A DNA stretch of 64,000 bases, taken from the NCBI RefSeq assembly GCF_000723165.1, contig NZ_HG322949.1, positions 5,463,790 through 5,527,789 on the forward strand, in the 5' to 3' direction. Made by a program: the position numbers and the translations under genes. This DNA comes from Janthinobacterium agaricidamnosum NBRC 102515 = DSM 9628 (GTDB taxonomy: Bacteria; Pseudomonadota; Gammaproteobacteria; Burkholderiales; Burkholderiaceae_D). Below, piece by piece: positions 1-64,000 of this stretch. The number at the start of each line of letters is the position of its first letter. Position 1 is the stretch's first letter. The notes under the pieces were generated by a model. That model was given only the letters and a program-made list of their open reading frames with translations. It did no database searches and was not told the origin of the DNA.

Positions 1-219
1 GATGCGATTGCGCGTATCGTCGGGAAAGCGCAGGAAGTAACTGTCGGGATTGACGGCATGCCCGCGGGCATACGCAAGATAGGCCTGGCTTACCAGGTCA
101 AAAATGCGCTTGGGATGACTATCGATCCACTGCCGAATCGGCGCGGCGCCGATCACTGCAAGGCCGGGGAGCGCCTGATCGGCTGGGCCGGCCGCCCGAT
201 GCGTCGCGTTGTTCATCAT
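1..219 (-). CDS. sbnB: SbnB-like 2,3-diaminopropionate biosynthesis protein (N-terminal 73 residues only)
   Basis: This is the N-terminal part of an ornithine-cyclodeaminase-family protein, cut by the left edge of the window. The stretch WIDSHPKRIFDLVSQAYLAY followed by NPDSYFLRFPD fits the start of SbnB. In the family, SbnB is an NAD-dependent dehydrogenase that splits N-(2-amino-2-carboxyethyl)-L-glutamate into L-2,3-diaminopropionate and 2-oxoglutarate. The start at 219 overlaps the sbnA stop as ATGA and has a good ribosome binding site (GGAGG) inside sbnA, so the pair is translationally coupled. The assignment leans on the sbnA neighbour, because only 73 residues are visible. Confidence 0.75.
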   Translation of the reverse strand, partial: MMNNATHRAAGPADQALPGLAVIGAAPIRQWIDSHPKRIFDLVSQAYLAYARGHAVNPDSYFLRFPDDTRNRI

Positions 220-1208
220 GTCGCCTCCGTGAATGGGCGGTCGACGCCATCCGTGGGGATGGCATCGGCCAGTAGCGGGAAATGGGCCGCCACCCATGCG
301 TCGTTATAGATGGTGTCGACATAGCGGTCGCCCATATCGGGTGAAATCGCGACGACGCAGGCGCCTGCCTGAATCTTCGACGCGTACCGCTGAATCCCGC
401 ACAAGACCGTTCCAGAAGATCCGCCCAGCAAAATGCCCCGGCTCGCAAGGGCGCGGCACATCCTGACGGTGTCCGCTTCGGGCACCATGATCATGCTGTC
501 GAAACTGGACGCTTCACGAATAGCCGGCGGCTGGCTGGTACCGAGGCCCGGAATGTGACGGGGGCCCGGCACGCCGCCAAAGGTTACCGAGCCCTGCGTG
601 TCGACGGCAACGATCTGGGTGGCGGGCGAATGGCGACGCAGGTATTGACTCACGCCACCCAAGGTACCCGTGGTGCCGGCACCGATAAACACATAATCCG
701 GCGCCGGGAAATCGGCGAGCACTTCCGGGCCCGTGCTGAGATAATGGGCACGGACATTGTCGGAGTTTTCATACTGGTTGATCCAGACTACAGACGGGTC
801 CTCGGCAAGAATCGATCGGATGAGCGCGATCCGCGTGCCCAAAAATCCCCCATTGCTGTCTGGCTGCTGGACGACGATCAGCTTCGCGCCATAGGTGGCC
901 ATCAGGCGGGCGGTCTGCGGCGAAATATTTTTGTCGCTGACGCAGGTGAAATGGTAGCCTTTTGCCGCGCAAGCCATGCTCAAAGCCAGTCCAAGGTTAC
1001 CGGAAGAACTTTCAATCACCCGCATGCCGGGCCTCAGCCTGCCAGTCCGCTCAAGTGTCTCGAGCATATGGATCGCAGGCTTGATCTTGCTGGAGCCGGT
1101 CAGCGACAAGCCTTCGAGCTTCAGCTGGACCGGCGTTGCCGGCAGAATGCCGGTCACCTGCAGAAAAACACCGCAGGGCAAAATATCAAGGGGAGAGGTA
1201 AGTATCAT
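216..1208 (-). CDS. sbnA: SbnA-like 2,3-diaminopropionate synthase, PLP-dependent
   Basis: A 330-residue cysteine-synthase-fold PLP enzyme. LTGSSKIKPA near residues 35-45 holds the Schiff-base lysine, SSSGNLGLALS is the substrate/phosphate loop, and GAGTTGTLGG is the PLP phosphate-binding loop. Within the fold it matches SbnA, which condenses O-phosphoserine with glutamate to form N-(2-amino-2-carboxyethyl)-L-glutamate; SbnB then releases L-2,3-diaminopropionate. This amino acid is a building block of staphyloferrin B-type siderophores and several nonribosomal peptides. The 3' end overlaps sbnB. No biosynthetic NRPS or siderophore synthetase is visible in the window; it would have to lie to the left. 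A plain cysteine synthase is the alternative, but the sbnB neighbour argues against it. Confidence 0.85.
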   Translation of the reverse strand: MILTSPLDILPCGVFLQVTGILPATPVQLKLEGLSLTGSSKIKPAIHMLETLERTGRLRPGMRVIESSSGNLGLALSMACAAKGYHFTCVSDKNISPQTARLMATYGAKLIVVQQPDSNGGFLGTRIALIRSILAEDPSVVWINQYENSDNVRAHYLSTGPEVLADFPAPDYVFIGAGTTGTLGGVSQYLRRHSPATQIVAVDTQGSVTFGGVPGPRHIPGLGTSQPPAIREASSFDSMIMVPEADTVRMCRALASRGILLGGSSGTVLCGIQRYASKIQAGACVVAISPDMGDRYVDTIYNDAWVAAHFPLLADAIPTDGVDRPFTEAT

Positions 1209-1676
1209 GTCGTGATTGTCGGCAAGTGTAGGTTCATGGGTTTTTCGCGTTGGCCAGGCAGATTAAAAGGGGAACCAGAATTTTTATTCAATACCCGCAA
1301 CTGGCGGCGATAAAAAATATGAATTCCTTGCATAGGAATTAGCGGCAAAAAATTTAAGCACCCGCATACGTAATTTAGAGCAATCCACGCCCATGCACCC
1401 TGTACGGAATGCAGTTTTCAAAACTCTCTGTATTGGTGTGGAAACGGTACAGGCGATGCCACCGTATAGCTCGGCGACGGCAGGCAAGGCATCGATGTTG
1501 ATGAACGCAAATGGGGTTTTGAGCGGATCGCTCATTGATTGACGCAGGCTCCAACGACAGGCCGCGCGCTTCCATTATTTCTTCCAGATGCCGGTAACTC
1601 AGCGGGCAAGCCAGGTACCGGCGGAGGCAGACCTGGTGGCCGGTGCGATACCGGCAGTCGCACCAGCATTAGCAGT
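1209..1676. other. Intergenic region between sbnA and the dadA terminator
   Basis: About 470 bases without a gene I can support. It is AT-richer near 1270-1390, as expected for the sbnA promoter. A minus-strand reading frame at 1284-1535 (83 residues) is open and has runs of plausible protein (FINIDALPAVAELYGG), but I see no clear ribosome binding site and no family match. It could be a remnant or chance. Confidence 0.4.
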
Positions 1677-1717
1677 AAAAAGATGCCTTGCGTGGTAGCC
1701 ACGCAAGGCATCTTTTT
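1677..1717 (-). terminator. Strong rho-independent terminator after dadA
   Basis: A perfect 15-bp stem (1681-1695 with 1699-1713) closed by a 3-base loop, with an A run on the left and a T run on the right. The hairpin can therefore terminate in both directions. It begins about 20 bases beyond the dadA stop codon, the expected position for terminating that minus-strand transcript. Confidence 0.9.
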
Positions 1718-1734
1718 TATTTTTGTCGCCAGAT

Positions 1735-3006
1735 TTACGCCATGTTCAACGCATGCATGTTGCCGTGTCCAACCGTGGGCGCCGGCGCACCCAGCGCGGC
1801 CAGCACCGTGTCAGCGATGATGTCCGCCGTGGCGGCAGACAAGGTCCAGCCCAGGTGGCCGTGGCCGGTGTTGTAAAACACCGCGGGGGACTTGCCGCGC
1901 CCTACGCGCGGCATCAGGTCGGGCATCATCGGACGCAATCCGGCCCACGGCGTCACGCTGCGCGTGCTGACGCCGGGGAAGCATTGCTGCACCCAGTCGA
2001 CCAGCGGCGCAATGCGCGAGGCGCGGATGTCACGGTTGAAGCCGTTGAACTCCGCCGTGCCGGCCACCCGGAAACGGTCCGCGCCGAGGCGGCTGGTGAC
2101 CAGCTTGGTGGCGTCGTCCAGCAAACTGACATTGGGCGCGGCAGCCTGGCTGGCGGCGTCGTTCAGGTGTACGGTGATCGAATAACCCTTGACCGGATAG
2201 ATATTGACGCGGTCGCCCAGCATGGCCGCCACTGCGCGGCTCGCGGTGCCGGCGCAGACCACCAGCGCATCGTAGCGCCGGGTATCGTCGAGGCCGTCCT
2301 GCGTGACCGTGATGCTGGCGCCGTTCGCATCGGCGCTGACCTTGCTCACGCACTGGCCGAAGCGCAAGTCCGCGCCCAGCCGCTGCGCCGCCTGCGCCAG
2401 GCCGACGGTAAACTTGTGGATGTCCCCGGTGCTATCGCTTTCGGTGTAGTAGCCGCCATAATACTGGCCTGCCAGCGCCGGCTCGATGGTCCGCATTTCT
2501 TCCGGACTCACGGCACGCCGCGGCAAGCCGCCTAACGCCAGCAGTGTCGACACCTCCGCCGCATGCGCGAAGCCCGCGCGGTCGCGGTAGATATGCAGGA
2601 TGCCTTCGCGCTTGTGGTTGAAGTCGATGCCTTCTTCCTCGGCCCAGCTGAACAGATGCTCGCGCGCAGCCACCGCCAGCCTGGCGGTGGCGACGGTGTT
2701 GTCGCGGTAGTGCGGGATGGCGGCGATGAACTCGGCGAACCACGACAGCTTGTGCCAGCTTGGCTTCGGGTTGACCAGCAACGGAGCGTCGTTCTTCAGC
2801 ATCCACTTCAGGCCTTTGACGATGGTGCTGCTGTGGTTCCAGACTTCGGCATTGGAGGCCGACAACTGGCCGCCGTTGGCAAACGAGGTTTCCATCGCAG
2901 CGTAGCGGTGGCGTTCGAACAGCGTGACGGCAAAGCCGCGTTTGACGAGGGCATAGGCGGTGGTGATGCCGGTGATGCCGCCGCCGATGACAGCTATGGT
3001 TTTCAT
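1735..3006 (-). CDS. dadA: D-amino acid dehydrogenase (FAD, DadA type)
   Basis: A 423-residue flavoprotein of the DAO family. It opens with the dinucleotide-binding motif VIGGGITGITTAYAL and ends with the conserved GLRPMMPDLMPRVG...NTGHGHLGWTLS segment typical of DadA. DadA oxidises D-amino acids to 2-oxo acids and feeds electrons to the respiratory chain at the inner membrane. The start at 3006 is chosen because the Rossmann motif begins three residues later; an upstream in-frame extension runs through the riboswitch and is not protein-like. The tandem glycine riboswitch directly upstream suggests that glycine or a related small amino acid controls expression, which could mean the enzyme also handles glycine. 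Confidence 0.92.
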   Translation of the reverse strand: MKTIAVIGGGITGITTAYALVKRGFAVTLFERHRYAAMETSFANGGQLSASNAEVWNHSSTIVKGLKWMLKNDAPLLVNPKPSWHKLSWFAEFIAAIPHYRDNTVATARLAVAAREHLFSWAEEEGIDFNHKREGILHIYRDRAGFAHAAEVSTLLALGGLPRRAVSPEEMRTIEPALAGQYYGGYYTESDSTGDIHKFTVGLAQAAQRLGADLRFGQCVSKVSADANGASITVTQDGLDDTRRYDALVVCAGTASRAVAAMLGDRVNIYPVKGYSITVHLNDAASQAAAPNVSLLDDATKLVTSRLGADRFRVAGTAEFNGFNRDIRASRIAPLVDWVQQCFPGVSTRSVTPWAGLRPMMPDLMPRVGRGKSPAVFYNTGHGHLGWTLSAATADIIADTVLAALGAPAPTVGHGNMHALNMA

Positions 3007-3054
3007 GAGGATAAGGCTCCAGCACGTCAAAAGGGATGGTCGATGCACACCTGT

Positions 3055-3270
3055 GCAAGGACACCCCCTCTGTTCTGGACCTGAGAGATTCACGCCGGCC
3101 GCAGGTCGCGTCGTCGCTTGCTCCTTCGGTGCGCCGGGCGACGTCTGCGCCGGCAACTCTTCAGAGTTTGAAACAATATCGGTCCTTTTGCCTGAGAGTT
3201 TCCGGGGCGGTTGCTCCTTCGGCGCTGCGCGGGGTCGATTTCCTGAACAGGCTCTCCCGATATCGTGCGT
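3055..3270 (-). promoter_or_regulatory. Tandem glycine riboswitch upstream of dadA
   Basis: Two aptamers read on the minus strand. The first (about 3266-3177) has GGGAGAG, then CGCCGAAGGAGCAA, then CTCTCAGGCAAAAGGACCGA. The second (about 3172-3063) has a CTCTGAAGAG stem, CACCGAAGGAGCAAG, and CTCTCAGGTCCAGAACAGAGG. These are the conserved cores of the glycine riboswitch, which typically binds as a cooperative pair and switches on glycine use or export. It ends about 50 bases before the dadA start, so it probably controls dadA transcription or translation. Confidence 0.95.
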
Positions 3271-3440
3271 TGGCTGGTGGGCCGCGATACAGCTTACAGC
3301 AAAATGATACGGGATCAAAGTCCATTCAGGCAGCGCGAGGCGTTTCCCTGTTGCACCAGTGCAGGCAGCGGCGGCGGTATCCGGCCCCCGATCAAGCCTC
3401 TTTCTTGACAGACAGCGTATCTACACCGTCCAGCAAGTAG

Positions 3441-3821
3441 CTGTTCTGTTTTTCCACGGCGGCCTGCCGGGCGTGGTCGATACTTTCCAATATCAACGGC
3501 GACCACCGCGCCGGCAGCGCCGACCCGTTCAGCCTGAACATGACCACCGGCACCAACGATACGGGAAGCGCGCGCGCCTACGCCAACGGTTTTGCGCTCT
3601 TTTCGCTGCGCTCGAATTGCGCGCTGCCGGCCGGCACCTATACCTTGAATTTTTCTAGAGTCAGCCCCAACGATATCGTGGTGCAGCAAATTCCGGAACC
3701 CGGCACCTTGCTGTTGCTCAGTGCCGGACTGGCGGCGCTGGCGTTCGGGCGCCGCGCAAGCTGTGATGTTGCGAAGGGTCACAAGCCGGAGCCAGGCTCC
3801 GGCCATCGCGTGATTATTTGA
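3441..3821 (+). pseudogene. Truncated PEP-CTERM protein remnant
   Basis: The frame is open from the stop at 3438 to 3821 and encodes a C-terminal PEP-CTERM sorting signal: IPEPGTLLLLSAGLAAL then FGRRAS, that is, Pro-Glu-Pro, a membrane segment and a basic end. In intact proteins this signal directs export and processing by exosortase. There is no signal peptide and no credible start with a ribosome binding site before the first methionine at 3540, and the upstream sequence is not protein-like in this frame. I therefore read it as the tail of a lost gene. A short expressed protein starting at 3540 is possible but would lack an export signal. Confidence 0.55.
3785..3803. terminator. Short GC-rich hairpin between converging genes
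   Basis: GCCGGAGCC (3785-3793) pairs with GGCTCCGGC (3795-3803). It sits just beyond the stop of the BON-domain gene and could end its transcript, but there is no T run, so this is tentative. Confidence 0.35.
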
Positions 3822-4119
3822 CGACCATCGAATTCTTGACCGACGTGACGCCCTTGATGCCGCGCGTCAGCGCCACGGCCTTGCTGATATCGTCGCGCGA
3901 ACTGACGAAGCCGCTCAACTGCACCGTGCCCTTGAAGGTTTCGACATTGATTTCGCGCGCCTTCAATTGCGGATCGTCGACCAGCGCCGCCTTGACCTTG
4001 GCGGTGATGACGGTATCGTCGACATATTCGCCCGTGCCTTCGCGAGTGGCGGTCGATGCGCAAGCCGCCACGGACAATAGCAGGACGGCGCTCAGGAATG
4101 CAGATAAGAAACGTTTCAT
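3814..4119 (-). CDS. BON-domain lipoprotein
   Basis: A 101-residue protein with an N-terminal lipoprotein signal (MKRFLSAFLSAVLLLSVAAC, lipobox around the Cys) followed by one BON domain (residues about 30-100: DDTVITAKVKAALVDDP...GFVSSRDDISKAVALTRGIKGV). BON domains bind phospholipids, and periplasmic BON lipoproteins are often stress-induced envelope proteins of the OsmY type. The start at 4119 has a GGAG ribosome binding site; a longer frame upstream adds non-signal residues. It lies downstream of tadD on the same strand with a gap of about 130 bases and probably has its own transcript. Confidence 0.85.
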   Translation of the reverse strand: MKRFLSAFLSAVLLLSVAACASTATREGTGEYVDDTVITAKVKAALVDDPQLKAREINVETFKGTVQLSGFVSSRDDISKAVALTRGIKGVTSVKNSMVVK

Positions 4120-4251
4120 GGCAAGACTCCGGTTAAGTGGTTGATTGGATGCCATCCTATTGTCGGCGCTGCATCAAGGCGCTGTTTGACGCTCCACAAA
4201 CGAGCCGATGGTCCGTGTCGGGATTAGTGGCCCGCATGACCAGCATGGCCA

Positions 4252-5388
4252 CTACCCCAGCCGCGCCAGCGCAACCCTGGCCAGTGCCAGTTGCCCGACG
4301 TAATAGCGGTGCAAGGCCGCCGGATCGGTCAGGTCGAGGCCGATGACGACACACAGGTCGGCCACTTTGCACACCGCGTCGCCGGTCTCCACCAGCGGTC
4401 CCAGCCGGGCCGCCAGCGCGCGCGCCGCCTCTTGCTGGTCAGCCCGGTATCCGACCCGGGTGCGCGCCACCAGGAACGTCTTTTCATTACTCAGGCGTAC
4501 TACTTGCAAGTGCCGGCCGGCCACCGTGCGCGCCAGCGCCGCCGCCATGCCGGTGACGCCGTTGCCGTTGCGGATTTCCAGCCGCAGCAAACCTTCCAGT
4601 GACTGCTGATCGGCCACTTGCGGCGCCGGCGCAAGGTCCGGCGCGACACCGGCCTGCGGCGCGGCGACCCGGCGCAGCGACGCGATGCCGCCGCTGAGCG
4701 TCACTTCGGTGCGCGCCATGTCGTCCGGCCAGGCGCTGGCCGCCGCGCTCGCGGCTGTGTTGGACGTCGTTGACGCATGTGCCGGCAGGCTGCGCGGCGC
4801 GGCTTGCCGGGCCAGCGCGTAATCGGCCCTGGCGTCGTATTGCCGCAGGCTGAGCGCCTGCCTGAACATCAACGCGGCGCGTTCGCCGTGGCCGGTCTTT
4901 TCCAGTACCGCCCCCAAATGTTCCCAGGTGGCGGCGTTCAGCGGATCGAGCACGCAAGCTTTTTCCAGCGTGTTCAGCGCTTGCTCGTCGTCGCCGCTCA
5001 AGAAATAGGCGTAGCCCAGATTACTGAACAGGAAGGCGTGTTCCGGCGTCGCGATTTGCGCGTCGGTCAGGCCGCGCCACAGCTCGATGGCGCGACGGTA
5101 GTCGCCCTGTCCCGCATACAGTACCGCCAGGCCGTTGCGCGCATTGATGTGCGCCGGCGCGATGCGCAGCGCCTGCTGGTAGGATTGCAGCGCTTCGGCC
5201 CGGCGCCCGGCGGCGTACTGGTTGCGGCCCAATACATAATAACCATCGGCTGCGGAATTGTCCGCCGCCGCAGCGTCGGCCGCCGGCATCGCCAACGGCG
5301 CCGGCCGGACCGGCTGGCCGCCGCCGGCGCACGCCATCAGCACGGCACAGGCGCAGGCGGCAGTCAGGTATTTGATGCTGGTCTGCAT
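4252..5388 (-). CDS. tadD: TPR lipoprotein of the tad locus (TadD-like)
   Basis: A 378-residue protein with a lipoprotein signal (lipobox near LMACAGGG), three to four tetratricopeptide repeats (residues about 50-190, with YVLGRNQYAAGRRAEALQSY and NARNGLAVLYAGQGDYRRAI), a low-complexity linker, and a C-terminal LytR_C-like domain (LEIRNGNGVTGMAAALARTV...). TadD is the TPR pilotin-like factor required for Flp pilus assembly and secretin stability. It is the last tad gene, separated from tadC by the MITE-like insertion at 5434-5591, which may have changed its transcription. The LytR_C fusion is a variation on the shorter TadD of model organisms. Confidence 0.85.
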   Translation of the reverse strand: MQTSIKYLTAACACAVLMACAGGGQPVRPAPLAMPAADAAAADNSAADGYYVLGRNQYAAGRRAEALQSYQQALRIAPAHINARNGLAVLYAGQGDYRRAIELWRGLTDAQIATPEHAFLFSNLGYAYFLSGDDEQALNTLEKACVLDPLNAATWEHLGAVLEKTGHGERAALMFRQALSLRQYDARADYALARQAAPRSLPAHASTTSNTAASAAASAWPDDMARTEVTLSGGIASLRRVAAPQAGVAPDLAPAPQVADQQSLEGLLRLEIRNGNGVTGMAAALARTVAGRHLQVVRLSNEKTFLVARTRVGYRADQQEAARALAARLGPLVETGDAVCKVADLCVVIGLDLTDPAALHRYYVGQLALARVALARLG

Positions 5389-5433
5389 GATGCACTCCTT
5401 CCACTCATATCATTGATAGGGTTTATGTCCTTA

Positions 5434-5591
5434 GAGCCTATCCCGGTAGATGAATACGCCCTCTTCTGGCGCCCCTCAGGAACGGGGACTGCGTTGATCG
5501 TCGTCGCGTGGCTCGCCACGCTTGCTCCTCACGCCTGGTCCGCGCTCCCGATGCGCGGCCAGAACAAGACGCTCACTACTGGGATAGGCTC
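5434..5591. mobile_element. 158-bp MITE-like element with TTA target duplication
   Basis: The ends form 15-bp inverted repeats with one mismatch (GAGCCTATCCCGGTA on the left, the complement of GAGCCTATCCCAGTA on the right). TTA flanks both sides (5431-5433 and 5592-5594). A 3-bp duplication of TNA type and ends starting GAG fit the IS1031 group of the IS5 family. The 128-bp interior has no open reading frame and contains GC-rich inverted segments. The right TTA is the tadC stop codon read in reverse, so the insertion duplicated the stop without damaging TadC. Confidence 0.7.
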
Positions 5592-6533
5592 TTACTGGTT
5601 GGCCGCCATGGCCGGCACCAATACCCGGTAGACTTCGATGATGGCCGGCCCCATCAATACCAGCATCAGGGTCGGGAAGACGCAAAAAATCAGCGGGAAC
5701 AGCAGTTTCAAGGCGATCTTGGCGGCCGCTTCCTCGGCCATCAGGCTGCGCTTGCTGCGCAGGTTATCGGAATGCACGCGCAGCGAATCGCCCATGCTGG
5801 TGCCGAAGCGTTCCGACTGGATCAGCATCGCCACCAGCGTGTCGACGTCTTCGACGCCGCTGCGCAGCGCCAGGTTGCGCAGCGCTTTTTCCTTGCTGAA
5901 GCCGGCGCGCATTTCCATCAGCACCAGCTGCAATTCCTGCGCCAATGTCACGCTCTTGATGTGGATTTCGGCGGCCACCTTGACCAGGCCGCGCTCCAGG
6001 CTCAGGCCCGCTTCGACGCAGACCGTCAGCAAGTCGAGCGCGTCGGGGATATTTTCGAAAATTTCGCGCTGGCGCCGCGCTGCGGTGCGCGCCAATATCA
6101 GGTTCGGCAGGTAATAACCGGCGCTGGCGGCCAGGCACAGCAGAAATAAAAACACATTGCGCAATTGCGCGCCCATGCCGCTGGCCGCGTACAGGCCGAG
6201 CAAGGCGGGAAACAGCAGCGCCAGCACCGATTTGGCGGCGAAGTACAGCGCCGGCGCATTGCCGTTGCGCCAGCCGGCATTCATGAAACGGGTGCGCAGC
6301 GGCGAACGTTCCCAGCCCTCTTCGGGCAGCGACAGCTTGGTGAATGGCTTGGCCACCTTGGCGATCCGCTCGATCCAGCCGCCGCCGGCGCCCACCTCCT
6401 TGGCGGCCGGCGCCATGAAGCCGAACAGGCGCTGGCGCAAGGCGCCTGGCGTAAAGATCAGCAGCGCCAGCAGCGACAGTCCGGCCACCACCGCGAAGAC
6501 GATCAGTAAAAACAGCAATTGCGGGCCGGTCAT
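5592..6533 (-). CDS. tadC: TadC, inner-membrane platform protein of the Flp pilus
   Basis: A 313-residue type II secretion F-domain protein with an N-terminal membrane helix, a middle pair of helices, the cytoplasmic T2SSF domain (ENIPDALDLLTVCVEAGLSLERGL...) and a C-terminal membrane segment. TadB and TadC form the inner-membrane platform on which the TadA ATPase works. The gene lies 34 bases after tadB. Its TAA stop coincides with the target duplication of the adjacent MITE-like element. Confidence 0.92.
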   Translation of the reverse strand: MTGPQLLFLLIVFAVVAGLSLLALLIFTPGALRQRLFGFMAPAAKEVGAGGGWIERIAKVAKPFTKLSLPEEGWERSPLRTRFMNAGWRNGNAPALYFAAKSVLALLFPALLGLYAASGMGAQLRNVFLFLLCLAASAGYYLPNLILARTAARRQREIFENIPDALDLLTVCVEAGLSLERGLVKVAAEIHIKSVTLAQELQLVLMEMRAGFSKEKALRNLALRSGVEDVDTLVAMLIQSERFGTSMGDSLRVHSDNLRSKRSLMAEEAAAKIALKLLFPLIFCVFPTLMLVLMGPAIIEVYRVLVPAMAANQ

Positions 6534-6567
6534 GGTTTTCCTTTAAAGGTTGTGCCAACGCTGGCGG

Positions 6568-7545
6568 CTATACGCGGATACGGATCACCTTGCGCATCCA
6601 GACCACGCCCAGCGCCACCATGCCGGCCGCGTACCACAGCAGGCGGATGCCGGTCGGATCGGTCCACAGCAGGCTGATGTAATGCGGATTGACCACCGAC
6701 ATGACCAGTATCATCACCACCGGCATCAGGCCCAGCACCCAGGCCGACATGCGGCCCTCGGCCGACAGCACGCGCACCTGGCCCAGCAATTTCAAGCGGG
6801 CGCGGATGATGCGCGCGATGCTGTTCAAGACTTCGGCCAGATTGCCGCCCGATTCGCGCTGGATCAGCACCGCGATGACCAGGTAGCGCAAGTCGGTCAG
6901 CGGGATGCGCATCGCCAGGTTGTGCAGCGCCTCGTTCATCGGCACGCCGTAATTGATTTCTTCATAGGTGGTCTTGAATTCGCCGCTGAGCGGTTCGGTC
7001 AACTCATCGCCGACCATTTGCAGCACGTTGGAAAACGAATGTCCGGCGCGCAGCGCGCGCGCCAGGAAGTCGGCCGCTTCCGGCAACTGCGCCTCGATCT
7101 TGTGCAGCCTCCCGCTGCGCGCGCGCAGCAGGATCATGCACGGCGAGGCCAGCGCCAGCGCGGCGAACAGCAGCGCGGCCAGCGGCGGCATGCCGAACGC
7201 GCGCGGCAGCAGCAGCCCGGGCAGCAGCAACAGCAGCGACCAGGCCAGCACTTGCGCGACCGACCATTTCAGGCCCGATTGCAGCAGCAGCCGGTCCAGC
7301 GCGGCGCTGTTCGGCAGGCGCCGCAGCAGATGGTCGAGCCGGGCCGACGCGGCGTAGCGGCGCTGCTTCAGGATCGAGACCCGCTCGCCGCCGCCGTCGC
7401 CGCGCGCGGCCATCAGGCGCAGTCGCTTGGCGATGCGCTGGGCCCCGCCGCCGTGGGTGCCGGACCACCACAGCCAGGCGCCTTCGACCATCAGGATGCA
7501 GGCCGCGAACAGCAGCACCGCAAAACCGTAGAACACCAGGTCCAT
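6568..7545 (-). CDS. tadB: TadB, inner-membrane platform protein of the Flp pilus
   Basis: A 325-residue T2SSF-domain protein. It has an N-terminal helix (FAVLLFAACILMVEGAWLW), two helices around residues 95-145, the F domain (LPEAADFLARALRAGHSFSNVLQMV...) and two C-terminal helices. It is the paralogous partner of TadC in the pilus platform. It starts 22 bases after the tadA stop, within one operon. Confidence 0.93.
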   Translation of the reverse strand: MDLVFYGFAVLLFAACILMVEGAWLWWSGTHGGGAQRIAKRLRLMAARGDGGGERVSILKQRRYAASARLDHLLRRLPNSAALDRLLLQSGLKWSVAQVLAWSLLLLLPGLLLPRAFGMPPLAALLFAALALASPCMILLRARSGRLHKIEAQLPEAADFLARALRAGHSFSNVLQMVGDELTEPLSGEFKTTYEEINYGVPMNEALHNLAMRIPLTDLRYLVIAVLIQRESGGNLAEVLNSIARIIRARLKLLGQVRVLSAEGRMSAWVLGLMPVVMILVMSVVNPHYISLLWTDPTGIRLLWYAAGMVALGVVWMRKVIRIRV

Positions 7546-7567
7546 GCCGTCCTCCGTTGGCTAGTCA

Positions 7568-8941
7568 TTACTCATAGATGCGGTCCGGGTCGAACACGCT
7601 GTCCGGCACCGCCACGCCGAACATGCGCAGCCGGTCGGCGAAACGCGGCCGCACGCCGGTGGCGCTGAAACGGCCCAGCACCTTGCCGTCCTTGTCGACG
7701 CCGCTCTGCTCGAAGGTGAAGATTTCATGCATGGCGATCACGTCGCCTTCCATGCCGGTCACTTCCTGGATGCTGACCAGCTTGCGCGCGCCGTCGGTCA
7801 GGCGCGACACTTGCATCACCACCGTCACGGCGGAACAGATTTGCTGGCGGGTGGCGCGCGGCGTCAGGTTGACGCCGGCCATGCCGACCATGTTTTCCAG
7901 CCGCGACAGCGCGTCGCGCGGGGTATTCGAGTGGATCGTCGCCAGCGAGCCCTCGTGGCCGGTGTTCATCGCCTGCAGCATGTCGAGCGCCTCGGCGCCG
8001 CGCACCTCGCCGAGGATGATGCGGTCGGGCCGCATGCGCAGCGCATTGCGCACCAGCGAACGCTGCGTGACTTCGCCCTTGCCCTCGATATTCGGCGGCC
8101 GGGTTTCCAGCCGCACCACGTGCGGCTGGCGCATTTGCAGTTCGGCCGCGTCCTCGATGGTGACGATGCGTTCGCTGGAAGGGATGAAGCCGGACAGCAC
8201 GTTGAGCAAGGTGGTCTTGCCGCTGCCGGTGCCGCCGGAAATCAGGATGTTGACCTTGGCCTGGCCCAGCGCCTGCAGCACCTGCACCATCGGCGGGGTC
8301 AGGCTTTTGTAGTCGACCAGGTTGGCCACCGACAGCGGGTTGACGGCGAAACGGCGGATCGACAGGATCGGCCCGTCCACCGCCAGCGGCGGGATGATGG
8401 CGTTGACGCGCGAACCGTCGGGCAGGCGCGCATCGACCATCGGGCTCGATTCGTCGACCCGGCGGCCGACCCGCGAGACGATCTTTTCGATGATCTTCAT
8501 CAGGTGCGCATTGTCGTGGAAGGTGACGTCGGTCAGCTCCAGCTTGCCGGCCCGTTCGACATACACCTTGGCATAGGTGTTGACCAGGATGTCGGACACG
8601 CCGGGATCGGCCAGCAGCGGCTCCAGCGGCCCGAAGCCGAGCATTTCATACTGGATGTCGAGCACCAGGCTGTGCCGCTCATGCTGGTTCAGCACGATGC
8701 GCTCGTCTTCGATGATGCGCTGCACCAGCAGCGCCAGCTCATGCTTGAACTGCTCGGCGGTCAGCCGCTTCAGGCGTTCCAGGTCGATACGGTCGAGTAT
8801 CGTCTGGTGCATGGTCTTCTTCAATTCCTGGTAAGCCTGGCTGGCCAGCGCGCCGGCCCCGGGCGGCGCCGGGCGCGCCGGATCGCTCACCGACAGGCGT
8901 TCGCGCAGGGTCATGTTTGCTTCCGGCGAATGTGGGTCCAC
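7568..8941 (-). CDS. tadA: TadA/CpaF secretion ATPase
   Basis: A 457-residue hexameric VirB11-type ATPase that powers Flp pilus extension and probably retraction. Visible motifs are Walker A ([13 protein letters not shown]), the Asp box ([10 protein letters not shown]), Walker B ([22 protein letters not shown]) and the His box ([13 protein letters not shown]). Two starts are plausible: GTG at 8941 with GGAG seven bases upstream, or ATG at 8914 (MTLRERLS) with a weaker site. The reading frame stays open upstream back to the cpaE stop through a Thr-Ser repeat, and a perfect AGGAGG overlaps that stop, so the true N-terminus is uncertain. Confidence 0.93.
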
Positions 8942-8957
8942 GTCAGGCTCCGCTTGG

Positions 8958-8986
8958 GTTGAGGTTGAAGTTGAGGTTGAGGTTGC
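8958..8986 (-). repeat. Hexanucleotide (GAGGTT/GAAGTT) repeat before tadA
   Basis: About four to five tandem copies of a 6-base unit lie between cpaE and tadA. In the minus-strand tadA frame they would read Thr-Ser repeats. Six-base units do not change the frame, so length changes would alter spacing or linker length only. Confidence 0.6.
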
Positions 8987-9007
8987 AGCCAGGGTCGCGC
9001 CGGCCTC

Positions 9008-10183
9008 CTATAATTCCGCATCGCCGCGGCCGAACAGGCGGTCGAACAGGCCCTTGCTTTCGCAAATGCGGCGCGCCGTCACCAGCTCCACCAGTTCGCC
9101 CAGGCTGCGCGCCACCGCGCTGGTGCGCGACAGTTGCAGCACCGGGATGCCCTGGTTGACCGAATCGGTGGCCGAGATGTAATCGTTGGGCACCGCATGC
9201 AGCACGCTCGCGCCCAGCGCATGTTCCAGGTCGGCCAGCCGCAGCTTGCCGCCTTTTTCATAGCGGTTCACGATCAGCCGGATGCGCTCGCCCGGATAAC
9301 CCAGCGAGCGGAAGATGTCGAGCAGGCGGCGCGCGTCGCGGATGTCGGGCAAGGCCAGTTGCAGCACCGGATAGATGCTGTCGGCGCCGTCCAGCGCGCG
9401 CAGCGACAGCGCATCGATCTGGCGCCCGATGTCGAGCACGATGTAGTCGTAATGCTGGCGCGCCACGCGCAGGATCTTGTCGATATGCTCGGGCAGCATG
9501 TCGGCCGCGCGGGCCGGATCGTCGGCCGCCGCCAGCACCCCGAAATTGGGCGACACATGCACCAGGCACGAAGCCAGGAAGGCGCCGTCCATGCGCGCGA
9601 TCTGGGCGCAGATGTCGGACAGCGTCATCGTCGGCACCTGGTCCGACACATACAGCACGGCGTCGCCGAACTGGCCGTGCAAGTCGATCAGCAAGACCTT
9701 GCTCTCGACCAGCGTGGCCAGCGCGTAGCCGAAATTGGTGGACAGGAAAGTGGCGCCGCTGCCGCCCTTGCAGGAAATGAAGGCCAGTACCTTGCCGTCG
9801 CGCATCTGGGTCACGCCGGCCTGGATATCGAGCCGGTCCATCGCCTCGTGGAACAGCTTGTGCACCAGCGGCAGCTGCAGCACTTCGCGCACGCCGGCGC
9901 GCATCGCGCGGATCAGCAATTCCTGCTGGTGCTCGCGGCTCAGCATCATCAGGCAGGCGGCCGGATATTGCTTGGCCAGCCGCTCCAGCATGTCGACCTG
10001 GCCCGGGTCGACTTCGCTGGCGTCGACGATCACCAGTTCCGGCGCTTCCGGCACGATGTGATCGACCGCGTCGCGCAAGCCGCCGCGGCTGGCCGTCAAT
10101 TGCAGTGCCGGCATGCGCGCGGCGCCCTGCGCCGCGATTTCTTCGTGCAGCAGGCTGTCGCGGGTAATGATCAGGGCTTTCAT
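9008..10183 (-). CDS. cpaE: CpaE/TadZ-like pilus localisation ATPase
   Basis: A 391-residue protein with an N-terminal receiver-like domain (residues 1-125, MKALIITRDSLLHEEIAAQG...VIVDASEVDPGQVDMLERL) and a MinD/ParA-type ATPase domain from about residue 130. The P-loop is deviant (SCKGGSGATFLSTNFGYAL, Ala-Thr in place of Lys-Thr), a known feature of TadZ/CpaE proteins. These position the Tad machine, often at a pole. It lies between the tadE-like gene and tadA. Confidence 0.9.
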   Translation of the reverse strand: MKALIITRDSLLHEEIAAQGAARMPALQLTASRGGLRDAVDHIVPEAPELVIVDASEVDPGQVDMLERLAKQYPAACLMMLSREHQQELLIRAMRAGVREVLQLPLVHKLFHEAMDRLDIQAGVTQMRDGKVLAFISCKGGSGATFLSTNFGYALATLVESKVLLIDLHGQFGDAVLYVSDQVPTMTLSDICAQIARMDGAFLASCLVHVSPNFGVLAAADDPARAADMLPEHIDKILRVARQHYDYIVLDIGRQIDALSLRALDGADSIYPVLQLALPDIRDARRLLDIFRSLGYPGERIRLIVNRYEKGGKLRLADLEHALGASVLHAVPNDYISATDSVNQGIPVLQLSRTSAVARSLGELVELVTARRICESKGLFDRLFGRGDAEL

Positions 10184-10211
10184 CGGCTATCCTTTTGGTT
10201 CACAGTCGCGT

Positions 10212-10847
10212 TCACAGGCAGAGCGCCATGCCGGGCCGGTAACCCAGCGATTCGGCCACCGCCACGGTGGCCCCGGTGGGCAGGCTCACGCCTGCCGGAA
10301 ACAGCATGCCGACCATCGGCACGATGGGTTGATACGGCACCGGCCGGCAAGCGCCGGCGGCGCCGTTCGGGCCGCCCGGACCGTCCGGCAGGCACAGGCT
10401 GGCGCGCACGAAGCGGATGCAACTGGCGCCGTTCGGATCGTTGATGCAATTGACCAGGTTGCGCGCCGGGCAGCCCGGCAGCGCGCCGAGCGGCACCGGT
10501 TGCGCGGCGCCGCCCGGCAGCGACAGATAATCGATGCGCACATAACTGTCGGTGATGGCGCCGCCCATCACCAGCCGGCCCGGACTGTCGCGGAACACCG
10601 CCTGCTGGCGCAGCCGCTGCATCGCGCCGGCGTCGGCGAAATTGGCGACCGCGGCGGCGCGCGCCGCGCGGCGCGTGATTTCCTGCACCGTGTTCCACAA
10701 GTAGACGGCGCGCGCCACTTCCATCATGGCGAACAGGAACAGGAAGAAAACCAGCGCCACCAGCGCAAACTCGACCGCGGCCACGCCGCCCTGGCGCGTC
10801 CTGCGCCAGAGCGGAACAAGCATCGCCGGCGAGCTGCTAGTTGGCAT
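10212..10847 (-). CDS. TadE-like minor pseudopilin (second copy, TadF position)
   Basis: A 211-residue protein with a short basic N-terminus, GGVAAVEFALVALVFFLFLFAMMEVARAVYLW (Glu inside the hydrophobic segment), and a periplasmic remainder with several Cys residues. This is the TadE/TadF pseudopilin pattern cleaved by TadV. The start at 10847 overlaps the preceding tadE stop; ATG at 10823 (MLVPLWRR) is an alternative. It fills the TadF slot in the operon. Confidence 0.8.
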   Translation of the reverse strand: MPTSSSPAMLVPLWRRTRQGGVAAVEFALVALVFFLFLFAMMEVARAVYLWNTVQEITRRAARAAAVANFADAGAMQRLRQQAVFRDSPGRLVMGGAITDSYVRIDYLSLPGGAAQPVPLGALPGCPARNLVNCINDPNGASCIRFVRASLCLPDGPGGPNGAAGACRPVPYQPIVPMVGMLFPAGVSLPTGATVAVAESLGYRPGMALCL

Positions 10848-11319
10848 AATGCAGGCTCACATTCGCAAAAAAAGGCCGGGTCGCGATATTGCCCAGCCAA
10901 TCGACCACGATCAGATACAGGAAGTTGTTTTGCTCCTGCTTGAAGATCTGGACCCGCACCATGACCGGTTTGCCGGCGCCCGTGCCGCAGCGGAAATACA
11001 GAGAGGTGTAGCCGTAATTGCACACCACCATGATGTCGCGCCGCTGCAAGACGGTGTTCATTGCGGCGCCGCTGGCGATCGCCAGGTTTTCCGCCACCGC
11101 CGTGGCGCGGTCCGCGTCGTCCGGATTGGCCATCTCCAGCAGCGGCACGGTGGCCATGTAGCGCGCCGCGTCGTAGGCCGCTTTTTGCATCGCCGTGTAA
11201 GTCAGCAGCAAGCGTCCGAAGAACAGCGTCACGCCCAGCAGGCCGATAAAGAAGATCAGTATCAGCGCCAGCTCCAGCGACGCCAGGCCGCCCTGCCTGC
11301 TACGCCAGGCGCGCCTCAT
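10837..11319 (-). CDS. tadE: TadE-like minor pseudopilin
   Basis: A 160-residue protein with RQGGLASLELALILIFFIGLLG at the N-terminus, the TadE pseudopilin signal with Glu at position +5 of the mature hydrophobic segment. The periplasmic part has two Cys residues. It overlaps tadG by four bases upstream (ATGA) and the next tadE-like gene downstream, so the three are coupled. Confidence 0.85.
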   Translation of the reverse strand: MRRAWRSRQGGLASLELALILIFFIGLLGVTLFFGRLLLTYTAMQKAAYDAARYMATVPLLEMANPDDADRATAVAENLAIASGAAMNTVLQRRDIMVVCNYGYTSLYFRCGTGAGKPVMVRVQIFKQEQNNFLYLIVVDWLGNIATRPFFANVSLHYAN

Positions 11320-12746
11320 TGCTGCAACTCCACCGGACCGCCGGGCGCCTGTTCCGCCACGACGCCGGCAAATTCGGCGCTGATCATGCCGGGCACGGCC
11401 GGCGCCGTCATGAAGAATTTGCCGATCGCCAGCACGTTGGCCAGCACATCGCTAGCGGCCGGCAAGGGGCATGCCAGCAAGGGGATGAACAAGACCCGGC
11501 GCAACGCCAGGCCGGGATTGCCGGCCGGCGCCGTGACATACAGGCTATACGGCGAGGACGACAAAAAATTGCTATTGGCTACCGGCGCAGCCGGCGTGCC
11601 CGGATAAAGCTGCGCCCATGCGGAAGATGGAAAGGCCGTGAAATCGGCGGCCGGCCTGGGCGACGCATATTGGGCCGCGCGGGCATACGACCACAGCGGG
11701 CCGTAGCTGGCCGCGCTGACGCTGGCCGGCACCGGCGGCTCGATATCGGCCACCGTATGCAGCGGCGTGCCGCCGGCCGGCGCCGCACTCGGTCCGGCCG
11801 GCGCATTATTCATCCACCAGTTCGGGCCGGCGCCGGTGAACACGCGGATATTGGTATCGGGCGGCGCGCTCTTCGGATGGCACCAGCCGCTGCCATACTG
11901 GTTGAAGCGCGAATTGAGCGCGCCCAGCAAATCGGGCGGGAACGGGCTATGGGCATGGATCCGTGCATGACCGATGCGCACCATCGGCATGCTGCCGCTG
12001 CACACGAAGGGCGCGGCGGCGGCCGGCGTCACGTGCGCCGCCGCGCCCAGCGCATCGAGCGGGTCAATCGGATTGAGCAGGTAATTGGCCGGTGTCGCGC
12101 CATGCGGATTCAAGGCCAGCAAGTTGTAGCCGACGCCGCGCCGGAAACCGTATTCGACCGCTTCGGTCCGGGCCGGCGGCCCCGGATTGTTGCGCGCGGT
12201 GAGCGGCTGCGGCGACATGGCGCACACCGCCAGCGGCGTCAGCCGGATACTGGAGCGTCCCGCCACCGCGCGGCCGGAGGTCTGCACCCGCGCCAGCGAA
12301 CTCGATAGCGCCCCCATGAAATACATGCCGACGGTGCCCAGCGGCAGCGCATTGCGCGCCGTGTCGACCTTGACGAACAGCGCTTGCGTCGGATCGGCGA
12401 CCACGCTTTGCCAGTCGCCTTCCGGCGCATCGGCGCTGGCGCTGAACTTGACCGCGTCGTCCGACAGGATCACCCCTTGCAGCCGGAATTGATAGGCGTT
12501 CGGTTCGGCGGCGCTGCTTTTGGCGGCCGCCAGCGCGCTGGCCACGCCGGCCGCGCTGCCGTTCAATTCCTGCGCCGCCGCCAGCGCCGCGCTGTCGGCG
12601 ATGATTTGCAGTTCCGTCTTGCGGGCAAACACTTGTGCCAGGTCCAGCGCCATGCCGATGAAGCCGATCACCGCGATCAGCAAGATGGCGAAAATCATGA
12701 TCAGCGAACCGCGCTGGCGCCTCGGGCGGGGAAGTTTATTTGCCAC
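11316..12746 (-). CDS. tadG: TadG-like protein with Tad_Flp N-terminal domain
   Basis: A 476-residue protein. The N-terminus RRQRGSLIMIFAILLIAVIG, then the segment DLAQVFARKTELQIIADSAALAAAQ, is the TadG/Flp-like anchor. The rest is a Pro/Ala-rich periplasmic part with scattered Cys. I place the start at GTG 12746 with GGGAG eight bases upstream; the longer frame from 12839 runs inside the preceding lipoprotein gene. TadG is an envelope-anchored component of unclear role, needed for pilus assembly in model systems. Confidence 0.8.
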   Translation of the reverse strand: MANKLPRPRRQRGSLIMIFAILLIAVIGFIGMALDLAQVFARKTELQIIADSAALAAAQELNGSAAGVASALAAAKSSAAEPNAYQFRLQGVILSDDAVKFSASADAPEGDWQSVVADPTQALFVKVDTARNALPLGTVGMYFMGALSSSLARVQTSGRAVAGRSSIRLTPLAVCAMSPQPLTARNNPGPPARTEAVEYGFRRGVGYNLLALNPHGATPANYLLNPIDPLDALGAAAHVTPAAAAPFVCSGSMPMVRIGHARIHAHSPFPPDLLGALNSRFNQYGSGWCHPKSAPPDTNIRVFTGAGPNWWMNNAPAGPSAAPAGGTPLHTVADIEPPVPASVSAASYGPLWSYARAAQYASPRPAADFTAFPSSAWAQLYPGTPAAPVANSNFLSSSPYSLYVTAPAGNPGLALRRVLFIPLLACPLPAASDVLANVLAIGKFFMTAPAVPGMISAEFAGVVAEQAPGGPVELQQ

Positions 12747-13038
12747 CGCCGGCTCCCAGCATGAAGGTGACCGGCTGCGCGGCCGGTTCGGCAAACGATT
12801 TGTGATAGCGTTCGACAGCGGCGCGCGCGGCGCGGCCATCCATGCCGGTGACCGGCGCGGTATTGGCGGCGGCGTCCGGGTTCAGCACCTGGCTGACCAA
12901 CGCGCTGCGCACCGTGTCGCCGAAGTGCCGGTCCCATTGCGGCGTGGTGCCGACGCACGCCGACAGCAAGGCGCAGGCCGACAGCAGACCCGGAAGCAAG
13001 CGCAAACGGCGCGGCAACGATGCGAGTGTGGCCTTCAT
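12736..13038 (-). CDS. Small Tad-locus lipoprotein (CpaD position)
   Basis: A 100-residue predicted lipoprotein (LLPGLLSACALLSACVG lipobox). It then contains DRHFGDTVRSALVSQVLNPDA, a segment also found in CpaD/TadD-like pilus lipoproteins. It is much shorter than full CpaD. The start at 13038 has a strong GGGGGAG site; ATG 13059, overlapping the cpaC stop as ATGA, is an alternative. It lies between cpaC (secretin) and tadG, where CpaD normally sits, so it probably serves the outer-membrane secretin. Confidence 0.7.
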   Translation of the reverse strand: MKATLASLPRRLRLLPGLLSACALLSACVGTTPQWDRHFGDTVRSALVSQVLNPDAAANTAPVTGMDGRAARAAVERYHKSFAEPAAQPVTFMLGAGGGK

Positions 13039-13055
13039 GCTGGTACTCCCCCGGT

Positions 13056-14555
13056 TCATTTCAATTCGAAGCCACGCGCCGCAGGCACGGCTACTGGCGG
13101 CGGCGCGGACGGCTGGCGCCCTTCCATGCGCCCTTCCAGGAACAGTTCGCGCCGGCTGGGCGTGCTCAAGCGGTCGGTCGGCAGCGCATAATTGGCCGGC
13201 AGCGGCTTGACCAGGTGCGCCGTGATGACGAACAGCAGTTCAGTGCGGTCGTGCTGGAAATCGGTGCTGCGGAACAGCGCGCCCAGCACCGGCAATTCGC
13301 CCAGCACCGGCAAGCCCTTGATATTGGTCACCTGGTTATTCTTGATCAAGCCGCCGATCGCATAACTCTGGCCGTCGAACAATTGCACGGTGGTCGCCGC
13401 GCGCCGCGTGGTAATCAACGGCAAGATCGAGCCGCCATTAAAACCCGCCGCGCTGACGCCGACGCCCTCGCGCGACAATTCCGATACTTCCGGCGCCACC
13501 TTCAGATTGATGCGACCGCCGGACAGCACGGTCGGCGTGAAACGCAGGCCGACGCCGAATTCCTTCTCTTCCAGCGTGACCTTGTTATTGTCCTGGCCGA
13601 CCGGGATGAAGATTTTCCCGCCCGCCAGGAAGCTGCCTTCCTGGCCACTGATCGCCATCACCGTCGGCTCGGCCAGGATGCGGATCAGGCCATCCTGCTT
13701 TTGCGCTTCCAGCGTCAGTTGCTGGTTGCCGTTCGACTTGCGCAGATCCAGCAAACCGCCGGCGGTGCCGCTGAGGAAATTCGACAATAAGGTGGTGGCC
13801 CAGCTGCCCGACGCAAAACGCAGCGTGGCGCCAACTTCCAGCTTGTCGATCAGCGACTTGGACACTTCGGCGATCTGCACCTGCAGCATCACTTGCTGCG
13901 GCGCGCTGACATTGAGCAAGTTGATGATGCGGCTGGCTGGCGCACCGCCGGCGGCACCGGCCGGCGGCCCGGCGGCGGCGCCGGGTTCGGCCGGCCTGGC
14001 CAGCGCCTGGGCCGGCCGGCGCACATAGGCGTTGGCCAGCTCGACCGCGCGCAATACCGCGTTGGCGTCTTCCACCGTGCCGCTCAGCACCAGCGTATCG
14101 GCGGCCACGCTGACTTTCAGGTCTTTTTCTTCCGGCATCAATTCCGCCAGCGTCGCCTGCAAGCCGGCCGGGTCCATGCCGACCGTGACATCGACCATGC
14201 TGCACAAGCCGCTCTTGCCCTGGATGATCATATTGGTGCTGCCGACATCGACCCCGACCAGATACAGCGTGTCCGGCGCCACCAGCATCGCTTGCAGCAC
14301 GGCCGGATTGCCGACGCTGCGGTTGAGCACCGCTTCCGGCAGGCGCATCATCGTCGATTTGCCCAGTTGCAGCAGCAGCCGGCCCGGCGCCGCCGCATCG
14401 CCGCGGCAGCGCGGGCCGCTGTCGGCGCCGGCCGGTGCGGTAGCCGGTGCGGTAGCCGGCGCGGTAGCCGGCGCAGCGGCGACAGCGGCGGCCGATACGG
14501 CGCCGACATCCGGCAGCAGCGACAAAGCCAGCAAAAACAGCAGTCCGGGTTTCAT
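13056..14555 (-). CDS. cpaC: CpaC/RcpA outer-membrane secretin of the Flp pilus
   Basis: A 499-residue secretin with a signal peptide, then an Ala-Pro-Thr repeat (four 12-base units at about 14429-14478). It has an N-terminal domain (GRLLLQLGKSTMMRLPEAV...VGVDVGSTNMIIQGK), a BON-like segment (LVLSGTVEDANAVLRAVELA) and the secretin core with VPVLGELPVLGALFRS near the end. It forms the outer-membrane pore for the pilus. It lies 25 bases after cpaB. Confidence 0.92.
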   Translation of the reverse strand: MKPGLLFLLALSLLPDVGAVSAAAVAAAPATAPATAPATAPAGADSGPRCRGDAAAPGRLLLQLGKSTMMRLPEAVLNRSVGNPAVLQAMLVAPDTLYLVGVDVGSTNMIIQGKSGLCSMVDVTVGMDPAGLQATLAELMPEEKDLKVSVAADTLVLSGTVEDANAVLRAVELANAYVRRPAQALARPAEPGAAAGPPAGAAGGAPASRIINLLNVSAPQQVMLQVQIAEVSKSLIDKLEVGATLRFASGSWATTLLSNFLSGTAGGLLDLRKSNGNQQLTLEAQKQDGLIRILAEPTVMAISGQEGSFLAGGKIFIPVGQDNNKVTLEEKEFGVGLRFTPTVLSGGRINLKVAPEVSELSREGVGVSAAGFNGGSILPLITTRRAATTVQLFDGQSYAIGGLIKNNQVTNIKGLPVLGELPVLGALFRSTDFQHDRTELLFVITAHLVKPLPANYALPTDRLSTPSRRELFLEGRMEGRQPSAPPPVAVPAARGFELK

Positions 14556-14580
14556 GATGAAGTTCCCATCGCGGCAATCA

Positions 14581-15441
14581 TTAAAAACACTCGCGCGTCA
14601 ACCGCGTGCCATCGATCAAGCCGCTGCAATGGCGCGGCGCGGCGCCGGCGACCCGGGCCTTGACCACCACCGGCGGAGCCGGCGCAGCGGCGGTTGGGGC
14701 GCTTGCCGCCGGCTCGGCCGGGGTCTCCGGCTGTTCGCCCAGCAAGCTCAGCTTGGTGGCGCCCCCGGTCACGCCCGGCTGCGGATCGACCTGGTTGCGC
14801 AAGGCCAGCGACAGGCTGCCGACGCTGCGCGCCAGGTCCAGTTTTTCGGCCTGCTCCGGGGTCACTTCCAGCGTCACCGCGTTGACCACCCGGGGCTTGG
14901 TTTCGTCGCGCCCGACTTCTTGCGCCACCGCCAGCACCAGTATGCGTTCCAGAACGATCTTGGAAATTGCCCGGCTGCGCGCGCGCGCCTCGCTGCCGGT
15001 CTCTTGCTGGGTATTGACCAGGATATCGACGTAATTGCCGGGCAAGGCGAAACCGGCCACGCCGATCACGTCGTTGACGCGCACCGTGATGGCGCGCTTG
15101 CCCTCGGTAATCAGGGCCGACAGGCCGCCCAGCGTGCCGGGCGGGGCCAGCTTGGCTTCGCTCAGCGGTTCGCCGCGCAGCACACTGCTTTTCAAGACCC
15201 GCCCGTTGAGTTTCAGCACATCGGTCAATGCGCCTTCCGGCAAGCTGTCGGTCGGCCAATCCGACAGGCGCAGCAATTCCGGCGTCAGGCGCTGGCCCAG
15301 GTTGACGTCGGCGCTGGCCACCACGATCTTGCCGGACGCGGCCGAATTCTGGCGCAGCAGCCAGTGCGACGCCAGCACCACCGCCATCAGGCCCAGCAAG
15401 ACGGCCAGCGCCATCATCGCGTATGCGCGGCGGTTTTTCAT
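14581..15441 (-). CDS. cpaB: CpaB/RcpC pilus assembly protein
   Basis: A 286-residue protein with one N-terminal membrane helix (YAMMALAVLLGLMAVVLASH), a SAF domain (SGKIVVASADVNLGQRLTPELLRLSDWP) and the CpaB/RcpC domain (AITVRVNDVIGVAGFALPGNYVDILV). It is a periplasmic partner of the secretin. It overlaps the upstream AAA ATPase gene by four bases. Confidence 0.92.
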   Translation of the reverse strand: MKNRRAYAMMALAVLLGLMAVVLASHWLLRQNSAASGKIVVASADVNLGQRLTPELLRLSDWPTDSLPEGALTDVLKLNGRVLKSSVLRGEPLSEAKLAPPGTLGGLSALITEGKRAITVRVNDVIGVAGFALPGNYVDILVNTQQETGSEARARSRAISKIVLERILVLAVAQEVGRDETKPRVVNAVTLEVTPEQAEKLDLARSVGSLSLALRNQVDPQPGVTGGATKLSLLGEQPETPAEPAASAPTAAAPAPPVVVKARVAGAAPRHCSGLIDGTRLTRECF

Positions 15442-16886
15442 ACGATGCTTTCAAACAGCGGATGCGGCCCGGCGGACGCCGTGGCATGCCGGCCGGCCGG
15501 CACTTCGTCGCAATCGGTGAACAGGCTGGACCACGCTTGCTGCAGCGACGCCGCGTCGAGGCGCGGTTCCAGGCCGGCAAAACCGGCGAAGTCGGCGATC
15601 CGCTCCAGCAAGGCGCGCGGATAGCTGGGCAACAGCGGCCGCCCGCTGGGAGCATGTAATTGTTCCAGCAAATAATGCAGCGCACTGTCGTCGAGGGCGA
15701 TATTGGCGGCCCGGCATTGCTGGCGAAACAGCGCGCGGTAGGCGTGCTCGCTCAAGGCGCCCAGCGGAATCTTGTAGCCGAGACGGCGCAAAAAGGACGC
15801 GTCGAGCAGCGATTGCGGCGCCAGGCTGGTGGCGAACACCAGCACGACATCGAAGGGGACGGTGAATTTATGGCCGCCGCGCAGGCTGAACTGGTCCAGG
15901 CCCGCATCGAGCGGCAACATGAAGCGGTTCAGCAAGTCGCGGATGGCGATGCGCTGGCGGCCCAGGTCGTCGATCACCAGCATGCCGTTATTGGCCTTGA
16001 AATGGGACGGCGCGTGGTAACAGCCGCTGTAGGCGTCGTGGCGCAATTCCAGCATGTCTTCGGCCAGTTCCGCGCCCAGCCGCACCAGTGGCCGCTGGCA
16101 CAAGGCCCAGCGGATATCGTGGCTGCGCCGTTCCAGCGCCTGGCGCGCATGGTTGACCTGCTGCGGCGCCGGCGGCAAGTGCAGCGCCGTATCGTACAGC
16201 TGGATGATTTCCTGCCCGACCACCACCGCATACGGCACCGCCACCAGGCCGTGCAGCAACTGGCCCAGCTTGCCGGCCAGCGTGGTCTTGCCGCTGCCGG
16301 GCGGACCGTACAGCATCAGCGAACGGCTGGAATACATCGCCGCGCCCAGCAAGGCCTGGGTGGCGGCGTCGAAATGGTCGGCCCCCAGCACCGCCGCCAG
16401 ATCGTCGGCGCCGATCCGCACTTGCTCTTCATGCCGCCAGGACTGGCGCTGCACCATGCTGCGGTACGCTTCCAGCGGCACCGGGGCCGGTCCCGCATAG
16501 GCGCAGCGCTCCAGGTAGCCGGCGGCGCGCTGCTTGCCGGCGCCGGTCAGTTGGTATTGCACATCGATATCGGATTCACCGCGCCACGCCACTTCGGCCA
16601 ATTGCTCGGTCACCATAAAGGCCAGCACTTCGCGCAACACATTGATGGACAGGCGCAACTTAGTGGTCAGCACGGGCAAATGGGTTTTTCCGGCGATAAA
16701 CAGCGACTTGGCGATCAATTCGACCAGCAGTTGCTTGTCGAGCCCCGTTTCGCGCACGCTTTTCGGCTGCGGCGGCAGCGGCGGCATCCAGCTCGGGCCG
16801 CCCGGCCCCAGGCTGGCGCCAGCGTCGGCGGCGCGCGACACGCCGGTCAGGCTGTCGGCGGAAAACTGCTTGTCGATATCGATCAT
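15438..16886 (-). CDS. AAA+ ATPase embedded in the tad operon
   Basis: A 482-residue ATPase. The N-terminal 130 residues look like a winged-helix domain (LPVLTTKLRLSINVLREVLAFM...). A AAA+ core follows with Walker A LYGPPGSGKTTLAGK at about residue 195, Walker B GMLVIDDLG at about 300 and a downstream Arg-rich segment (DASFLRRLGYKIP). It is not part of the classical Tad set. The position between tadV and cpaB, with a 4-base overlap with cpaB, makes it an operon member. Possible roles are a regulator or a chaperone of assembly; I cannot tell which. Confidence 0.75.
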   Translation of the reverse strand: MIDIDKQFSADSLTGVSRAADAGASLGPGGPSWMPPLPPQPKSVRETGLDKQLLVELIAKSLFIAGKTHLPVLTTKLRLSINVLREVLAFMVTEQLAEVAWRGESDIDVQYQLTGAGKQRAAGYLERCAYAGPAPVPLEAYRSMVQRQSWRHEEQVRIGADDLAAVLGADHFDAATQALLGAAMYSSRSLMLYGPPGSGKTTLAGKLGQLLHGLVAVPYAVVVGQEIIQLYDTALHLPPAPQQVNHARQALERRSHDIRWALCQRPLVRLGAELAEDMLELRHDAYSGCYHAPSHFKANNGMLVIDDLGRQRIAIRDLLNRFMLPLDAGLDQFSLRGGHKFTVPFDVVLVFATSLAPQSLLDASFLRRLGYKIPLGALSEHAYRALFRQQCRAANIALDDSALHYLLEQLHAPSGRPLLPSYPRALLERIADFAGFAGLEPRLDAASLQQAWSSLFTDCDEVPAGRHATASAGPHPLFESIV

Positions 16887-17037
16887 GCGCCTTCTCCAAT
16901 GCCGGTGAGCGGCTATCCGGGTGCAATAACGCCGGGGTCACGAAAACGATTTTATCGGCGGCTGTCTGATGGCCCTTGATGCAAAGCAAAAAATGCAGGT
17001 ATGCAAGAATTACTGCTCATTGCTGCAACAATACTGA

Positions 17038-17586
17038 CTAAAAAAACAATTCCCGGTAGCGCCAGCCCAGCCACAGCAGCGTCCCCAGCGCAATCGCCAG
17101 GCCATACGGCATGCCGCCGACGCTGCTGCCCGGCGCCAGCGAGGTCGGCGCCAGCGGCAAACCGGCGGTGCGCATCAGCAAGGGCCACAACAACAGCCGC
17201 AGATTGCGCAGGCAGGCGCGCCAGCGGCCCTGGTACAGCACGATCGCGATGGCCATCAGGCCACCGATGACAAAGGTCGCAAAACAGATCAGCAACGCCG
17301 GCCACGGACCGCTGAACGCACCCACCATGGCCATCAATTTGACGTCGCCGGCGGCCATGCCGCGCATCGCATACATCGGCAAAAACAGGAAAAAACCGGT
17401 CAGCGCGCCGCCCAGCCAGCTGGCCGGCAAGCCGCGCAGGCCGCCATCGAGCAGGTGCAGCGGCAGCGCGGCCAGCAAGCCGGCCAGCACCACGCGGTTC
17501 GGGATCTTGCGCCAGGCCAGGTCGCTGACCGCGGCCACGGTGACGCAGGCAAGCAGCGCCAGGTCCAGCATCAGGCGGGCGGTCAT
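17038..17586 (-). CDS. tadV: TadV/CpaA prepilin peptidase
   Basis: A 182-residue membrane protein of the A24 peptidase family: several hydrophobic helices and the catalytic aspartates in VSDLAWRKIPNR and the GxGD-like motif GMAAGDVKLMAMVG. It cleaves and probably N-methylates the Flp prepilin and the TadE-type pseudopilins. It lacks the N-terminal methylase domain of PilD, as usual for TadV. The neighbour flp is its main substrate. Confidence 0.92.
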   Translation of the reverse strand: MTARLMLDLALLACVTVAAVSDLAWRKIPNRVVLAGLLAALPLHLLDGGLRGLPASWLGGALTGFFLFLPMYAMRGMAAGDVKLMAMVGAFSGPWPALLICFATFVIGGLMAIAIVLYQGRWRACLRNLRLLLWPLLMRTAGLPLAPTSLAPGSSVGGMPYGLAIALGTLLWLGWRYRELFF

Positions 17587-17688
17587 GGTGGATGTCCTTG
17601 CCGGCTAATAGCAAAAAGGGAAACGGCGGAAACAACGGAATATGGGAACAGCCCCCCGTCGGCCGGGACAGGCGGGGAGCCTGCCTGT

Positions 17689-17871
17689 CTAAGGCGTGGT
17701 GGTCAGATGTGTCGAAATATCCGTCAGCACCGCCAACAGATTGGTCTTGATCAGCAAGAAACCGGCGGTGATGGCGGTTGCCATCAATGCCGCGATCAGG
17801 CCGTATTCGATCGCCGTAATACCTTGTTCATCGTTTGCAAATTGTTTCACTGCCGACAAAAAGGTTTTCAT
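17689..17871 (-). CDS. flp: Flp major pilin
   Basis: A 60-residue prepilin: MKTFLSAVKQFANDEQG then cleavage before ITAIEYGLIAALMATAI. The Glu-Tyr pair and hydrophobic segment define Flp pilins. The start at 17871 is chosen to give the usual 17-residue leader; the frame extends upstream but without pilin-like sequence. It is the first gene of the tad locus, separated by 102 bases from tadV, which could hold a processing or attenuation site so that pilin is made in excess. Confidence 0.93.
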   Translation of the reverse strand: MKTFLSAVKQFANDEQGITAIEYGLIAALMATAITAGFLLIKTNLLAVLTDISTHLTTTP

Positions 17872-18352
17872 CACAAGCTCCCAAAAGTGAATCACAAGTC
17901 CCTGGCGCAATCAGGTGTGAAACTTGACGTATTCCTGCTAATATGTTTCTTGCCGTAAATTTCTGCGCCATTGGATACACTATAGGGTTTCCATGATCCG
18001 ACAATTTGACCTGACACAAGTTTTTCATGTGGGAAATTTTTGGATGACAGGCATACTGTAAAACAGTCCCGACAGCACGGGCTGGGCGTTGCGTGCACAA
18101 TACAGGCACGCGCCACGCATCATGCTTTTTCCGATGCGGCGCCAGAAACGCGGGCATTTCAATGAAAATTTGCACACTATAATTGCCTATTAAGCAAAAA
18201 AACATTATCCTGCCTTGCTCTTCAATGGAAAGGCGGTTTGCTTCATTAGATGGGCGATTGTTGATGGGCGCAGACAAACTTAAACTGGGTGCGATGCTGC
18301 TTGTATGGCTACCGGTGTGGCGACTTGTGTGACTACTCTCCAGAGAACGACA
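17872..18352. promoter_or_regulatory. Divergent promoter region between flp and the GGDEF gene
   Basis: About 480 AT-richer bases with no supported gene. A perfect TATAAT at 18178-18183 reads toward the diguanylate cyclase gene, with no clear -35. The flp promoter must lie here too, reading leftward, but I could not place it with confidence. Confidence 0.4.
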
Positions 18353-19402
18353 ATGGATTCCCTACTGAAACACATGGTGGACATGACCGGCCACCGTGAT
18401 CATACGATGCTCGACATCTCGGTGATCTCGGCGGTCCAGGAACTGGCCGCCGCGTCGCAGACCCGGGTATTGGCGCTGACCACCGTGCGCGGCCAGGTGT
18501 TCGTGCGCTCGCGCGCCATCATCGTGTCCGGCAGTCCGGCCCGCATGGAGGACAATCCCGATCCCGCCGTACCGGGCGAACCGCTGTCGGCCTATCCGGC
18601 GCTGGCCGGCTGCATCGCGCGCCACGAAGCGAGCGCCGACATGGTCTGCGCCGACGGCCGCCACCTGCTGTGGCTGCCGATCTGGATCGGCGACCAGGCC
18701 ACCACCTGCCTTGAAATCGTCAACCCGACGCCGTACACCGGCGCCACCATCCAGGTCATCGGCGGCATCGTCAGCGTGTACCGCAACTTCCAGAACTTGC
18801 TCGACTATAGCGAACGCGATTCGCTCACCGGCTTGTTGAACCGCAAGACCTTCGACGACCAGCTCAGCAAGATCCTGCAAAGCCGCACCGACCCCGATCC
18901 CGGCAAGCCCCTGCAAGCGGGCGAGGAAGAGCGGCGCCATCATACCGATACCGAAAAGCAATGGCTGGCGGTGGTCGACGTCGACCATTTCAAGCTGGTC
19001 AACGACAAGTTCGGCCACCTGTACGGCGATGAAGTGCTGATCCTGATCGCCAACCTGCTGCAAACGTCGTTCCGTTCGCAAGACCGCATCTTCCGCTTCG
19101 GCGGCGAGGAATTCGTCGTGCTGCTGCGCTCGACGACGCTGGAAAATGCGCAAAAGATCATCGACCGTTTCCGCATGGATGTCGAAGCGCATGAATTCCC
19201 GCAAGTGGGCCGGGTCACCGTCAGCGTCGGTTTCGTCAGCATCAATGCGTACGAGGCGCCGGTGATCATCCTCGGCCGCGCCGACCAGGCGCTGTATTAC
19301 GCCAAGAGCCACGGCCGCAACCTGGCCTGCCATTACGACGAACTGGTCAGCGGCGGCTTGCTGCACACCATAGAATCGAACGACACCGCCGAGTTTTTCT
19401 GA
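18353..19402 (+). CDS. Diguanylate cyclase (GGDEF)
   Basis: A 349-residue protein with an N-terminal GAF-like sensory region (residues about 15-150) and a GGDEF domain. The active-site motif is GGEEF at residues 250-254. The inhibitory RxxD site is RSQD at 241-244, five residues before it, so product inhibition is likely. It makes c-di-GMP from GTP in the cytoplasm. The start at 18353 follows a weak purine-rich site; the upstream ATG at 18305 is in frame but adds a non-domain stretch. It is divergent from flp and convergent with an HD-GYP gene, pointing to control of pilus or biofilm behaviour. Confidence 0.92.
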   Translation: MDSLLKHMVDMTGHRDHTMLDISVISAVQELAAASQTRVLALTTVRGQVFVRSRAIIVSGSPARMEDNPDPAVPGEPLSAYPALAGCIARHEASADMVCADGRHLLWLPIWIGDQATTCLEIVNPTPYTGATIQVIGGIVSVYRNFQNLLDYSERDSLTGLLNRKTFDDQLSKILQSRTDPDPGKPLQAGEEERRHHTDTEKQWLAVVDVDHFKLVNDKFGHLYGDEVLILIANLLQTSFRSQDRIFRFGGEEFVVLLRSTTLENAQKIIDRFRMDVEAHEFPQVGRVTVSVGFVSINAYEAPVIILGRADQALYYAKSHGRNLACHYDELVSGGLLHTIESNDTAEFF

Positions 19403-19411
19403 GCGGCCACC

Positions 19412-20632
19412 TCAGGCCAGCGTCAGGAAACGCATCGGATCGACTTGCCACTTGGCGGCCGATTCATGGCCGACGATCTTGTCGCCGCCGCCAAAACCGA
19501 GACCGCGCGACAAGTCCACGGTTTCCGGCTTGATGTAGGCGTTGCTCTTGGTACTGAAGAACACATTCACCTTCGGCGCCAGCAAATTGCTTTCATGCGC
19601 CTCGACCACCACGCCCAGCCGGCCCGATTCCAGCATCACCATGGTGCCGACCGGATAGATGCCGACGCAACGCATGAATTCCTGCGCATACACCGGGTTG
19701 AACTGGAACTTGCTCCACTCATAAATCTTGCGCAGCGCTTCGGCCGCCGGCATGCCCTTGTGATAACAGCGGTCGGCCGTGATCGCATCGTAGACGTCGA
19801 CGATCGCCGCCATCTGCGCCAGTTCGCTGATGTCGTCGCCGACCAGCCGCTCCGGATAACCGCTGCCGTCGCGCCGTTCATGGTGATGCAGCGTGATGTC
19901 GAGCGGCACCGGGCCGATTTCCGGCGACAGCCGCAGGATTTCATAACCGTCTTGCGGATGGCGCTTGACGATGTCGAATTCTTCCGGCGTCAGCCGGCCC
20001 GATTTGTTCAGGATATGGTCTGGAACCAGCGCCTTGCCGGTATCATGTAGCAAGCCACCCAGTCCCGCCTCATGCGTCAGCTTCGGGTCCAGGCCGCGCG
20101 AACGGCAAAAAGCGACCAGCAGCGCACACACGCTGACCGAGTGCAAAAAGGTGTAATCGTCCTTGGTTTTGATGCGCAGCAAACCGACCAGCGCGCCCGG
20201 ATTGCGCAAGATCGACTCGGTAATGTCTTGCACCATCGGCTGCACGCGGTCCAGTTCGATCGCCTTGCCGAGACGCACGTCCGCCATCACGGTGCGCACC
20301 ATGAACGACGCCTGGCTGCGGATCTGGGTGGCGCGGGTCAGCTCTTCGGCCAGCGCCAATTTGGGCGGCGCGCGGGGCGCGGAAGCGATTTTCTCCAGCT
20401 CGCGCTCGGTCGCGGCCTTGGCTTCGGCCAGCGTCGGCGCATGCGGCACGTCGATGCCCTTGGTATTGTCGATCACCACCTGGCGTATGCCGGCATGCAC
20501 GATCTTGCGGATTTCCTCATCGCTGCGCAGCAAGAAACGGTTGCGCACGAATGGATGCGTCATCCAGTCGCAACTGAGGTCATGGATATACATGCCTACT
20601 TTCAGCTGTGAGGAATCGACTTTCTTGAACAT
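19412..20632 (-). CDS. HD-GYP c-di-GMP phosphodiesterase (DUF3391 N-terminus)
   Basis: A 406-residue protein. The N-terminal DUF3391-like domain (SSQLKVGMYIHDLSCDWMTHP) is followed by an HD-GYP domain with HD at residues 196-197 (HDTGK), HHHE at 249-252 and DGSGYP at 255-260, all expected for an active enzyme. It hydrolyses c-di-GMP. The gene ends 9 bases from the diguanylate cyclase stop on the opposite strand. Start 20632 (MFKKVD) is preferred over the one at 20647, because DUF3391 proteins begin this way. Confidence 0.92.
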   Translation of the reverse strand: MFKKVDSSQLKVGMYIHDLSCDWMTHPFVRNRFLLRSDEEIRKIVHAGIRQVVIDNTKGIDVPHAPTLAEAKAATERELEKIASAPRAPPKLALAEELTRATQIRSQASFMVRTVMADVRLGKAIELDRVQPMVQDITESILRNPGALVGLLRIKTKDDYTFLHSVSVCALLVAFCRSRGLDPKLTHEAGLGGLLHDTGKALVPDHILNKSGRLTPEEFDIVKRHPQDGYEILRLSPEIGPVPLDITLHHHERRDGSGYPERLVGDDISELAQMAAIVDVYDAITADRCYHKGMPAAEALRKIYEWSKFQFNPVYAQEFMRCVGIYPVGTMVMLESGRLGVVVEAHESNLLAPKVNVFFSTKSNAYIKPETVDLSRGLGFGGGDKIVGHESAAKWQVDPMRFLTLA

Positions 20633-20809
20633 GCTTGCATCCCACAAATGTAAAGGCCACCGCGCAGGAAAACGCTAGAATCAGTATATCAAATAGTTTC
20701 TTTATCAATTCATCTTTAGACGGGCGGCGGTGCGCAAACGAAGCACCACCGCAACAGATCCACCTGGCCAACCGGAAAAAACCGCTGGCACCACGCTACT
20801 CGCCTCTCC

Positions 20810-21778
20810 ATGGAACTGCGCCAACTCCGTTATTTTGTCGCCATCGCCGATCACGGTTCGCTGTCGCGCGCGGCGCTGGTGCTGCACGTGGCGCAACCGG
20901 CGCTGACCCAGCAATTGCGCCAGCTGGAGCAGGAACTGGGGGTGCAATTGCTGCACCGCTCGGCGCAGGGCGTGCTCAGCACCGACGCCGGCAAGGTCTT
21001 TTACGAGCACGCCCAGGCGATCCTGAAGCAGGTGGCCGACGCCAAATCGGCGGTGGTCCAGTCGGCGGCCAGGCCGTCCGGCAGCGTCATATTGGGCTTG
21101 CCGCACAGTATCTCGAATGCGCTGGCCTTGCCGCTGCTGATGGCGGCGCGGCTGCACTATCCGGAAATCACCTTGCAACTGACCGAGGAATTGACCGGCA
21201 ACCTGAACGAGCAATTAAAGTCGGGCAGAGTGAACCTGGCGGTGCTGTTCGACGATGGGCAGTTGACGCCGTTCGCCGCCAGCGCGCTGATCGAGGAAGA
21301 AATGCGCTTCATTTGCCGCAGCGATTCGGCGTTTGCGCCGGCCCGGGATGGCGTCAGCCTGCGCCAGGCGCTGGCCACCACGCTGATCCTGCCGGGCCTG
21401 CAGCACGGCGTGCGGCCGCATATCGACCGCGTCGCGCGCGAAGCCGGCCTGACGCCGGCGGCGGTGATTGAAATCAACTCGATCGCGATCCTGAAATCGG
21501 CGATCCTGGCCGACATGGGCGCCACCATCTTGCCGGCCGCGCCGCTGCTGGGCGAAATCGAACGCGGCGCGATGTCCAGCCATGCGATCCACAGCCCGGC
21601 GTTGTCGCGCACGGTGGTGTTATGCGCGTCCAAGAACATCCCGCTGACCAATGCCGCGGCGGCGGTCAGCCGGCTGGTGCGGCAAGTCAGCCACCAACTA
21701 TGCCGCGACGGCAACTGGCCAGGGACGCGGGTGCTGGGAGACCAGACATCGCATGCAATCCCTGACGCGCCGTCTTGA
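20810..21778 (+). CDS. LysR-family transcriptional regulator (Nac-like)
   Basis: A 322-residue regulator. It has an N-terminal winged HTH (ELRQLRYFVAIADHGSLSRA through ELGVQLLHRSAQGVLSTDAG) and a LysR substrate domain. The helix-turn-helix resembles the Nac/Cbl-like branch. There is no divergent target gene within 150 bases, so the regulon is unclear. A terminator follows at 21866. Confidence 0.88.
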   Translation: MELRQLRYFVAIADHGSLSRAALVLHVAQPALTQQLRQLEQELGVQLLHRSAQGVLSTDAGKVFYEHAQAILKQVADAKSAVVQSAARPSGSVILGLPHSISNALALPLLMAARLHYPEITLQLTEELTGNLNEQLKSGRVNLAVLFDDGQLTPFAASALIEEEMRFICRSDSAFAPARDGVSLRQALATTLILPGLQHGVRPHIDRVAREAGLTPAAVIEINSIAILKSAILADMGATILPAAPLLGEIERGAMSSHAIHSPALSRTVVLCASKNIPLTNAAAAVSRLVRQVSHQLCRDGNWPGTRVLGDQTSHAIPDAPS

Positions 21779-21865
21779 TGCCAGCGAACTGAACGTTGCC
21801 ATAGTGCCGCGCTGGATGCATGGCCGCACATTGTTGAAACGCCGGCAGGAGCCCGCCGACAGCCG

Positions 21866-21889
21866 TGGCCCGGAAGGGCCATCATTTTT
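21866..21889 (+). terminator. Terminator after the LysR gene
   Basis: A 6-bp stem TGGCCC/GGGCCA with a GGAA loop (21866-21881), followed by TCATTTTT. It is about 90 bases past the LysR stop on the plus strand. Confidence 0.65.
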
Positions 21890-22077
21890 CCTTATACCCC
21901 CATCGGCAAACCCTATTTGCCGCGCCTGCGCGCCCGCTCTACACTCAAGGCGCATTATTTTAAAAATAAAGTCATGCGCCCTGCCGCCCACCCGCGGCCA
22001 TCCCGCCTGGACACGGCGCGCCTTACCGGGCGCGGCTTTGTGCAGACGTCATCTGAAACACCCTTTTGGAGACAGCC

Positions 22078-25000
22078 ATGTCCGTGACCACGGAAAACGG
22101 CGCCGCAGCGTTCGATAGAAACGCCAGCGCCTTGCCATCCACCTCGCCATCGCGCCTGAACAGCGTCAGCCTCGACGACAAATACAGCGCCACCTCCGGT
22201 TCCATCTTCCTGTCCGGCATCCAGGCGCTGGTACGCCTGCCGATGATGCAGCGCCAGCGCGACCTGGCCGCCGGCCTGAACACGGCCGGCTTCATTTCCG
22301 GCTACCGCGGTTCGCCGCTGGGCGGCCTCGATGAAAACCTGTGGCACGCCAGGCCGCACCTGGAAAAGCACCATGTGCAATTTGTTCCCGGCGTCAATGA
22401 AGACCTGGCCGCCACCGCCGTCTGGGGTTCACAACAGGTGGACTTGATCGGCCCGGCCAGATACGATGGCGTGTTCGCCATGTGGTACGGCAAGGGACCG
22501 GGCGTGGACCGCTGCGGCGACGTGTTCAAGCATATGAACCACGCCGGCACGGCCAGGCTGGGCGGCGTGCTGCTGGTGGCCGGCGACGACCATGGCGCAT
22601 ATTCGTCGACGCTGCCGCACCAGTCCGACCACTTGTTTTCGGCCTCGATGATCCCGCTGCTGTATCCCTGCAATGTGCAGGAATACCTGGACCTGGGCAT
22701 CCACGGCTGGGCCATGTCGCGCTTTTCCGGCTGCACGGTGGCGTTCAAGGCGCTGGCCGACACGGTCGAATCGTCGGCCTCGGTGGACGCCGATCCATTC
22801 CGCGTGCAGGTCAGGATTCCGCAGGATTTCGTCATGCCGGAAGGCGGCCTGAATGCGCGCCTGTCCAGCATTGCGCTGGGCCAGCAGGCGCGCCAGCAGG
22901 AAGCGCTGATGCAGGATTACAAAATCTATGCGGCGCTGGCGTATGCGCGCGAAAACAAGCTCAATCACACCACCATCGACAGCCCGCATGCGCGGCTCGG
23001 CATCATCGCTTCCGGCAAATCCTACCTCGACGTGCTGGAAGCGCTGGAAGAACTGGGCATCGACGAAGCCATGGCGGCCGAAATCGGCCTGCGCCTGTTC
23101 AAGGTGGCCATGCCATGGCCGCTGGAACCGGACAGCGTGCGCGAATTCGCCCAGGGCCTCGATGAAATCCTGGTGGTCGAGGAAAAGCGCCAGATCGTCG
23201 AATACCAGTTGAAGGAGCAACTGTACAACTGGCGCGACGACGTGCGCCCGCGGGTGATCGGCAAGTTCGATGAAAAAGGCGAATGGGTGGCGCCGCGCGG
23301 CGAATGGCTGCTGACGTCCAAGGCCGATTTCTCGGTGTCGCAAGTGGCGCGCGTGATCGCCAGCCGGGTCGCGCGGCTGATCAGCGACGCCGTCACCTGC
23401 GACTTGATCAAGGCCAGGCTGGCCTTCCTCGACGCCAAGGACGCGGTGCTCAAGAAAGCCGTCAGCACGCCCTTCCGGCCAGCCTTCTATTGCTCCGGCT
23501 GCCCGCACAATACCTCGACCAAGGTGCCCGACGGCAGCCTGGCGCTGGCCGGCATCGGCTGCCACGTGATGGCCACCTCGATTTATCCGGACATGAACAA
23601 GCTGACCACCCACATGGGCGGCGAAGGCGCGCCATGGATAGGCCAGGCCGCGTTCTCCAAGGTTCCGCATGTCTTCCAGAACCTCGGCGACGGCACCTAT
23701 TTCCATTCCGGCTACCTGGCGATCCGCGCGGCGGTCGCGGCCAGGGTCAACATCACCTACAAGATCCTGTACAACGACGCGGTGGCGATGACCGGCGGCC
23801 AGCCGGTCGACGGCCAGATCAGCGTGCCGATGATGGCGCAGCAAGTGGCGGCCGAAGGCATACGGCGCATCGCGCTGGTGACCGAAGACCTGGCGCGCTA
23901 CCGCGACCGCTCCAGCCTGCCGGCGCACGTGACGCTGCACGACCGCAAGGACATCGATGCGGTGCAGCGCGAATTGCGCACAGTCGAAGGCGTATCGGTG
24001 CTGATCTACGACCAGACCTGCGCCGCCGAAAAACGCCGGCGCCGCAAGAAAGGCGCCTACCCCGACCCGGCCAGACGCATGGTCATCAACGAAGCCGTGT
24101 GCGAAGGTTGCGGCGATTGCGGCGTGCAATCGAACTGCGTGTCGATACTGCCGAAGGAAACCGAATTCGGCCGCAAGCGCAGCATCGACCAATCGTCGTG
24201 CAACAAGGATTATTCCTGCGTCAAGGGCTTTTGCCCGAGCTTCGTCACGGTCGAAGGCGGCACGCTCAAGAAGAGCAAGACCGGCGTCGCCAGGGACAAA
24301 CAGGAGGACACCTTCGGCCCCCTGCCGCAACCGGTGCTGCCATCCTGCGACGCGCCCTACAACATCCTGATCAACGGCATCGGCGGCACTGGCGTGATCA
24401 CCGTCGGCGCGCTGGTCGGCATGGCCGCGCACCTGGAAGGCAAAGGCGTGTCGGTACTGGACATGACCGGCATGTCGCAGAAAAACGGTTCGGTGACGTC
24501 GCACGTCAAGATCGCCAGATCGCCGGCGCACATCCGCGCCCAGCGCATCGCCACCGGCGAAGCCGACCTGATACTCGGCTGCGACATGCTGACCGCCGGC
24601 GCGCAGGATGCGATCTCGAAAATGCGGCCGGCACGCACTGCTGCCGTGATCAACCTGCACCAGCAGCCGCCCGGCACCTTCGCCCAGAACGCCGACTGGC
24701 AATATCCGGCCGCCGAGGTGCGCGCGCTGATCGAGGAATCGGTCGGCGCACCGGCGGCCGACTTCATCGACGCCACCAGACTGGCCACCGCGCTGATGGG
24801 CGACTCGATCGCCGCCAACCTGTTCATGCTCGGCTACGCGTGGCAAAAAGGCCGCATCCCGCTGGGCGAGGCCGCGCTGCTGCGGGCGATCGAATTGAAC
24901 GGCGTCGGTGTCGCGGCGAACCAGCGCAGCTTCCTGTGGGGCCGGCGCGCTGCGGTCGACCTGGCGCGGGTCGAAAAAATCGCCATGCCGGCCCAGGCCA

Positions 25001-25665
25001 TCGTGGTGCACATGCCGCACAACCTCGACAGCATGATCAGGCAGCGGGTCGCCTTCCTGAGCGGCTACCAGGACGCGGCCTATGCCGCCGCCTACGACAC
25101 GCTGGTGGCGCGGGTGCGCGCGGTGGAAACCGGTCTCGGACTGGGCCGGCAATTGACGCTGGCGGTGGCGAAATGCCACTTCAAGCTGATGGCCTACAAG
25201 GATGAATACGAAGTGGCGCGGCTATACACCGACGGGCGTTTTGCCGAACAGTTGAAGCAGCAGTTCGATGGTGCTTTTTCCGTCAAATTCAACCTGGCGC
25301 CGCCGCTATGGGCCAAAAAGGATGCCGGCGGCCACTTGATCAAAGCGGAATTCGGTTCGTGGATGTGGCGCGCCTTCACGCTGCTGGCCAAGTTCAAGGG
25401 ACTGCGCGGCGGCATGTTCGACATCTTCGGCCATACGGCGGAGCGCAAGATGGAGCGCGCCCTGATCGTCGAATACCGCGGCATGGTCGAAGCGCTGCTG
25501 GATCGGCTGACGGCGCACAACCATGAGCAAATAGTCGAGCTGGCGAACTTGCCGGAGAAGATACGCGGCTTCGGGCATGTCAAGGAAAAAGCCGTCGCCG
25601 CCTTCCACGCCGACAAGGCGCGTTTGCTGGCGGCGCTGGCCGACGGGCATCAGCACGCGGCTTGA
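22078..25665 (+). CDS. Indolepyruvate ferredoxin oxidoreductase, fused subunits
   Basis: A 1195-residue fused 2-oxoacid:ferredoxin oxidoreductase. The order is: an N-terminal pyrimidine-binding region (GYRGSPLGGLDENL), a TPP-binding domain (CSGCPHNTSTKVPDG...GIGCHVMA), a cluster-binding segment CEGCGDCGVQSNC at about residue 675, and a C-terminal gamma-type domain (NGIGGTGVITVGALVGMAAHLEGKG). It oxidatively decarboxylates aryl-pyruvates such as indolepyruvate from aromatic amino acid transamination. The start at 22078 has a GGAG site seven bases upstream. It is monocistronic here. About 300 non-coding bases precede it. Confidence 0.93.
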   Translation: MSVTTENGAAAFDRNASALPSTSPSRLNSVSLDDKYSATSGSIFLSGIQALVRLPMMQRQRDLAAGLNTAGFISGYRGSPLGGLDENLWHARPHLEKHHVQFVPGVNEDLAATAVWGSQQVDLIGPARYDGVFAMWYGKGPGVDRCGDVFKHMNHAGTARLGGVLLVAGDDHGAYSSTLPHQSDHLFSASMIPLLYPCNVQEYLDLGIHGWAMSRFSGCTVAFKALADTVESSASVDADPFRVQVRIPQDFVMPEGGLNARLSSIALGQQARQQEALMQDYKIYAALAYARENKLNHTTIDSPHARLGIIASGKSYLDVLEALEELGIDEAMAAEIGLRLFKVAMPWPLEPDSVREFAQGLDEILVVEEKRQIVEYQLKEQLYNWRDDVRPRVIGKFDEKGEWVAPRGEWLLTSKADFSVSQVARVIASRVARLISDAVTCDLIKARLAFLDAKDAVLKKAVSTPFRPAFYCSGCPHNTSTKVPDGSLALAGIGCHVMATSIYPDMNKLTTHMGGEGAPWIGQAAFSKVPHVFQNLGDGTYFHSGYLAIRAAVAARVNITYKILYNDAVAMTGGQPVDGQISVPMMAQQVAAEGIRRIALVTEDLARYRDRSSLPAHVTLHDRKDIDAVQRELRTVEGVSVLIYDQTCAAEKRRRRKKGAYPDPARRMVINEAVCEGCGDCGVQSNCVSILPKETEFGRKRSIDQSSCNKDYSCVKGFCPSFVTVEGGTLKKSKTGVARDKQEDTFGPLPQPVLPSCDAPYNILINGIGGTGVITVGALVGMAAHLEGKGVSVLDMTGMSQKNGSVTSHVKIARSPAHIRAQRIATGEADLILGCDMLTAGAQDAISKMRPARTAAVINLHQQPPGTFAQNADWQYPAAEVRALIEESVGAPAADFIDATRLATALMGDSIAANLFMLGYAWQKGRIPLGEAALLRAIELNGVGVAANQRSFLWGRRAAVDLARVEKIAMPAQAIVVHMPHNLDSMIRQRVAFLSGYQDAAYAAAYDTLVARVRAVETGLGLGRQLTLAVAKCHFKLMAYKDEYEVARLYTDGRFAEQLKQQFDGAFSVKFNLAPPLWAKKDAGGHLIKAEFGSWMWRAFTLLAKFKGLRGGMFDIFGHTAERKMERALIVEYRGMVEALLDRLTAHNHEQIVELANLPEKIRGFGHVKEKAVAAFHADKARLLAALADGHQHAA

Positions 25666-25696
25666 TCGCGCGCCGGGGAAGAGGATCGCTGCGGCG

Positions 25697-26707
25697 TTAC
25701 ACCCCGCAGCGCCCCACCGTCCCGCCCGGCAACAACACCGGCTGCCACAGCACTTGCAGCTCATCCGGCGGCGTGCCGCCCAGCAGCGCTTGCAGCATAT
25801 CGACCATCCTGGCGCCGGCGCGGCGCGGTTCCGGCAAGTCGATGGTGGTCACGTTCGAGCCGATCAGCGCATCTTCGACGCTGCCCCAGACGATCACCGA
25901 CATTTCATGGCCGATCACGATGCCGGCGTCGAGCAAGGCGCGCACCGCGCCGACGCCGGACAAATGGTTGTCGACGATGACCGCCGTCGGCCGTGGCGAA
26001 CAGGCCAGCAATTGCTGCATCGCCTGGTAGCCGCTGCGCCGGTCCAGCGCATTGTCGATCAGGTGGCACGGGTCCGGGGTCAGGCCGGCCAGCGCCATCA
26101 GTTGCATGAAAGCGGCCTTGCGCTGATGGGCGAAATTGAGGACCAGCGGCGCGCTGATCAGGGCGATGCGCTGGTGGCCCAGGTTCAGCAAGCGTTCCAG
26201 CCCGAGCCGGATGCCGCTTTCGTCGTCGTAGTCGAACCACGCATAGGGTGTGTCGATGCGGGTCCGGCCATGCGCGACAAACGGAAAACCGGCCCGGCTC
26301 AGGCAGGCGATGCGTTCATCGTTGACCAGCGTGCGGCCCACCACCACGCCATCGACCTGGCGCCCGCTGACCAGTTGTTCATACGTGGCTTGCTCGTTAT
26401 GGGGCGACACCGGCGCGATGATCAAATTCATTTTCGACGCTTCCAGGCGCTCCGAAATACCGCCCACCAGCGCCAGCATCATCGCGTCGCCTAGGTCGCT
26501 CGGCAACATCGGGCATATCATGCCGAACACATTGGTGCGTCCGACCGCCAGGCTGCGCGCCATCGGATTGGCCCGGTAGCCCACCTTCTTGGCCAGCGCC
26601 AGCACTTTTTCACGGGTGCGGGAATTGACTTCCGGATAGCCGTTCAATGCCCGGCTCACTGTCGTCTTCGACATGCCGAGTGCAATTGCGAGGCTCTTGA
26701 GATTCAT
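25697..26707 (-). CDS. LacI-family transcriptional regulator
   Basis: A 336-residue regulator. The N-terminal HTH and hinge (LKSLAIALGMSKTTVSRALN...RANPMARSLAVGRTN) are followed by a periplasmic-binding-protein-like sensor domain. It is convergent with the oxidoreductase gene and has a long AT-rich upstream region. No sugar genes adjoin it, so its ligand cannot be inferred. Confidence 0.9.
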   Translation of the reverse strand: MNLKSLAIALGMSKTTVSRALNGYPEVNSRTREKVLALAKKVGYRANPMARSLAVGRTNVFGMICPMLPSDLGDAMMLALVGGISERLEASKMNLIIAPVSPHNEQATYEQLVSGRQVDGVVVGRTLVNDERIACLSRAGFPFVAHGRTRIDTPYAWFDYDDESGIRLGLERLLNLGHQRIALISAPLVLNFAHQRKAAFMQLMALAGLTPDPCHLIDNALDRRSGYQAMQQLLACSPRPTAVIVDNHLSGVGAVRALLDAGIVIGHEMSVIVWGSVEDALIGSNVTTIDLPEPRRAGARMVDMLQALLGGTPPDELQVLWQPVLLPGGTVGRCGV

Positions 26708-27165
26708 GATCGCTCAATCTGGATAGTTACTTTGTGTGATGAAAAAACTAATTCCGGTCGAAGATTATAGCCGACCCCATCAGTTAGCCTAGCGCTTGCG
26801 GACGGAGAGTTTGGTAGGAAAACAACAGTTGACATAGGCTGCAAACTGGCCGCGGAATCAGGCAATCTTCCGGTAATGGGGGCGTATCGCGGCGATACAA
26901 GGGCGTCCAGGCAAGCGCGCGACTGGCAACGCCGGTTTGCCTTAATATCGGGAAGAGTAAAGAAGAAAAGAAATAGGGCCAGGACATGGAAGCAAGCGCT
27001 CACATGCAGCAAAAACAGCCATTCAAGTGATATTTAATACATTGTTGCAAGTAAAAATTGATAAAAATTATCAATAAAACACAAGCATTACTAGCATTTG
27101 GACATGAGTTGTCCTAATCTGACATTAACTTGATTTAGCGCAAACCACTCTGATAGGTGATGATC
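26708..27165. other. AT-rich intergenic region
   Basis: About 460 bases without a gene. It contains an A/T palindrome (TTGAT at 27058-27062, ATCAA at 27070-27074, 7-base spacer) and an inverted repeat GGACA/TGTCC (27100-27114) upstream of the small gene at 27166. The latter may be regulatory sites for that gene. I see nothing else. Confidence 0.4.
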
Positions 27166-27522
27166 ATGGCCTCCCTGGCTTCGCTGACGTCGGTCAGCAG
27201 TCTGCAATCGACCATTGCGTTCGCAGAAAGAAAAGTCCAGCAAGGACAGAATCAGGTTCAGCAAGACAGTGACCGCCTGGCGCAAAGTCGCTTGCAACTC
27301 GATAGGGATCAGGAGCAAGTTCGCCAGGCCCAGCAGCAAAGCCGGCAAGCCGGACAAAGCGAGGCTGCTGCTGCGGCGACGCCCAAGCCGGTCAATACCA
27401 GCCAGGCAATTCAAATCCCGGTGCCGACGCAGCAAGTCGTGGCCAGCAACTTTTTAAATCATCAGCCGCAGATCAATGCCCAGGGACAAACCATCGGCCG
27501 CTTGATCAACGTGACTGCGTAA
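27166..27522 (+). CDS. Small Gln-rich coiled-coil protein, unknown function
   Basis: A 118-residue protein that I do not recognise. After MASLASLTSVSS there is a heptad-like, Gln-rich helix (residues about 15-65: LQSTIAFAERKVQQGQNQVQ...). An Ala/Pro linker and a C-terminal segment (VASNFLNHQPQINAQGQTIG) follow. No signal peptide or membrane segment. The ATG at 27166 has AGGTGA five bases upstream. The 3' end overlaps the convergent metallo-hydrolase gene by 17 bases. The coiled coil suggests a structural or assembly role, but this is inference. Confidence 0.65.
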   Translation: MASLASLTSVSSLQSTIAFAERKVQQGQNQVQQDSDRLAQSRLQLDRDQEQVRQAQQQSRQAGQSEAAAAATPKPVNTSQAIQIPVPTQQVVASNFLNHQPQINAQGQTIGRLINVTA

Positions 27523-28555
27523 ATTCCGCTTCCAGCACTTTCAACCACCATTTTTCGCCGGGATGCGGCTGTTTCAAATCGACCGCCTGGCCCATTTCCG
27601 GCGTCGTGATCGGCACCCCCTGCCTGGCCGCCAGGCCGCTAATCCGGTCGAACGGTTCATGCCATGCATGCAAGCCCAGGTCAAAAGTACCGTTATGCAC
27701 CGGCATCAGCCACTTCCCTTTCAAGTCCAGATGCGCCTGCAAGGTTTGTTCCGGCTGCATATGCACGTCCGGCCATAATTTATCGTAGGCGCCGGTTTCG
27801 ACCATGGTGACGTCGAACGGCCCGTATTGTTCGCCGATGGACTTGAAGCCGTCGAAATAGCCGGAATCGCCACTGAAAAACACCCGCAAGTCCTGGTCTT
27901 CGATGACCCAGGAAGCCCACAGCGTTTCATTACCGTTAAACAAGCCACGGCCGGAAAAATGCTGCGACGGCGTCGCCACCAGCCGGGTAGTGCCGATGGT
28001 GACCGATTGCCACCAGTCGAATTGCTGCACCTTGCTCGCTGGCACGCCCCATTTGATGAGGGTGTGACCGACGCCCAGCGGGGTCAGGAAATGCTCGGTC
28101 TTGCTTGCCAGCTTCAGCACCGCCGCATGGTCGAGATGGTCGTAATGGTCGTGCGACAAAATCACGCCCTTAATTGGAGGCAAGTCTTCGATGCTGATCG
28201 GCGGCTGGTGGAAACGTTTCGGGCCAGCCCATTGCACCGGCGATGCCCGTTCGGAAAAGACCGGATCGGTCAGCCAGAAGTGGCCGCTCAATTTCAGCAG
28301 CAGCGTCGAATGGCCGAGACGAAACAGGGTATTGTCCGGCGCCGCCAGCAATTGCGCCTGGCTCAGCGCATGCACCGGCACCGGCTGGGCCGGCACGGTA
28401 CTGGCCGGTTTGTTGAAAAACACGGTCAACAGCAGCTTCAAGGTCTTGCCGAGACTCAACTTCTGCATGGCGACCGGATTGCGGAATTTGCCGCCATGCT
28501 GCTGCGACGATGCATAGTGCGCCGGCTGGCCGGCGCTGGCGATGTAAGAACTCAT
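27506..28555 (-). CDS. MBL-fold metallohydrolase (UlaG / NAPE-PLD-like)
   Basis: A 349-residue metallo-beta-lactamase-fold hydrolase. The metal-binding motif HDHYDHLDH lies near residue 140. Further ligands are in PSQHFSGRG, FSGDSGYF and PVHNGTFDL. This pattern fits the lipid-hydrolase-like MBL group that includes NAPE-PLD homologues. Its substrate is not evident. It is divergent from a TetR regulator, with operator-like palindromes between, so TetR probably represses it. Confidence 0.88.
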   Translation of the reverse strand: MSSYIASAGQPAHYASSQQHGGKFRNPVAMQKLSLGKTLKLLLTVFFNKPASTVPAQPVPVHALSQAQLLAAPDNTLFRLGHSTLLLKLSGHFWLTDPVFSERASPVQWAGPKRFHQPPISIEDLPPIKGVILSHDHYDHLDHAAVLKLASKTEHFLTPLGVGHTLIKWGVPASKVQQFDWWQSVTIGTTRLVATPSQHFSGRGLFNGNETLWASWVIEDQDLRVFFSGDSGYFDGFKSIGEQYGPFDVTMVETGAYDKLWPDVHMQPEQTLQAHLDLKGKWLMPVHNGTFDLGLHAWHEPFDRISGLAARQGVPITTPEMGQAVDLKQPHPGEKWWLKVLEAEFTQSR

Positions 28556-28633
28556 GATGGTCAAGACTCCTTCGAGAGCGCCAGAAAAACCGCGGCGCTG
28601 GATGCAAAGCTGTTTATAATACCTAAAATGTAT

Positions 28634-28648
28634 ACTACACAGTGTAGT
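28634..28648. promoter_or_regulatory. Palindromic operator for the TetR regulator
   Basis: ACTACAC-A-GTGTAGT is a perfect 15-base palindrome midway between the divergent metallohydrolase and TetR genes. This is the size and position of a TetR-family operator. Confidence 0.6.
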
Positions 28649-28668
28649 TCTAAATGAAAGATAAGTAA

Positions 28669-28682
28669 ACTACCGGGTGTAA
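28669..28682. promoter_or_regulatory. Second, degenerate copy of the operator
   Basis: ACTACCGGGTGTAA matches the upstream palindrome at 10 of 14 positions, 35 bases away, just before the TetR gene. It is likely a weaker second site for autoregulation. Confidence 0.4.
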
Positions 28683-28712
28683 AATAGTTTCTTTATTACG
28701 GAATTCAAGATC

Positions 28713-29327
28713 ATGCCCTCACCACAACGTCTGACCGACCGCAAACGGCTCGCTATCGTCGATGCCGCCATCGCCGAATTTCGCGAGCATGGGTTTGAGG
28801 CGACCAGCATGGACAAGATCGCCGCCACCGCCGCCGTATCCAAGCGCACGGTGTACAACCACTTTCCCAGCAAGGATGAATTATTCGCCGCCATCCTGTT
28901 GAAATTGTGGGAAAGCAGCACGGCGCAGCCGCCGATACCGTATTTGCCGGCACAGCCGCTGGACCAGCAATTGATGGTATTGATGCAGCAGAAAATGCAG
29001 ATGATGGGAGACGCCAATTTCCTCGACCTGGCGCGGGTGGCGATCGCCGAAGCCATCCATGCGCCCGAGCGGGCGCATGCCGTGGTCGCCAAGCTGGGCG
29101 ACAAGGAAGCCGGCCTGACCACCTGGATACGGGCCGCGCAGCAAGACGGCCGTTTGAAAGCCGGCGATCCGCAGTTCGCCGGCCAGTTATTGCTGGGGCA
29201 GCTGAAAACCTTTGCGTTCTGGCCGCAGGTGACCATGGGCCAGCCATCGCTCAACGAAGCGGACCAGCAGCGGATCTGCAGCACCGCGATTGGCATGTTC
29301 CTGGCGTATTACGCGGTGTCGACCTAG
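28713..29327 (+). CDS. TetR-family transcriptional regulator
   Basis: A 204-residue repressor with an N-terminal TetR HTH (IVDAAIAEFREHGFEATSMD, then AVSKRTVYNHFPSKDELF) and a C-terminal ligand domain of the AefR-like type. It is divergent from the MBL hydrolase, with two operator-like sites between. It probably represses both, but the ligand is unknown. Confidence 0.9.
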   Translation: MPSPQRLTDRKRLAIVDAAIAEFREHGFEATSMDKIAATAAVSKRTVYNHFPSKDELFAAILLKLWESSTAQPPIPYLPAQPLDQQLMVLMQQKMQMMGDANFLDLARVAIAEAIHAPERAHAVVAKLGDKEAGLTTWIRAAQQDGRLKAGDPQFAGQLLLGQLKTFAFWPQVTMGQPSLNEADQQRICSTAIGMFLAYYAVST

Positions 29328-29392
29328 AGAAACACCCCGGATCGCCGTTGCATCCCTTACAATAAGGCCGTCTCGATCAACGGAGCCGCCTG

Positions 29393-29704
29393 ATGTCGAT
29401 TACCCCGGAACAACTCGCGATTTTGATGCAGGAAGTGGAACTGTCCGATCCGATCGACTTTGCCGACCTGCCCTTCGACGAACAGGAATTACGCGGCCTG
29501 ATCGCCAACCACCTGTGCGACATGGCGGCGGCGATGGAAAGTTTTAGCGAGGAAGACCGCCACCTGGCGCTACTCGCGGTCGCCGCCAAGCTGGTGCTGG
29601 AAAACCTCGTGTTGCATGTGCAATTGCTGCGCAGGCACGGCTTGCCGATGAGCGACAGCGTGGAAGCGCTGCTGCAGCGCCTGCGCGGCGCGCGTGACGG
29701 TTAA
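29393..29704 (+). CDS. Small conserved hypothetical protein
   Basis: A 103-residue acidic, helical protein (ITPEQLAILMQEVELSDPID, MAAAMESFSEEDRHLALLAV). No signal peptide or recognisable domain. It has a GGAG ribosome binding site. It follows the TetR gene by 65 bases on the same strand, and overlaps the convergent AhpD-like gene by four bases. The function is unknown. Confidence 0.7.
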   Translation: MSITPEQLAILMQEVELSDPIDFADLPFDEQELRGLIANHLCDMAAAMESFSEEDRHLALLAVAAKLVLENLVLHVQLLRRHGLPMSDSVEALLQRLRGARDG

Positions 29705-30234
29705 ACGGCGGGGAAATCCAGCACGGTATCATTAACCCGGTTAAACAAATTGGTGAACGTGATCGCGCTGATGGCCAGCAAGGTATCGACGATTTGCTGA
29801 TCTGAAAATCCGGCCGCCCGCACCGCCTCCACCACTTGCGGCGCCACCGCGCCGCGGGTCGATACCAGGCTGCGCGCAAATGCCGCCAGCGCATCGTCAG
29901 CCGCGTCGCCGCTGGCGGCGCCTTGACGCAAGGCGAGCATCGCTTCCTTGCTCAGCCCCGCCTTCTTGCCAAACAAGGTATGCGCGGCCAGGCAATAATC
30001 GCAGCCCGCGACTTCGCTGACGGCCAGCTTGACGATTTCCAGTTGCTTGCCCGACAAGCTGCTTTTGCGCAGCACGCCATCCAGCGTCAACGCCGCTTCC
30101 AGTGCCAGCGGGCTATTGTTGCCGATATTGGCATACGCATTCGGCACCATGCCGACCGCGCCCTTGATGACGCTGAATAATTGGGCGGCCTTGCCGGTGG
30201 CTTCGGCAACAGGCTGCTGATAAAGACGGGTCAT
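29701..30234 (-). CDS. AhpD-like carboxymuconolactone decarboxylase family protein
   Basis: A 177-residue protein with the CxxC-x-x-x-H motif CDYCLAAHTLFGKKAG, the redox-active site of the AhpD/alkylhydroperoxidase branch. Such proteins reduce peroxides or react with electrophiles. The start at 30234 (MTRLYQQP) is chosen because the upstream extension lacks family similarity. The gene is divergent from an AraC regulator, a common pair in which the regulator activates the peroxidase gene. Confidence 0.9.
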   Translation of the reverse strand: MTRLYQQPVAEATGKAAQLFSVIKGAVGMVPNAYANIGNNSPLALEAALTLDGVLRKSSLSGKQLEIVKLAVSEVAGCDYCLAAHTLFGKKAGLSKEAMLALRQGAASGDAADDALAAFARSLVSTRGAVAPQVVEAVRAAGFSDQQIVDTLLAISAITFTNLFNRVNDTVLDFPAV

Positions 30235-30362
30235 GATAATTCCTTTCAAGAGATAGTTGGCAGCAAAAACGCTGGCATGGAAAGCAGTGTAGGCCACCAG
30301 CATGATTCTTTTAATTCCAGAAATAATCTATAATTTGCCTTATCGTCTCACCGGAACACAAT

Positions 30363-31328
30363 ATGGATACCCTCAGCCGCCTGTTATCGCTGTACACTAT
30401 GCGCACCGCGCTGGATGTGCGCTGCCACTTCGGCGCGCCATGGCTGCTCGACCATGACGCCGTCGCGCCCGGCATTGCGCCGTATCACCTGGTCGTCGAA
30501 GGTCGCGCATGGCTCGATGCCGGCGGAAAAAAAGGCCTGGCCTTGCAGGCCGGCGACATCATTGTGTTTCCGCATGGCGACGCGCACCGCTTGTTTACCG
30601 GCGATACCGGAAACGTATCGCCGCCGCGTCCGCTGGACGGCCAGCATGTGCTGCAAGCGGTCGGCAACGATGGCGCCGGGCCCGCTACCGGCTTGCTGTG
30701 CGGCCAGTTCGAATTCGATCGCCACGCCGCGACGGGCTTGCTCAAAGCGTTGCCGGAAGTAATGCTGGTGCGCACCGCCGAACGGCCCGATTTTACCGGG
30801 CTGCACACGCTGATGACCATGCTGCGGCTGGAAACCGACACGCCGCGCCCCGGCGCCGCCGCCGTGGTGGCGCAACTGTCGTCGGCGCTGTTCGCCTTGC
30901 TGATGCGGGCCTGGCTGGAACAGGCGCCGGCCCAGCCGGGCTGGTTCGCGGCGCTGGCCGAACCGCGCTTGCAGCCGGCGCTGCACGGCATGCTGGCGGC
31001 GCCGCAGCAGGCCTGGACGCTGGAGCAATTGGCGGCCGCCTGTTTCATGTCGCGCGCCACCTTCGCCAGGGTGTTCCGGCAAGTGGCCGGCACCACGCCG
31101 GCCGCGCTGCTGATGCAATTGCGCATGGCCCAGGCCGCGGCATGGCTGCGCCAGGAAAAACGCCCCGTGGCCGAGATCGGCGAACGGGTCGGTTATCAAT
31201 CGGAAGCGGCGTTCAACCGCGTCTTCAAGCGTGTATTCGGCATCGGGCCCGGCCAGTACCGGCGCCATGCCTATCAGCCGGTTGCCGGCACGCCAATTGC
31301 CGATACAATTGCCGATACTCAAGGATGA
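30363..31328 (+). CDS. AraC-family transcriptional regulator (cupin type)
   Basis: A 321-residue regulator. The N-terminal cupin-like domain (LALQAGDIIVFPHGDAHRLF) precedes the AraC double HTH (WTLEQLAAACFMSRATFARV, VGYQSEAAFNRVFKRVFGIG). It faces the AhpD-like gene across a 128-base promoter region and is likely its activator. The 3' end overlaps the convergent ferredoxin gene by 10 bases. Confidence 0.9.
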   Translation: MDTLSRLLSLYTMRTALDVRCHFGAPWLLDHDAVAPGIAPYHLVVEGRAWLDAGGKKGLALQAGDIIVFPHGDAHRLFTGDTGNVSPPRPLDGQHVLQAVGNDGAGPATGLLCGQFEFDRHAATGLLKALPEVMLVRTAERPDFTGLHTLMTMLRLETDTPRPGAAAVVAQLSSALFALLMRAWLEQAPAQPGWFAALAEPRLQPALHGMLAAPQQAWTLEQLAAACFMSRATFARVFRQVAGTTPAALLMQLRMAQAAAWLRQEKRPVAEIGERVGYQSEAAFNRVFKRVFGIGPGQYRRHAYQPVAGTPIADTIADTQG

Positions 31329-31612
31329 CGGCGCCGTGCCGTCGCCTCCAGCACCAGGTCGCTATCGGCCAGCGCCACGCACGGCAAGATATACCCCTCC
31401 TGCTTTTCTTCGCGGCTAAGACCGGGCCATTCGATGCGGTAATGGACCTGGCCCGACACCATGCGGCACAAGCAGGTGCGGCAGCTGCCGTTGCGGCAAG
31501 AACTGGGCAGCCGCAGGCCGGCGCGCTCGGCGGCGACCAGCAGCGACACATCGGCAGCCGCGTCGAATTCCCATTCTTGCGGCATGATTTTGACGGTAAA
31601 AGGCGGGTTCAT
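31319..31612 (-). CDS. 2Fe-2S ferredoxin
   Basis: A 97-residue plant-type ferredoxin. The cluster ligands are seen in CRNGSCRTCLC (Cys 39, 44, 47) and the later PCVA Cys at about 78. It would pass electrons to an oxygenase or reductase. It lies 19 bases after the Gfo/Idh dehydrogenase, so it may be the last gene of the sugar operon, though its partner is not obvious. The start at 31612 is the first ATG of the domain. Confidence 0.85.
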   Translation of the reverse strand: MNPPFTVKIMPQEWEFDAAADVSLLVAAERAGLRLPSSCRNGSCRTCLCRMVSGQVHYRIEWPGLSREEKQEGYILPCVALADSDLVLEATARRRHP

Positions 31613-31631
31613 GCGCCCAGTGTAACAAGCC

Positions 31632-32789
31632 TCACGACACTGGCGGCAAATCGGTCCAGCGGCCATCGTGTTGATGGCTGGACAATACCGCATCGATGAA
31701 GGCCATGCCGGCCACGCCATCGTCGACGGTCGGCAGCCAGCGCGCTGCGGGCGGAATCGGCAGACCGGCGTCGAGCGCAATGATGTGCTGTGCGGCATCG
31801 ACATACAATTGCGCGAACGCTTCCAGATACCCTTCCGGATGGCCGGCCGCCATCCGCGTCGCATGCGCGGCGGCGGCGCTGCCGACCCGGCCCGGCGACA
31901 AGCGCTGCGGATTGCCGCCCTGTGGCGTGAACCACAATTCGGTTGGTTTTTCCTGGTTAAAATCAAGCTGCGCCTTGCTGCCATATAAACGCAGGCGCAC
32001 CGTGTTTTCGCAGCCGGTGGCGACCTGGCTGGCCCACAAGGTGCCGCGCGCGCCATTGGCGTAACGCAGCATGACTTGCACATGATCATCGATCGGACGG
32101 CCGGGAACGAAGGTATTCAATTCCGCCAGCAATTGGGTCGGCAACTGGCCGCTGACAAATTGCGCCAAATGATAGGCATGCGTGCCGACATCGGACAAGG
32201 TGCCGCCCGGTCCGGCGCGCAGCGGATCGTTATGCCAGTTGTGTTCGGCTCCCGTGTCGGCACGGCCGATTGATGCGGCCAGCCAGTCTTGCGCATACTC
32301 GACTTGCACCAGCCGCAATTCGCCGATCTCGCCAGCCTCGACCATCGCCTTGGCGTGGCGCACCATCGGGTAACCGGTGTAGGTATGGGTCAGCGCGAAC
32401 AGCTTGTTCCGGCGCCGCGCCAAGGCCGCCAGCTGTTTTCCTTCGGCCAGCGAAATGCCCAGCGGCTTGTCGCAAATCACGTGGATGCCCGCTTCCAGGA
32501 AAGCGGTGGCGACCGGCGCATGCAAATGATTCGGCGTGACGATGACCACCACGTCGATGCCGTCGTCACGCGCGGCTTCCGCTTGCGCCATCAGCCGGTA
32601 ATCGTTGTAACTGCGCTCTGCTGCGATGCGCACGTCGCGCGCGCTGGCCTCGGCCCGCACCGGGTCGCTCGATAGCGCGCCGGCCACCAATTCGTAGTGG
32701 TCGTCCAGCCGTGCCGCAATCCGGTGCACCGAACCGATGAAGGCCCCTAGACCGCCGCCCACCATGCCTAATCTTAAACGTCGTTGCAT
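31632..32789 (-). CDS. Gfo/Idh/MocA-family dehydrogenase
   Basis: A 385-residue NAD(P)-dependent sugar or inositol oxidoreductase. The Rossmann fold is LGMVGGGLGAFIG and the catalytic segment is CDKPLGISLAEGK (the usual E/D-K-P), with a GGTLSDVGTHAYHL motif in the C-terminal half. It lies 23 bases after a sugar phosphate isomerase gene and downstream of an ABC sugar importer, suggesting oxidation or epimerisation of the imported sugar. GGGAG precedes the ATG at 32789. Confidence 0.92.
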   Translation of the reverse strand: MQRRLRLGMVGGGLGAFIGSVHRIAARLDDHYELVAGALSSDPVRAEASARDVRIAAERSYNDYRLMAQAEAARDDGIDVVVIVTPNHLHAPVATAFLEAGIHVICDKPLGISLAEGKQLAALARRRNKLFALTHTYTGYPMVRHAKAMVEAGEIGELRLVQVEYAQDWLAASIGRADTGAEHNWHNDPLRAGPGGTLSDVGTHAYHLAQFVSGQLPTQLLAELNTFVPGRPIDDHVQVMLRYANGARGTLWASQVATGCENTVRLRLYGSKAQLDFNQEKPTELWFTPQGGNPQRLSPGRVGSAAAAHATRMAAGHPEGYLEAFAQLYVDAAQHIIALDAGLPIPPAARWLPTVDDGVAGMAFIDAVLSSHQHDGRWTDLPPVS

Positions 32790-32812
32790 CTGCGCTCCCG
32801 CTCGATTGTTGC

Positions 32813-33868
32813 TCAGCCTGACAGGCCCAGCAATTGATTGATCTGTTCTTGTTGTACCCCGCTGCCGGCGAAATCGTCGAAGGCACGTTCGGCCACGCGG
32901 ATGATGTGGCGGCGAATAAATTCCGCGCCCTCGGCCGCGCCGTCTTGCGGATGTTTCAGGCAGCATTCCCATTCCAGCACCGCCCAGCCTGGAAAATTGT
33001 ATTGCGCCATCTTCGAGAAAATCGCGCCGAAGTCGATTTGCCCATCGCCCAGCGAGCGGAAACGGCCGGCCCGGTCTTGCCAGTCCGAAAAACCGCCATA
33101 CACACCCTGCCGCCCATTCGGCCGGAATTCCGCATCCTTGACGTGGAAAGCCTTGATGCGCTGATGGTAGATATCGATGAAGTCCAGATAATCGAGCTGT
33201 TGCAGCAGGAAATGGCTGGGGTCGTACAAAATGCTGGCGCGCGGATGCTGGCCGACGGCGTCGAGGAAACGCTCGAAGGTCACCCCATCGTGCAAGTCTT
33301 CGCCCGGATGCAACTCGTAGCACAGGTCGACGCCGGCATCGTCGAATGCATCGAGTATCGGCAGCCAGCGCTGGCCCAGTTCGGCGAACGCGGTCTCGAC
33401 CAGGCCGGCCGGCCGTTGCGGCCATGGATACAGATACGGCCAGGCCAGCGCGCCGGAAAACGTCACGTGGGCGGACAAGCCCAGCCGCCTGGAGGCGCTG
33501 GCGGCATGCAGCAGTTGTTCGGTGGCCCAGGCGCTGCGCGCGGCCGGATTGCCGCGCACAGGCGCTGCGGCAAAGTTATCGAACAGCGCATCGTACGCGG
33601 GATGCACGGCGATCAGCTGGCCCTGCAAATGGGTCGACAGTTCGCTAATTTGCAAGCCGCGCTTGTCGAGCATGGCGCCGATGTCGTCGCAATACGCCTG
33701 GCTGGCCGCGGCCGTCGCCAAATCGAACAGGCGCGGATCGGTCGGCAGCTGGATACCCTGGTAACCGAGCCCGGCGGCCCAGTCGGCCAAGTGTTCGAGC
33801 TGATCGAAAGGAAGCTCGTCGCCAATGAATTGGGCGAGAAAAATGGCCGGGCCCTGGATGGTTTTCAT
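32813..33868 (-). CDS. Sugar phosphate isomerase/epimerase (AP-endonuclease-2 fold)
   Basis: A 351-residue TIM-barrel protein of the IolE/IolH-like family. It shows the metal-site segments CYELHPGEDLHDG, ILYDPSHFLLQQ, FHVKDAEF and VLEWECCLKHP. It would act on the imported sugar or polyol together with the adjacent Gfo/Idh dehydrogenase. The start at 33868 (MKTIQG) avoids an upstream stretch without homology. Confidence 0.9.
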   Translation of the reverse strand: MKTIQGPAIFLAQFIGDELPFDQLEHLADWAAGLGYQGIQLPTDPRLFDLATAAASQAYCDDIGAMLDKRGLQISELSTHLQGQLIAVHPAYDALFDNFAAAPVRGNPAARSAWATEQLLHAASASRRLGLSAHVTFSGALAWPYLYPWPQRPAGLVETAFAELGQRWLPILDAFDDAGVDLCYELHPGEDLHDGVTFERFLDAVGQHPRASILYDPSHFLLQQLDYLDFIDIYHQRIKAFHVKDAEFRPNGRQGVYGGFSDWQDRAGRFRSLGDGQIDFGAIFSKMAQYNFPGWAVLEWECCLKHPQDGAAEGAEFIRRHIIRVAERAFDDFAGSGVQQEQINQLLGLSG

Positions 33869-33895
33869 GGCAGTTTCCTTGTAATCTGGCAAAGA

Positions 33896-33929
33896 CGGGG
33901 ACACAGCGCGGCAACAGCCGGTGTCCCCG
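33896..33929 (-). terminator. Hairpin after the binding-protein gene (attenuator or RNA stabiliser)
   Basis: CGGGGACAC (33896-33904) pairs with GTGTCCCCG (33921-33929), with a smaller inner stem. There is no T run, so it is more likely to slow 3' decay or partly attenuate than to terminate fully. Confidence 0.45.
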
Positions 33930-33936
33930 CGCGGGT

Positions 33937-34902
33937 TTAAAACGGTGAATCAGGGAAATAGAATTGCTTGGCGTTGTCACGCGTGATCAGCACCGATGGA
34001 ATGATGGTATTGGCCGGCAGCTTGGCGCCTTTCAAGCGCGCTTCGGTGGTCAACTTGATCGCGTCGTACATGAACTTCGGCGAATACGATACATCGGCCG
34101 TGATCAGCGGATCGGAACCATCGATGATTTTCTTGACCGCGCCCTTGGCGCCGGCGCCGCCGAACACTTGCTTGATGTCGCTGCGCCTGGCTTGCGCAAT
34201 GGCTTTTTGCACGCCGATCGCCATGTCGTCGTCGGCCGCCCACACGGCGTCGATGTGCTTGAAGCGGGTCAGGTAATCCTGCATCACCTTGAACGCATCG
34301 TCGCGGTTCCAGTTACCGTATTTCGCATCGAGCACCTTGATGCCCGGATTGGCTTTCATCACGGCGCTGAAGGCATCGTAGCGTTCATTGTCGAGCGTAG
34401 TCGGCATGCCGCGCAACACCACGATATTGCCCTTGCCATTCATGGCCTTGGCCAGGTATTCCGCTGGTAATTTGCCGAAGGCGGTATTGTCGCCCGCGAT
34501 ATACGCGTCTTGCGCTTCGGTATTGGTCAAGCCACGGTCGACCACCGTCACATAGACGCCCTTGTTTTTGACTTGCGCCACCGGCTGGGTCAGCGACGCC
34601 GATTCGATCGGGAAAATCACCAGCGTATTGATCTTGTTGACGGTCAGCATATCCTGCAGCTGGTTCGCCTGTTCCGGTGCGGTGGCGGCCGTCTTGACGA
34701 TAATTTTCAGACCGGGATGGGCTTTTTCCAGTTCAGCCTTGGCTTGATTGGCCCACCAGACGATGCCGGACGTAAAGCTGTGGGTGGCGGTTGGAATCGC
34801 CACGCCAACCACCAGCTTGTCACTTGCCGCAGTGGCCGCCTGCACCGACACCGCGCTTATTGCCAATACACCGGCGCCAACTATTCGGGTAATGCTTTTC
34901 AT
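33937..34902 (-). CDS. Periplasmic sugar-binding protein of the ABC importer
   Basis: A 321-residue type I binding protein (RbsB/XylF-like). A signal peptide (MKSITRIVGAGVLAISAVSV ending near QAA) precedes a two-lobed domain (TSGIVWWANQAKAELEKAHP, DAVWAADDDMAIGVQKAIAQ). It delivers the sugar to the permease. It is flanked by hairpins on both sides, which suggests separate mRNA stability and higher expression. The start at 34902 gives a proper signal peptide. Confidence 0.92.
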   Translation of the reverse strand: MKSITRIVGAGVLAISAVSVQAATAASDKLVVGVAIPTATHSFTSGIVWWANQAKAELEKAHPGLKIIVKTAATAPEQANQLQDMLTVNKINTLVIFPIESASLTQPVAQVKNKGVYVTVVDRGLTNTEAQDAYIAGDNTAFGKLPAEYLAKAMNGKGNIVVLRGMPTTLDNERYDAFSAVMKANPGIKVLDAKYGNWNRDDAFKVMQDYLTRFKHIDAVWAADDDMAIGVQKAIAQARRSDIKQVFGGAGAKGAVKKIIDGSDPLITADVSYSPKFMYDAIKLTTEARLKGAKLPANTIIPSVLITRDNAKQFYFPDSPF

Positions 34903-34922
34903 GGTGCTCCTCTCCAGGTGAT

Positions 34923-34947
34923 GGGCGCCGTTTCTCAGTCGGCGCCC
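34923..34947 (-). other. Hairpin between permease and binding-protein genes
   Basis: A perfect 8-bp stem, GGGCGCCG (34923-34930) with CGGCGCCC (34940-34947), and a 9-base loop. In the minus-strand transcript it precedes the binding-protein ribosome binding site and is not followed by a T run, consistent with an RNA-stability element. Confidence 0.45.
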
Positions 34948-34960
34948 TTTTATAAAACTA

Positions 34961-35965
34961 TTATTTCCTGCCGCGCTGCAAGAACGCCACGCCGATGATG
35001 ACGATGCCTTGCACCGCCGCATTCAAGTACACGCTGATGATGCTGGTCAAGTTCAGGATATTGCTAATCACCGACAACAGGATCGCGCCGATGACGGTGC
35101 CGATGATGCGGCCCTCGCCGCCCTTCAGCGCGGTGCCGCCGACCACCACGGCGGCGATCGCTTCCAGTTCCCACAGCAGGCCGGTGGTCGGGGTCGCCGA
35201 ACCGAGACGCGGCACGTACAGCACGGTGGCGATGCCGACGCAAATCCCCAGCAGCATATAGGTCGACATCTTGACCAGGTCGACATGGATCGCCGCGTAG
35301 CGCGACACTTGTTCGTTGGAACCGATCGCCTGCACATGGCGGCCGAAGGCGGTGCGGTTCAAGATCACCGCGCCGGCCAGCGCCACCAGCAGAAAAATCC
35401 AGATCGGTATCGGCATGCCCAGCACGGTCGCGTAATACACCGGGCTGTACAGGTCGGACAGCGTGCCGTCCAGCGTCAGCGCGCCGCCATCGGCCAGGTA
35501 GGTCAGGAAGGCGCGGAAAATGCCCAGCGTGCCCAGCGTGACGATAAATGGTTCGATATTACCTTTGGTAATCAACAAGCCATGCACCAGGCCGAATGCG
35601 GCGCCCAGCACGATGGCCATGGCGATGCCCAGCACCACGATGGTCAGCGGCACCAGCATGACGCCGCCAAAACCCATCATCAGTTTGTTCATGAAATAAA
35701 TCATGCAGCCGGCGATCAGCGCCGCCATCGAGCCGACCGATAAATCGATGCCGCCGGAAATAATCACGAACGTCATGCCGACCGCGATGATGCCGATGAA
35801 GGCGGTGCGCGTCAGCACATTCATCATATTGTCGACGGTGGCAAAGTCGCTATTGAGCAAGGTCCCGGCGATGCACAGGGCGATCAGCCCCAGCAACGGC
35901 CCCACGCCCTTCAATCGGCCGAACAGGGTAGTCAATGATGTGGTTTCAGTGCGTGCCGGTTGCAT
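34961..35965 (-). CDS. Sugar ABC transporter permease (RbsC-like)
   Basis: A 334-residue membrane protein of the BPD_transp_2 family: about eight to nine helices, with the family segment [19 protein letters not shown] and the [18 protein letters not shown] loop that contacts the ATPase. It overlaps the ATPase gene by 20 bases. ATG 35965 is used; a TTG two codons upstream is also possible. Confidence 0.92.
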
Positions 35966-37433
35966 GGGCAATCAACTCCTCTTCGGTCAGGTGCTCGATA
36001 CCGAGCGTGGTTTGCAAAGTGCCGCTGCGCATCACCGCGACGCGGTGGCACAAGCCGATCAATTCGATCAATTCGGATGAAATCACGATCACCGCACGGC
36101 CTTGCGCGGCCAGGCTGTGGATCAGGAAATAAATGTCGCGCTTGGCGCCGACGTCGACGCCACGGGTCGGTTCGTCGAGCATGATGACTTGCGGATGCGA
36201 GTGCAAGAACTTGGCCAATGCCAATTTTTGCTGATTGCCGCCGGATAACATGCGCGCCTTGCTGTCCAGGTCGCGGGTGCGGATATGAAACGCGTCGACC
36301 GCCGTGGCCAGCGCCTGTTTTTCCGCCTTCAGATCCAGCCACGGATGGGCGTAACGCTCCATGGTCAGCAAGGTCAGATTCTCGCGCAAGCCCAGGTTCA
36401 CATGCAAGCCCTTGCCCTTGCGGTCTTCGCTGAGGTAAGTCATGCCGTTGCGCATCGCCTGGCGCGGATTGCGCACGTCGACCGGCTTGCCATTGAGCGT
36501 GATCGTGCCGCCGCTGCGCGGACGCAAACCGAGCAACGCTTCGAACGATTCGGTGCGGCCGGCGCCGACCAGGCCGGCAAAGCCGAGGATTTCTCCGGCG
36601 CGCACCTCAAACGACACATCCTTGCTCCAACCCGGCACCGTCAGCCCGTCGACTTTCAGCAGCACCGGCGCGTCAACGGAGGGCACGGTTTTCGGCGGAA
36701 ACATATCCGACAATTCGCGCCCGACCATCAAATTCGCCATTTGCTGGCGGCTCAGGCCGGCCGTCGCTTCGCGGGTGATAAACCGGCCGTCGCGCATGAC
36801 GATCACTTCATCGGTATGGCGTTCGACTTCATCGAGCTTATGCGAAATATATAAAATCGTCGCGCCATCGGCCTTCAATTGCGCCATCAGCGCGAACAGG
36901 CGCCGGGTTTCCGCCGAGGTCAGCGTGGCGGTCGGCTCATCCATGATCAGGAAACGCGCCTTGCGCGACAGCGCCTTGGCGATTTCCACTAATTGCTTCT
37001 CGGCCACGATCAACTGGCGCACCTTGGTATCCGGGCTGGCATCCAGGCCGACTTGCTGCAGATAACGGGCCGCCTCGCTGCGCATCGCCGCGTCGTCGAG
37101 CAGCCAGCCCTTGCGCTTTTCATGGCCCAGGAATATGTTTTGAGCGATCGTCAAATGCTCGGCCAGATTGAATTCCTGGTGGATCAGCACGATGCCGCAC
37201 GCCTCGGCGGCGCGCGAACTGCTGAACCGCCGGGCCTGCCCATCGATCAGCAACTGGCCGTCGCTGACGACTTCATAGCCGGCCAGGATCTTCATCAGCG
37301 TCGACTTGCCCGCGCCGTTCTCGCCCAGCAAACCGTAGACCCGCCCCGGCGCCAAATCGAAACTGACGCCGTGCAAGACCCGCACCGGTCCGAAATCCTT
37401 GCAGATATTCTGGAAGCTGACGGCAACGCTCAT
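35946..37433 (-). CDS. Sugar ABC transporter ATP-binding protein (RbsA-like)
   Basis: A 495-residue protein with two ABC domains in tandem. The first has Walker [13 protein letters not shown], an [17 protein letters not shown] signature and Walker [10 protein letters not shown]. The second has a degenerate Walker A (GLVGAGRTE), signature [13 protein letters not shown] and [11 protein letters not shown]. This asymmetry is normal for RbsA/XylG. It energises uptake of a monosaccharide or polyol. It follows its LacI regulator. Confidence 0.95.
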
Positions 37434-37441
37434 CGCTGCGA

Positions 37442-37469
37442 CCTCATGGTTGATTCCTCATGGTTGATT
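37442..37469 (-). repeat. Exact 14-bp tandem duplication before the ABC ATPase start
   Basis: CCTCATGGTTGATT occurs twice in a row (37442-37455 and 37456-37469). In the minus-strand mRNA each copy carries ATGAGG, so the Shine-Dalgarno-like segment is duplicated just upstream of the start at 37433. Confidence 0.7.
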
Positions 37470-37477
37470 TCTCATGA

Positions 37478-38524
37478 TCAAGTACTTCCCCGCAACACCA
37501 ATTGATGCTCCAGCAAGACGCCCGGCACCACCGCGGTCGGATCGGCCAGCCGTTGCAGCAGCAGCCGCGCCGCCGTTTCGCCCAGCGCGCGCATCGGTTG
37601 CGCAATCGTCGACAGGCCCGGGTCGATGTGCGCGGCGATCGCGATATCGTCGAAACCGATCACCGCCACATCTTCCGGCACCCGCTTGCCGAGCTGGCGC
37701 AAGCCGTTCAGCACGCCGATCGCCAGTGTGTCCGAGACGGCGAAAATCGCCGTCGGCGGGTCTGGCTGCGCCATGATTTCCAGCACCGCCCTGGCGCCCG
37801 CCGCGTAGTCCAGGCTTTGCACGGTGCGCCGCCATTGCGCGCGCGCTTCCAGGCCGGCGCCGTTCAGCGCCGCCAGGTAACCGTAGCGCCGTTGCCGCGC
37901 ATACGCATAACGCTCATCGGAATTGATCAGGCCGATACGCGTATGGCCCCGTTCCAGCAAATGGCCGACCGCATCGAAGGCGGCGCGCCGGTTGTCGATG
38001 CCGACATACGGCACCGCCACCGACGGATCGAATTCGCAGCACGCGACCCACGGCAAGCTGGCCGCCTCATGCGCCAACGCATGCTGGATGGTGTCCGGAT
38101 CGAGGCAGATCGCGCCATCGGCGCGGCGCATGCGCAATAAATCGAAATAGGAACGCTCGCGGCCCTCATCCGCGCCCGTGTCGCACAACAACACGAAATA
38201 GCCATGCTCGCGCGCCACGGTATCGATGCCGCGCACGATTTGCGCATAAAAAGGGTTGCCGACGTCAGGCACCATGGTCAGCAGCATGCGGCTTTCGGCG
38301 GTGCGCAAACTGCGCGCCAGATGATTCATGCGGTAACCAAGCGCCTCCACAGCGACCAGCACCTTGTCGCGCGTGGCGGGCCGCACGCCGCTCTGCTGGT
38401 TCATCACGCGCGAGACAGTGGCCACCGACACGCCGGCGCGGGCCGCGACAGCGCTGATCGACACCGACGGCTCGGGGGTGGCGGACGTCGCAGATGGGGT
38501 ATGGGGAGGAACGGCTGGCTGCAT
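37478..38524 (-). CDS. LacI-family repressor of the sugar operon
   Basis: A 348-residue regulator. The HTH (SISAVAARAGVSVATVSRVM) and hinge (YRMNHLARSLRTAESRM) are followed by a sugar-binding-protein-like sensor. It is the first gene of the operon and its start lies 15 bases from a perfect palindrome, so it most likely represses itself and the downstream ABC and catabolic genes, with the imported sugar or a derivative as inducer. Confidence 0.92.
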   Translation of the reverse strand: MQPAVPPHTPSATSATPEPSVSISAVAARAGVSVATVSRVMNQQSGVRPATRDKVLVAVEALGYRMNHLARSLRTAESRMLLTMVPDVGNPFYAQIVRGIDTVAREHGYFVLLCDTGADEGRERSYFDLLRMRRADGAICLDPDTIQHALAHEAASLPWVACCEFDPSVAVPYVGIDNRRAAFDAVGHLLERGHTRIGLINSDERYAYARQRRYGYLAALNGAGLEARAQWRRTVQSLDYAAGARAVLEIMAQPDPPTAIFAVSDTLAIGVLNGLRQLGKRVPEDVAVIGFDDIAIAAHIDPGLSTIAQPMRALGETAARLLLQRLADPTAVVPGVLLEHQLVLRGST

Positions 38525-38539
38525 AATGTGACAAACCCA

Positions 38540-38559
38540 AAATGTAATCGATTACATTT
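38540..38559. promoter_or_regulatory. LacI-type palindromic operator
   Basis: AAATGTAATC followed by its exact complement GATTACATTT forms a 20-base perfect palindrome with the central CG typical of LacI-family operators. It lies directly upstream of the repressor gene. Confidence 0.8.
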
Positions 38560-38719
38560 ATAAGCCAGGATGGTCCGCGATGCAAGCACTGTTGATGTTG
38601 CAGCGCAGTAAGAAGAAATATATGGCCGGCACGGATTTACACTCTGCTTTACACTAAAGCCCGATTAAGATGGCAGCTTCACGAAGCACGCTGATGGATA
38701 AAGTTTATGGGTAAACATT

Positions 38720-40072
38720 ATGGGTGAGAAAAAGCGCAGGCTGTCCACGCAAACGGCACCGCCTCATTCCAGCGCCGTCGCTCCGGCTGAGCAAGCCCGG
38801 CAATTGCTGCAATCCGGGCAACAAGCGCATCGGAGCGGTCAATTGATGGACGCCATCAATGCCTATCAGGCGGCCTGCAAGCTGGCGCCGGAACTGGTCG
38901 AGGCGCAGCATTTCCAGGGGCTGGCGATGTTGCAACTGGGCCAGCGCGCCATCGGACTCGGCTTGCTGAAGCTGTCGATCAAACAGGCGCCCGGCAATGG
39001 CACTTTTCATTTCAACCTCGGCAATGCATTGCGCGATAGCGATCCGGCAACCGCGCTGCTTTCGTTCCAGCGCGCGGCCCAGCTGGTGCCGGACGATCAC
39101 GATTTTGCCATCGTCCATGCCGAAACTTTGCTTCAATTAAAACATCTGCCGGAAAGCATCGCCGAACTGGAACGCGCCCATGTGTTGCGTCCGCAACGCT
39201 GGCAAAACCTGCAAGGCCTGGCGCAATTGTATTACCGCACCGGCCAGCTGGCATTGGCGCGCCAGCGTTACCGTCAAGGCCTGGCCCTGCATCCGCAACT
39301 GGGACAGCATTGCCGCATCGCGTATGCCCGGCCGGATGCCGGCACACCGGAAAAAACCCGCATCCTGTCGCTGGCCGAGGTGCCGCAAACGGCGCTGGCC
39401 GATCAAGCGGCGCTGCAAGCGTTCAGCGAAGAAATCGGCTTGGCGATCATCGATGATTTCCTGCCGGATCCGGCCGCATACCGCGCGGCAGCGCTGGACC
39501 TGCACTACCATCAGCAACGTTATGCCGGCCAGAATTATCCGGGCCAGCAAACCGAAGGGACTGACTGCGAATCCATCATGCAGCGCATCGCGAATGCCTT
39601 GGGCCGTACCGTCAAATGCATGTCGCCCGACAACGGTTCCTACCGCATCAGTTACGCCGACGCGGTGGCGCGCACCGACATTCACGTCGATAACGAAAGC
39701 GGCGACAACTTCAATGTTTATGCCGGCGTGCTGTACCTGAATCCTCCCGAACAATGCCAGGGCGGCACCACGTTCTGGCGCCACAAGCCCAGCGGCTGGC
39801 AGCGGCGTCCGCCCGAATCCGAAGTGAAGCAAGCCGGTTATCCGAGCTTCAAGGATTTCCAAAAGAAATGGCTGCCGAATGCCCAAGTGCAGAAATTCAA
39901 CGACTTGCAACAACAGCGCGATGCATGGCAAGCGCTGGTCGAAATACCGATGCGGCATAACCGCCTGATCGTGTATCGCGGCCATCATTTCCATTCGATC
40001 AGCAATGTATTTGGCAATACGCCGGACAATGGCCGGCTGGTGCAATTATTCTTCTTTGAAGTAGAGCCCTGA
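38720..40072 (+). CDS. TPR protein with Fe(II)/2-oxoglutarate oxygenase-like domain (DUF6445 type)
   Basis: A 450-residue protein. The N-terminal half has TPR repeats (LMDAINAYQAACKLAPELVE, QRWQNLQGLAQLYYRTGQLA). The C-terminal half looks like a DUF6445-type oxygenase: the HxD pair is in TDIHVDNESGDNF (His 322, Asp 324), a distal His in RGHHFHSIS (about residue 425) and a following Arg in NGRLVQLFFF. This is the facial-triad pattern of prolyl-hydroxylase-like enzymes. The substrate is unknown; the TPR part may bind a protein target. It is convergent with galactose mutarotase. Confidence 0.75.
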   Translation: MGEKKRRLSTQTAPPHSSAVAPAEQARQLLQSGQQAHRSGQLMDAINAYQAACKLAPELVEAQHFQGLAMLQLGQRAIGLGLLKLSIKQAPGNGTFHFNLGNALRDSDPATALLSFQRAAQLVPDDHDFAIVHAETLLQLKHLPESIAELERAHVLRPQRWQNLQGLAQLYYRTGQLALARQRYRQGLALHPQLGQHCRIAYARPDAGTPEKTRILSLAEVPQTALADQAALQAFSEEIGLAIIDDFLPDPAAYRAAALDLHYHQQRYAGQNYPGQQTEGTDCESIMQRIANALGRTVKCMSPDNGSYRISYADAVARTDIHVDNESGDNFNVYAGVLYLNPPEQCQGGTTFWRHKPSGWQRRPPESEVKQAGYPSFKDFQKKWLPNAQVQKFNDLQQQRDAWQALVEIPMRHNRLIVYRGHHFHSISNVFGNTPDNGRLVQLFFFEVEP

Positions 40073-40091
40073 ACGTTTTATCAGGCGACGC

Positions 40092-41168
40092 TCATTCTTG
40101 CACTGAAAACTTGTAGACCGATACCGTGGTGTATTCCTGGCCCGGCCTCAAGATGATGTCGGGGAATGCAGGATGATTCGGCGCATCCGGGAAGTGCTGG
40201 GTTTCCAGGCAAAAACCGCTGCGCCGGCCATAATTCCAGCCCTTGCCGGTCAGCGAACCATCGAGGAAATTACCGCTATAAAACTGTACGCCGGGCTCTT
40301 GCGTAAACACTTCCAGCACCCGCCCCGACCGCGGCTCCAGCACCCGCGCAGCCAGGCTCATCTGCTTGTGCTCCGCCTGATTGATCACGTAATTATGGTC
40401 ATAACCGGCGCCGTAAGCCAGTTGCCGGTCATCCTGCCCGATGCGCGCGCCGATCGCATGCGGATTGCGGAAATCGAAGGGTGTACCGGACACCGGCGCC
40501 AGCTCGCCGGTCGGAATTTGCAGACTGTCGGTCGGCGTGTAGGCGTCGGCATTGATCGTCAGCAGATGGTCCGATATATCGCCGGCGCCAGCACCGGCCA
40601 AATTGAAATACGCATGGCTGGTCAGGTTGACAGGCGTGGCGCGGTCGGTCACCGCATGGTATTTGATGAACAGTTCATTGCGTTCGCTTAGTTCGTAGAT
40701 GACCGTGGCATGCAGCTTGCCGGGGTAGCCCTGGTCGCCATCGGCGCTGTCCAGCACCAGCGTCAGTCCGACCGATCGGGTGTTGTGAAAGGTGCTGCTT
40801 TGCCACAGCCGTTTGCTGAAACCGGTGCTGCCGCCATGCAAATGATTCACGCCATTATTCAGTTCAAGCTGGTAAGCCTGACCGTCAATATCGAAGCGGC
40901 CGGCGGCGATACGGTTGCCGACCCGCCCGACCAGCGCGCCAAAGAATGACGAATCCTCCAGGTAAGGTTGTAATTCATCGAAACCCAGGATCACATCGGC
41001 ACACTTGCCATCCCTGCCAGGCGCATGGATTTCCGTGATGATGCCGCCAAAATCGGTAATCTTGATACACAAACCCTGGCGATTGACCAGCGTGTACAGA
41101 TTCACGCGGCTACCGTCCGGCAATTGGCCGAAAGAAGCCCGGGTGATACCCAATGCTGCTGCAGTCAA
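40092..41168 (-). CDS. galM: Aldose 1-epimerase (galactose mutarotase)
   Basis: A 358-residue GalM-fold enzyme. Active-site segments are NHLHGG (first His), NLTSHAYFNL (catalytic His), GYDHNYV and LETQHFPDAPNHPAFP. It interconverts alpha and beta anomers of hexoses such as galactose. It is transcribed alone; the sugar ABC operon nearby lies beyond a plus-strand gene. Confidence 0.93.
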   Translation of the reverse strand: MTAAALGITRASFGQLPDGSRVNLYTLVNRQGLCIKITDFGGIITEIHAPGRDGKCADVILGFDELQPYLEDSSFFGALVGRVGNRIAAGRFDIDGQAYQLELNNGVNHLHGGSTGFSKRLWQSSTFHNTRSVGLTLVLDSADGDQGYPGKLHATVIYELSERNELFIKYHAVTDRATPVNLTSHAYFNLAGAGAGDISDHLLTINADAYTPTDSLQIPTGELAPVSGTPFDFRNPHAIGARIGQDDRQLAYGAGYDHNYVINQAEHKQMSLAARVLEPRSGRVLEVFTQEPGVQFYSGNFLDGSLTGKGWNYGRRSGFCLETQHFPDAPNHPAFPDIILRPGQEYTTVSVYKFSVQE

Positions 41169-41327
41169 GGCAAGTCTCCTCTGATTTTTTTATGTCAGCG
41201 ACGCCGGCGCTGTCGGCAAGTACTGGCATGCTGGAATCGCCGACAATCTTCGTGTATCTATTGACATCATAAACCAGCATGGCTGCGCCACCACGGAGCG
41301 TGAGAAAAGATCCCCGACCTGTGCCGC

Positions 41328-41579
41328 CTACTGCTTACACCACAGCAACGCCGACGTCATCGGCACGCAAAATACCAGCAAGAAAAACGGCAACTCTTCC
41401 GAAAAGCCATAACCGGCGCGCATGCCCAGCACCAGGTTCAGGATGCTGGCGCCCAGCCATGCCACGCTGAACACGGCCAGCAGCGTGCCCGGGCCACTGC
41501 GTGGCGCCAGCCAGCCGCGGCCCGCGCTCAGCAAAGCCAGCAGCAGCAAGCCGCCGGCGATCACTTTGACGCTATGCAT
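41328..41579 (-). CDS. Small membrane protein, unknown function
   Basis: An 83-residue hydrophobic protein with three predicted helices (VIAGGLLLLALLSAGRG, LLAVFSVAWLGASILNLVLG, LPFFLLVFCVPMTSALLW). The start at 41579 overlaps the 3' end of the NTF2-like gene by eight bases, indicating translational coupling. No family was recognised. Confidence 0.65.
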   Translation of the reverse strand: MHSVKVIAGGLLLLALLSAGRGWLAPRSGPGTLLAVFSVAWLGASILNLVLGMRAGYGFSEELPFFLLVFCVPMTSALLWCKQ

Positions 41580-42024
41580 GGGGACCGCCGGTGATGCGCA
41601 TTTCCTTGATACTGGCGCCATCCAGCAGCAGCACAAAACGGCTCGGGCCATTAAAACCCTTGCCGCCGACCTGGGCGTCGATGGCGATCTGATTGCCATC
41701 CTGGCTGACCGCGCTTACCTTCAGCGACACTTGCACGCCGATGAATTCGCGGTTGCTCCACTTGGTGATTTCTTGCGGGCCACGGTAGCGCGAGCCCCAG
41801 TCGTTGACCAGGCCATCGCCGGTAAACAGGCTCAGGAAATCCGGCAAACGGTTGCCGTTGACGGCTGCCAGGTAAGCGTCGACAGTGGCCTGGTCCTTGA
41901 CCTTGGCAATGACTGGTGCGGAAATATTTTTCATGGCCGAATGATGGGCAGGGGTGCCGGCGGCACAGGCGGCCAGCGAAATGCCGGCGACGGCGATGGC
42001 GGCGAAATAAGGGCTATCTTGCAT
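41572..42024 (-). CDS. Exported NTF2-like protein
   Basis: A 150-residue protein with a signal sequence (FAAIAVAGISLAACAAG, possible lipobox) and a SnoaL/NTF2-like fold (DQATVDAYLAAVNGNRLPDF... SNREFIGVQVSLKVSAVSQD). NTF2-like proteins bind small molecules or act as non-metal isomerases; the role here is unknown. GGAG lies upstream of the ATG at 42024. It is divergent from a LysR regulator, its likely controller. Confidence 0.75.
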   Translation of the reverse strand: MQDSPYFAAIAVAGISLAACAAGTPAHHSAMKNISAPVIAKVKDQATVDAYLAAVNGNRLPDFLSLFTGDGLVNDWGSRYRGPQEITKWSNREFIGVQVSLKVSAVSQDGNQIAIDAQVGGKGFNGPSRFVLLLDGASIKEMRITGGPHA

Positions 42025-42158
42025 CACAAAAAGCTCCGGAGGAATAGGACTCACTGGTGTCAGGGTGTCAGTAGCAGCATCTTGTCATCTATATTTATTT
42101 GGATAAATATGCTTAAATTGCCATCACTATTCCATCAACACTAACAATCAAGGCAAAA

Positions 42159-43058
42159 ATGGACCGTTTCGACGCCATGCGTCTGTTTACCCGCATCGTG
42201 GAACTGGGCAGCTTCACCAAGGCGGCGAATGACCTGGGCATGCCGCGCGCCACCGTGACGCATGTGATCCAGCAACTGGAAACGCGGCTCGGCGTGCGCC
42301 TGCTGCAGCGCACCACGCGCCACGTCAGCGCGACGCTGGACGGCAGCGCCTATTACGCGCGCTGCCTGCAATTGATGGCCGACCTGGAAGAGGCTGAAAC
42401 GGCCTTCGACAGCAGCGCCGCCAGTCCCAAGGGACGACTGCGGGTCGATTTCCAGGGTACGCTGGCGATGCATTTCGTGATGCCGCATTTGCCGCAATTC
42501 CTGGCAAGCTATCCGGACATCGAGCTGGAAATCGGCCTCGGCGACCGCGCCGTCGACCTGGTACGCGAAGGCATCGACTGCGTGCTGCGAGTCGGCCAGT
42601 TGCGCGAATCGAGCCTGGTGGCGCGCAAGGTCGCGTCGCTGACCCAGGTGACGTGCGCCGGCAGCGCCTACCTGAAAAAGATGGGCGTGCCGCGCACGCT
42701 GGACGATTTGCAACAACACCAGGCGGTGAATTTCTTTTCTTCCGTCAGCGGCAAGATCTTGCCATTCGAATTCCTGGTCGATGGCAAAGAGCGTGAGGTG
42801 ATGATGCAGGGGCGGGTCGCGGTCAACACCGCCGAAGCCTATGAAAAATGTTGCATCGATAACCTGGGCTTGATCCAGGCGCCGCGCTACCACATCGCAG
42901 ACCAGTTGGCAGATGGCAGATTGCAAGAAGTGCTGCCGGAATTCCGGCCCGCGCCGATGCCGGTTTCCATCATGTACCCGCACCACCGGCAATTGTCGCG
43001 CCGGGTGCGGGTACTGGTCGACTGGCTCGCCGATTTGATGAGCCGCGGAGAAACCTGA
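42159..43058 (+). CDS. LysR-family transcriptional regulator
   Basis: A 299-residue regulator with the N-terminal HTH (MRLFTRIVELGSFTKAAND) and a substrate domain of the CrgA/PA0477-like branch. It faces the NTF2-like gene across 134 bases, the usual LysR arrangement, and probably controls it. Confidence 0.9.
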   Translation: MDRFDAMRLFTRIVELGSFTKAANDLGMPRATVTHVIQQLETRLGVRLLQRTTRHVSATLDGSAYYARCLQLMADLEEAETAFDSSAASPKGRLRVDFQGTLAMHFVMPHLPQFLASYPDIELEIGLGDRAVDLVREGIDCVLRVGQLRESSLVARKVASLTQVTCAGSAYLKKMGVPRTLDDLQQHQAVNFFSSVSGKILPFEFLVDGKEREVMMQGRVAVNTAEAYEKCCIDNLGLIQAPRYHIADQLADGRLQEVLPEFRPAPMPVSIMYPHHRQLSRRVRVLVDWLADLMSRGET

Positions 43059-43133
43059 CAGCATCCGGCATGCCAAAACGGAAATCGCCAGTGCGGCTAT
43101 ACTCTTGCCCAAATACGGCAGGAGAGCGACATC

Positions 43134-44105
43134 ATGCGGGGCATCGAATTACGGCAACTACGGTACTTTTCCATCCTGGCCACGGAACTGCACTTCCGCA
43201 GGGCGGCCGACCTGGCGTTCGTCACCCAGTCCGCGCTCAGCCAGCAAATCAACAAGCTCGAAGAAACCATCGGCGTGCCGCTGCTGACGCGCGGCCGCAC
43301 GGTGCAGCTGACGCCGGCCGGCGTGGTGCTGCGCGACCAGCTCGAACGGATGTTCAATCAACTGAATTGCGCGGTGCGCAAGACCCGCGAAGCGGCGCTG
43401 AACCGCGACTACCGGATCGCCATCGGCCTGGTGGAATACACCAACCTGCCATTCGTACCGCCGGCGCTGATGCGGCTGCAGGCGGTGTATCCCGAGCTGT
43501 CGGTGGCGCGCCATGAAATGGACACGCTGAAACAGATGGAAGCGCTGCAAAGAAAACAGATCGATATCGGTTTCGGCGTCATGCTGGCGCCGCTGCCGGC
43601 CGATGGCAGCTTGCAGGCGCAGCCGGTATTGCAATCGAAATGGACGCTGCTGATGCGGGCCGACCACCGCCTGGCCAGGCTGAAAAAACTGCGTACCGAC
43701 GACCTGGCCGGCGAACGCCTGATCATCTTTGAACGCTCGGTCAACACCGTGCTGTACGACAACTTGCTGGCCGATTGCCGCCAGCACGGGTTCACTCCCA
43801 ACTTCGTCTACCAGACCTCGCAATCGCAGGTCGGCATCTCGCTGGTCAACCAGGGCATGGGCGTGATGCTGGGCGCCGCCTACGTGTTTGCCAACCTGCC
43901 GGCCGGCATGGTCTGCCGCGAAATCTGCGACATGCAGTCGCTGGCCGTGCATGTGTTTTCACGCAGCGACCAGGCCGACCCGCTGATCCTGGAATTCATC
44001 GGCATCGCCGTCGAAGAAGGCCGCCGCAGCCAGCTGGCGCAAGACGCCAGCTTCAATCGGGCGCCGCCGCCAGCGCTGTCGCCGGCGCCGTCTTCCGGAA
44101 TCTGA
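43134..44105 (+). CDS. LysR-family transcriptional regulator
   Basis: A 323-residue regulator (IELRQLRYFSILATELHFRR, SALSQQINKLEETIGVPLL) of the BenM/CatM-like type. It follows another LysR gene by 75 bases and is convergent with an SDR oxidoreductase gene 42 bases away. The regulated gene is not certain; the SDR is a candidate. Confidence 0.9.
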   Translation: MRGIELRQLRYFSILATELHFRRAADLAFVTQSALSQQINKLEETIGVPLLTRGRTVQLTPAGVVLRDQLERMFNQLNCAVRKTREAALNRDYRIAIGLVEYTNLPFVPPALMRLQAVYPELSVARHEMDTLKQMEALQRKQIDIGFGVMLAPLPADGSLQAQPVLQSKWTLLMRADHRLARLKKLRTDDLAGERLIIFERSVNTVLYDNLLADCRQHGFTPNFVYQTSQSQVGISLVNQGMGVMLGAAYVFANLPAGMVCREICDMQSLAVHVFSRSDQADPLILEFIGIAVEEGRRSQLAQDASFNRAPPPALSPAPSSGI

Positions 44106-44147
44106 ACACGACCGCGACACAGCCCGGAATGGCTGTGGTTCATCGCA

Positions 44148-44975
44148 TCAGTCGAAGTTGGTGCCGCTGCTGAGGGTTTCCCACTGGTCGATTTCAGCAC
44201 CCAGGCCGGCCAGCCTGGTGCGCACGAAGGACACGGCGTCGGGCCCCAGCAGCAGGTGCACCGGCGGCGCTTCGGCGGCGACCGCGGCCAGGATCGCGGC
44301 GGCGGCTTTTTGCGGATCGCCGGCCTGCTTGCCGTCGCGTTCGCGGCGCGCCAGCCGCACCGGCGCCAGCACCGGATCGTAATCGCCGATATGGGTGGTG
44401 TTGCGCTTCAACGAACGGCCGGCCCATTCAGTACGGAACGCGCCCGGCGCCACCGCCGTGACCTTGATGCCGAATTGCGCCACTTCCTTGGCCAGCGATT
44501 CGCTGATGCCTTCCAGCGCGAACTTGCTGCCGTGGTAGACGCCGATGCCGGGGAACGTCACCAGGCCGCCCATCGACGTGACATTCAGGATATGGCCGGA
44601 ACGCCGCTGGCGCATGCCCGGCAAGACCGCCTTGATCACCGCCACCGCGCCGAACACGTTGACCGCAAACTGGGCCCGCACATCGTCCATCGTCGCTTCT
44701 TCGATGGTGCTTTCAAAACCGTAGCCGGCGTTATTGAGCAGCACGTCGATCGCGCCGACTTCCTGTTCAACGTTGGCCACCACCCGCTCGACGTCGGCGT
44801 CGTTGCCGACGTCGAGCAGCACGCCGTGCGAACGGCCGGGAACCAGGCTGTCGAATGCGGCGCGTTCGCCTTCCGAGCGCAAGGTGCCGACCACCTGGTC
44901 GCCCTGCTCCAATGCCGCTTGCGCCACCGCGCGGCCAAAGCCGCTGCTGACGCCAGTAATCAACCATGTACGCAT
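44148..44975 (-). CDS. Short-chain dehydrogenase/reductase
   Basis: A 275-residue classical SDR. The cofactor motif is TGVSSGFG at the N-terminus, NNAGYG follows, and the catalytic Tyr-Lys pair is in YHGSKFALEG, with the active-site Ser in NVTSMGG. The Arg-poor first strand does not decide NAD versus NADP. The substrate is unknown; similar proteins reduce small ketones or sugars. Confidence 0.92.
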   Translation of the reverse strand: MRTWLITGVSSGFGRAVAQAALEQGDQVVGTLRSEGERAAFDSLVPGRSHGVLLDVGNDADVERVVANVEQEVGAIDVLLNNAGYGFESTIEEATMDDVRAQFAVNVFGAVAVIKAVLPGMRQRRSGHILNVTSMGGLVTFPGIGVYHGSKFALEGISESLAKEVAQFGIKVTAVAPGAFRTEWAGRSLKRNTTHIGDYDPVLAPVRLARRERDGKQAGDPQKAAAAILAAVAAEAPPVHLLLGPDAVSFVRTRLAGLGAEIDQWETLSSGTNFD

Positions 44976-45122
44976 TTTTCAATACTCCTCTTTGATCAGT
45001 GGAACTGCCATGAAGAGTATTTTGCGCGCCGCCAGCGGCGCCGGCCAATTCGAAAAACTGCGCTGCTTGATAAGTTGCGCTAATCGGACCTGGCGGCCGC
45101 TTGATTCAAGCGCGTATCAGTA

Positions 45123-45659
45123 TCAGGACGCGACGTAGAAGCGGTACAGCGCCTTGTACGGCACCCGCGCTTCCTTGCCCAGGTCCGCCGCCGTGCAGCC
45201 ATCGGCGGGCGCGTTGCCGGCTTCGGTCGCCAGGCGCTGGATGAACGTGACGCGGCTGAATACGCCATCGCCGCTGGCCGACTTGGCCGACAGCAGCAGC
45301 CATGGAATCGCCTTGCCGGCCGGATCGTCATGCTTGGCCTTGACCTCGCCAACCACCTTGCTGCCGTCCTTGCCTTCCCAGGTCGGACCGGCATAGTGCT
45401 TGCCGACGACCACGCCGGCCGCATCGGTCAGCGTCGCCTCGGGCGCCTTGAAAGCCCATTCGGTTTGCGCCGGATTGGCCTTGGCCGGGCTGCAGACATA
45501 AATCTGCACGCCGGTGCCGTTGACTTCCAGCGACAGCTTGTGACCGGCCGGCGCCTGCAGCGCATCCGGCACGCTGACTGGCGGGAAGCTGGCGGTGGCC
45601 GTGGCACAGCCTGACAACACGGCGACCAGTGCGGCGCCGGAGAGAATGCGTATGTTCAT
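45123..45659 (-). CDS. DUF3455 lipoprotein
   Basis: A 178-residue exported protein. A lipoprotein signal (MNIRILSGAALVAVLSGC) precedes a DUF3455 domain (VPDALQAPAGHKLSLEVNGT, GVQIYVC, FIQRLATEAGNAPADGCTAA). The domain is common in exported proteins of unknown function. It is the last gene of an operon with a beta-propeller protein and a creatininase-like protein. Confidence 0.8.
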   Translation of the reverse strand: MNIRILSGAALVAVLSGCATATASFPPVSVPDALQAPAGHKLSLEVNGTGVQIYVCSPAKANPAQTEWAFKAPEATLTDAAGVVVGKHYAGPTWEGKDGSKVVGEVKAKHDDPAGKAIPWLLLSAKSASGDGVFSRVTFIQRLATEAGNAPADGCTAADLGKEARVPYKALYRFYVAS

Positions 45660-45699
45660 GTCACTTCCTGGTGTGAGGGTACGACGATCAAAGTACTTG

Positions 45700-46965
45700 T
45701 TAACGCAAGTTGCCGGTATGGCCCAGCGAATAACGGCCCGGCTGCGGCCATACCGTCAAGCCGTGCGGTTCCTGGCCGACCCGCACCTGGTTCACCGCGC
45801 CGCTGGACGTGTCGATGCGGTACACCACATCGTCGAAACGGCCGGACAGCCACAGGTATTTGCCGTCGGCGCTGACATTGCCCATGTCCGGGCTGCCGCC
45901 GCCGGGAATCGGCCATTGCGACACCACCTTGTCGGTCGCGAAATCGATCACGCTGACGCTGCCCTTGCCGAGCCGCTTGCCGTGGATCAGGTGGGTGCCG
46001 CGATTGGCCACATACAGTTTCTTGCCGTCGCGGCTAGGGTAGATGCCGTGCGTGCCGACGCCGGTCTGGATGAAGCCGATCTCCTTCAGCGCCTCGCCGT
46101 CGATCACGTGCACGCCATCCGCTTCCATGTCGGCGACATAGAACTTCCTGCCGTCCGGCGAAATGCGTATGTCTTGCGGCATGCCCTTGGTGGAGCTGCA
46201 AATTTCATTGGCCGGGCCGCCGACCGGCGCCGATGCGGCAAAGCGGGTGGCCGGCATCTTCAATTTCAGGTAGCCGGCCACCTTGCGCCCGACCAGGTCG
46301 ATCTTGGCGATGGTGCCGTCGAATTCGCAGGTGAAGATGGCGTAGCGGCCATCGGTCGAAAAGTCCGCGTGGTTGATGCCGCCGCACGATGGCGCATCGA
46401 TCGAATACTGCATCGCCATGGTGTGCGGATCGCGGAAATCGAGGCGGTGGCGCGCTTCGGCGACCACGATGGCCGACTTGCCGTCCGGCGTGAAATACAT
46501 ATTGTACGGATCGTCGACCGGCACTTCCTTGCCCGGCTTGCCAGTCAGCGGATTGACCGGCGTCAGGCTGCCGTTATTGGTGCGCTCGGCATTGTTCGCC
46601 ACCCACAGCGTGCGCAAATCCCACGCCGGCACCACGTGCTGCGGCCCGCTGCCGACCTTGAACTTGTCGACCACTTTCAAAGTGGCCGGGTCGATCACGT
46701 AGACATCGTTGGAGCGCAGGTTCGGCACGTAGATGCGCGCCAGATGGTCCTTGACCACCGGGCTCAGGTGCGACGGGCCGATGCCGCCGTAGACGTTTTG
46801 CGGATCGGCCAGCGGCGGCATGCCGGGCAGCGGATTATAAGCCGCGGCAGGTGTGCCCGAGGCGGCCGGGGCGGCGCCGATCACGTGGCCGGTCAGGCCC
46901 ATGCCGGCCAGCGCCAGGATCGAAAGGCCGGCGAAGGAACGGGCGCGGTAAGTCAGTTTTATCAT
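45700..46965 (-). CDS. Exported YncE-like beta-propeller protein
   Basis: A 421-residue protein with an N-terminal signal sequence (FAGLSILALAGMGLTGHVIG) and six to seven blades with YVTN-like motifs (IYVPNLRSNDVYVIDPATLK, LYVANRGTHLI, KYLWLSGRFDDVVYRIDTSS). YncE-type propellers sit in the periplasm and bind ligands or DNA-like polymers; no enzyme motif is seen. The gene lies 21 bases after the creatininase-like gene and 40 before DUF3455. Confidence 0.85.
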   Translation of the reverse strand: MIKLTYRARSFAGLSILALAGMGLTGHVIGAAPAASGTPAAAYNPLPGMPPLADPQNVYGGIGPSHLSPVVKDHLARIYVPNLRSNDVYVIDPATLKVVDKFKVGSGPQHVVPAWDLRTLWVANNAERTNNGSLTPVNPLTGKPGKEVPVDDPYNMYFTPDGKSAIVVAEARHRLDFRDPHTMAMQYSIDAPSCGGINHADFSTDGRYAIFTCEFDGTIAKIDLVGRKVAGYLKLKMPATRFAASAPVGGPANEICSSTKGMPQDIRISPDGRKFYVADMEADGVHVIDGEALKEIGFIQTGVGTHGIYPSRDGKKLYVANRGTHLIHGKRLGKGSVSVIDFATDKVVSQWPIPGGGSPDMGNVSADGKYLWLSGRFDDVVYRIDTSSGAVNQVRVGQEPHGLTVWPQPGRYSLGHTGNLR

Positions 46966-46986
46966 GATGTTTATCTAGTAGTGCGT

Positions 46987-47850
46987 TTAATTTGAACGGT
47001 GATGGTCGCGCAGCAGCGCATTGATCGCGGCCACCGAGGTATCGACGATGTGGCGCACCCCCAGCTGGCCCAGCTCGGCGCTGGCGCGGGTGGCGTCGCC
47101 GCGCACGCCCTCCTGCGGCGTCGGCCTGGGACCGCGGGCCAGCGCCTCGCTGCGCACCAGCGAGGCATCGGTGGCCAGCATCAGCGAGGCGTCGGCCAGT
47201 CCCGCGTGCAGGCCGATTTCGGCGTTGCTGTAGCCGCGCTTCTTCAAGTCCTCGACAAACGCGGTCTGGGTGATGTCGTAATAATCGAGCAAGGCGTAGG
47301 CGCGCGCGGACGGGTCGGCGGCCCACGCGTGGTTCAGCTTTTGCGCCACCCGCACTTCGCTCTTCTGGTAACCGCCATGGTCGCCGATGAAGATGATGTC
47401 GCGGAAGCCATGCTGGCGCAGGCTGGCGGCGGTGCCTTCCAGCAGCGCCTCGAAGGCGGATTCGGGTATCGAAATGGTGCCGGCAAAACGCATGTGGCCG
47501 GCCGGCGGCTTGATGCTGCCTTCCGGGACATACGACACGACAGGCGCGACGATGGTGTTGCCCAGTTTTTGGGCAATCATCTTGGCCAGCACGGCGGCGC
47601 GCACATTATGCTTGCCGAGCGCGATATACGGGCCGCTCTGCTCGACGCCGCCGATCGGGACCAGCACCGTGGTGGCGCCATGCTCGATCCGGCCGCGCAA
47701 CTCGGTGCTGGTCAGCTCTTCCAGCACCACGCTGGCGGAAGGACCGTGCTCGGCCGCCACAGCCAGCCCGGGAGCCAGCGACACCGTCATGGCCATGCCG
47801 GCCAACAGGGACGAAACCAACAGGGACGATACACAAGACCGCGCCATCAT
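46987..47850 (-). CDS. Exported creatininase-family hydrolase with altered metal site
   Basis: A 287-residue creatininase-fold protein with a signal peptide (SLLVSSLLAGMAMTVSLAPG). The usual metal-ligand motif EQHGPHLPLGTD reads EQSGPYIALGKHN here, so the first His is Ser and the Asp is replaced by a His-Asn context. The HGGN-like segment is GDHGGYQKSEV, and HAGLADAS replaces the usual HAG-x-x-ET. A divergent subgroup with GKHN is known to exist, so this may be a natural variant rather than a dead enzyme. It is the first gene of the three-gene operon. Confidence 0.8.
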   Translation of the reverse strand: MMARSCVSSLLVSSLLAGMAMTVSLAPGLAVAAEHGPSASVVLEELTSTELRGRIEHGATTVLVPIGGVEQSGPYIALGKHNVRAAVLAKMIAQKLGNTIVAPVVSYVPEGSIKPPAGHMRFAGTISIPESAFEALLEGTAASLRQHGFRDIIFIGDHGGYQKSEVRVAQKLNHAWAADPSARAYALLDYYDITQTAFVEDLKKRGYSNAEIGLHAGLADASLMLATDASLVRSEALARGPRPTPQEGVRGDATRASAELGQLGVRHIVDTSVAAINALLRDHHRSN

Positions 47851-48215
47851 CGGCCCGGTCCACTCAATTTAGCGCATCTCGCTTGCATCACATTGCTCCA
47901 TCAATATCGGCCGTATTCATCTTCCTCCAGCGTGCCGAAGTCAGAGTGAGAGTATGCCTGAATAATTTTCTTTGGGTAGGCGAACACCGTTCAAACCTGC
48001 CCGTCCATGATCGCAGCGACAACTTAAAGGGCACTGAAAAACCACACAATAGCGTGCCGCTGGCGTCGTGCCTCAAAATGCATGACGGACAGGTAAGTCA
48101 AATCACGATGCCATCATGCACGAGTAAAGTCGTGGAGCGGATGCGCCGGTACGGCGCGTCCGGCACGCTGATTGATACGCTGATACGCCCTCACGGACGA
48201 AACAGGCGACCTTGT
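47851..48215. other. Intergenic region before the IS3 remnant
   Basis: About 365 bases without a supported gene. It holds the presumed promoter of the creatininase operon and then sequence that may be degraded mobile-element DNA. Confidence 0.35.
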
Positions 48216-48470
48216 ATGAAGAGGAAAAATTTTCCGATCGAACAGATCATCGCCGTGCTCAAGCAAGCCGAGCTTGGCACGGCAGTCGGCGATATCGTGC
48301 GCCAACTGGACATCTAGTCGCAGACCTTTTACCGCTGGAAACAGGTCAAACAACTGACGTGGCGGCAAGATGAAAATACCCGGCTGAAAAAGCTGGTCAG
48401 CGAACGAAGCCTGGACAAGGCGATCTTGCAGGATGTGGCGAGGCTGTGTTGCACCAGGCAGCTGTGTTAG
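48216..48470 (+). pseudogene. IS3-family orfA remnant with in-frame stop
   Basis: The frame reads MKRKNFPIEQIIAVLKQAEL...DIVRQLDI, then TAG at 48315-48317, then SQTFYRWKQV...ENTRLKKLVSERSLDKAILQD. This is the HTH and leucine-zipper pattern of IS3 (IS407-like) OrfA. About ten residues between the Trp-Lys and the zipper are missing and no orfB follows, so the element is dead. Confidence 0.85.
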
Positions 48471-48532
48471 CAAACGCTACCGCGCTTTGGCCAGACCCCG
48501 CTGATGGCAAGGTCGGACCTGAGGCGACGCGA

Positions 48533-50023
48533 TTACAGAGCGGCCTGCGTGGTGATTGATGCGGACGATACCTCGGCCAGCTCGCGGTCTCTCAGCATCA
48601 AGGCCGTATACTTTTCGATCTGGCCGAGCGCGCGTTCGACCTCAGGCATGCCGGTACGCAAGTTCAGCACGGCGAGGCGCGCCACCACGCGCGCTCCCAG
48701 CAGGGTGGTCGACAGGAACACCTGGCCAGCGCTATTGATCTGCTGCACCAATCTATCAGTCAGCTGGTTGTCGGCATCCAGCGTGGCGGCCGCGCTGCTG
48801 CAATTAAAAGTAACAATCGACAGCACCGGTTGAGCGCCGACGGCAATGCCGGGCATGCGCGTCAAGCGCTCGAACGCATGCCCGGCAAGGTCGAGTTTTT
48901 CATCCAGCGCGCGACGAAATGCCGCTACGCCATGCAAATGCAACGGCAACCACATCTTCAAGCCACGGTTAGGGCGCGTCAATTCCGGACTCAAATCAGC
49001 AAAGTCGTCTACGTGCTGATCGTCGAGGTCGCGCAAATATGCCGCTTCTTCCCCGGAATGCGCACGTTTCAGAATATTGCCATCCCGTACCAGCAAGCAA
49101 CCTGTGCCGAACGGCAAGAATAATCCTTTATGAGGATCGAGCACGATACTGTCAGCCTGTTCTATGCCGGCAAAGCGACTGCGGCCGCGCTCCGTCAAGC
49201 GGAAAAAACCACCGTAAGCCGCATCGACATGCAGCCACAAGCCTTGCTCGCGGGCGAATTCTCCCAACTCTTGCAAAGAATCGATAACGCCGCTATTGGT
49301 GGTGCCTGCCGTAATCACCAGGCAAAACGGCCGGCGGCCCGCCTGCCGGTCTTGTTGCACCGCGACGCGCAGTGCGGCGATATCCATGCGATAAGCGGAA
49401 TCGACCGGAACCATGCGTATCGCATCCGGACCGAAACCAAGAATCCGCGCCGCCTTCGGAATACTATGGTGCGCCTGCTCGGTCATGTACATGGTCGCGC
49501 CGCTGATATCGCCTTGCAAGCGTTCGGTGCGCGCGCACAACAGCGCGGAGAGCGCCGCCAGCGACCCTCCAGAGGTCAGAATGCCTGACGAACCGGCCGG
49601 CATTCCCATCAAATCGCCCAGCCAGCGCAGCACGTCGCGTTCCAGCGCGACCATCGCCGGTGCCGCGAAATTCACCCCGGTATAGTTATTCAGGACGCCG
49701 GACAGCAAATCCGCGATCGCCGCCGTCACCAGGCTGCTGCCGGGAATATATGCAAGCGTCTTGCCATTCACAGAACTGGCGCCCAGCCGGCCCGCACGGC
49801 CCACGATTTCGAGCAACTCGCTCAACGACCTGCCTTGCTCATCAGGAAGAGCACGCGCGGCGGGGTCACGCATAAAAGCATCGACGGTGTCGACGTCATA
49901 TGCCGGGCTGGACGGTATAGCATCGATATAGTCGGCAATAAATTTCTCCGCGGCACGCAACAGTGTCGTGGCTTCTGCGGATGATGCCACCAAGGGCATC
50001 ATTTCTGGCGCTTCATTTATCAT
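48533..50023 (-). CDS. Group II PLP-dependent amino acid decarboxylase
   Basis: A 496-residue decarboxylase of the glutamate/aromatic amino acid type. Motifs are TSGGSLAALSALLCAR, TMYMTEQAHHSIPKAARILG, LWLHVDAAYGGFF and the PLP lysine in DPHKGLFLPFGTG. Members decarboxylate Tyr, Trp, Dopa, Glu or related amino acids; the substrate cannot be called from sequence alone. It lies alone, between a dead IS3 orfA and a Fic-like remnant, close to the island boundary, and may have arrived by transfer. Confidence 0.88.
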   Translation of the reverse strand: MINEAPEMMPLVASSAEATTLLRAAEKFIADYIDAIPSSPAYDVDTVDAFMRDPAARALPDEQGRSLSELLEIVGRAGRLGASSVNGKTLAYIPGSSLVTAAIADLLSGVLNNYTGVNFAAPAMVALERDVLRWLGDLMGMPAGSSGILTSGGSLAALSALLCARTERLQGDISGATMYMTEQAHHSIPKAARILGFGPDAIRMVPVDSAYRMDIAALRVAVQQDRQAGRRPFCLVITAGTTNSGVIDSLQELGEFAREQGLWLHVDAAYGGFFRLTERGRSRFAGIEQADSIVLDPHKGLFLPFGTGCLLVRDGNILKRAHSGEEAAYLRDLDDQHVDDFADLSPELTRPNRGLKMWLPLHLHGVAAFRRALDEKLDLAGHAFERLTRMPGIAVGAQPVLSIVTFNCSSAAATLDADNQLTDRLVQQINSAGQVFLSTTLLGARVVARLAVLNLRTGMPEVERALGQIEKYTALMLRDRELAEVSSASITTQAAL

Positions 50024-50199
50024 GATAGCAATTAGGTTGCATTAATAAAAATAGTTTCTTGCTACACAATCTATAAATCTGCGGAAATTGTAGCAGCGAT
50101 CACAGCACTGTGCTTACTATTAGTAAAATTCAAAATTGATCTTTGGTTAATAAATTGAATAATAACTCGCCCTGTACCGACGTCCTGCCGACAAGGGAC

Positions 50200-50389
50200 G
50201 TAGTCATCCTGTGGGTAAACATCGCCTGCCTGCAGCCCTTCGAGGACGGCAACAAGCGGGCCGCTCCACACCGACGGCGCCACCTTGTTACTCGACGAAC
50301 TGTACAAGCTGGAGGAATTCAACTGCGCGCCTTATCGCTTGACGATGAAGGCGACCCAGCTGTGGATTGCTGCCGGACAGCCGTCGTGA
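50200..50389 (+). pseudogene. Fic-like gene remnant with frameshift
   Basis: One frame reads VNIACLQPFEDGNKRAA, close to the Fic motif HPFxDGNxR, but with the catalytic His replaced by Gln. The continuation (GATLLLDELYKLEEFNCAPY) is in another frame from about 50268 and ends at 50389. No start or full domain is present. I read it as a broken fragment; the Fic match rests on one short motif. Confidence 0.45.
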
Positions 50390-50456
50390 GCGCGCATGCT
50401 TGCTTTGGTAAACAATAGTAAATAATTGATTCTATGAGGAAAAACTGAAGGAAAAC

Positions 50457-50506
50457 TGGTGCGGCTGGCTGGAATCGAACCAGCGACCCTTGGCTTCGGA
50501 GGCCAA
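50457..50506 (-). other. 3' half of tRNA-Arg(CCG): island attachment site
   Basis: On the minus strand this reads as an anticodon arm TTGGCCTCCGAAGCCAA (anticodon CCG), a variable region, the T arm GCTGGTTCGATTCCAGC, an acceptor strand CAGCCGC and ACCA. The D arm and 5' acceptor strand are missing. A 3' tRNA fragment of this length is the usual leftover at the far end of an integrase-inserted island. The intact tRNA should lie to the right, beyond this window. Confidence 0.85.
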
Positions 50507-50861
50507 AGGTAGGAATATGAGAACTGGCTTACTTTAGTGGTAATTCCTTGAATTAGCATCATATTCCGAACGGAAAATCCAGGCAAGCATGGGAAAGGTT
50601 AGGAAGAAAATCGGGTATGTTTTTTCCCAAGATTTTCCCACCGACTACAAGAGTTAGAGAGCCACCTTCCCGCTTGATGCGATGTCAAGGAGCGTTGCCG
50701 CAGAGTTCAGAGATGGACTCACAATTGCCGCGCCCGTAGCCAAACATGACATCGATATGGTGTCATCTAAGAATAAAAAACAACTATGCAGGAGAAATCT
50801 CGACCTGAACTGCAACCATCCAGAGAATACGTTGTTTGCGCCGATTATCCAGCGCCAAGAA
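50507..50861. other. Island edge, non-coding
   Basis: About 355 AT-richer bases between the attachment-site fragment and the metallopeptidase gene. I see no convincing gene or RNA. Lower GC starts here. Confidence 0.5.
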
Positions 50862-51617
50862 TCACATACGGAATATATCCTCCACCATGTTGTCCAACTT
50901 CTCCTTAACCGCACGCCAACGCGGCAGCTGTCGATCCAGTGTCTGGTAAAACTTGGGACTATGGTTGTGATGCAGCAGGTGGCACAACTCGTGGAGTAGC
51001 ACATAGTCTATGCATTCCCGAGGCGCCTTGACCAGCAACGGGTTCAGCGTAATACGGCCGGCGGGCGAGCAACTTCCCCATTGCACTGTCATGAACTGGA
51101 GACGTGTTGGCGGAAGCTGCTTGATCCATCGCAGCGGTGCGGCAACGACAGCAAGACGTTCCGCGAACACATCACGCGCCCGCTGGCGATACCAGCCATC
51201 AAGGGCAGACTTGATCGTAGCCGGGACATGGCTCGGAACTGTCACAGTGATGAATGCGCCGCGCATGCGTGCTTCCACCATTGCCTCCGCATCGACAATG
51301 ACTTTCAGGCGATAACGCCGCCCAAGGTAATGCAGAGACTCACCGCTCACGTATTCGCGTGGGAGCACGTGAGCCATTCGCGCTTTGGCCGCAACTACGT
51401 GCTGACTGATCCAACGTGACCGCTTCTTCACGGCCTTCAATACGTCAGCCAAAGGGGCAGTGTCAGGCGCGTCCACCAACACTCGGCCGTCTGGTTCCAC
51501 ATGGATAGCAAGGCGCGAAGTAGTACGTGAAGGCTGCCGACGTAGGCTGAAAGCGATGATCTCATCACCATAGACAACGCGATGTTGAGAGGTGCGTTCA
51601 GACGGTAACGTACTCAT
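50862..51617 (-). CDS. YgjP-type metallopeptidase
   Basis: A 251-residue protein of the YgjP/M48-like group (DUF45). The zinc motif is HELCHLLHHNHSPKF near the C-terminus, preceded by the conserved MTVQWGSCSPAGRITLNP. Such genes often sit beside type I restriction systems, where they may process or regulate components. The start at 51617 overlaps the hsdR stop as ATGA, so it is coupled to the restriction operon. Confidence 0.9.
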   Translation of the reverse strand: MSTLPSERTSQHRVVYGDEIIAFSLRRQPSRTTSRLAIHVEPDGRVLVDAPDTAPLADVLKAVKKRSRWISQHVVAAKARMAHVLPREYVSGESLHYLGRRYRLKVIVDAEAMVEARMRGAFITVTVPSHVPATIKSALDGWYRQRARDVFAERLAVVAAPLRWIKQLPPTRLQFMTVQWGSCSPAGRITLNPLLVKAPRECIDYVLLHELCHLLHHNHSPKFYQTLDRQLPRWRAVKEKLDNMVEDIFRM

Positions 51618-54600
51618 CACTTGCTCAGCCCCACACGCGTAATCTGGATGACCTGCTCCACCACTTGCTTTGCATTGTCGAGACCCAGGGTGCCGAACAA
51701 CAGCGGCAACAAGCCCTTACGGATTGCCGCTTCGATATTCTGCGGGTTGAGCGAGTTTTCTGCGACTGCATCGCGAACTAAAGTGTCCATCGCTAAAGCC
51801 TGCTGCACCAAGCCGTCCACAGCCTCACTGCTATGCGCAGCAAAGGCATCCTCCCCCAGCACCAGACGAATCGCGCCAAAGTAGGCCTTGGCATGTGGTT
51901 TATCTGCCAAGGCCTCCGGCACGCCCGGTATCGTTCGAGACTCCAGTTGTTGCGCGAAGGCCTGAAACAGAGCGTACTGCTTTAGCGGATGATCGAACAT
52001 GGCCTCCGCCTCGGCAATGGCTTGCCTCAGCAGTTCACCGAACACCTTTTGCGCATAGGGGTCCTCCACTAAGTCCTGTTCGATAGTCTTACGCAGGCGG
52101 GTACGAATCATGTCCGTTTCATTACGCGTCTTTTCTTCAGACCAGTCTTTAGGGTCTTCGACCTTGCCCAACTGGTGCACCAAGTACACGCCCTCAGGTT
52201 GTCGCACTTCGGTTCCGATGACTTGCTTATCTACCAACTTACGGATTTGCTCTTCATAGACGCTATAGTCCACAGTCTCCATCGCGTCCCGGCGGGCGGT
52301 TTGCCGCAGCTCAGTGAAGAAGCGCAGGTCAGCTTTGTATCGCGCAATCAATTCCTCCGAGAAGCTCTTGTCTTCGAAAAAGCTGCGAGACGATAGTGCA
52401 GTCTGTAGACACAGACCGAAAGCGGTCAGCGCTTCATAGAAATCGTCACGTAATTTCTGACGTTCGTCATACTCTTCTCCATCACTGCCTTTCACAAACT
52501 TTGGGCTCAGCACCTGACGATACTGCTCGCGATCTAGCTTGTTGGAGACCGATTTGAAGAACGACCACAAGTGGTCATGCAACGTCGGCAGGCGCTTGTA
52601 TTCCGTGCTGAATTGGTGGTACAGCCCTTCGAGATCGCTGACATCAAAGCCGCCCTGCGTTCGGGTTTCCAAGTCCTGGTATCCACGGATTGCGGTGTCC
52701 AATTCCTTCAAGATGCCTCGGTAGTCCACCAACACGCCATACCGCTTAGCATCATGCAGACGATTTACGCGTGCCACTGCCTGTATGAGGTTGTGGCCTT
52801 TCAACGGCTTGTCAATATAGAGCACGGTGTTGCGCGGCTCGTCGAATCCGGTCAGCAGCTTGTCCACCACGATCAACAAGTCCGGAGCGCCGTCGGTGCC
52901 AAAGTCGTTGACGATCCGCTTTTCATAGGCCTCGGCGTCGTTACCGAAATTGGCCATGGTCTGCTTCCACCATTTCTGCACCTCGGGCAGGGTATCTTCG
53001 TCCACGTCAGCGTTGCCTTCTCGCGTGTCGGGGGCCGAGACCACTACGGCACTGGTCACCAGACCGGTATCGTCCAAGGCTTTCTTGTAGCGAATCGCAT
53101 CGAGCTTGCTGTCCGTCGCCATCTGGCCTTTTAGCCCCAGATCGAGCTTTTTGATGTTCTCGCTGAAGTGGGTAGCGATATCCCAAGCAATTAGCTCGAT
53201 GCGGTTAGCTGCACCGTAGATGACCCCCTTCTTAGCGAACTTTCTCTTCAAGTCAATGCGCTGGGCGTCGCTGAGGTTGCTGGTGATCTTCTCGAACCAA
53301 CGATTGACAGCGTCTTCGTTGATGTCGAGTTCCGGCATGCGTTCTTCGTAAAGCAAAGGGGCGACCGTTTCGTCCTCCACCGCACGCTGCATCGTGTAGG
53401 CGTGAACGATGGGACCGAACTTATTGGCCGTCTTCTCATTCTTCAATAAAGGGGTGCCAGTAAAGGCGATGTAAGCTGCTTTTGGAAGCGCCTTCTTCAT
53501 GCGCTCGTGAGTCTCGCCGCCATGGCTGCGATGGCCCTCATCCACTAGCACGATCATGTTGGCCGAGTCGTTCCGGCACTCGGGCAGCTTGGATGCTGTG
53601 TTGAACTTGTGCACCAACGTGAACGTGATGCGCTCTGTTCCGCTCCCGATGCGGCGGGCCAAATCTCGACCGGAAAGACTGCGGCTTTTCTCTCCGTCTT
53701 TCTGCGTGGCGATGCTGGAGCCAAAGGCGCCGCCAGTCATAAAATTGCGCGAGAGTTGGGTTTCCAGATCGATGCGGTCGGTCACTACCACCACGCGGCA
53801 TTCCTTCAAGGTTTCCACCAAGAGCAGCGCTTTGGTCAGGAACACCATGGTGAAGCTCTTGCCCGAGCCTGTGGTGTGCCACACAACGCCTCCCTCTCGG
53901 CCCCCATCCGGGCGCAATTGGCCAATGCGTGTCAGCAGCGAGCGGATGCCAAAGAACTGCTGGTAGCGGGCCACGATCTTGCCCACCTTGCGGTCGAAAA
54001 GCACATAGCCGCGCAGGAATTCTAGCAAGCGGGCGGGTGTTAGCAAACTGACCAACAAGCGGTCCTGTTCGGTTGCCTGCATAGGAGCGCTCCATAGTGC
54101 GTCAAAGTAGGTGGCCAGGGCGACAGGCTTGCCTTCAAACAGCGCACCGCGCACTTTCGGCGTCAGCGATGCGTTCTTGCGAGCTTGCATATGCGCCTCG
54201 TCGAACTCTTCTTCACGCCACTTGGCCCAGAATTTCGCGGCCGTATGGGTAGTGCCATAGCGTCCATCGGTCTGGCTAATGGAGAGCAACAACTGAGCGT
54301 AGGCAAACAAGTTGGGAATTTCGTCAGGCCGCTGATTGCGCAAGTGCTGGCTGATACCCTCGTTCACCATGGCCTTGGATGGGTGGCTACCGCCGCCTGA
54401 CTCAGGTCGCTTGGCTTCGATCACCGCCAATGGAATGCCGTTCACGAAACACACCACGTCCGGCTTGCGATGATATGTGCCTTGTGCGGCCAGCACTTCC
54501 AACTCTTCGGTCACATCCCAACGGTTGGCTGTCGCATCAGTCCAGTCGATCACGTGGATGGTGGGTTGGTGCTTCTTGCCGTCGGCCATAAACTCCGTGA

Positions 54601-54916
54601 CTGTGATGCCCAAGGCTAACTTACGATAGAGCTGTTCGTTAGCAGACAAAAGCCCTTCGGCAAGACTGAGTGCAGCCAGCTCCCGCACAATTTGGTCGAT
54701 GCCACTGGGCGACAGCGGATACCACTCACCCTTATATTCGTAGCGCCGCTCCTGCAGCACTTCGATTAACCGAGGCTTGAGTAACACCTCTCGCGTGCCG
54801 CCTCGCATAGCCAGCGCCTGTCCAGTAGTCAGAAAGTTCCATCCCAAGTTGCACAGAAGGTGCAATGCTGGCATATGGGCGCTGTATTGTTCGCGGGAGT
54901 TGGGTGTGATGTTCAT
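51617..54916 (-). CDS. hsdR: Type I restriction enzyme R subunit
   Basis: A 1099-residue translocase-nuclease. The N-terminal nuclease domain has a PD-(D/E)xK-like centre (PDVVCFVNGIPLAVIEAKRP). The helicase core has Walker A VWHTTGSGKSFTMVF at about residue 350, the DEAD-like box MIVLVDEGHRS and a later VARVNR motif VI. With HsdM and HsdS it cuts DNA lacking the system's methylation. It overlaps hsdS by four bases and the metallopeptidase by three. Confidence 0.95.
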   Translation of the reverse strand: MNITPNSREQYSAHMPALHLLCNLGWNFLTTGQALAMRGGTREVLLKPRLIEVLQERRYEYKGEWYPLSPSGIDQIVRELAALSLAEGLLSANEQLYRKLALGITVTEFMADGKKHQPTIHVIDWTDATANRWDVTEELEVLAAQGTYHRKPDVVCFVNGIPLAVIEAKRPESGGGSHPSKAMVNEGISQHLRNQRPDEIPNLFAYAQLLLSISQTDGRYGTTHTAAKFWAKWREEEFDEAHMQARKNASLTPKVRGALFEGKPVALATYFDALWSAPMQATEQDRLLVSLLTPARLLEFLRGYVLFDRKVGKIVARYQQFFGIRSLLTRIGQLRPDGGREGGVVWHTTGSGKSFTMVFLTKALLLVETLKECRVVVVTDRIDLETQLSRNFMTGGAFGSSIATQKDGEKSRSLSGRDLARRIGSGTERITFTLVHKFNTASKLPECRNDSANMIVLVDEGHRSHGGETHERMKKALPKAAYIAFTGTPLLKNEKTANKFGPIVHAYTMQRAVEDETVAPLLYEERMPELDINEDAVNRWFEKITSNLSDAQRIDLKRKFAKKGVIYGAANRIELIAWDIATHFSENIKKLDLGLKGQMATDSKLDAIRYKKALDDTGLVTSAVVVSAPDTREGNADVDEDTLPEVQKWWKQTMANFGNDAEAYEKRIVNDFGTDGAPDLLIVVDKLLTGFDEPRNTVLYIDKPLKGHNLIQAVARVNRLHDAKRYGVLVDYRGILKELDTAIRGYQDLETRTQGGFDVSDLEGLYHQFSTEYKRLPTLHDHLWSFFKSVSNKLDREQYRQVLSPKFVKGSDGEEYDERQKLRDDFYEALTAFGLCLQTALSSRSFFEDKSFSEELIARYKADLRFFTELRQTARRDAMETVDYSVYEEQIRKLVDKQVIGTEVRQPEGVYLVHQLGKVEDPKDWSEEKTRNETDMIRTRLRKTIEQDLVEDPYAQKVFGELLRQAIAEAEAMFDHPLKQYALFQAFAQQLESRTIPGVPEALADKPHAKAYFGAIRLVLGEDAFAAHSSEAVDGLVQQALAMDTLVRDAVAENSLNPQNIEAAIRKGLLPLLFGTLGLDNAKQVVEQVIQITRVGLSK

Positions 54917-56115
54917 ACCTGAGATTCCGTCCCAACCACGGGAAGCTTGACTCGACGTTTTCCAGTCAAAAGCTGTGACATGAGAGCGGCCTTTTCCCGG
55001 TTCAACAGCTCAAGACTCCGCTCGTGCTGACTGACCCAGATATTTGCTTTTTCCAACACGTCTGCAATGCGTTGCTGCTCCTCTAGAGGCGGGACCGGTA
55101 CCTGGCAAGCAAAAAAGTCAACCGGGCGAATATTCAGTAGGCCGTTGTTTCGAACTCCTGTATTGACAAGGGCACCCAACTGATCATGCAGATAGTCTGC
55201 ACGGAACAACTGCTCGTAGAAGCCCGCTTTCAAGCTCTTAGAGAGCTTGAAGCATACATAGACGTTGGGCACAACACCGCGCTCGTAACTCTTCAATGGA
55301 AAGACGCAACCGAACTCGAAAAGTTTGGAGTTCCCCTTGTTATAGGCGAACTCTCCTCGATCCAGCGCGATATAGTTTTCAACGCTTTTTCCAGCCATGA
55401 ACCTGCTGTACTTCTCATCTTGCCGCACAAAGCCACGGCCGGAAGATATCATCAGAACAGGCAACGCCTCATTTTCGTCCGCTCGTCGCTGAACCCGCTC
55501 AGAAATCTCGCTAATGGCGACCATGGGCCAGTCACCTCGGATGGCAGGCTTGATGAGCAATTGTTGTAGCAACGCAGTCAAATGTTGCCGACTGCTAGCA
55601 AGAAGGCGCTCCGACGCAACTATAGCTTGATTCCAAGTGGAGAGAATGCGGGCGATGCGACGCTGCTCCCCTGGTGGTGGAACTAAAATCGGCTGGTGAT
55701 CAATGTCTGATTTCTTAACATGCACTAACGTTGCCTTAAAGCCGTGCGAATGGGCCTCAATACGGTCAGTCACATGTTTTAACGCCCAATACAACCATTC
55801 ACTGTCAACGTTCTCTTTCGGCTGCACTTTAAATATGTGCTGATTAAGTACTCCTCGCGTGCCATTCCATATTGTTGGCCCAAAAGAGACGCCCTTGGTT
55901 CCAGCCCAAGAAAACAGCATTTGTCCAGGATCGACAAGCCAGCGCTTGTCCGGCACACCTGAGAAATAGTCGAATTTCTGGCCACCGTTCAAGTTCTGGA
56001 TTCTGATAATCGGTAACCCAGCAGTATCCCAATCCGTAGGCCCAAAGCCATGTCCGTTGCGCATCTCACAAACGTCCGCGACTGTTTTGGGTATCCATGT
56101 TTTCGGATGTTTCAT
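54913..56115 (-). CDS. hsdS: Type I restriction specificity subunit (two target-recognition domains)
   Basis: A 400-residue S subunit with two target-recognition domains, each followed by a conserved coiled-coil spacer (PPGEQRRIARILSTWNQAI after the first, PPLEEQQRIADVLEKANIWV after the second). It sets the DNA target of the complex. Its start overlaps the stop of the 57-residue ORF and its stop overlaps hsdR. Confidence 0.95.
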   Translation of the reverse strand: MKHPKTWIPKTVADVCEMRNGHGFGPTDWDTAGLPIIRIQNLNGGQKFDYFSGVPDKRWLVDPGQMLFSWAGTKGVSFGPTIWNGTRGVLNQHIFKVQPKENVDSEWLYWALKHVTDRIEAHSHGFKATLVHVKKSDIDHQPILVPPPGEQRRIARILSTWNQAIVASERLLASSRQHLTALLQQLLIKPAIRGDWPMVAISEISERVQRRADENEALPVLMISSGRGFVRQDEKYSRFMAGKSVENYIALDRGEFAYNKGNSKLFEFGCVFPLKSYERGVVPNVYVCFKLSKSLKAGFYEQLFRADYLHDQLGALVNTGVRNNGLLNIRPVDFFACQVPVPPLEEQQRIADVLEKANIWVSQHERSLELLNREKAALMSQLLTGKRRVKLPVVGTESQV

Positions 56116-56285
56116 ATATCCACCTTCTTACTCAACCACCGAGACTCAATCAAGAAGCCGAATGACATGCGCGTGCAGTAGTTTTCTGTTTCATAAAGCA
56201 AGAACTCGATATCCGTTCCTTGGCTGGGTTCTGCAGCAGCAAATTCGACCTGCGGCACCATGGTGGCTTGGCAAATTTCACTCAT
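56112..56285 (-). CDS. 57-residue ORF wedged between hsdM and hsdS
   Basis: Reading ATG at 56285, which overlaps the hsdM stop by eight bases, this frame runs to a TGA at 56112-56114 that overlaps the hsdS ATG. It encodes 57 residues beginning MSEICQATMVPQVEFAAAEP and ending IESRWLSKKVDI. The exact fit between two genes, with overlap at both ends, argues that it is translated. I recognise no family. It is acidic with a C-terminal basic tail and no membrane segment. A chance frame cannot be excluded. Confidence 0.6.
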   Translation of the reverse strand: MSEICQATMVPQVEFAAAEPSQGTDIEFLLYETENYCTRMSFGFLIESRWLSKKVDI

Positions 56286-57819
56286 AGCCCAACTCCTTCA
56301 GGTACACGGCCATCTGGGCCTCAAGACCCGCCAAATCGGCCTTGAGCTGCTCGCGCTCCCGGTACACGGCGATCAGATCAATTTCTGCCTCTTCCTCGAA
56401 GGTATCCACATAGCGCGGAATATTGAGGTTGAAATCGTTCTCGGCGATCTCGACCGGCGAGGCAAGGTAGGCGTATTTGTCTACACTCTCCCGTGTGAAG
56501 GCTGTGGTCAAGACGCGATGCAGGTCCGCTTCACGCAGATAGTTCTGGTTCTTGCCAGCTTCATAGTTGCGACTAGCATCAATGAAGAGCACTTTATCGT
56601 CAGATTTGTTCTTACGGAACACGAGCACCACAGCTGGAATGCCTGTACCGTAAAAGAGCTTTTCTGGCAGCCCGATTACCACGTCAAGCAGGTTTTCTTC
56701 GATCAGCTTCTGGCGGATACGCCCCTCGGCGGCGCCCCTAAACAGTACGCCATGCGGTACGACGACTGCCATTCGGCCAGTACCTGGCTTCATGGTTTCG
56801 ATCATGTGCAGGATAAAGGCATAGTCCCCTTTTGTACGCGGCGGTACTCCACGACGGAAGCGGCTAAACTTGTCGGCGTCAGCGCCCTCAAAGCCCCACT
56901 TTTCTAAGCTAAATGGAGGGTTAGCGACCACGATGTCGAAGTGTTTTAGGCTGGCAGCACTATCGAGCAGCTTGGGGTTGCGGATGGTATCGCCCCACTC
57001 GATGCGGTGGTTATCCTCGCCATGCAGGAACATATTCATCTTCGCTAGGGCCCAGGTGCTGCCTATGGCTTCTTGCCCAAAGAGCGCATACTTTCGTGAA
57101 CCAGTATTCTCGCGAATCAAGCGGCCACACTTCATGAGCAGCGAGCCTGAGCCACAGGTGGGGTCGCAAATTTCGTCCCCTTCCTCCGGAGCCATCAGGC
57201 GTGCCATGAGCGCAGATACTTCGGGTGGGGTGTAAAACTCGCCGGCCTTTTTACCGCTCGTAGAGGCAAAGTTCTTGATGAGAAATTCGTAGGCATTGCC
57301 GATCACGTCGAGCTGGCCCACGCGACTGGGACGCAAATCCAGTTCCGGCTTGGCAAAGTCTTCCAGCAGATGGCGCAAGATGTCGTTCTTCTGTTGCTCA
57401 TCACCCAGCTTATTGGAGTTGAAGCTGATGTCCTGGAACACGTCGCGCAGTTTAGTAATGTTAGCCTCTTCAATGGCATGCAAAGCCTTGTCGATACGCT
57501 CGCCATTGCCTGGGCTGTGCCGCAGGGTGTGCAGCGCGTAAAAACTGGCACTGGCTGGCAAGACGAAACGCTCGTTTTTGAGCATTTCCTCGATCAACTC
57601 GGGGTGGTCGCCGTATTGCTTCTTGTAAGCATCATAGTGGTCCTGCCAGACATCGGATACGTACTTGAGGAATAACATCGTCAGGACGAAGTCCTTGTAG
57701 ATGCTAGGGTCCACAGTGCCGCGGAAAGTGTCGCATGCGGCCCATACGGCGGCATTGATGTTGTCCTGGCTAACCGGCAAGCCTTGGAGAGGGGCAGGTT
57801 TGATGGCGATGTCGTTCAT
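56278..57819 (-). CDS. hsdM: Type I N6-adenine DNA methyltransferase subunit
   Basis: A 513-residue M subunit with the HsdM N-terminal helical domain (residues about 25-150), the SAM-binding motif DPTCGSGSLLMK and the catalytic NPPFSLEKWG. The FYTPPEVSALMARLM segment is typical. It methylates adenine in the target set by an S subunit. It lies 21 bases after the half-size S-like gene. Confidence 0.95.
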   Translation of the reverse strand: MNDIAIKPAPLQGLPVSQDNINAAVWAACDTFRGTVDPSIYKDFVLTMLFLKYVSDVWQDHYDAYKKQYGDHPELIEEMLKNERFVLPASASFYALHTLRHSPGNGERIDKALHAIEEANITKLRDVFQDISFNSNKLGDEQQKNDILRHLLEDFAKPELDLRPSRVGQLDVIGNAYEFLIKNFASTSGKKAGEFYTPPEVSALMARLMAPEEGDEICDPTCGSGSLLMKCGRLIRENTGSRKYALFGQEAIGSTWALAKMNMFLHGEDNHRIEWGDTIRNPKLLDSAASLKHFDIVVANPPFSLEKWGFEGADADKFSRFRRGVPPRTKGDYAFILHMIETMKPGTGRMAVVVPHGVLFRGAAEGRIRQKLIEENLLDVVIGLPEKLFYGTGIPAVVLVFRKNKSDDKVLFIDASRNYEAGKNQNYLREADLHRVLTTAFTRESVDKYAYLASPVEIAENDFNLNIPRYVDTFEEEAEIDLIAVYREREQLKADLAGLEAQMAVYLKELGYE

Positions 57820-57840
57820 AGTTCCGGATTTCCTAAGGGG

Positions 57841-58446
57841 TCAGTTAGAGGCCTGCACTGTGTGTGCTAGGCCTTCCGCGAGCGCCTGGAGTTGGAGTTC
57901 GCGGTTGTGAATAAGTTGTTGGAGGGTGTGGCGCTCCCGGCTGGCGAGGTCTACCAAGGCGACAATGCGGTGCTGGTCTGCTAGCGACGGCACGCACAAC
58001 GTGAGCGACTCCAGAACCGGGCGCCGAATGCTGAGCTGGCTACTGCCTTCAGCCGCTTGCTGAAGCTGGCGCTGAAACGGCGGTTGATTAATCTGCCATG
58101 CCAAGAAGGCGGGCAGTAGCGGAACCAGCGGAGCAACTTGGAGATGATAGAAATGGGGGCTGCAAACGGCCGGGCTAGGAGGCTCACCGATGCAAACCGC
58201 GTAAAAACGCGCGCCCTTGGAAACAAACAGGACGTCGCCAGCCTTGAGCCAGTCCGGATGCTTTCGGCCGGGCAACGCCGTGCGCGTGGCACTAGACCAA
58301 TTCACGCCACATGCGGGATCAACATCCTTCATCTGCAAGGCAAGCGCGCTACCGTCCGCCGACTCCTCAATGGAGCCCCGGAAGGGGTAGCCGCTCTTTA
58401 CGATTGCCAACGCAGCGAGCGGGAAAATTTTTGCATCAATGTCCAT
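57841..58446 (-). CDS. Half-size HsdS-like protein (single target-recognition domain)
   Basis: A 201-residue protein with one S-subunit domain: a TRD-like N-terminal part (GYPFRGSIEESADGSALALQMKDVD, AGDVLFVSKGARFYAVCIGE) and one spacer-like helix (PSLADQHRIVALVDLASRER). Full HsdS has two such halves; half-size proteins can dimerise in some systems. It is first in the operon, upstream of hsdM, in addition to the full hsdS downstream. A consensus -10 lies just before its start. Confidence 0.85.
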   Translation of the reverse strand: MDIDAKIFPLAALAIVKSGYPFRGSIEESADGSALALQMKDVDPACGVNWSSATRTALPGRKHPDWLKAGDVLFVSKGARFYAVCIGEPPSPAVCSPHFYHLQVAPLVPLLPAFLAWQINQPPFQRQLQQAAEGSSQLSIRRPVLESLTLCVPSLADQHRIVALVDLASRERHTLQQLIHNRELQLQALAEGLAHTVQASN

Positions 58447-58452
58447 GCAGCG

Positions 58453-58480
58453 ATTATATCAAGAATGTATTTTCGCGCAA
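58453..58480 (-). promoter_or_regulatory. Promoter of the restriction-modification operon, possibly leaderless
   Basis: On the minus strand, TTGCGC (58480-58475), a 16-base spacer and a perfect TATAAT (58458-58453) end only six bases before the ATG at 58446. Transcription would start about at the start codon, giving a leaderless mRNA. Confidence 0.5.
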
Positions 58481-58481
58481 G

Positions 58482-59242
58482 ATATTTTGCATCATAGAGA
58501 ATGAAGCGTGAAATTAGGGCGCTTAGATCGGCACTGCCTTCGCAACAGTTACCGCTGGGTGAATTACAACCTATCGCCACGCGGCATTTTTCGCGAAGCG
58601 CCGTAAGTGCTTCTGGAATCATGTCTCTAAAAGAGAAGCAGCCCATCCCACTCAGAAAACGTGTCCAGTCATCTGACAAGCAGGACGATGGCTTGCCTCA
58701 TCACAGCCGTACTACCAGGTGTCGAGGCGAGGCCCATCGATATAACTAGGTCGCACGCTTCGCCTCGACGTAACCCCGCCAAGAGGCTAGCTGCGCGACG
58801 AAAAGAGAAAGCGAGAGAGTATTCTTAATGGCCTTGCCGCTCGATCACAACGCTGATGCCAAAATGCGCTAGCTATTAGATCAGGCTCACAGGTCGCCCA
58901 ACCATCAAGGCACAGCCGAGCCTCTCTTGGACGGCATCATGTCGGGCCAAGGCCTGACCATGACAACATGCTGCCAGCAAGCATAATGGGGCGCCTCACG
59001 GATCGAAGGAGTTCTCGCCTCCTGTTGTGATGCGGCCAGCAAGAATTTTTATGGAGATAGGACGATGGAGAATTGGATGAAATGGGGGCGCGGTCTGCGG
59101 GTGGTAATGGCGATTTTTGCCGACGCGCGGCGGTAGTACGGAACTCGGTGTAGATCGCACGTCGCTGGGGCTGGTTGTGAGCGCGCAGCAGCGGAAAATC
59201 CGCCGGGAAATATGAGCCCATACTCCCGGTGAGCAAACAATT
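58482..59242. other. Non-coding gap between the restriction operon and the HTH gene
   Basis: About 760 bases without a gene I can support. A plus-strand frame at 58501-58749 (82 residues, starting MKREIRALRSALPSQQLPLG) has a weak AGAGA site and is not recognised. A 23-residue frame at 59065-59136 (MENWMKWGRGLRVVMAIFAD...) follows a good GGAGATAGG site. Either could be a small gene; the evidence is thin. Confidence 0.4.
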
Positions 59243-59692
59243 TTATGCGAGGCTATTAGGGTTTACGCCCATCAGTTGAGGTGGTGGCTCACCAGTTACG
59301 ATCCGATGCACCGTTGACTGCGATACGCCGTAGTGCTCAGCGAGCTGTTCTTGGGTGTAGCGTGATGCGTGGTAGAGATGGTAAATCTCGCGCTTCACTT
59401 GATCTGAAATTTGCCGCGAGAAGTCCATCGGAACCAACGCCAGCATTTGGTTGAGGTACTGGATGTGCTGTCCGAGTGCAGCTTCTGTTTCGCGAATCTT
59501 TGTCATCAGACCAACGTATTGCAGCTGATCCTCAGGCGTGGCAATTCTGGGGGCCATAATCGACAGCTGGCTATACATATTGTTGCGGTGAAACTCCATC
59601 TCTTGAATGAGTTGGCGAATGCGAGCGATCTCTTGGCGCTGCACTTGTGGAGCCTGCGCGTAAATGGGCGAAAGGGCCTGTGGAAATGTCAT
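59243..59692 (-). CDS. Coiled-coil protein with C-terminal HTH
   Basis: A 149-residue protein. The N-terminal two thirds are helical and coiled-coil-like (PQVQRQEIARIRQLIQEMEF...). The C-terminal third is a resolvase-like HTH (YTQEQLAEHYGVSQSTVHRI). It starts at 59692 with an excellent AAGGAGA site. It is divergent from the nitrilase-SMC genes and could be their repressor or a DNA-binding component. I do not recognise a named family. Confidence 0.75.
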   Translation of the reverse strand: MTFPQALSPIYAQAPQVQRQEIARIRQLIQEMEFHRNNMYSQLSIMAPRIATPEDQLQYVGLMTKIRETEAALGQHIQYLNQMLALVPMDFSRQISDQVKREIYHLYHASRYTQEQLAEHYGVSQSTVHRIVTGEPPPQLMGVNPNSLA

Positions 59693-59843
59693 TATTTCTC
59701 CTTGAATAAATAGGATATCCAATTATTACATGAATATCCGAGTTATTCAACGATTTGTAAAGAATGGCTGTCTCAACCCTAGACCTATCGTGGAAGGAAA
59801 AATCTTCTAGTCGGAAGTCGACGGCAAGCGAGTGTGACAATTC

Positions 59844-61769
59844 GTGTACTTTTCATCTAGGCAAGATGCTATCCTAACTGCCGTCGGCTTATCTCGACCA
59901 TGCTCGGAAAATTTAAGGCTGGTACTTGGGCAATTCGCCATCGGTCGCCTGCCAGAATCAACAAAAAAAGTGAGGGATAGTTTGATTCAGGTCATTGAGA
60001 TTGACATTGGCCAGCTCGGAGTGCGGTTGCCGCGCGGGGAAGTCGGGATGGTCATTGCGCAGCCGTTTGTGGATTTCGTCCATTTGGAACCATTTCCCCT
60101 TGTACCCGCAGTCAGGGCTACGGCACTGGCCGGCATCGACGCCACGCTCGCTGTGGCCCGCGCCTGCGTGCACGGTGCCGAGAAGACTCATTTCACCATT
60201 TTTCCAGAATGTACACTGCCTGGCCTAGCCGGCTTCGACCACATCACGGCTGCGATGGCTGATGACACTTGGCCGGCAGGTACAGTCGTCATTGGAGGGC
60301 TCGAAGGCCTGACGCGGGAACAATTTAGCCAACTTGTCCAGCGGCCGGGTACAGTCTACGACGTTGTTGGCAGTTCGTTGGATCGCGTCCGTCAAGATCA
60401 ATGGGTCAACTGCTGTGCAACTTGGGTAAAGCTCGAGTCTGGCGAAGTTAGGTGCTGGATTCAGACCAAAATAGAACCCGCTGGTGTCGAACTCCAAGTC
60501 GACCACCAATCCATGTTCAAGGGGAAATCCATCTTCTTGTTTAAGGGTACCTATGCCGACAACCATGCGCCTTATCGTTTTGCAACTCTCATTTGCTACG
60601 ACTGGATTGGGGTCCGGGATCAACGTCGCATCTGGGAGTGGCTTCTGCAGGACATAGAGCAGACCGCAGCTGCGATTGAAGCACAGCTGCCGCTCACTTG
60701 GCTGTTCGTAGCTCAATGCAATCCGGGGCCATCGCATGCTTCTTTCATGAGTCAGGTTCAGCCGTTCTTCAATCCGGTGCAATTCCCTAGTGTACTTCGT
60801 GAAGGTACTTGTTTAGTCATGGCGAACGTGGCGGGGAATGCGGCTCCTGGTAGTGCAAATCAATATGGTCAGTCCGCTGTCATCTTCGCAAGCGACAAGT
60901 TCATGAAGCCTGAGAGTATGCCCACATACTGCGCTGGCGGCGAGTTCCAGAGACCTGGCAATCCATTGGAGAACTTCAAGGATGCGGTATTCCGAGAGCG
61001 CGGCGCGTGCATACACTCGTTCCGTCAACTAAACCCTATGGCCTTGCCGCCAGGCGCGGCAGGACGGCGATATGCACTTGCCGAGGCAACTGTGCATCCA
61101 TATCCAGGAACAGAGGACCCCCGCACTCCCTCAGGGCTTGTTCCTGCAGTAGTAAAGTGGGTCAACGACGAACTCGACGATCCCCAAAAGTCCTTACAAA
61201 TAAAATATCCAAATTTGCCGCTGGCCGACGCCGCTGCAACTGCTCATCTGCGAGCAGTGAACGCGCTTCGCTGGCTGCCGCCAGACGCGCTCAACAAGAC
61301 GGTGTTGATTGCGTCTCCAGCGGCGCGTAGCGTCCCAGATAAATGGCGGAACACTCAGTCTCAGGCGATCAAGCATGTCCTGCACAGCTTCTCAATCCTC
61401 GAAGTCGCCAAATATTCAGCAATATTCCATGGCAACGGAGCGCAGGCCACCATCATCAAAGGAGACACAAGCGTCGAAGTCGTCGCCGTGATCGGCCAAA
61501 GCCACGAGGAGTGCGACAAGCACGCTATGGACATACTACCGGACCATCGAGGTCAACTGCTTCTGGTAAGTCGCGACGAAGACAACACGTCATGGAATCC
61601 GCGGATGCGAACTTTGTTTGACCAAGCCGCCGAGCCGACCAAGGAACTCAACTTTACAGACCCTACCAGCGCGATTATTCGTGTCGGCTACCACGACTTT
61701 CTTCAAGCATACCAAGGCTCCGCGAACGAAACGGAACTACGAAAGGCACTCGATGCAGCAATCTCCTGA
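59844..61769 (+). CDS. Nitrilase-fold protein with unknown C-terminal domain
   Basis: A 641-residue protein. Residues about 90-370 are a carbon-nitrogen hydrolase fold with the catalytic triad Glu 122 (FTIFPECTLPG), Lys 209 (IQTKIEP) and Cys 251 (TLICYDWIG), and the closing segment LVMANVAGNA...GQSAVIF. The triad suggests amidase, nitrilase or transferase activity on a C-N bond. The last 240 residues are not recognised (VVAVIGQSHEECDKHAMDIL). The GTG at 59844 is the first usable start but has a weak ribosome site, so the N-terminus is uncertain. It overlaps the SMC-like gene by 17 bases. Confidence 0.8.
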   Translation: MYFSSRQDAILTAVGLSRPCSENLRLVLGQFAIGRLPESTKKVRDSLIQVIEIDIGQLGVRLPRGEVGMVIAQPFVDFVHLEPFPLVPAVRATALAGIDATLAVARACVHGAEKTHFTIFPECTLPGLAGFDHITAAMADDTWPAGTVVIGGLEGLTREQFSQLVQRPGTVYDVVGSSLDRVRQDQWVNCCATWVKLESGEVRCWIQTKIEPAGVELQVDHQSMFKGKSIFLFKGTYADNHAPYRFATLICYDWIGVRDQRRIWEWLLQDIEQTAAAIEAQLPLTWLFVAQCNPGPSHASFMSQVQPFFNPVQFPSVLREGTCLVMANVAGNAAPGSANQYGQSAVIFASDKFMKPESMPTYCAGGEFQRPGNPLENFKDAVFRERGACIHSFRQLNPMALPPGAAGRRYALAEATVHPYPGTEDPRTPSGLVPAVVKWVNDELDDPQKSLQIKYPNLPLADAAATAHLRAVNALRWLPPDALNKTVLIASPAARSVPDKWRNTQSQAIKHVLHSFSILEVAKYSAIFHGNGAQATIIKGDTSVEVVAVIGQSHEECDKHAMDILPDHRGQLLLVSRDEDNTSWNPRMRTLFDQAAEPTKELNFTDPTSAIIRVGYHDFLQAYQGSANETELRKALDAAIS

Positions 61770-64000
61770 AGTCTTGAGCCTGCCCTCAGAGCTACGCGGC
61801 GCGCTGTCGCTGCTTATGGCCGGAGCGACCTTCACAGAGGAGGTTCTTCGCGAGGATTGCTTACCATTGCTCTTAATGCAACGAAGTCATGCGATCACCG
61901 CATTTGCTGTTGGTGATGAGGCAGACTACGACCTGCTGTATGCGGCGTTCAAGAAGCACTACCTCAAGCGAACTGCGGAGTGGTCCACGAAAGACGTGTC
62001 ATTCGTGTTTTGCGTTCCGGAGAAAACCGCCGTTCAAGAGTCTTTCCGTTCGCGCGTCGAAGTCGACGTGTATTTCTGCAGAAAATATGTCATACAGTTG
62101 GACCAAAACCTAGCTGGCAGCCTCGCTAGGCTACCATTCCTACCGCTATCACCGGTTACCGCAGGAGCACAGACGCGACCGCCTTCAGCCCAGACGTTAC
62201 TTCGACAACGTAATTTGAAGGCGGAATTGGCAAAAGCCCTTGTTGTACCCTCGCAGAGTAGCGCGACCTCGATTTTTAGCGCGTGTCTTGAAGGAATCTA
62301 CGGCGCTCCAGACAAAGTTGCCGGGGCGCCCCCGGAGGCACACTCAGAATCCACCACTGAAGAGCGAGTGCAGGCAACACTCAAGTCGATTTCAATCCAG
62401 AACTTCCGAGCCTATCGTACAAAGAAAAAGTTTGAGCTTGGCTCAGCTGTCACGATTCTTTACGGTCCCAACGGATTTGGCAAAACTTCATTCTTCGACG
62501 CCATCGACTTCGCTGTCACTGGTGGCGTTGGTCGGCTTGCCAAGACAAGTGGAGGCTTGGCAAAGGCCGCGAAGCACCTAGACAGTGGCGATGAGTCGAC
62601 CTCGGTTACGCTTACGCTCGAGCGTGAAGGTGAGCAACACGTCATTTCTCGCGATCTGGCGGACCACAACACTGCACAGGTGAATGGAAAGGCCACCACG
62701 AGAAAAGATGTACTCAGCCTTCTGACTGGCGGAGCTCCAGCTGCGGCTGATCGTGTCGATAACATGGTAGCTCTTTTTCGAGCTACACACTTGTTCAGTC
62801 AAGACAGCCAAGAGCTCACCCGTGACGTTGCGGAAAAGTGCGAACTACCAGCGGACATAGTGTCACGCATGCTCGCATTCGAAGACTATGTCAGCGGTTT
62901 GAAAAAGACCGAGGACGTGCTGAAGCTCTCTCGGCAAGCGCTCACTGAGGCACGGAAGCAAGCTCAGAGCGCTCGCAGCGCCATGGACGCCGAGCGGCAG
63001 GAATTAACGCGCCTGGAGGGCGTTGCTTCTGCAGATGCGACGCCGGATGCGCTCAACGCTCGGTTTACTGAGTTAGAGCAGGCGATTTTGACCTCAGGGT
63101 TCAATATGTCCGGCATCAGCGCTCGCGATACTAGGGCTCTCCGTGCGCTGCTGGAATCTTCTGCAACTGAAGCTGTAAGCGCGCGCGCAAGGGTGTCCAA
63201 AGCCCTTGAGCACGTCACGGCCTTGAGAACGCTGCATGAGCAACTCGAACCAATGCGCGCGCAGCTCGAAGAACGTAAGGCGCTGGCCAAACGAACTGAG
63301 GCTAGTGCCAATGAGGCGTCAGCGCGCCTCGGCGCGCTGACGAGCGAGCTTGCGCAGTTCAAGACTCAGGAACAGGGCGAACAGAACCGACGTGATTGGT
63401 TCACATGGGCTACCTCCGTTCAGCCGGAGTATGCGCAGCTGACCGCACAGAACCAGACTCACGCTGAGAACCTATCTAGGCTCAACCAGCTTCTAAATCA
63501 GCAAAGGGAGAACCAGTCCAACGCGCTGAGTGCCAAGGAGGATGCGGCAGCAGCGGTTCGGCGCCTTGATGGCAACCTAAAGGCCGCTGAAGATGCGGCG
63601 GCTCGCGTACAACAGATCAAAGAGCAGGCAGGCCTCTGGGCGCAGGCAGAACCAAGATTGGTAACCATACAAACCCTCGAAGCAACGCTGCAGGGGTCAC
63701 CCGACGCGAAACGCGCGCGGCTCGGCGAAACCCAGCAAGCGGTCATGGCACAGGAACATCTTGTCGCTCGCGTAGAACGTGAACTCGGTTCAGCCAGAAT
63801 CAATGATACCAGTCTACAAAAGCTGATTGCCGAACTCCGAACTCACATAGATGGCGCGACTTGCCTGCTATGCGGTCACGACCATGGTAGCCAAGACGCG
63901 TTATTGGCTGCCATCGACCGACGCATGGCTCAAAGTGACCTCGTCTGTTCGTTTGCTGGCCGGATTGACCCTCTCAGTTTGACCCTCCCTCCAAGTCCTC
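61753..64000 (+). CDS. Rad50/SMC-like ATPase with zinc hook (N-terminal part)
   Basis: At least 749 residues, continuing past the window. A 220-residue N-terminal region of unknown fold precedes the ATPase. Walker A is YGPNGFGKTSFFDAIDF at about residues 237-250, the Q-loop is THLFSQD, a long coiled coil follows, and a zinc-hook motif CLLCGHDH lies at residues 704-711. The second coiled coil, signature and Walker B must lie beyond the right edge. Rad50-like ATPases bind or bridge DNA ends. The ATG at 61753 overlaps the nitrilase-like gene, with a GAAAGG site, so the two are coupled. Confidence 0.85.
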   Translation, partial: MQQSPEVLSLPSELRGALSLLMAGATFTEEVLREDCLPLLLMQRSHAITAFAVGDEADYDLLYAAFKKHYLKRTAEWSTKDVSFVFCVPEKTAVQESFRSRVEVDVYFCRKYVIQLDQNLAGSLARLPFLPLSPVTAGAQTRPPSAQTLLRQRNLKAELAKALVVPSQSSATSIFSACLEGIYGAPDKVAGAPPEAHSESTTEERVQATLKSISIQNFRAYRTKKKFELGSAVTILYGPNGFGKTSFFDAIDFAVTGGVGRLAKTSGGLAKAAKHLDSGDESTSVTLTLEREGEQHVISRDLADHNTAQVNGKATTRKDVLSLLTGGAPAAADRVDNMVALFRATHLFSQDSQELTRDVAEKCELPADIVSRMLAFEDYVSGLKKTEDVLKLSRQALTEARKQAQSARSAMDAERQELTRLEGVASADATPDALNARFTELEQAILTSGFNMSGISARDTRALRALLESSATEAVSARARVSKALEHVTALRTLHEQLEPMRAQLEERKALAKRTEASANEASARLGALTSELAQFKTQEQGEQNRRDWFTWATSVQPEYAQLTAQNQTHAENLSRLNQLLNQQRENQSNALSAKEDAAAAVRRLDGNLKAAEDAAARVQQIKEQAGLWAQAEPRLVTIQTLEATLQGSPDAKRARLGETQQAVMAQEHLVARVERELGSARINDTSLQKLIAELRTHIDGATCLLCGHDHGSQDALLAAIDRRMAQSDLVCSFAGRIDPLSLTLPPSP

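Follow-up and report, generated by a model that had tools for sequence, protein, structure and literature searches.

The rightmost genes of this 64,000-nucleotide stretch of Janthinobacterium agaricidamnosum DNA (the window) raise a simple question: does a nitrilase-fold hydrolase encoded next to an SMC/Rad50-like ATPase form an undescribed defense system, as the initial annotation proposed, or does the pair belong to a family that is already known? The positions of the open reading frames (ORFs), the 17-base overlap of the hydrolase and ATPase ORFs (61753-61769) and the HTH gene facing them had been described correctly, as the ORF coordinates confirm. The parts of the pair are listed here with counts from two LmuA alignments (A1, 47 rows; A3, 23 rows) and two LmuB alignments (A2, 46 rows; A5, 20 rows).

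59844-61769, + strand: hydrolase ORF, long frame of the ORF list, positioned as initially annotated
59982..61769, + strand: LmuA, C-N hydrolase (nitrilase-fold) effector, 595 aa; TTG start, placed by homology
60207..60209, + strand: codon of Glu76, predicted catalytic; A1 45/47 (2 gaps), A3 23/23
60468..60470, + strand: codon of Lys163, predicted catalytic; A1 47/47, A3 23/23
60489..60491, + strand: codon of Glu170, second Glu of the nitrilase tetrad; A1 47/47, A3 23/23
60594..60596, + strand: codon of Cys205, predicted nucleophile; A1 47/47, A3 23/23
61753..63945, + strand: LmuB, SMC/Rad50-like ATPase, first 731 residues of about 1206; PADLOC LmuB PDLC03861
61960..62106, + strand: MComp1-like middle-component region, LmuB residues 70-118; PF20289, 31.9 bits against a cut-off of 27.3
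62464..62490, + strand: Walker A of LmuB, GPNGFGKTS; pattern in A2 46/46, A5 20/20
63862..63876, + strand: zinc hook of LmuB, CLLCG; CxxCG in A2 46/46, A5 20/20

By sequence comparison, the two genes are a Lamassu defense system and the pairing is already catalogued, because PADLOC-DB 2.0.0 calls both LmuA and LmuB: the hydrolase matches LmuA PDLC03850 (2.9e-240) over nearly its whole available length, and the ATPase matches LmuB PDLC03861 (2e-263) over profile positions 1-732 of 1213. The DefenseFinder name for Lamassu with this kind of effector is presumably 'Lamassu-Amidase'. In searches against other databases, no Pfam family matched the hydrolase at E 1, and neither protein had an NCBIfam match above the cut-offs. 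The claim of novelty therefore has to be given up: a match to a catalogued system was the ground on which the initial annotation itself would have withdrawn it, and a review names C-N hydrolase among the effector domains of Lamassu (PMC10586767). The broader description, a sensor-type SMC ATPase with a nitrilase-fold partner in an island that also has a restriction system, was right.

In LmuA, the TTG at 59982, or a position near by, is the start in most of the hydrolase homologues examined. A nitrilase fold is predicted by the structural model, which places a nitrilase domain at about residues 16-360, followed by a C-terminal part at about 385-595. The Glu-Lys-Cys triad is intact, as had been claimed (its predicted nucleophile, Cys205 of the 595-aa protein, is the Cys 251 of numbering on the long ORF), and all four residues of the tetrad occur together in 23 of the 23 A3 rows. 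Profile alignments place Glu170 on the Glu that follows the Lys in CN_hydrolase proteins and Cys205 on their ICYD-type Cys. Judged by these residues, LmuA has the Glu-Lys-(Glu)-Cys active site that marks the C-N hydrolase superfamily. Profile A1 was also searched at E 10 against PDB chains, in a set from which the DRT1 structure may be absent, and gave no match.

The ATPase ORF starts at ATG 61753 and is still open at the end of the window; AAA_23, SMC_N and MComp1 are among the Pfam families above cut-off, and the zinc-hook motif noted at the outset is there. Walker B is an Asp-Asp type (DDPV) in 45/46 A2 rows and 19/20 A5 rows, the remaining row being the window's own LmuB, whose sequence ends before Walker B. 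The initial annotation had allowed for an ABC-three-component (ABC-3C) variant, and the MComp1 region is in line with this. MComp1 is found in most, although not all, of the 120 LmuB homologues listed (precomputed Pfam column), and in a further alignment (A4, 22 rows) Walker A follows an N-terminal stretch long enough to bear it. Because of both, the middle component seems to be fused to the LmuB N-terminus. One source names a homologue (P0143) 'ABC-three component system middle component 1'. In a fold search, the model of LmuB residues 1-216 (pLDDT 80.2) gave a mere hint of a restriction-endonuclease-like fold.

The pair is part of a genomic island, which contains the following features.

50455..50506, strand not assigned: partial tRNA-Arg copy that probably marks the left end (att) of the island; 52 bases at 94% identity with L004:7291-7342
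51617..58446, - strand: type I restriction-modification genes, island neighbor; PADLOC and Pfam
51617-54916, - strand: HsdR; PADLOC / Pfam
54913-56115, - strand: HsdS; PADLOC / Pfam
56278-57819, - strand: HsdM; PADLOC / Pfam
57841-58446, - strand: HsdS-like fragment; PADLOC; short ORF, additional to the full HsdS and upstream of HsdM
59243-59722, - strand: divergent HTH gene, island cargo; HTH_31 and HTH_3 above Pfam cut-off

The type I restriction operon is real by PADLOC and Pfam. The island's frame is given by the partial tRNA-Arg copy and an intact tRNA-Arg (L004:7293-7368, equivalent to window positions 64503-64578, just right of the window), which enclose a segment of about 14 kb that carries a YgjP-like peptidase gene along with the type I operon, the Lamassu pair and the HTH gene. 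The specificity-subunit-like ORF at 57841-58446 is perhaps a fragment or a half-subunit. The HTH gene, which had been counted as part of the unit, was rejected as a component since it is unlinked elsewhere: it occurs at 0/22 named Lamassu loci and is absent from the other 293 family genomes (294 including the window's).

How often the two genes recur together was assessed in genome searches with LmuA profile A1 (E 1e-20) and LmuB P0172 (E 1e-60). LmuA was found in 4 of 294 genomes of the family and LmuB in the same 4; at the order level, both were found in the same 2 of 399 genomes. These counts include the window's genome; the other genome at the order level is G018, itself one of the four found in the family. 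A pattern-based scan of a species-genome collection yielded 22 distinct loci, in all of which LmuB lies directly downstream of LmuA. The named loci include Massilia, Janthinobacterium, Herbaspirillum, Variovorax, Thauera and Bradyrhizobium, and further loci lie in bins named Nitrospira, Acidobacteria, Zixiibacteriota, Desantisbacteria and a Methanophagales archaeon. LmuB is nearly full length in 21 of the 22; at L038 it is matched in its last part only, and LmuA is partial too. The LmuB frame is split in two at L021 and contains a stop at L036, and in G018 (L077:8518-9633 and around) a gene with a transposase integrase core (rve) interrupts LmuB, with LmuA in two frames. A comparison of 122 neighbor genes revealed none that recurs as a third gene, and no LmuA relatives were found in viral contigs, plasmids and phages. 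The gene immediately upstream of the Massilia solisilvae pair (L017:7845-8843) is a match to Wadjet type III JetD (1.3e-102), and among the 122 neighbors scanned across the loci there is one match to JetC.

This distribution bears on whether the pair serves defense at all. Some sources name LmuB homologues exonuclease SbcC, as would suit a housekeeping or repair ATPase accompanied by a metabolic nitrilase, but the patchy presence (4/294 and 2/399 genomes), the island location at a tRNA, the broken copies and the matches to Lamassu models make such a role very improbable.

The window's own copy raises a second question, namely whether it still works, and one more feature is needed here.

63946..63999, + strand: 54-base repeat at the contig end; other copies elsewhere in the window's genome (G000)

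Completing the ATPase to the right had been recommended. LmuB homology extends to 63945, but the remainder was not found and the frame past that point is not LmuB. With the full-length homologue P0121 as query, residues 1-734 matched at the window locus (94%); apart from a P-loop match in the second pair discussed below, the query met nothing else in the genome (99.99% complete), so that residues after 734 were not found. The C-terminal part, with the LmuB signature and Walker B, is missing, and because LmuB is without its C-terminal ATPase half in the assembly, the window copy is probably non-functional.

The other copies of the 54-base repeat lie at G000 2754829 (100%) and 5933582 (96%), and all three adjoin runs of N, the window itself ending at a 36-N join. 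Read on the opposite strand, the repeat is in frame with a transposase-like ORF of L003 (the third copy), which we take to be IS21 IstA; against Pfam, this ORF gave HTH domains only. A join of exactly 36 N closes the window, one lies in L002 and seven lie in L003, so that the genome record resembles a series of contigs placed one after another. In L003, the seven joins and one 404-N run fall within 3 kb, a mosaic of small pieces.

It is reasonably probable that the window copy is a dead remnant, in which LmuB lost its 3' part through an insertion-sequence event and no working Lamassu is left here. The end of homology at 63945, followed by a repeat that is seen beside N runs elsewhere, points to this, as do the failure to find LmuB past residue 734 in a genome that is 99.99% complete and the precedent of G018, another family genome, where a transposase-like gene sits within LmuB and LmuA is spread over two frames. 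On the other hand, the assembly has a join just where LmuB breaks off, so that the missing part may sit in an unassembled gap, and LmuA and the first 731 codons of LmuB are open and conserved. Between the two, loss is more likely than concealment in the gap, because the missing part is unique sequence.

Three Lamassu-like loci occur in this one genome record, and the other two are as follows.

G000:C1:159388-164274 (L079:4389-9275), - strand: second, divergent nitrilase/LmuB-like pair, P0250 (588 aa) and P0251 (1039 aa)
G000:C1:529695-533484 (L094:3696-7485): Lamassu type II, complete, with LmuA (DUF4297), LmuC and LmuB; three-gene operon

The authors of PADLOC tested a Lamassu type II system from Janthinobacterium agaricidamnosum DSM 9628 against phages (PMC8565338). 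The second pair is only partly covered by PADLOC. P0250 matched nothing in PADLOC at 1e-5 or in Pfam at 1e-3, and P0251, an LmuB-like ATPase, matched PADLOC LmuB models in part only (best 7.8e-29). In an alignment of four proteins (P0250, one from the Polaromonas plasmid pPNAP01, NC_008757.1, one from genome G062 and one from the haloarchaeal plasmid CP002989.1), Glu81, Lys170, Glu181 and Cys208 are kept in 4/4. Compared with the window's LmuA family, this alignment gave a probability of 97.1% (E 5.9e-11, score 92.8, against 29.3 or less in 40 shuffles); compared with CN_hydrolase, it gave 86.8% (E 4.3e-6, a value without a shuffle control). Among 136 family genomes, both genes of the second pair were found in 2, the same two for each gene, and an SMC-type ATPase gene adjoins the second-clade LmuA in G062 and on both plasmids, where it lies downstream. 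The Polaromonas ATPase has MComp1 at the same place but below cut-off (20 vs 27.3 bits), and Pfam MComp1 was not found in the haloarchaeal ATPase or in P0251. Against PADLOC, two of the other three LmuA proteins gave nothing at 1e-3 and one gave 7.1e-4. LmuA of this clade thus seems to be uncatalogued in PADLOC 2.0.0.

How might such a pair act? By analogy with other Lamassu systems in the literature, LmuB, with its zinc hook and its putative fused middle-component domain, would sense abnormal DNA such as phage or plasmid ends or replication intermediates. Published Lamassu systems are thought to do so through LmuB and to cause abortive infection through LmuA, whose activity was required wherever it was tested (PMC10586767). 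The nitrilase domain of LmuA would be kept inactive in the complex by its C-terminal part and then be released or oligomerized; Cys205, with Glu76, Lys163 and Glu170, would hydrolyze an essential molecule bearing an amide, amine or nitrile, and the cell would be arrested. We infer how the effector is released, which class of substrate it hydrolyzes and what follows for the cell, as well as the attack on a metabolite itself. Even so, we consider it highly likely that the pair is of the Lamassu (ABC-3C) family with a nitrilase effector, in which LmuB senses abnormal DNA and LmuA arrests the cell, and an LmuA-type enzyme probably poisons the infected cell. Within the same system, the nitrilase could instead act on nucleic acid or protein, by hydrolysis of a base or an N-terminal amide, or could make a toxic product or signal. 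Against this stands that small molecules are the substrates of most C-N hydrolases, and we regard this version as unlikely.

The pair is real, well conserved, already catalogued as Lamassu and probably truncated in the window's genome. Its interest, which is moderate, lies in the chemistry of immune nitrilases and in the second clade, which exposes a gap in current defense annotation. In the 2026 paper on DRT1, nitrilases in phage defense are said to lack precedent (PMC13275509); Lamassu with a nitrilase effector is such a precedent for enzymes thought to be rare there. Because this Lamassu branch is two genes long, widespread (Proteobacteria to archaea) and fixed in its tetrad, the question of the substrate of immune nitrilases can be asked in a second system, unrelated to DRT1. 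More tentatively, and with the odds against it, nitrilase-effector Lamassu may be an old, distinct branch of at least two clades (the window's, and that of the G000:C1:159388-164274 pair, whose LmuA the 2023 PADLOC models missed), present in bacteria and archaea, with the middle component absorbed into LmuB; on this reading, immunity would have recruited a nitrilase twice, here and in DRT1, against the same essential amide or amine metabolite.

Compared with known systems, the pair has the usual traits of Lamassu: an SMC/Rad50-like ATPase (by PADLOC, AAA_23 and SMC_N), an adjacent LmuA with an N-terminal enzyme domain and a C-terminal domain (by PADLOC, the model and the 22/22 loci) and the zinc hook of many, though not all, systems. 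Lamassu systems may also have a small middle component, LmuC, which some of them lack. A Glu-to-Gln change in Walker B, usual rather than defining, is reported as general for Lamassu in the review (PMC10586767), whereas in the LmuB alignments the residue is Asp (DDPV). Set against Lamassu with a C-N hydrolase effector, the pair has the same LmuA-LmuB order and matches in both proteins; it is a plain member except for the window's LmuB, which breaks off at residue 731 of about 1206. It shares with Lamassu type II an SMC-like ATPase with an effector partner, but the type II system of the same genome has a DUF4297-type effector, a separate 169-aa LmuC and an LmuB of 592 aa, in contrast to the fusion LmuB of about 1206 aa. 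With DRT1 it shares a nitrilase domain with a catalytic tetrad; in the DRT1 paper, that domain acts in abortive infection and is switched by assembly, and ATP, GTP or NAD+ is suggested as its substrate (PMC13275509). The partner domain of DRT1 is a reverse transcriptase in the same polypeptide, whereas LmuA is without any Pfam family. Finally, the MComp1 region in LmuB is shared with ABC-3C systems of the Middle Component 1 type, but in place of three separate components there are two genes, with the middle component apparently fused to the ATPase.
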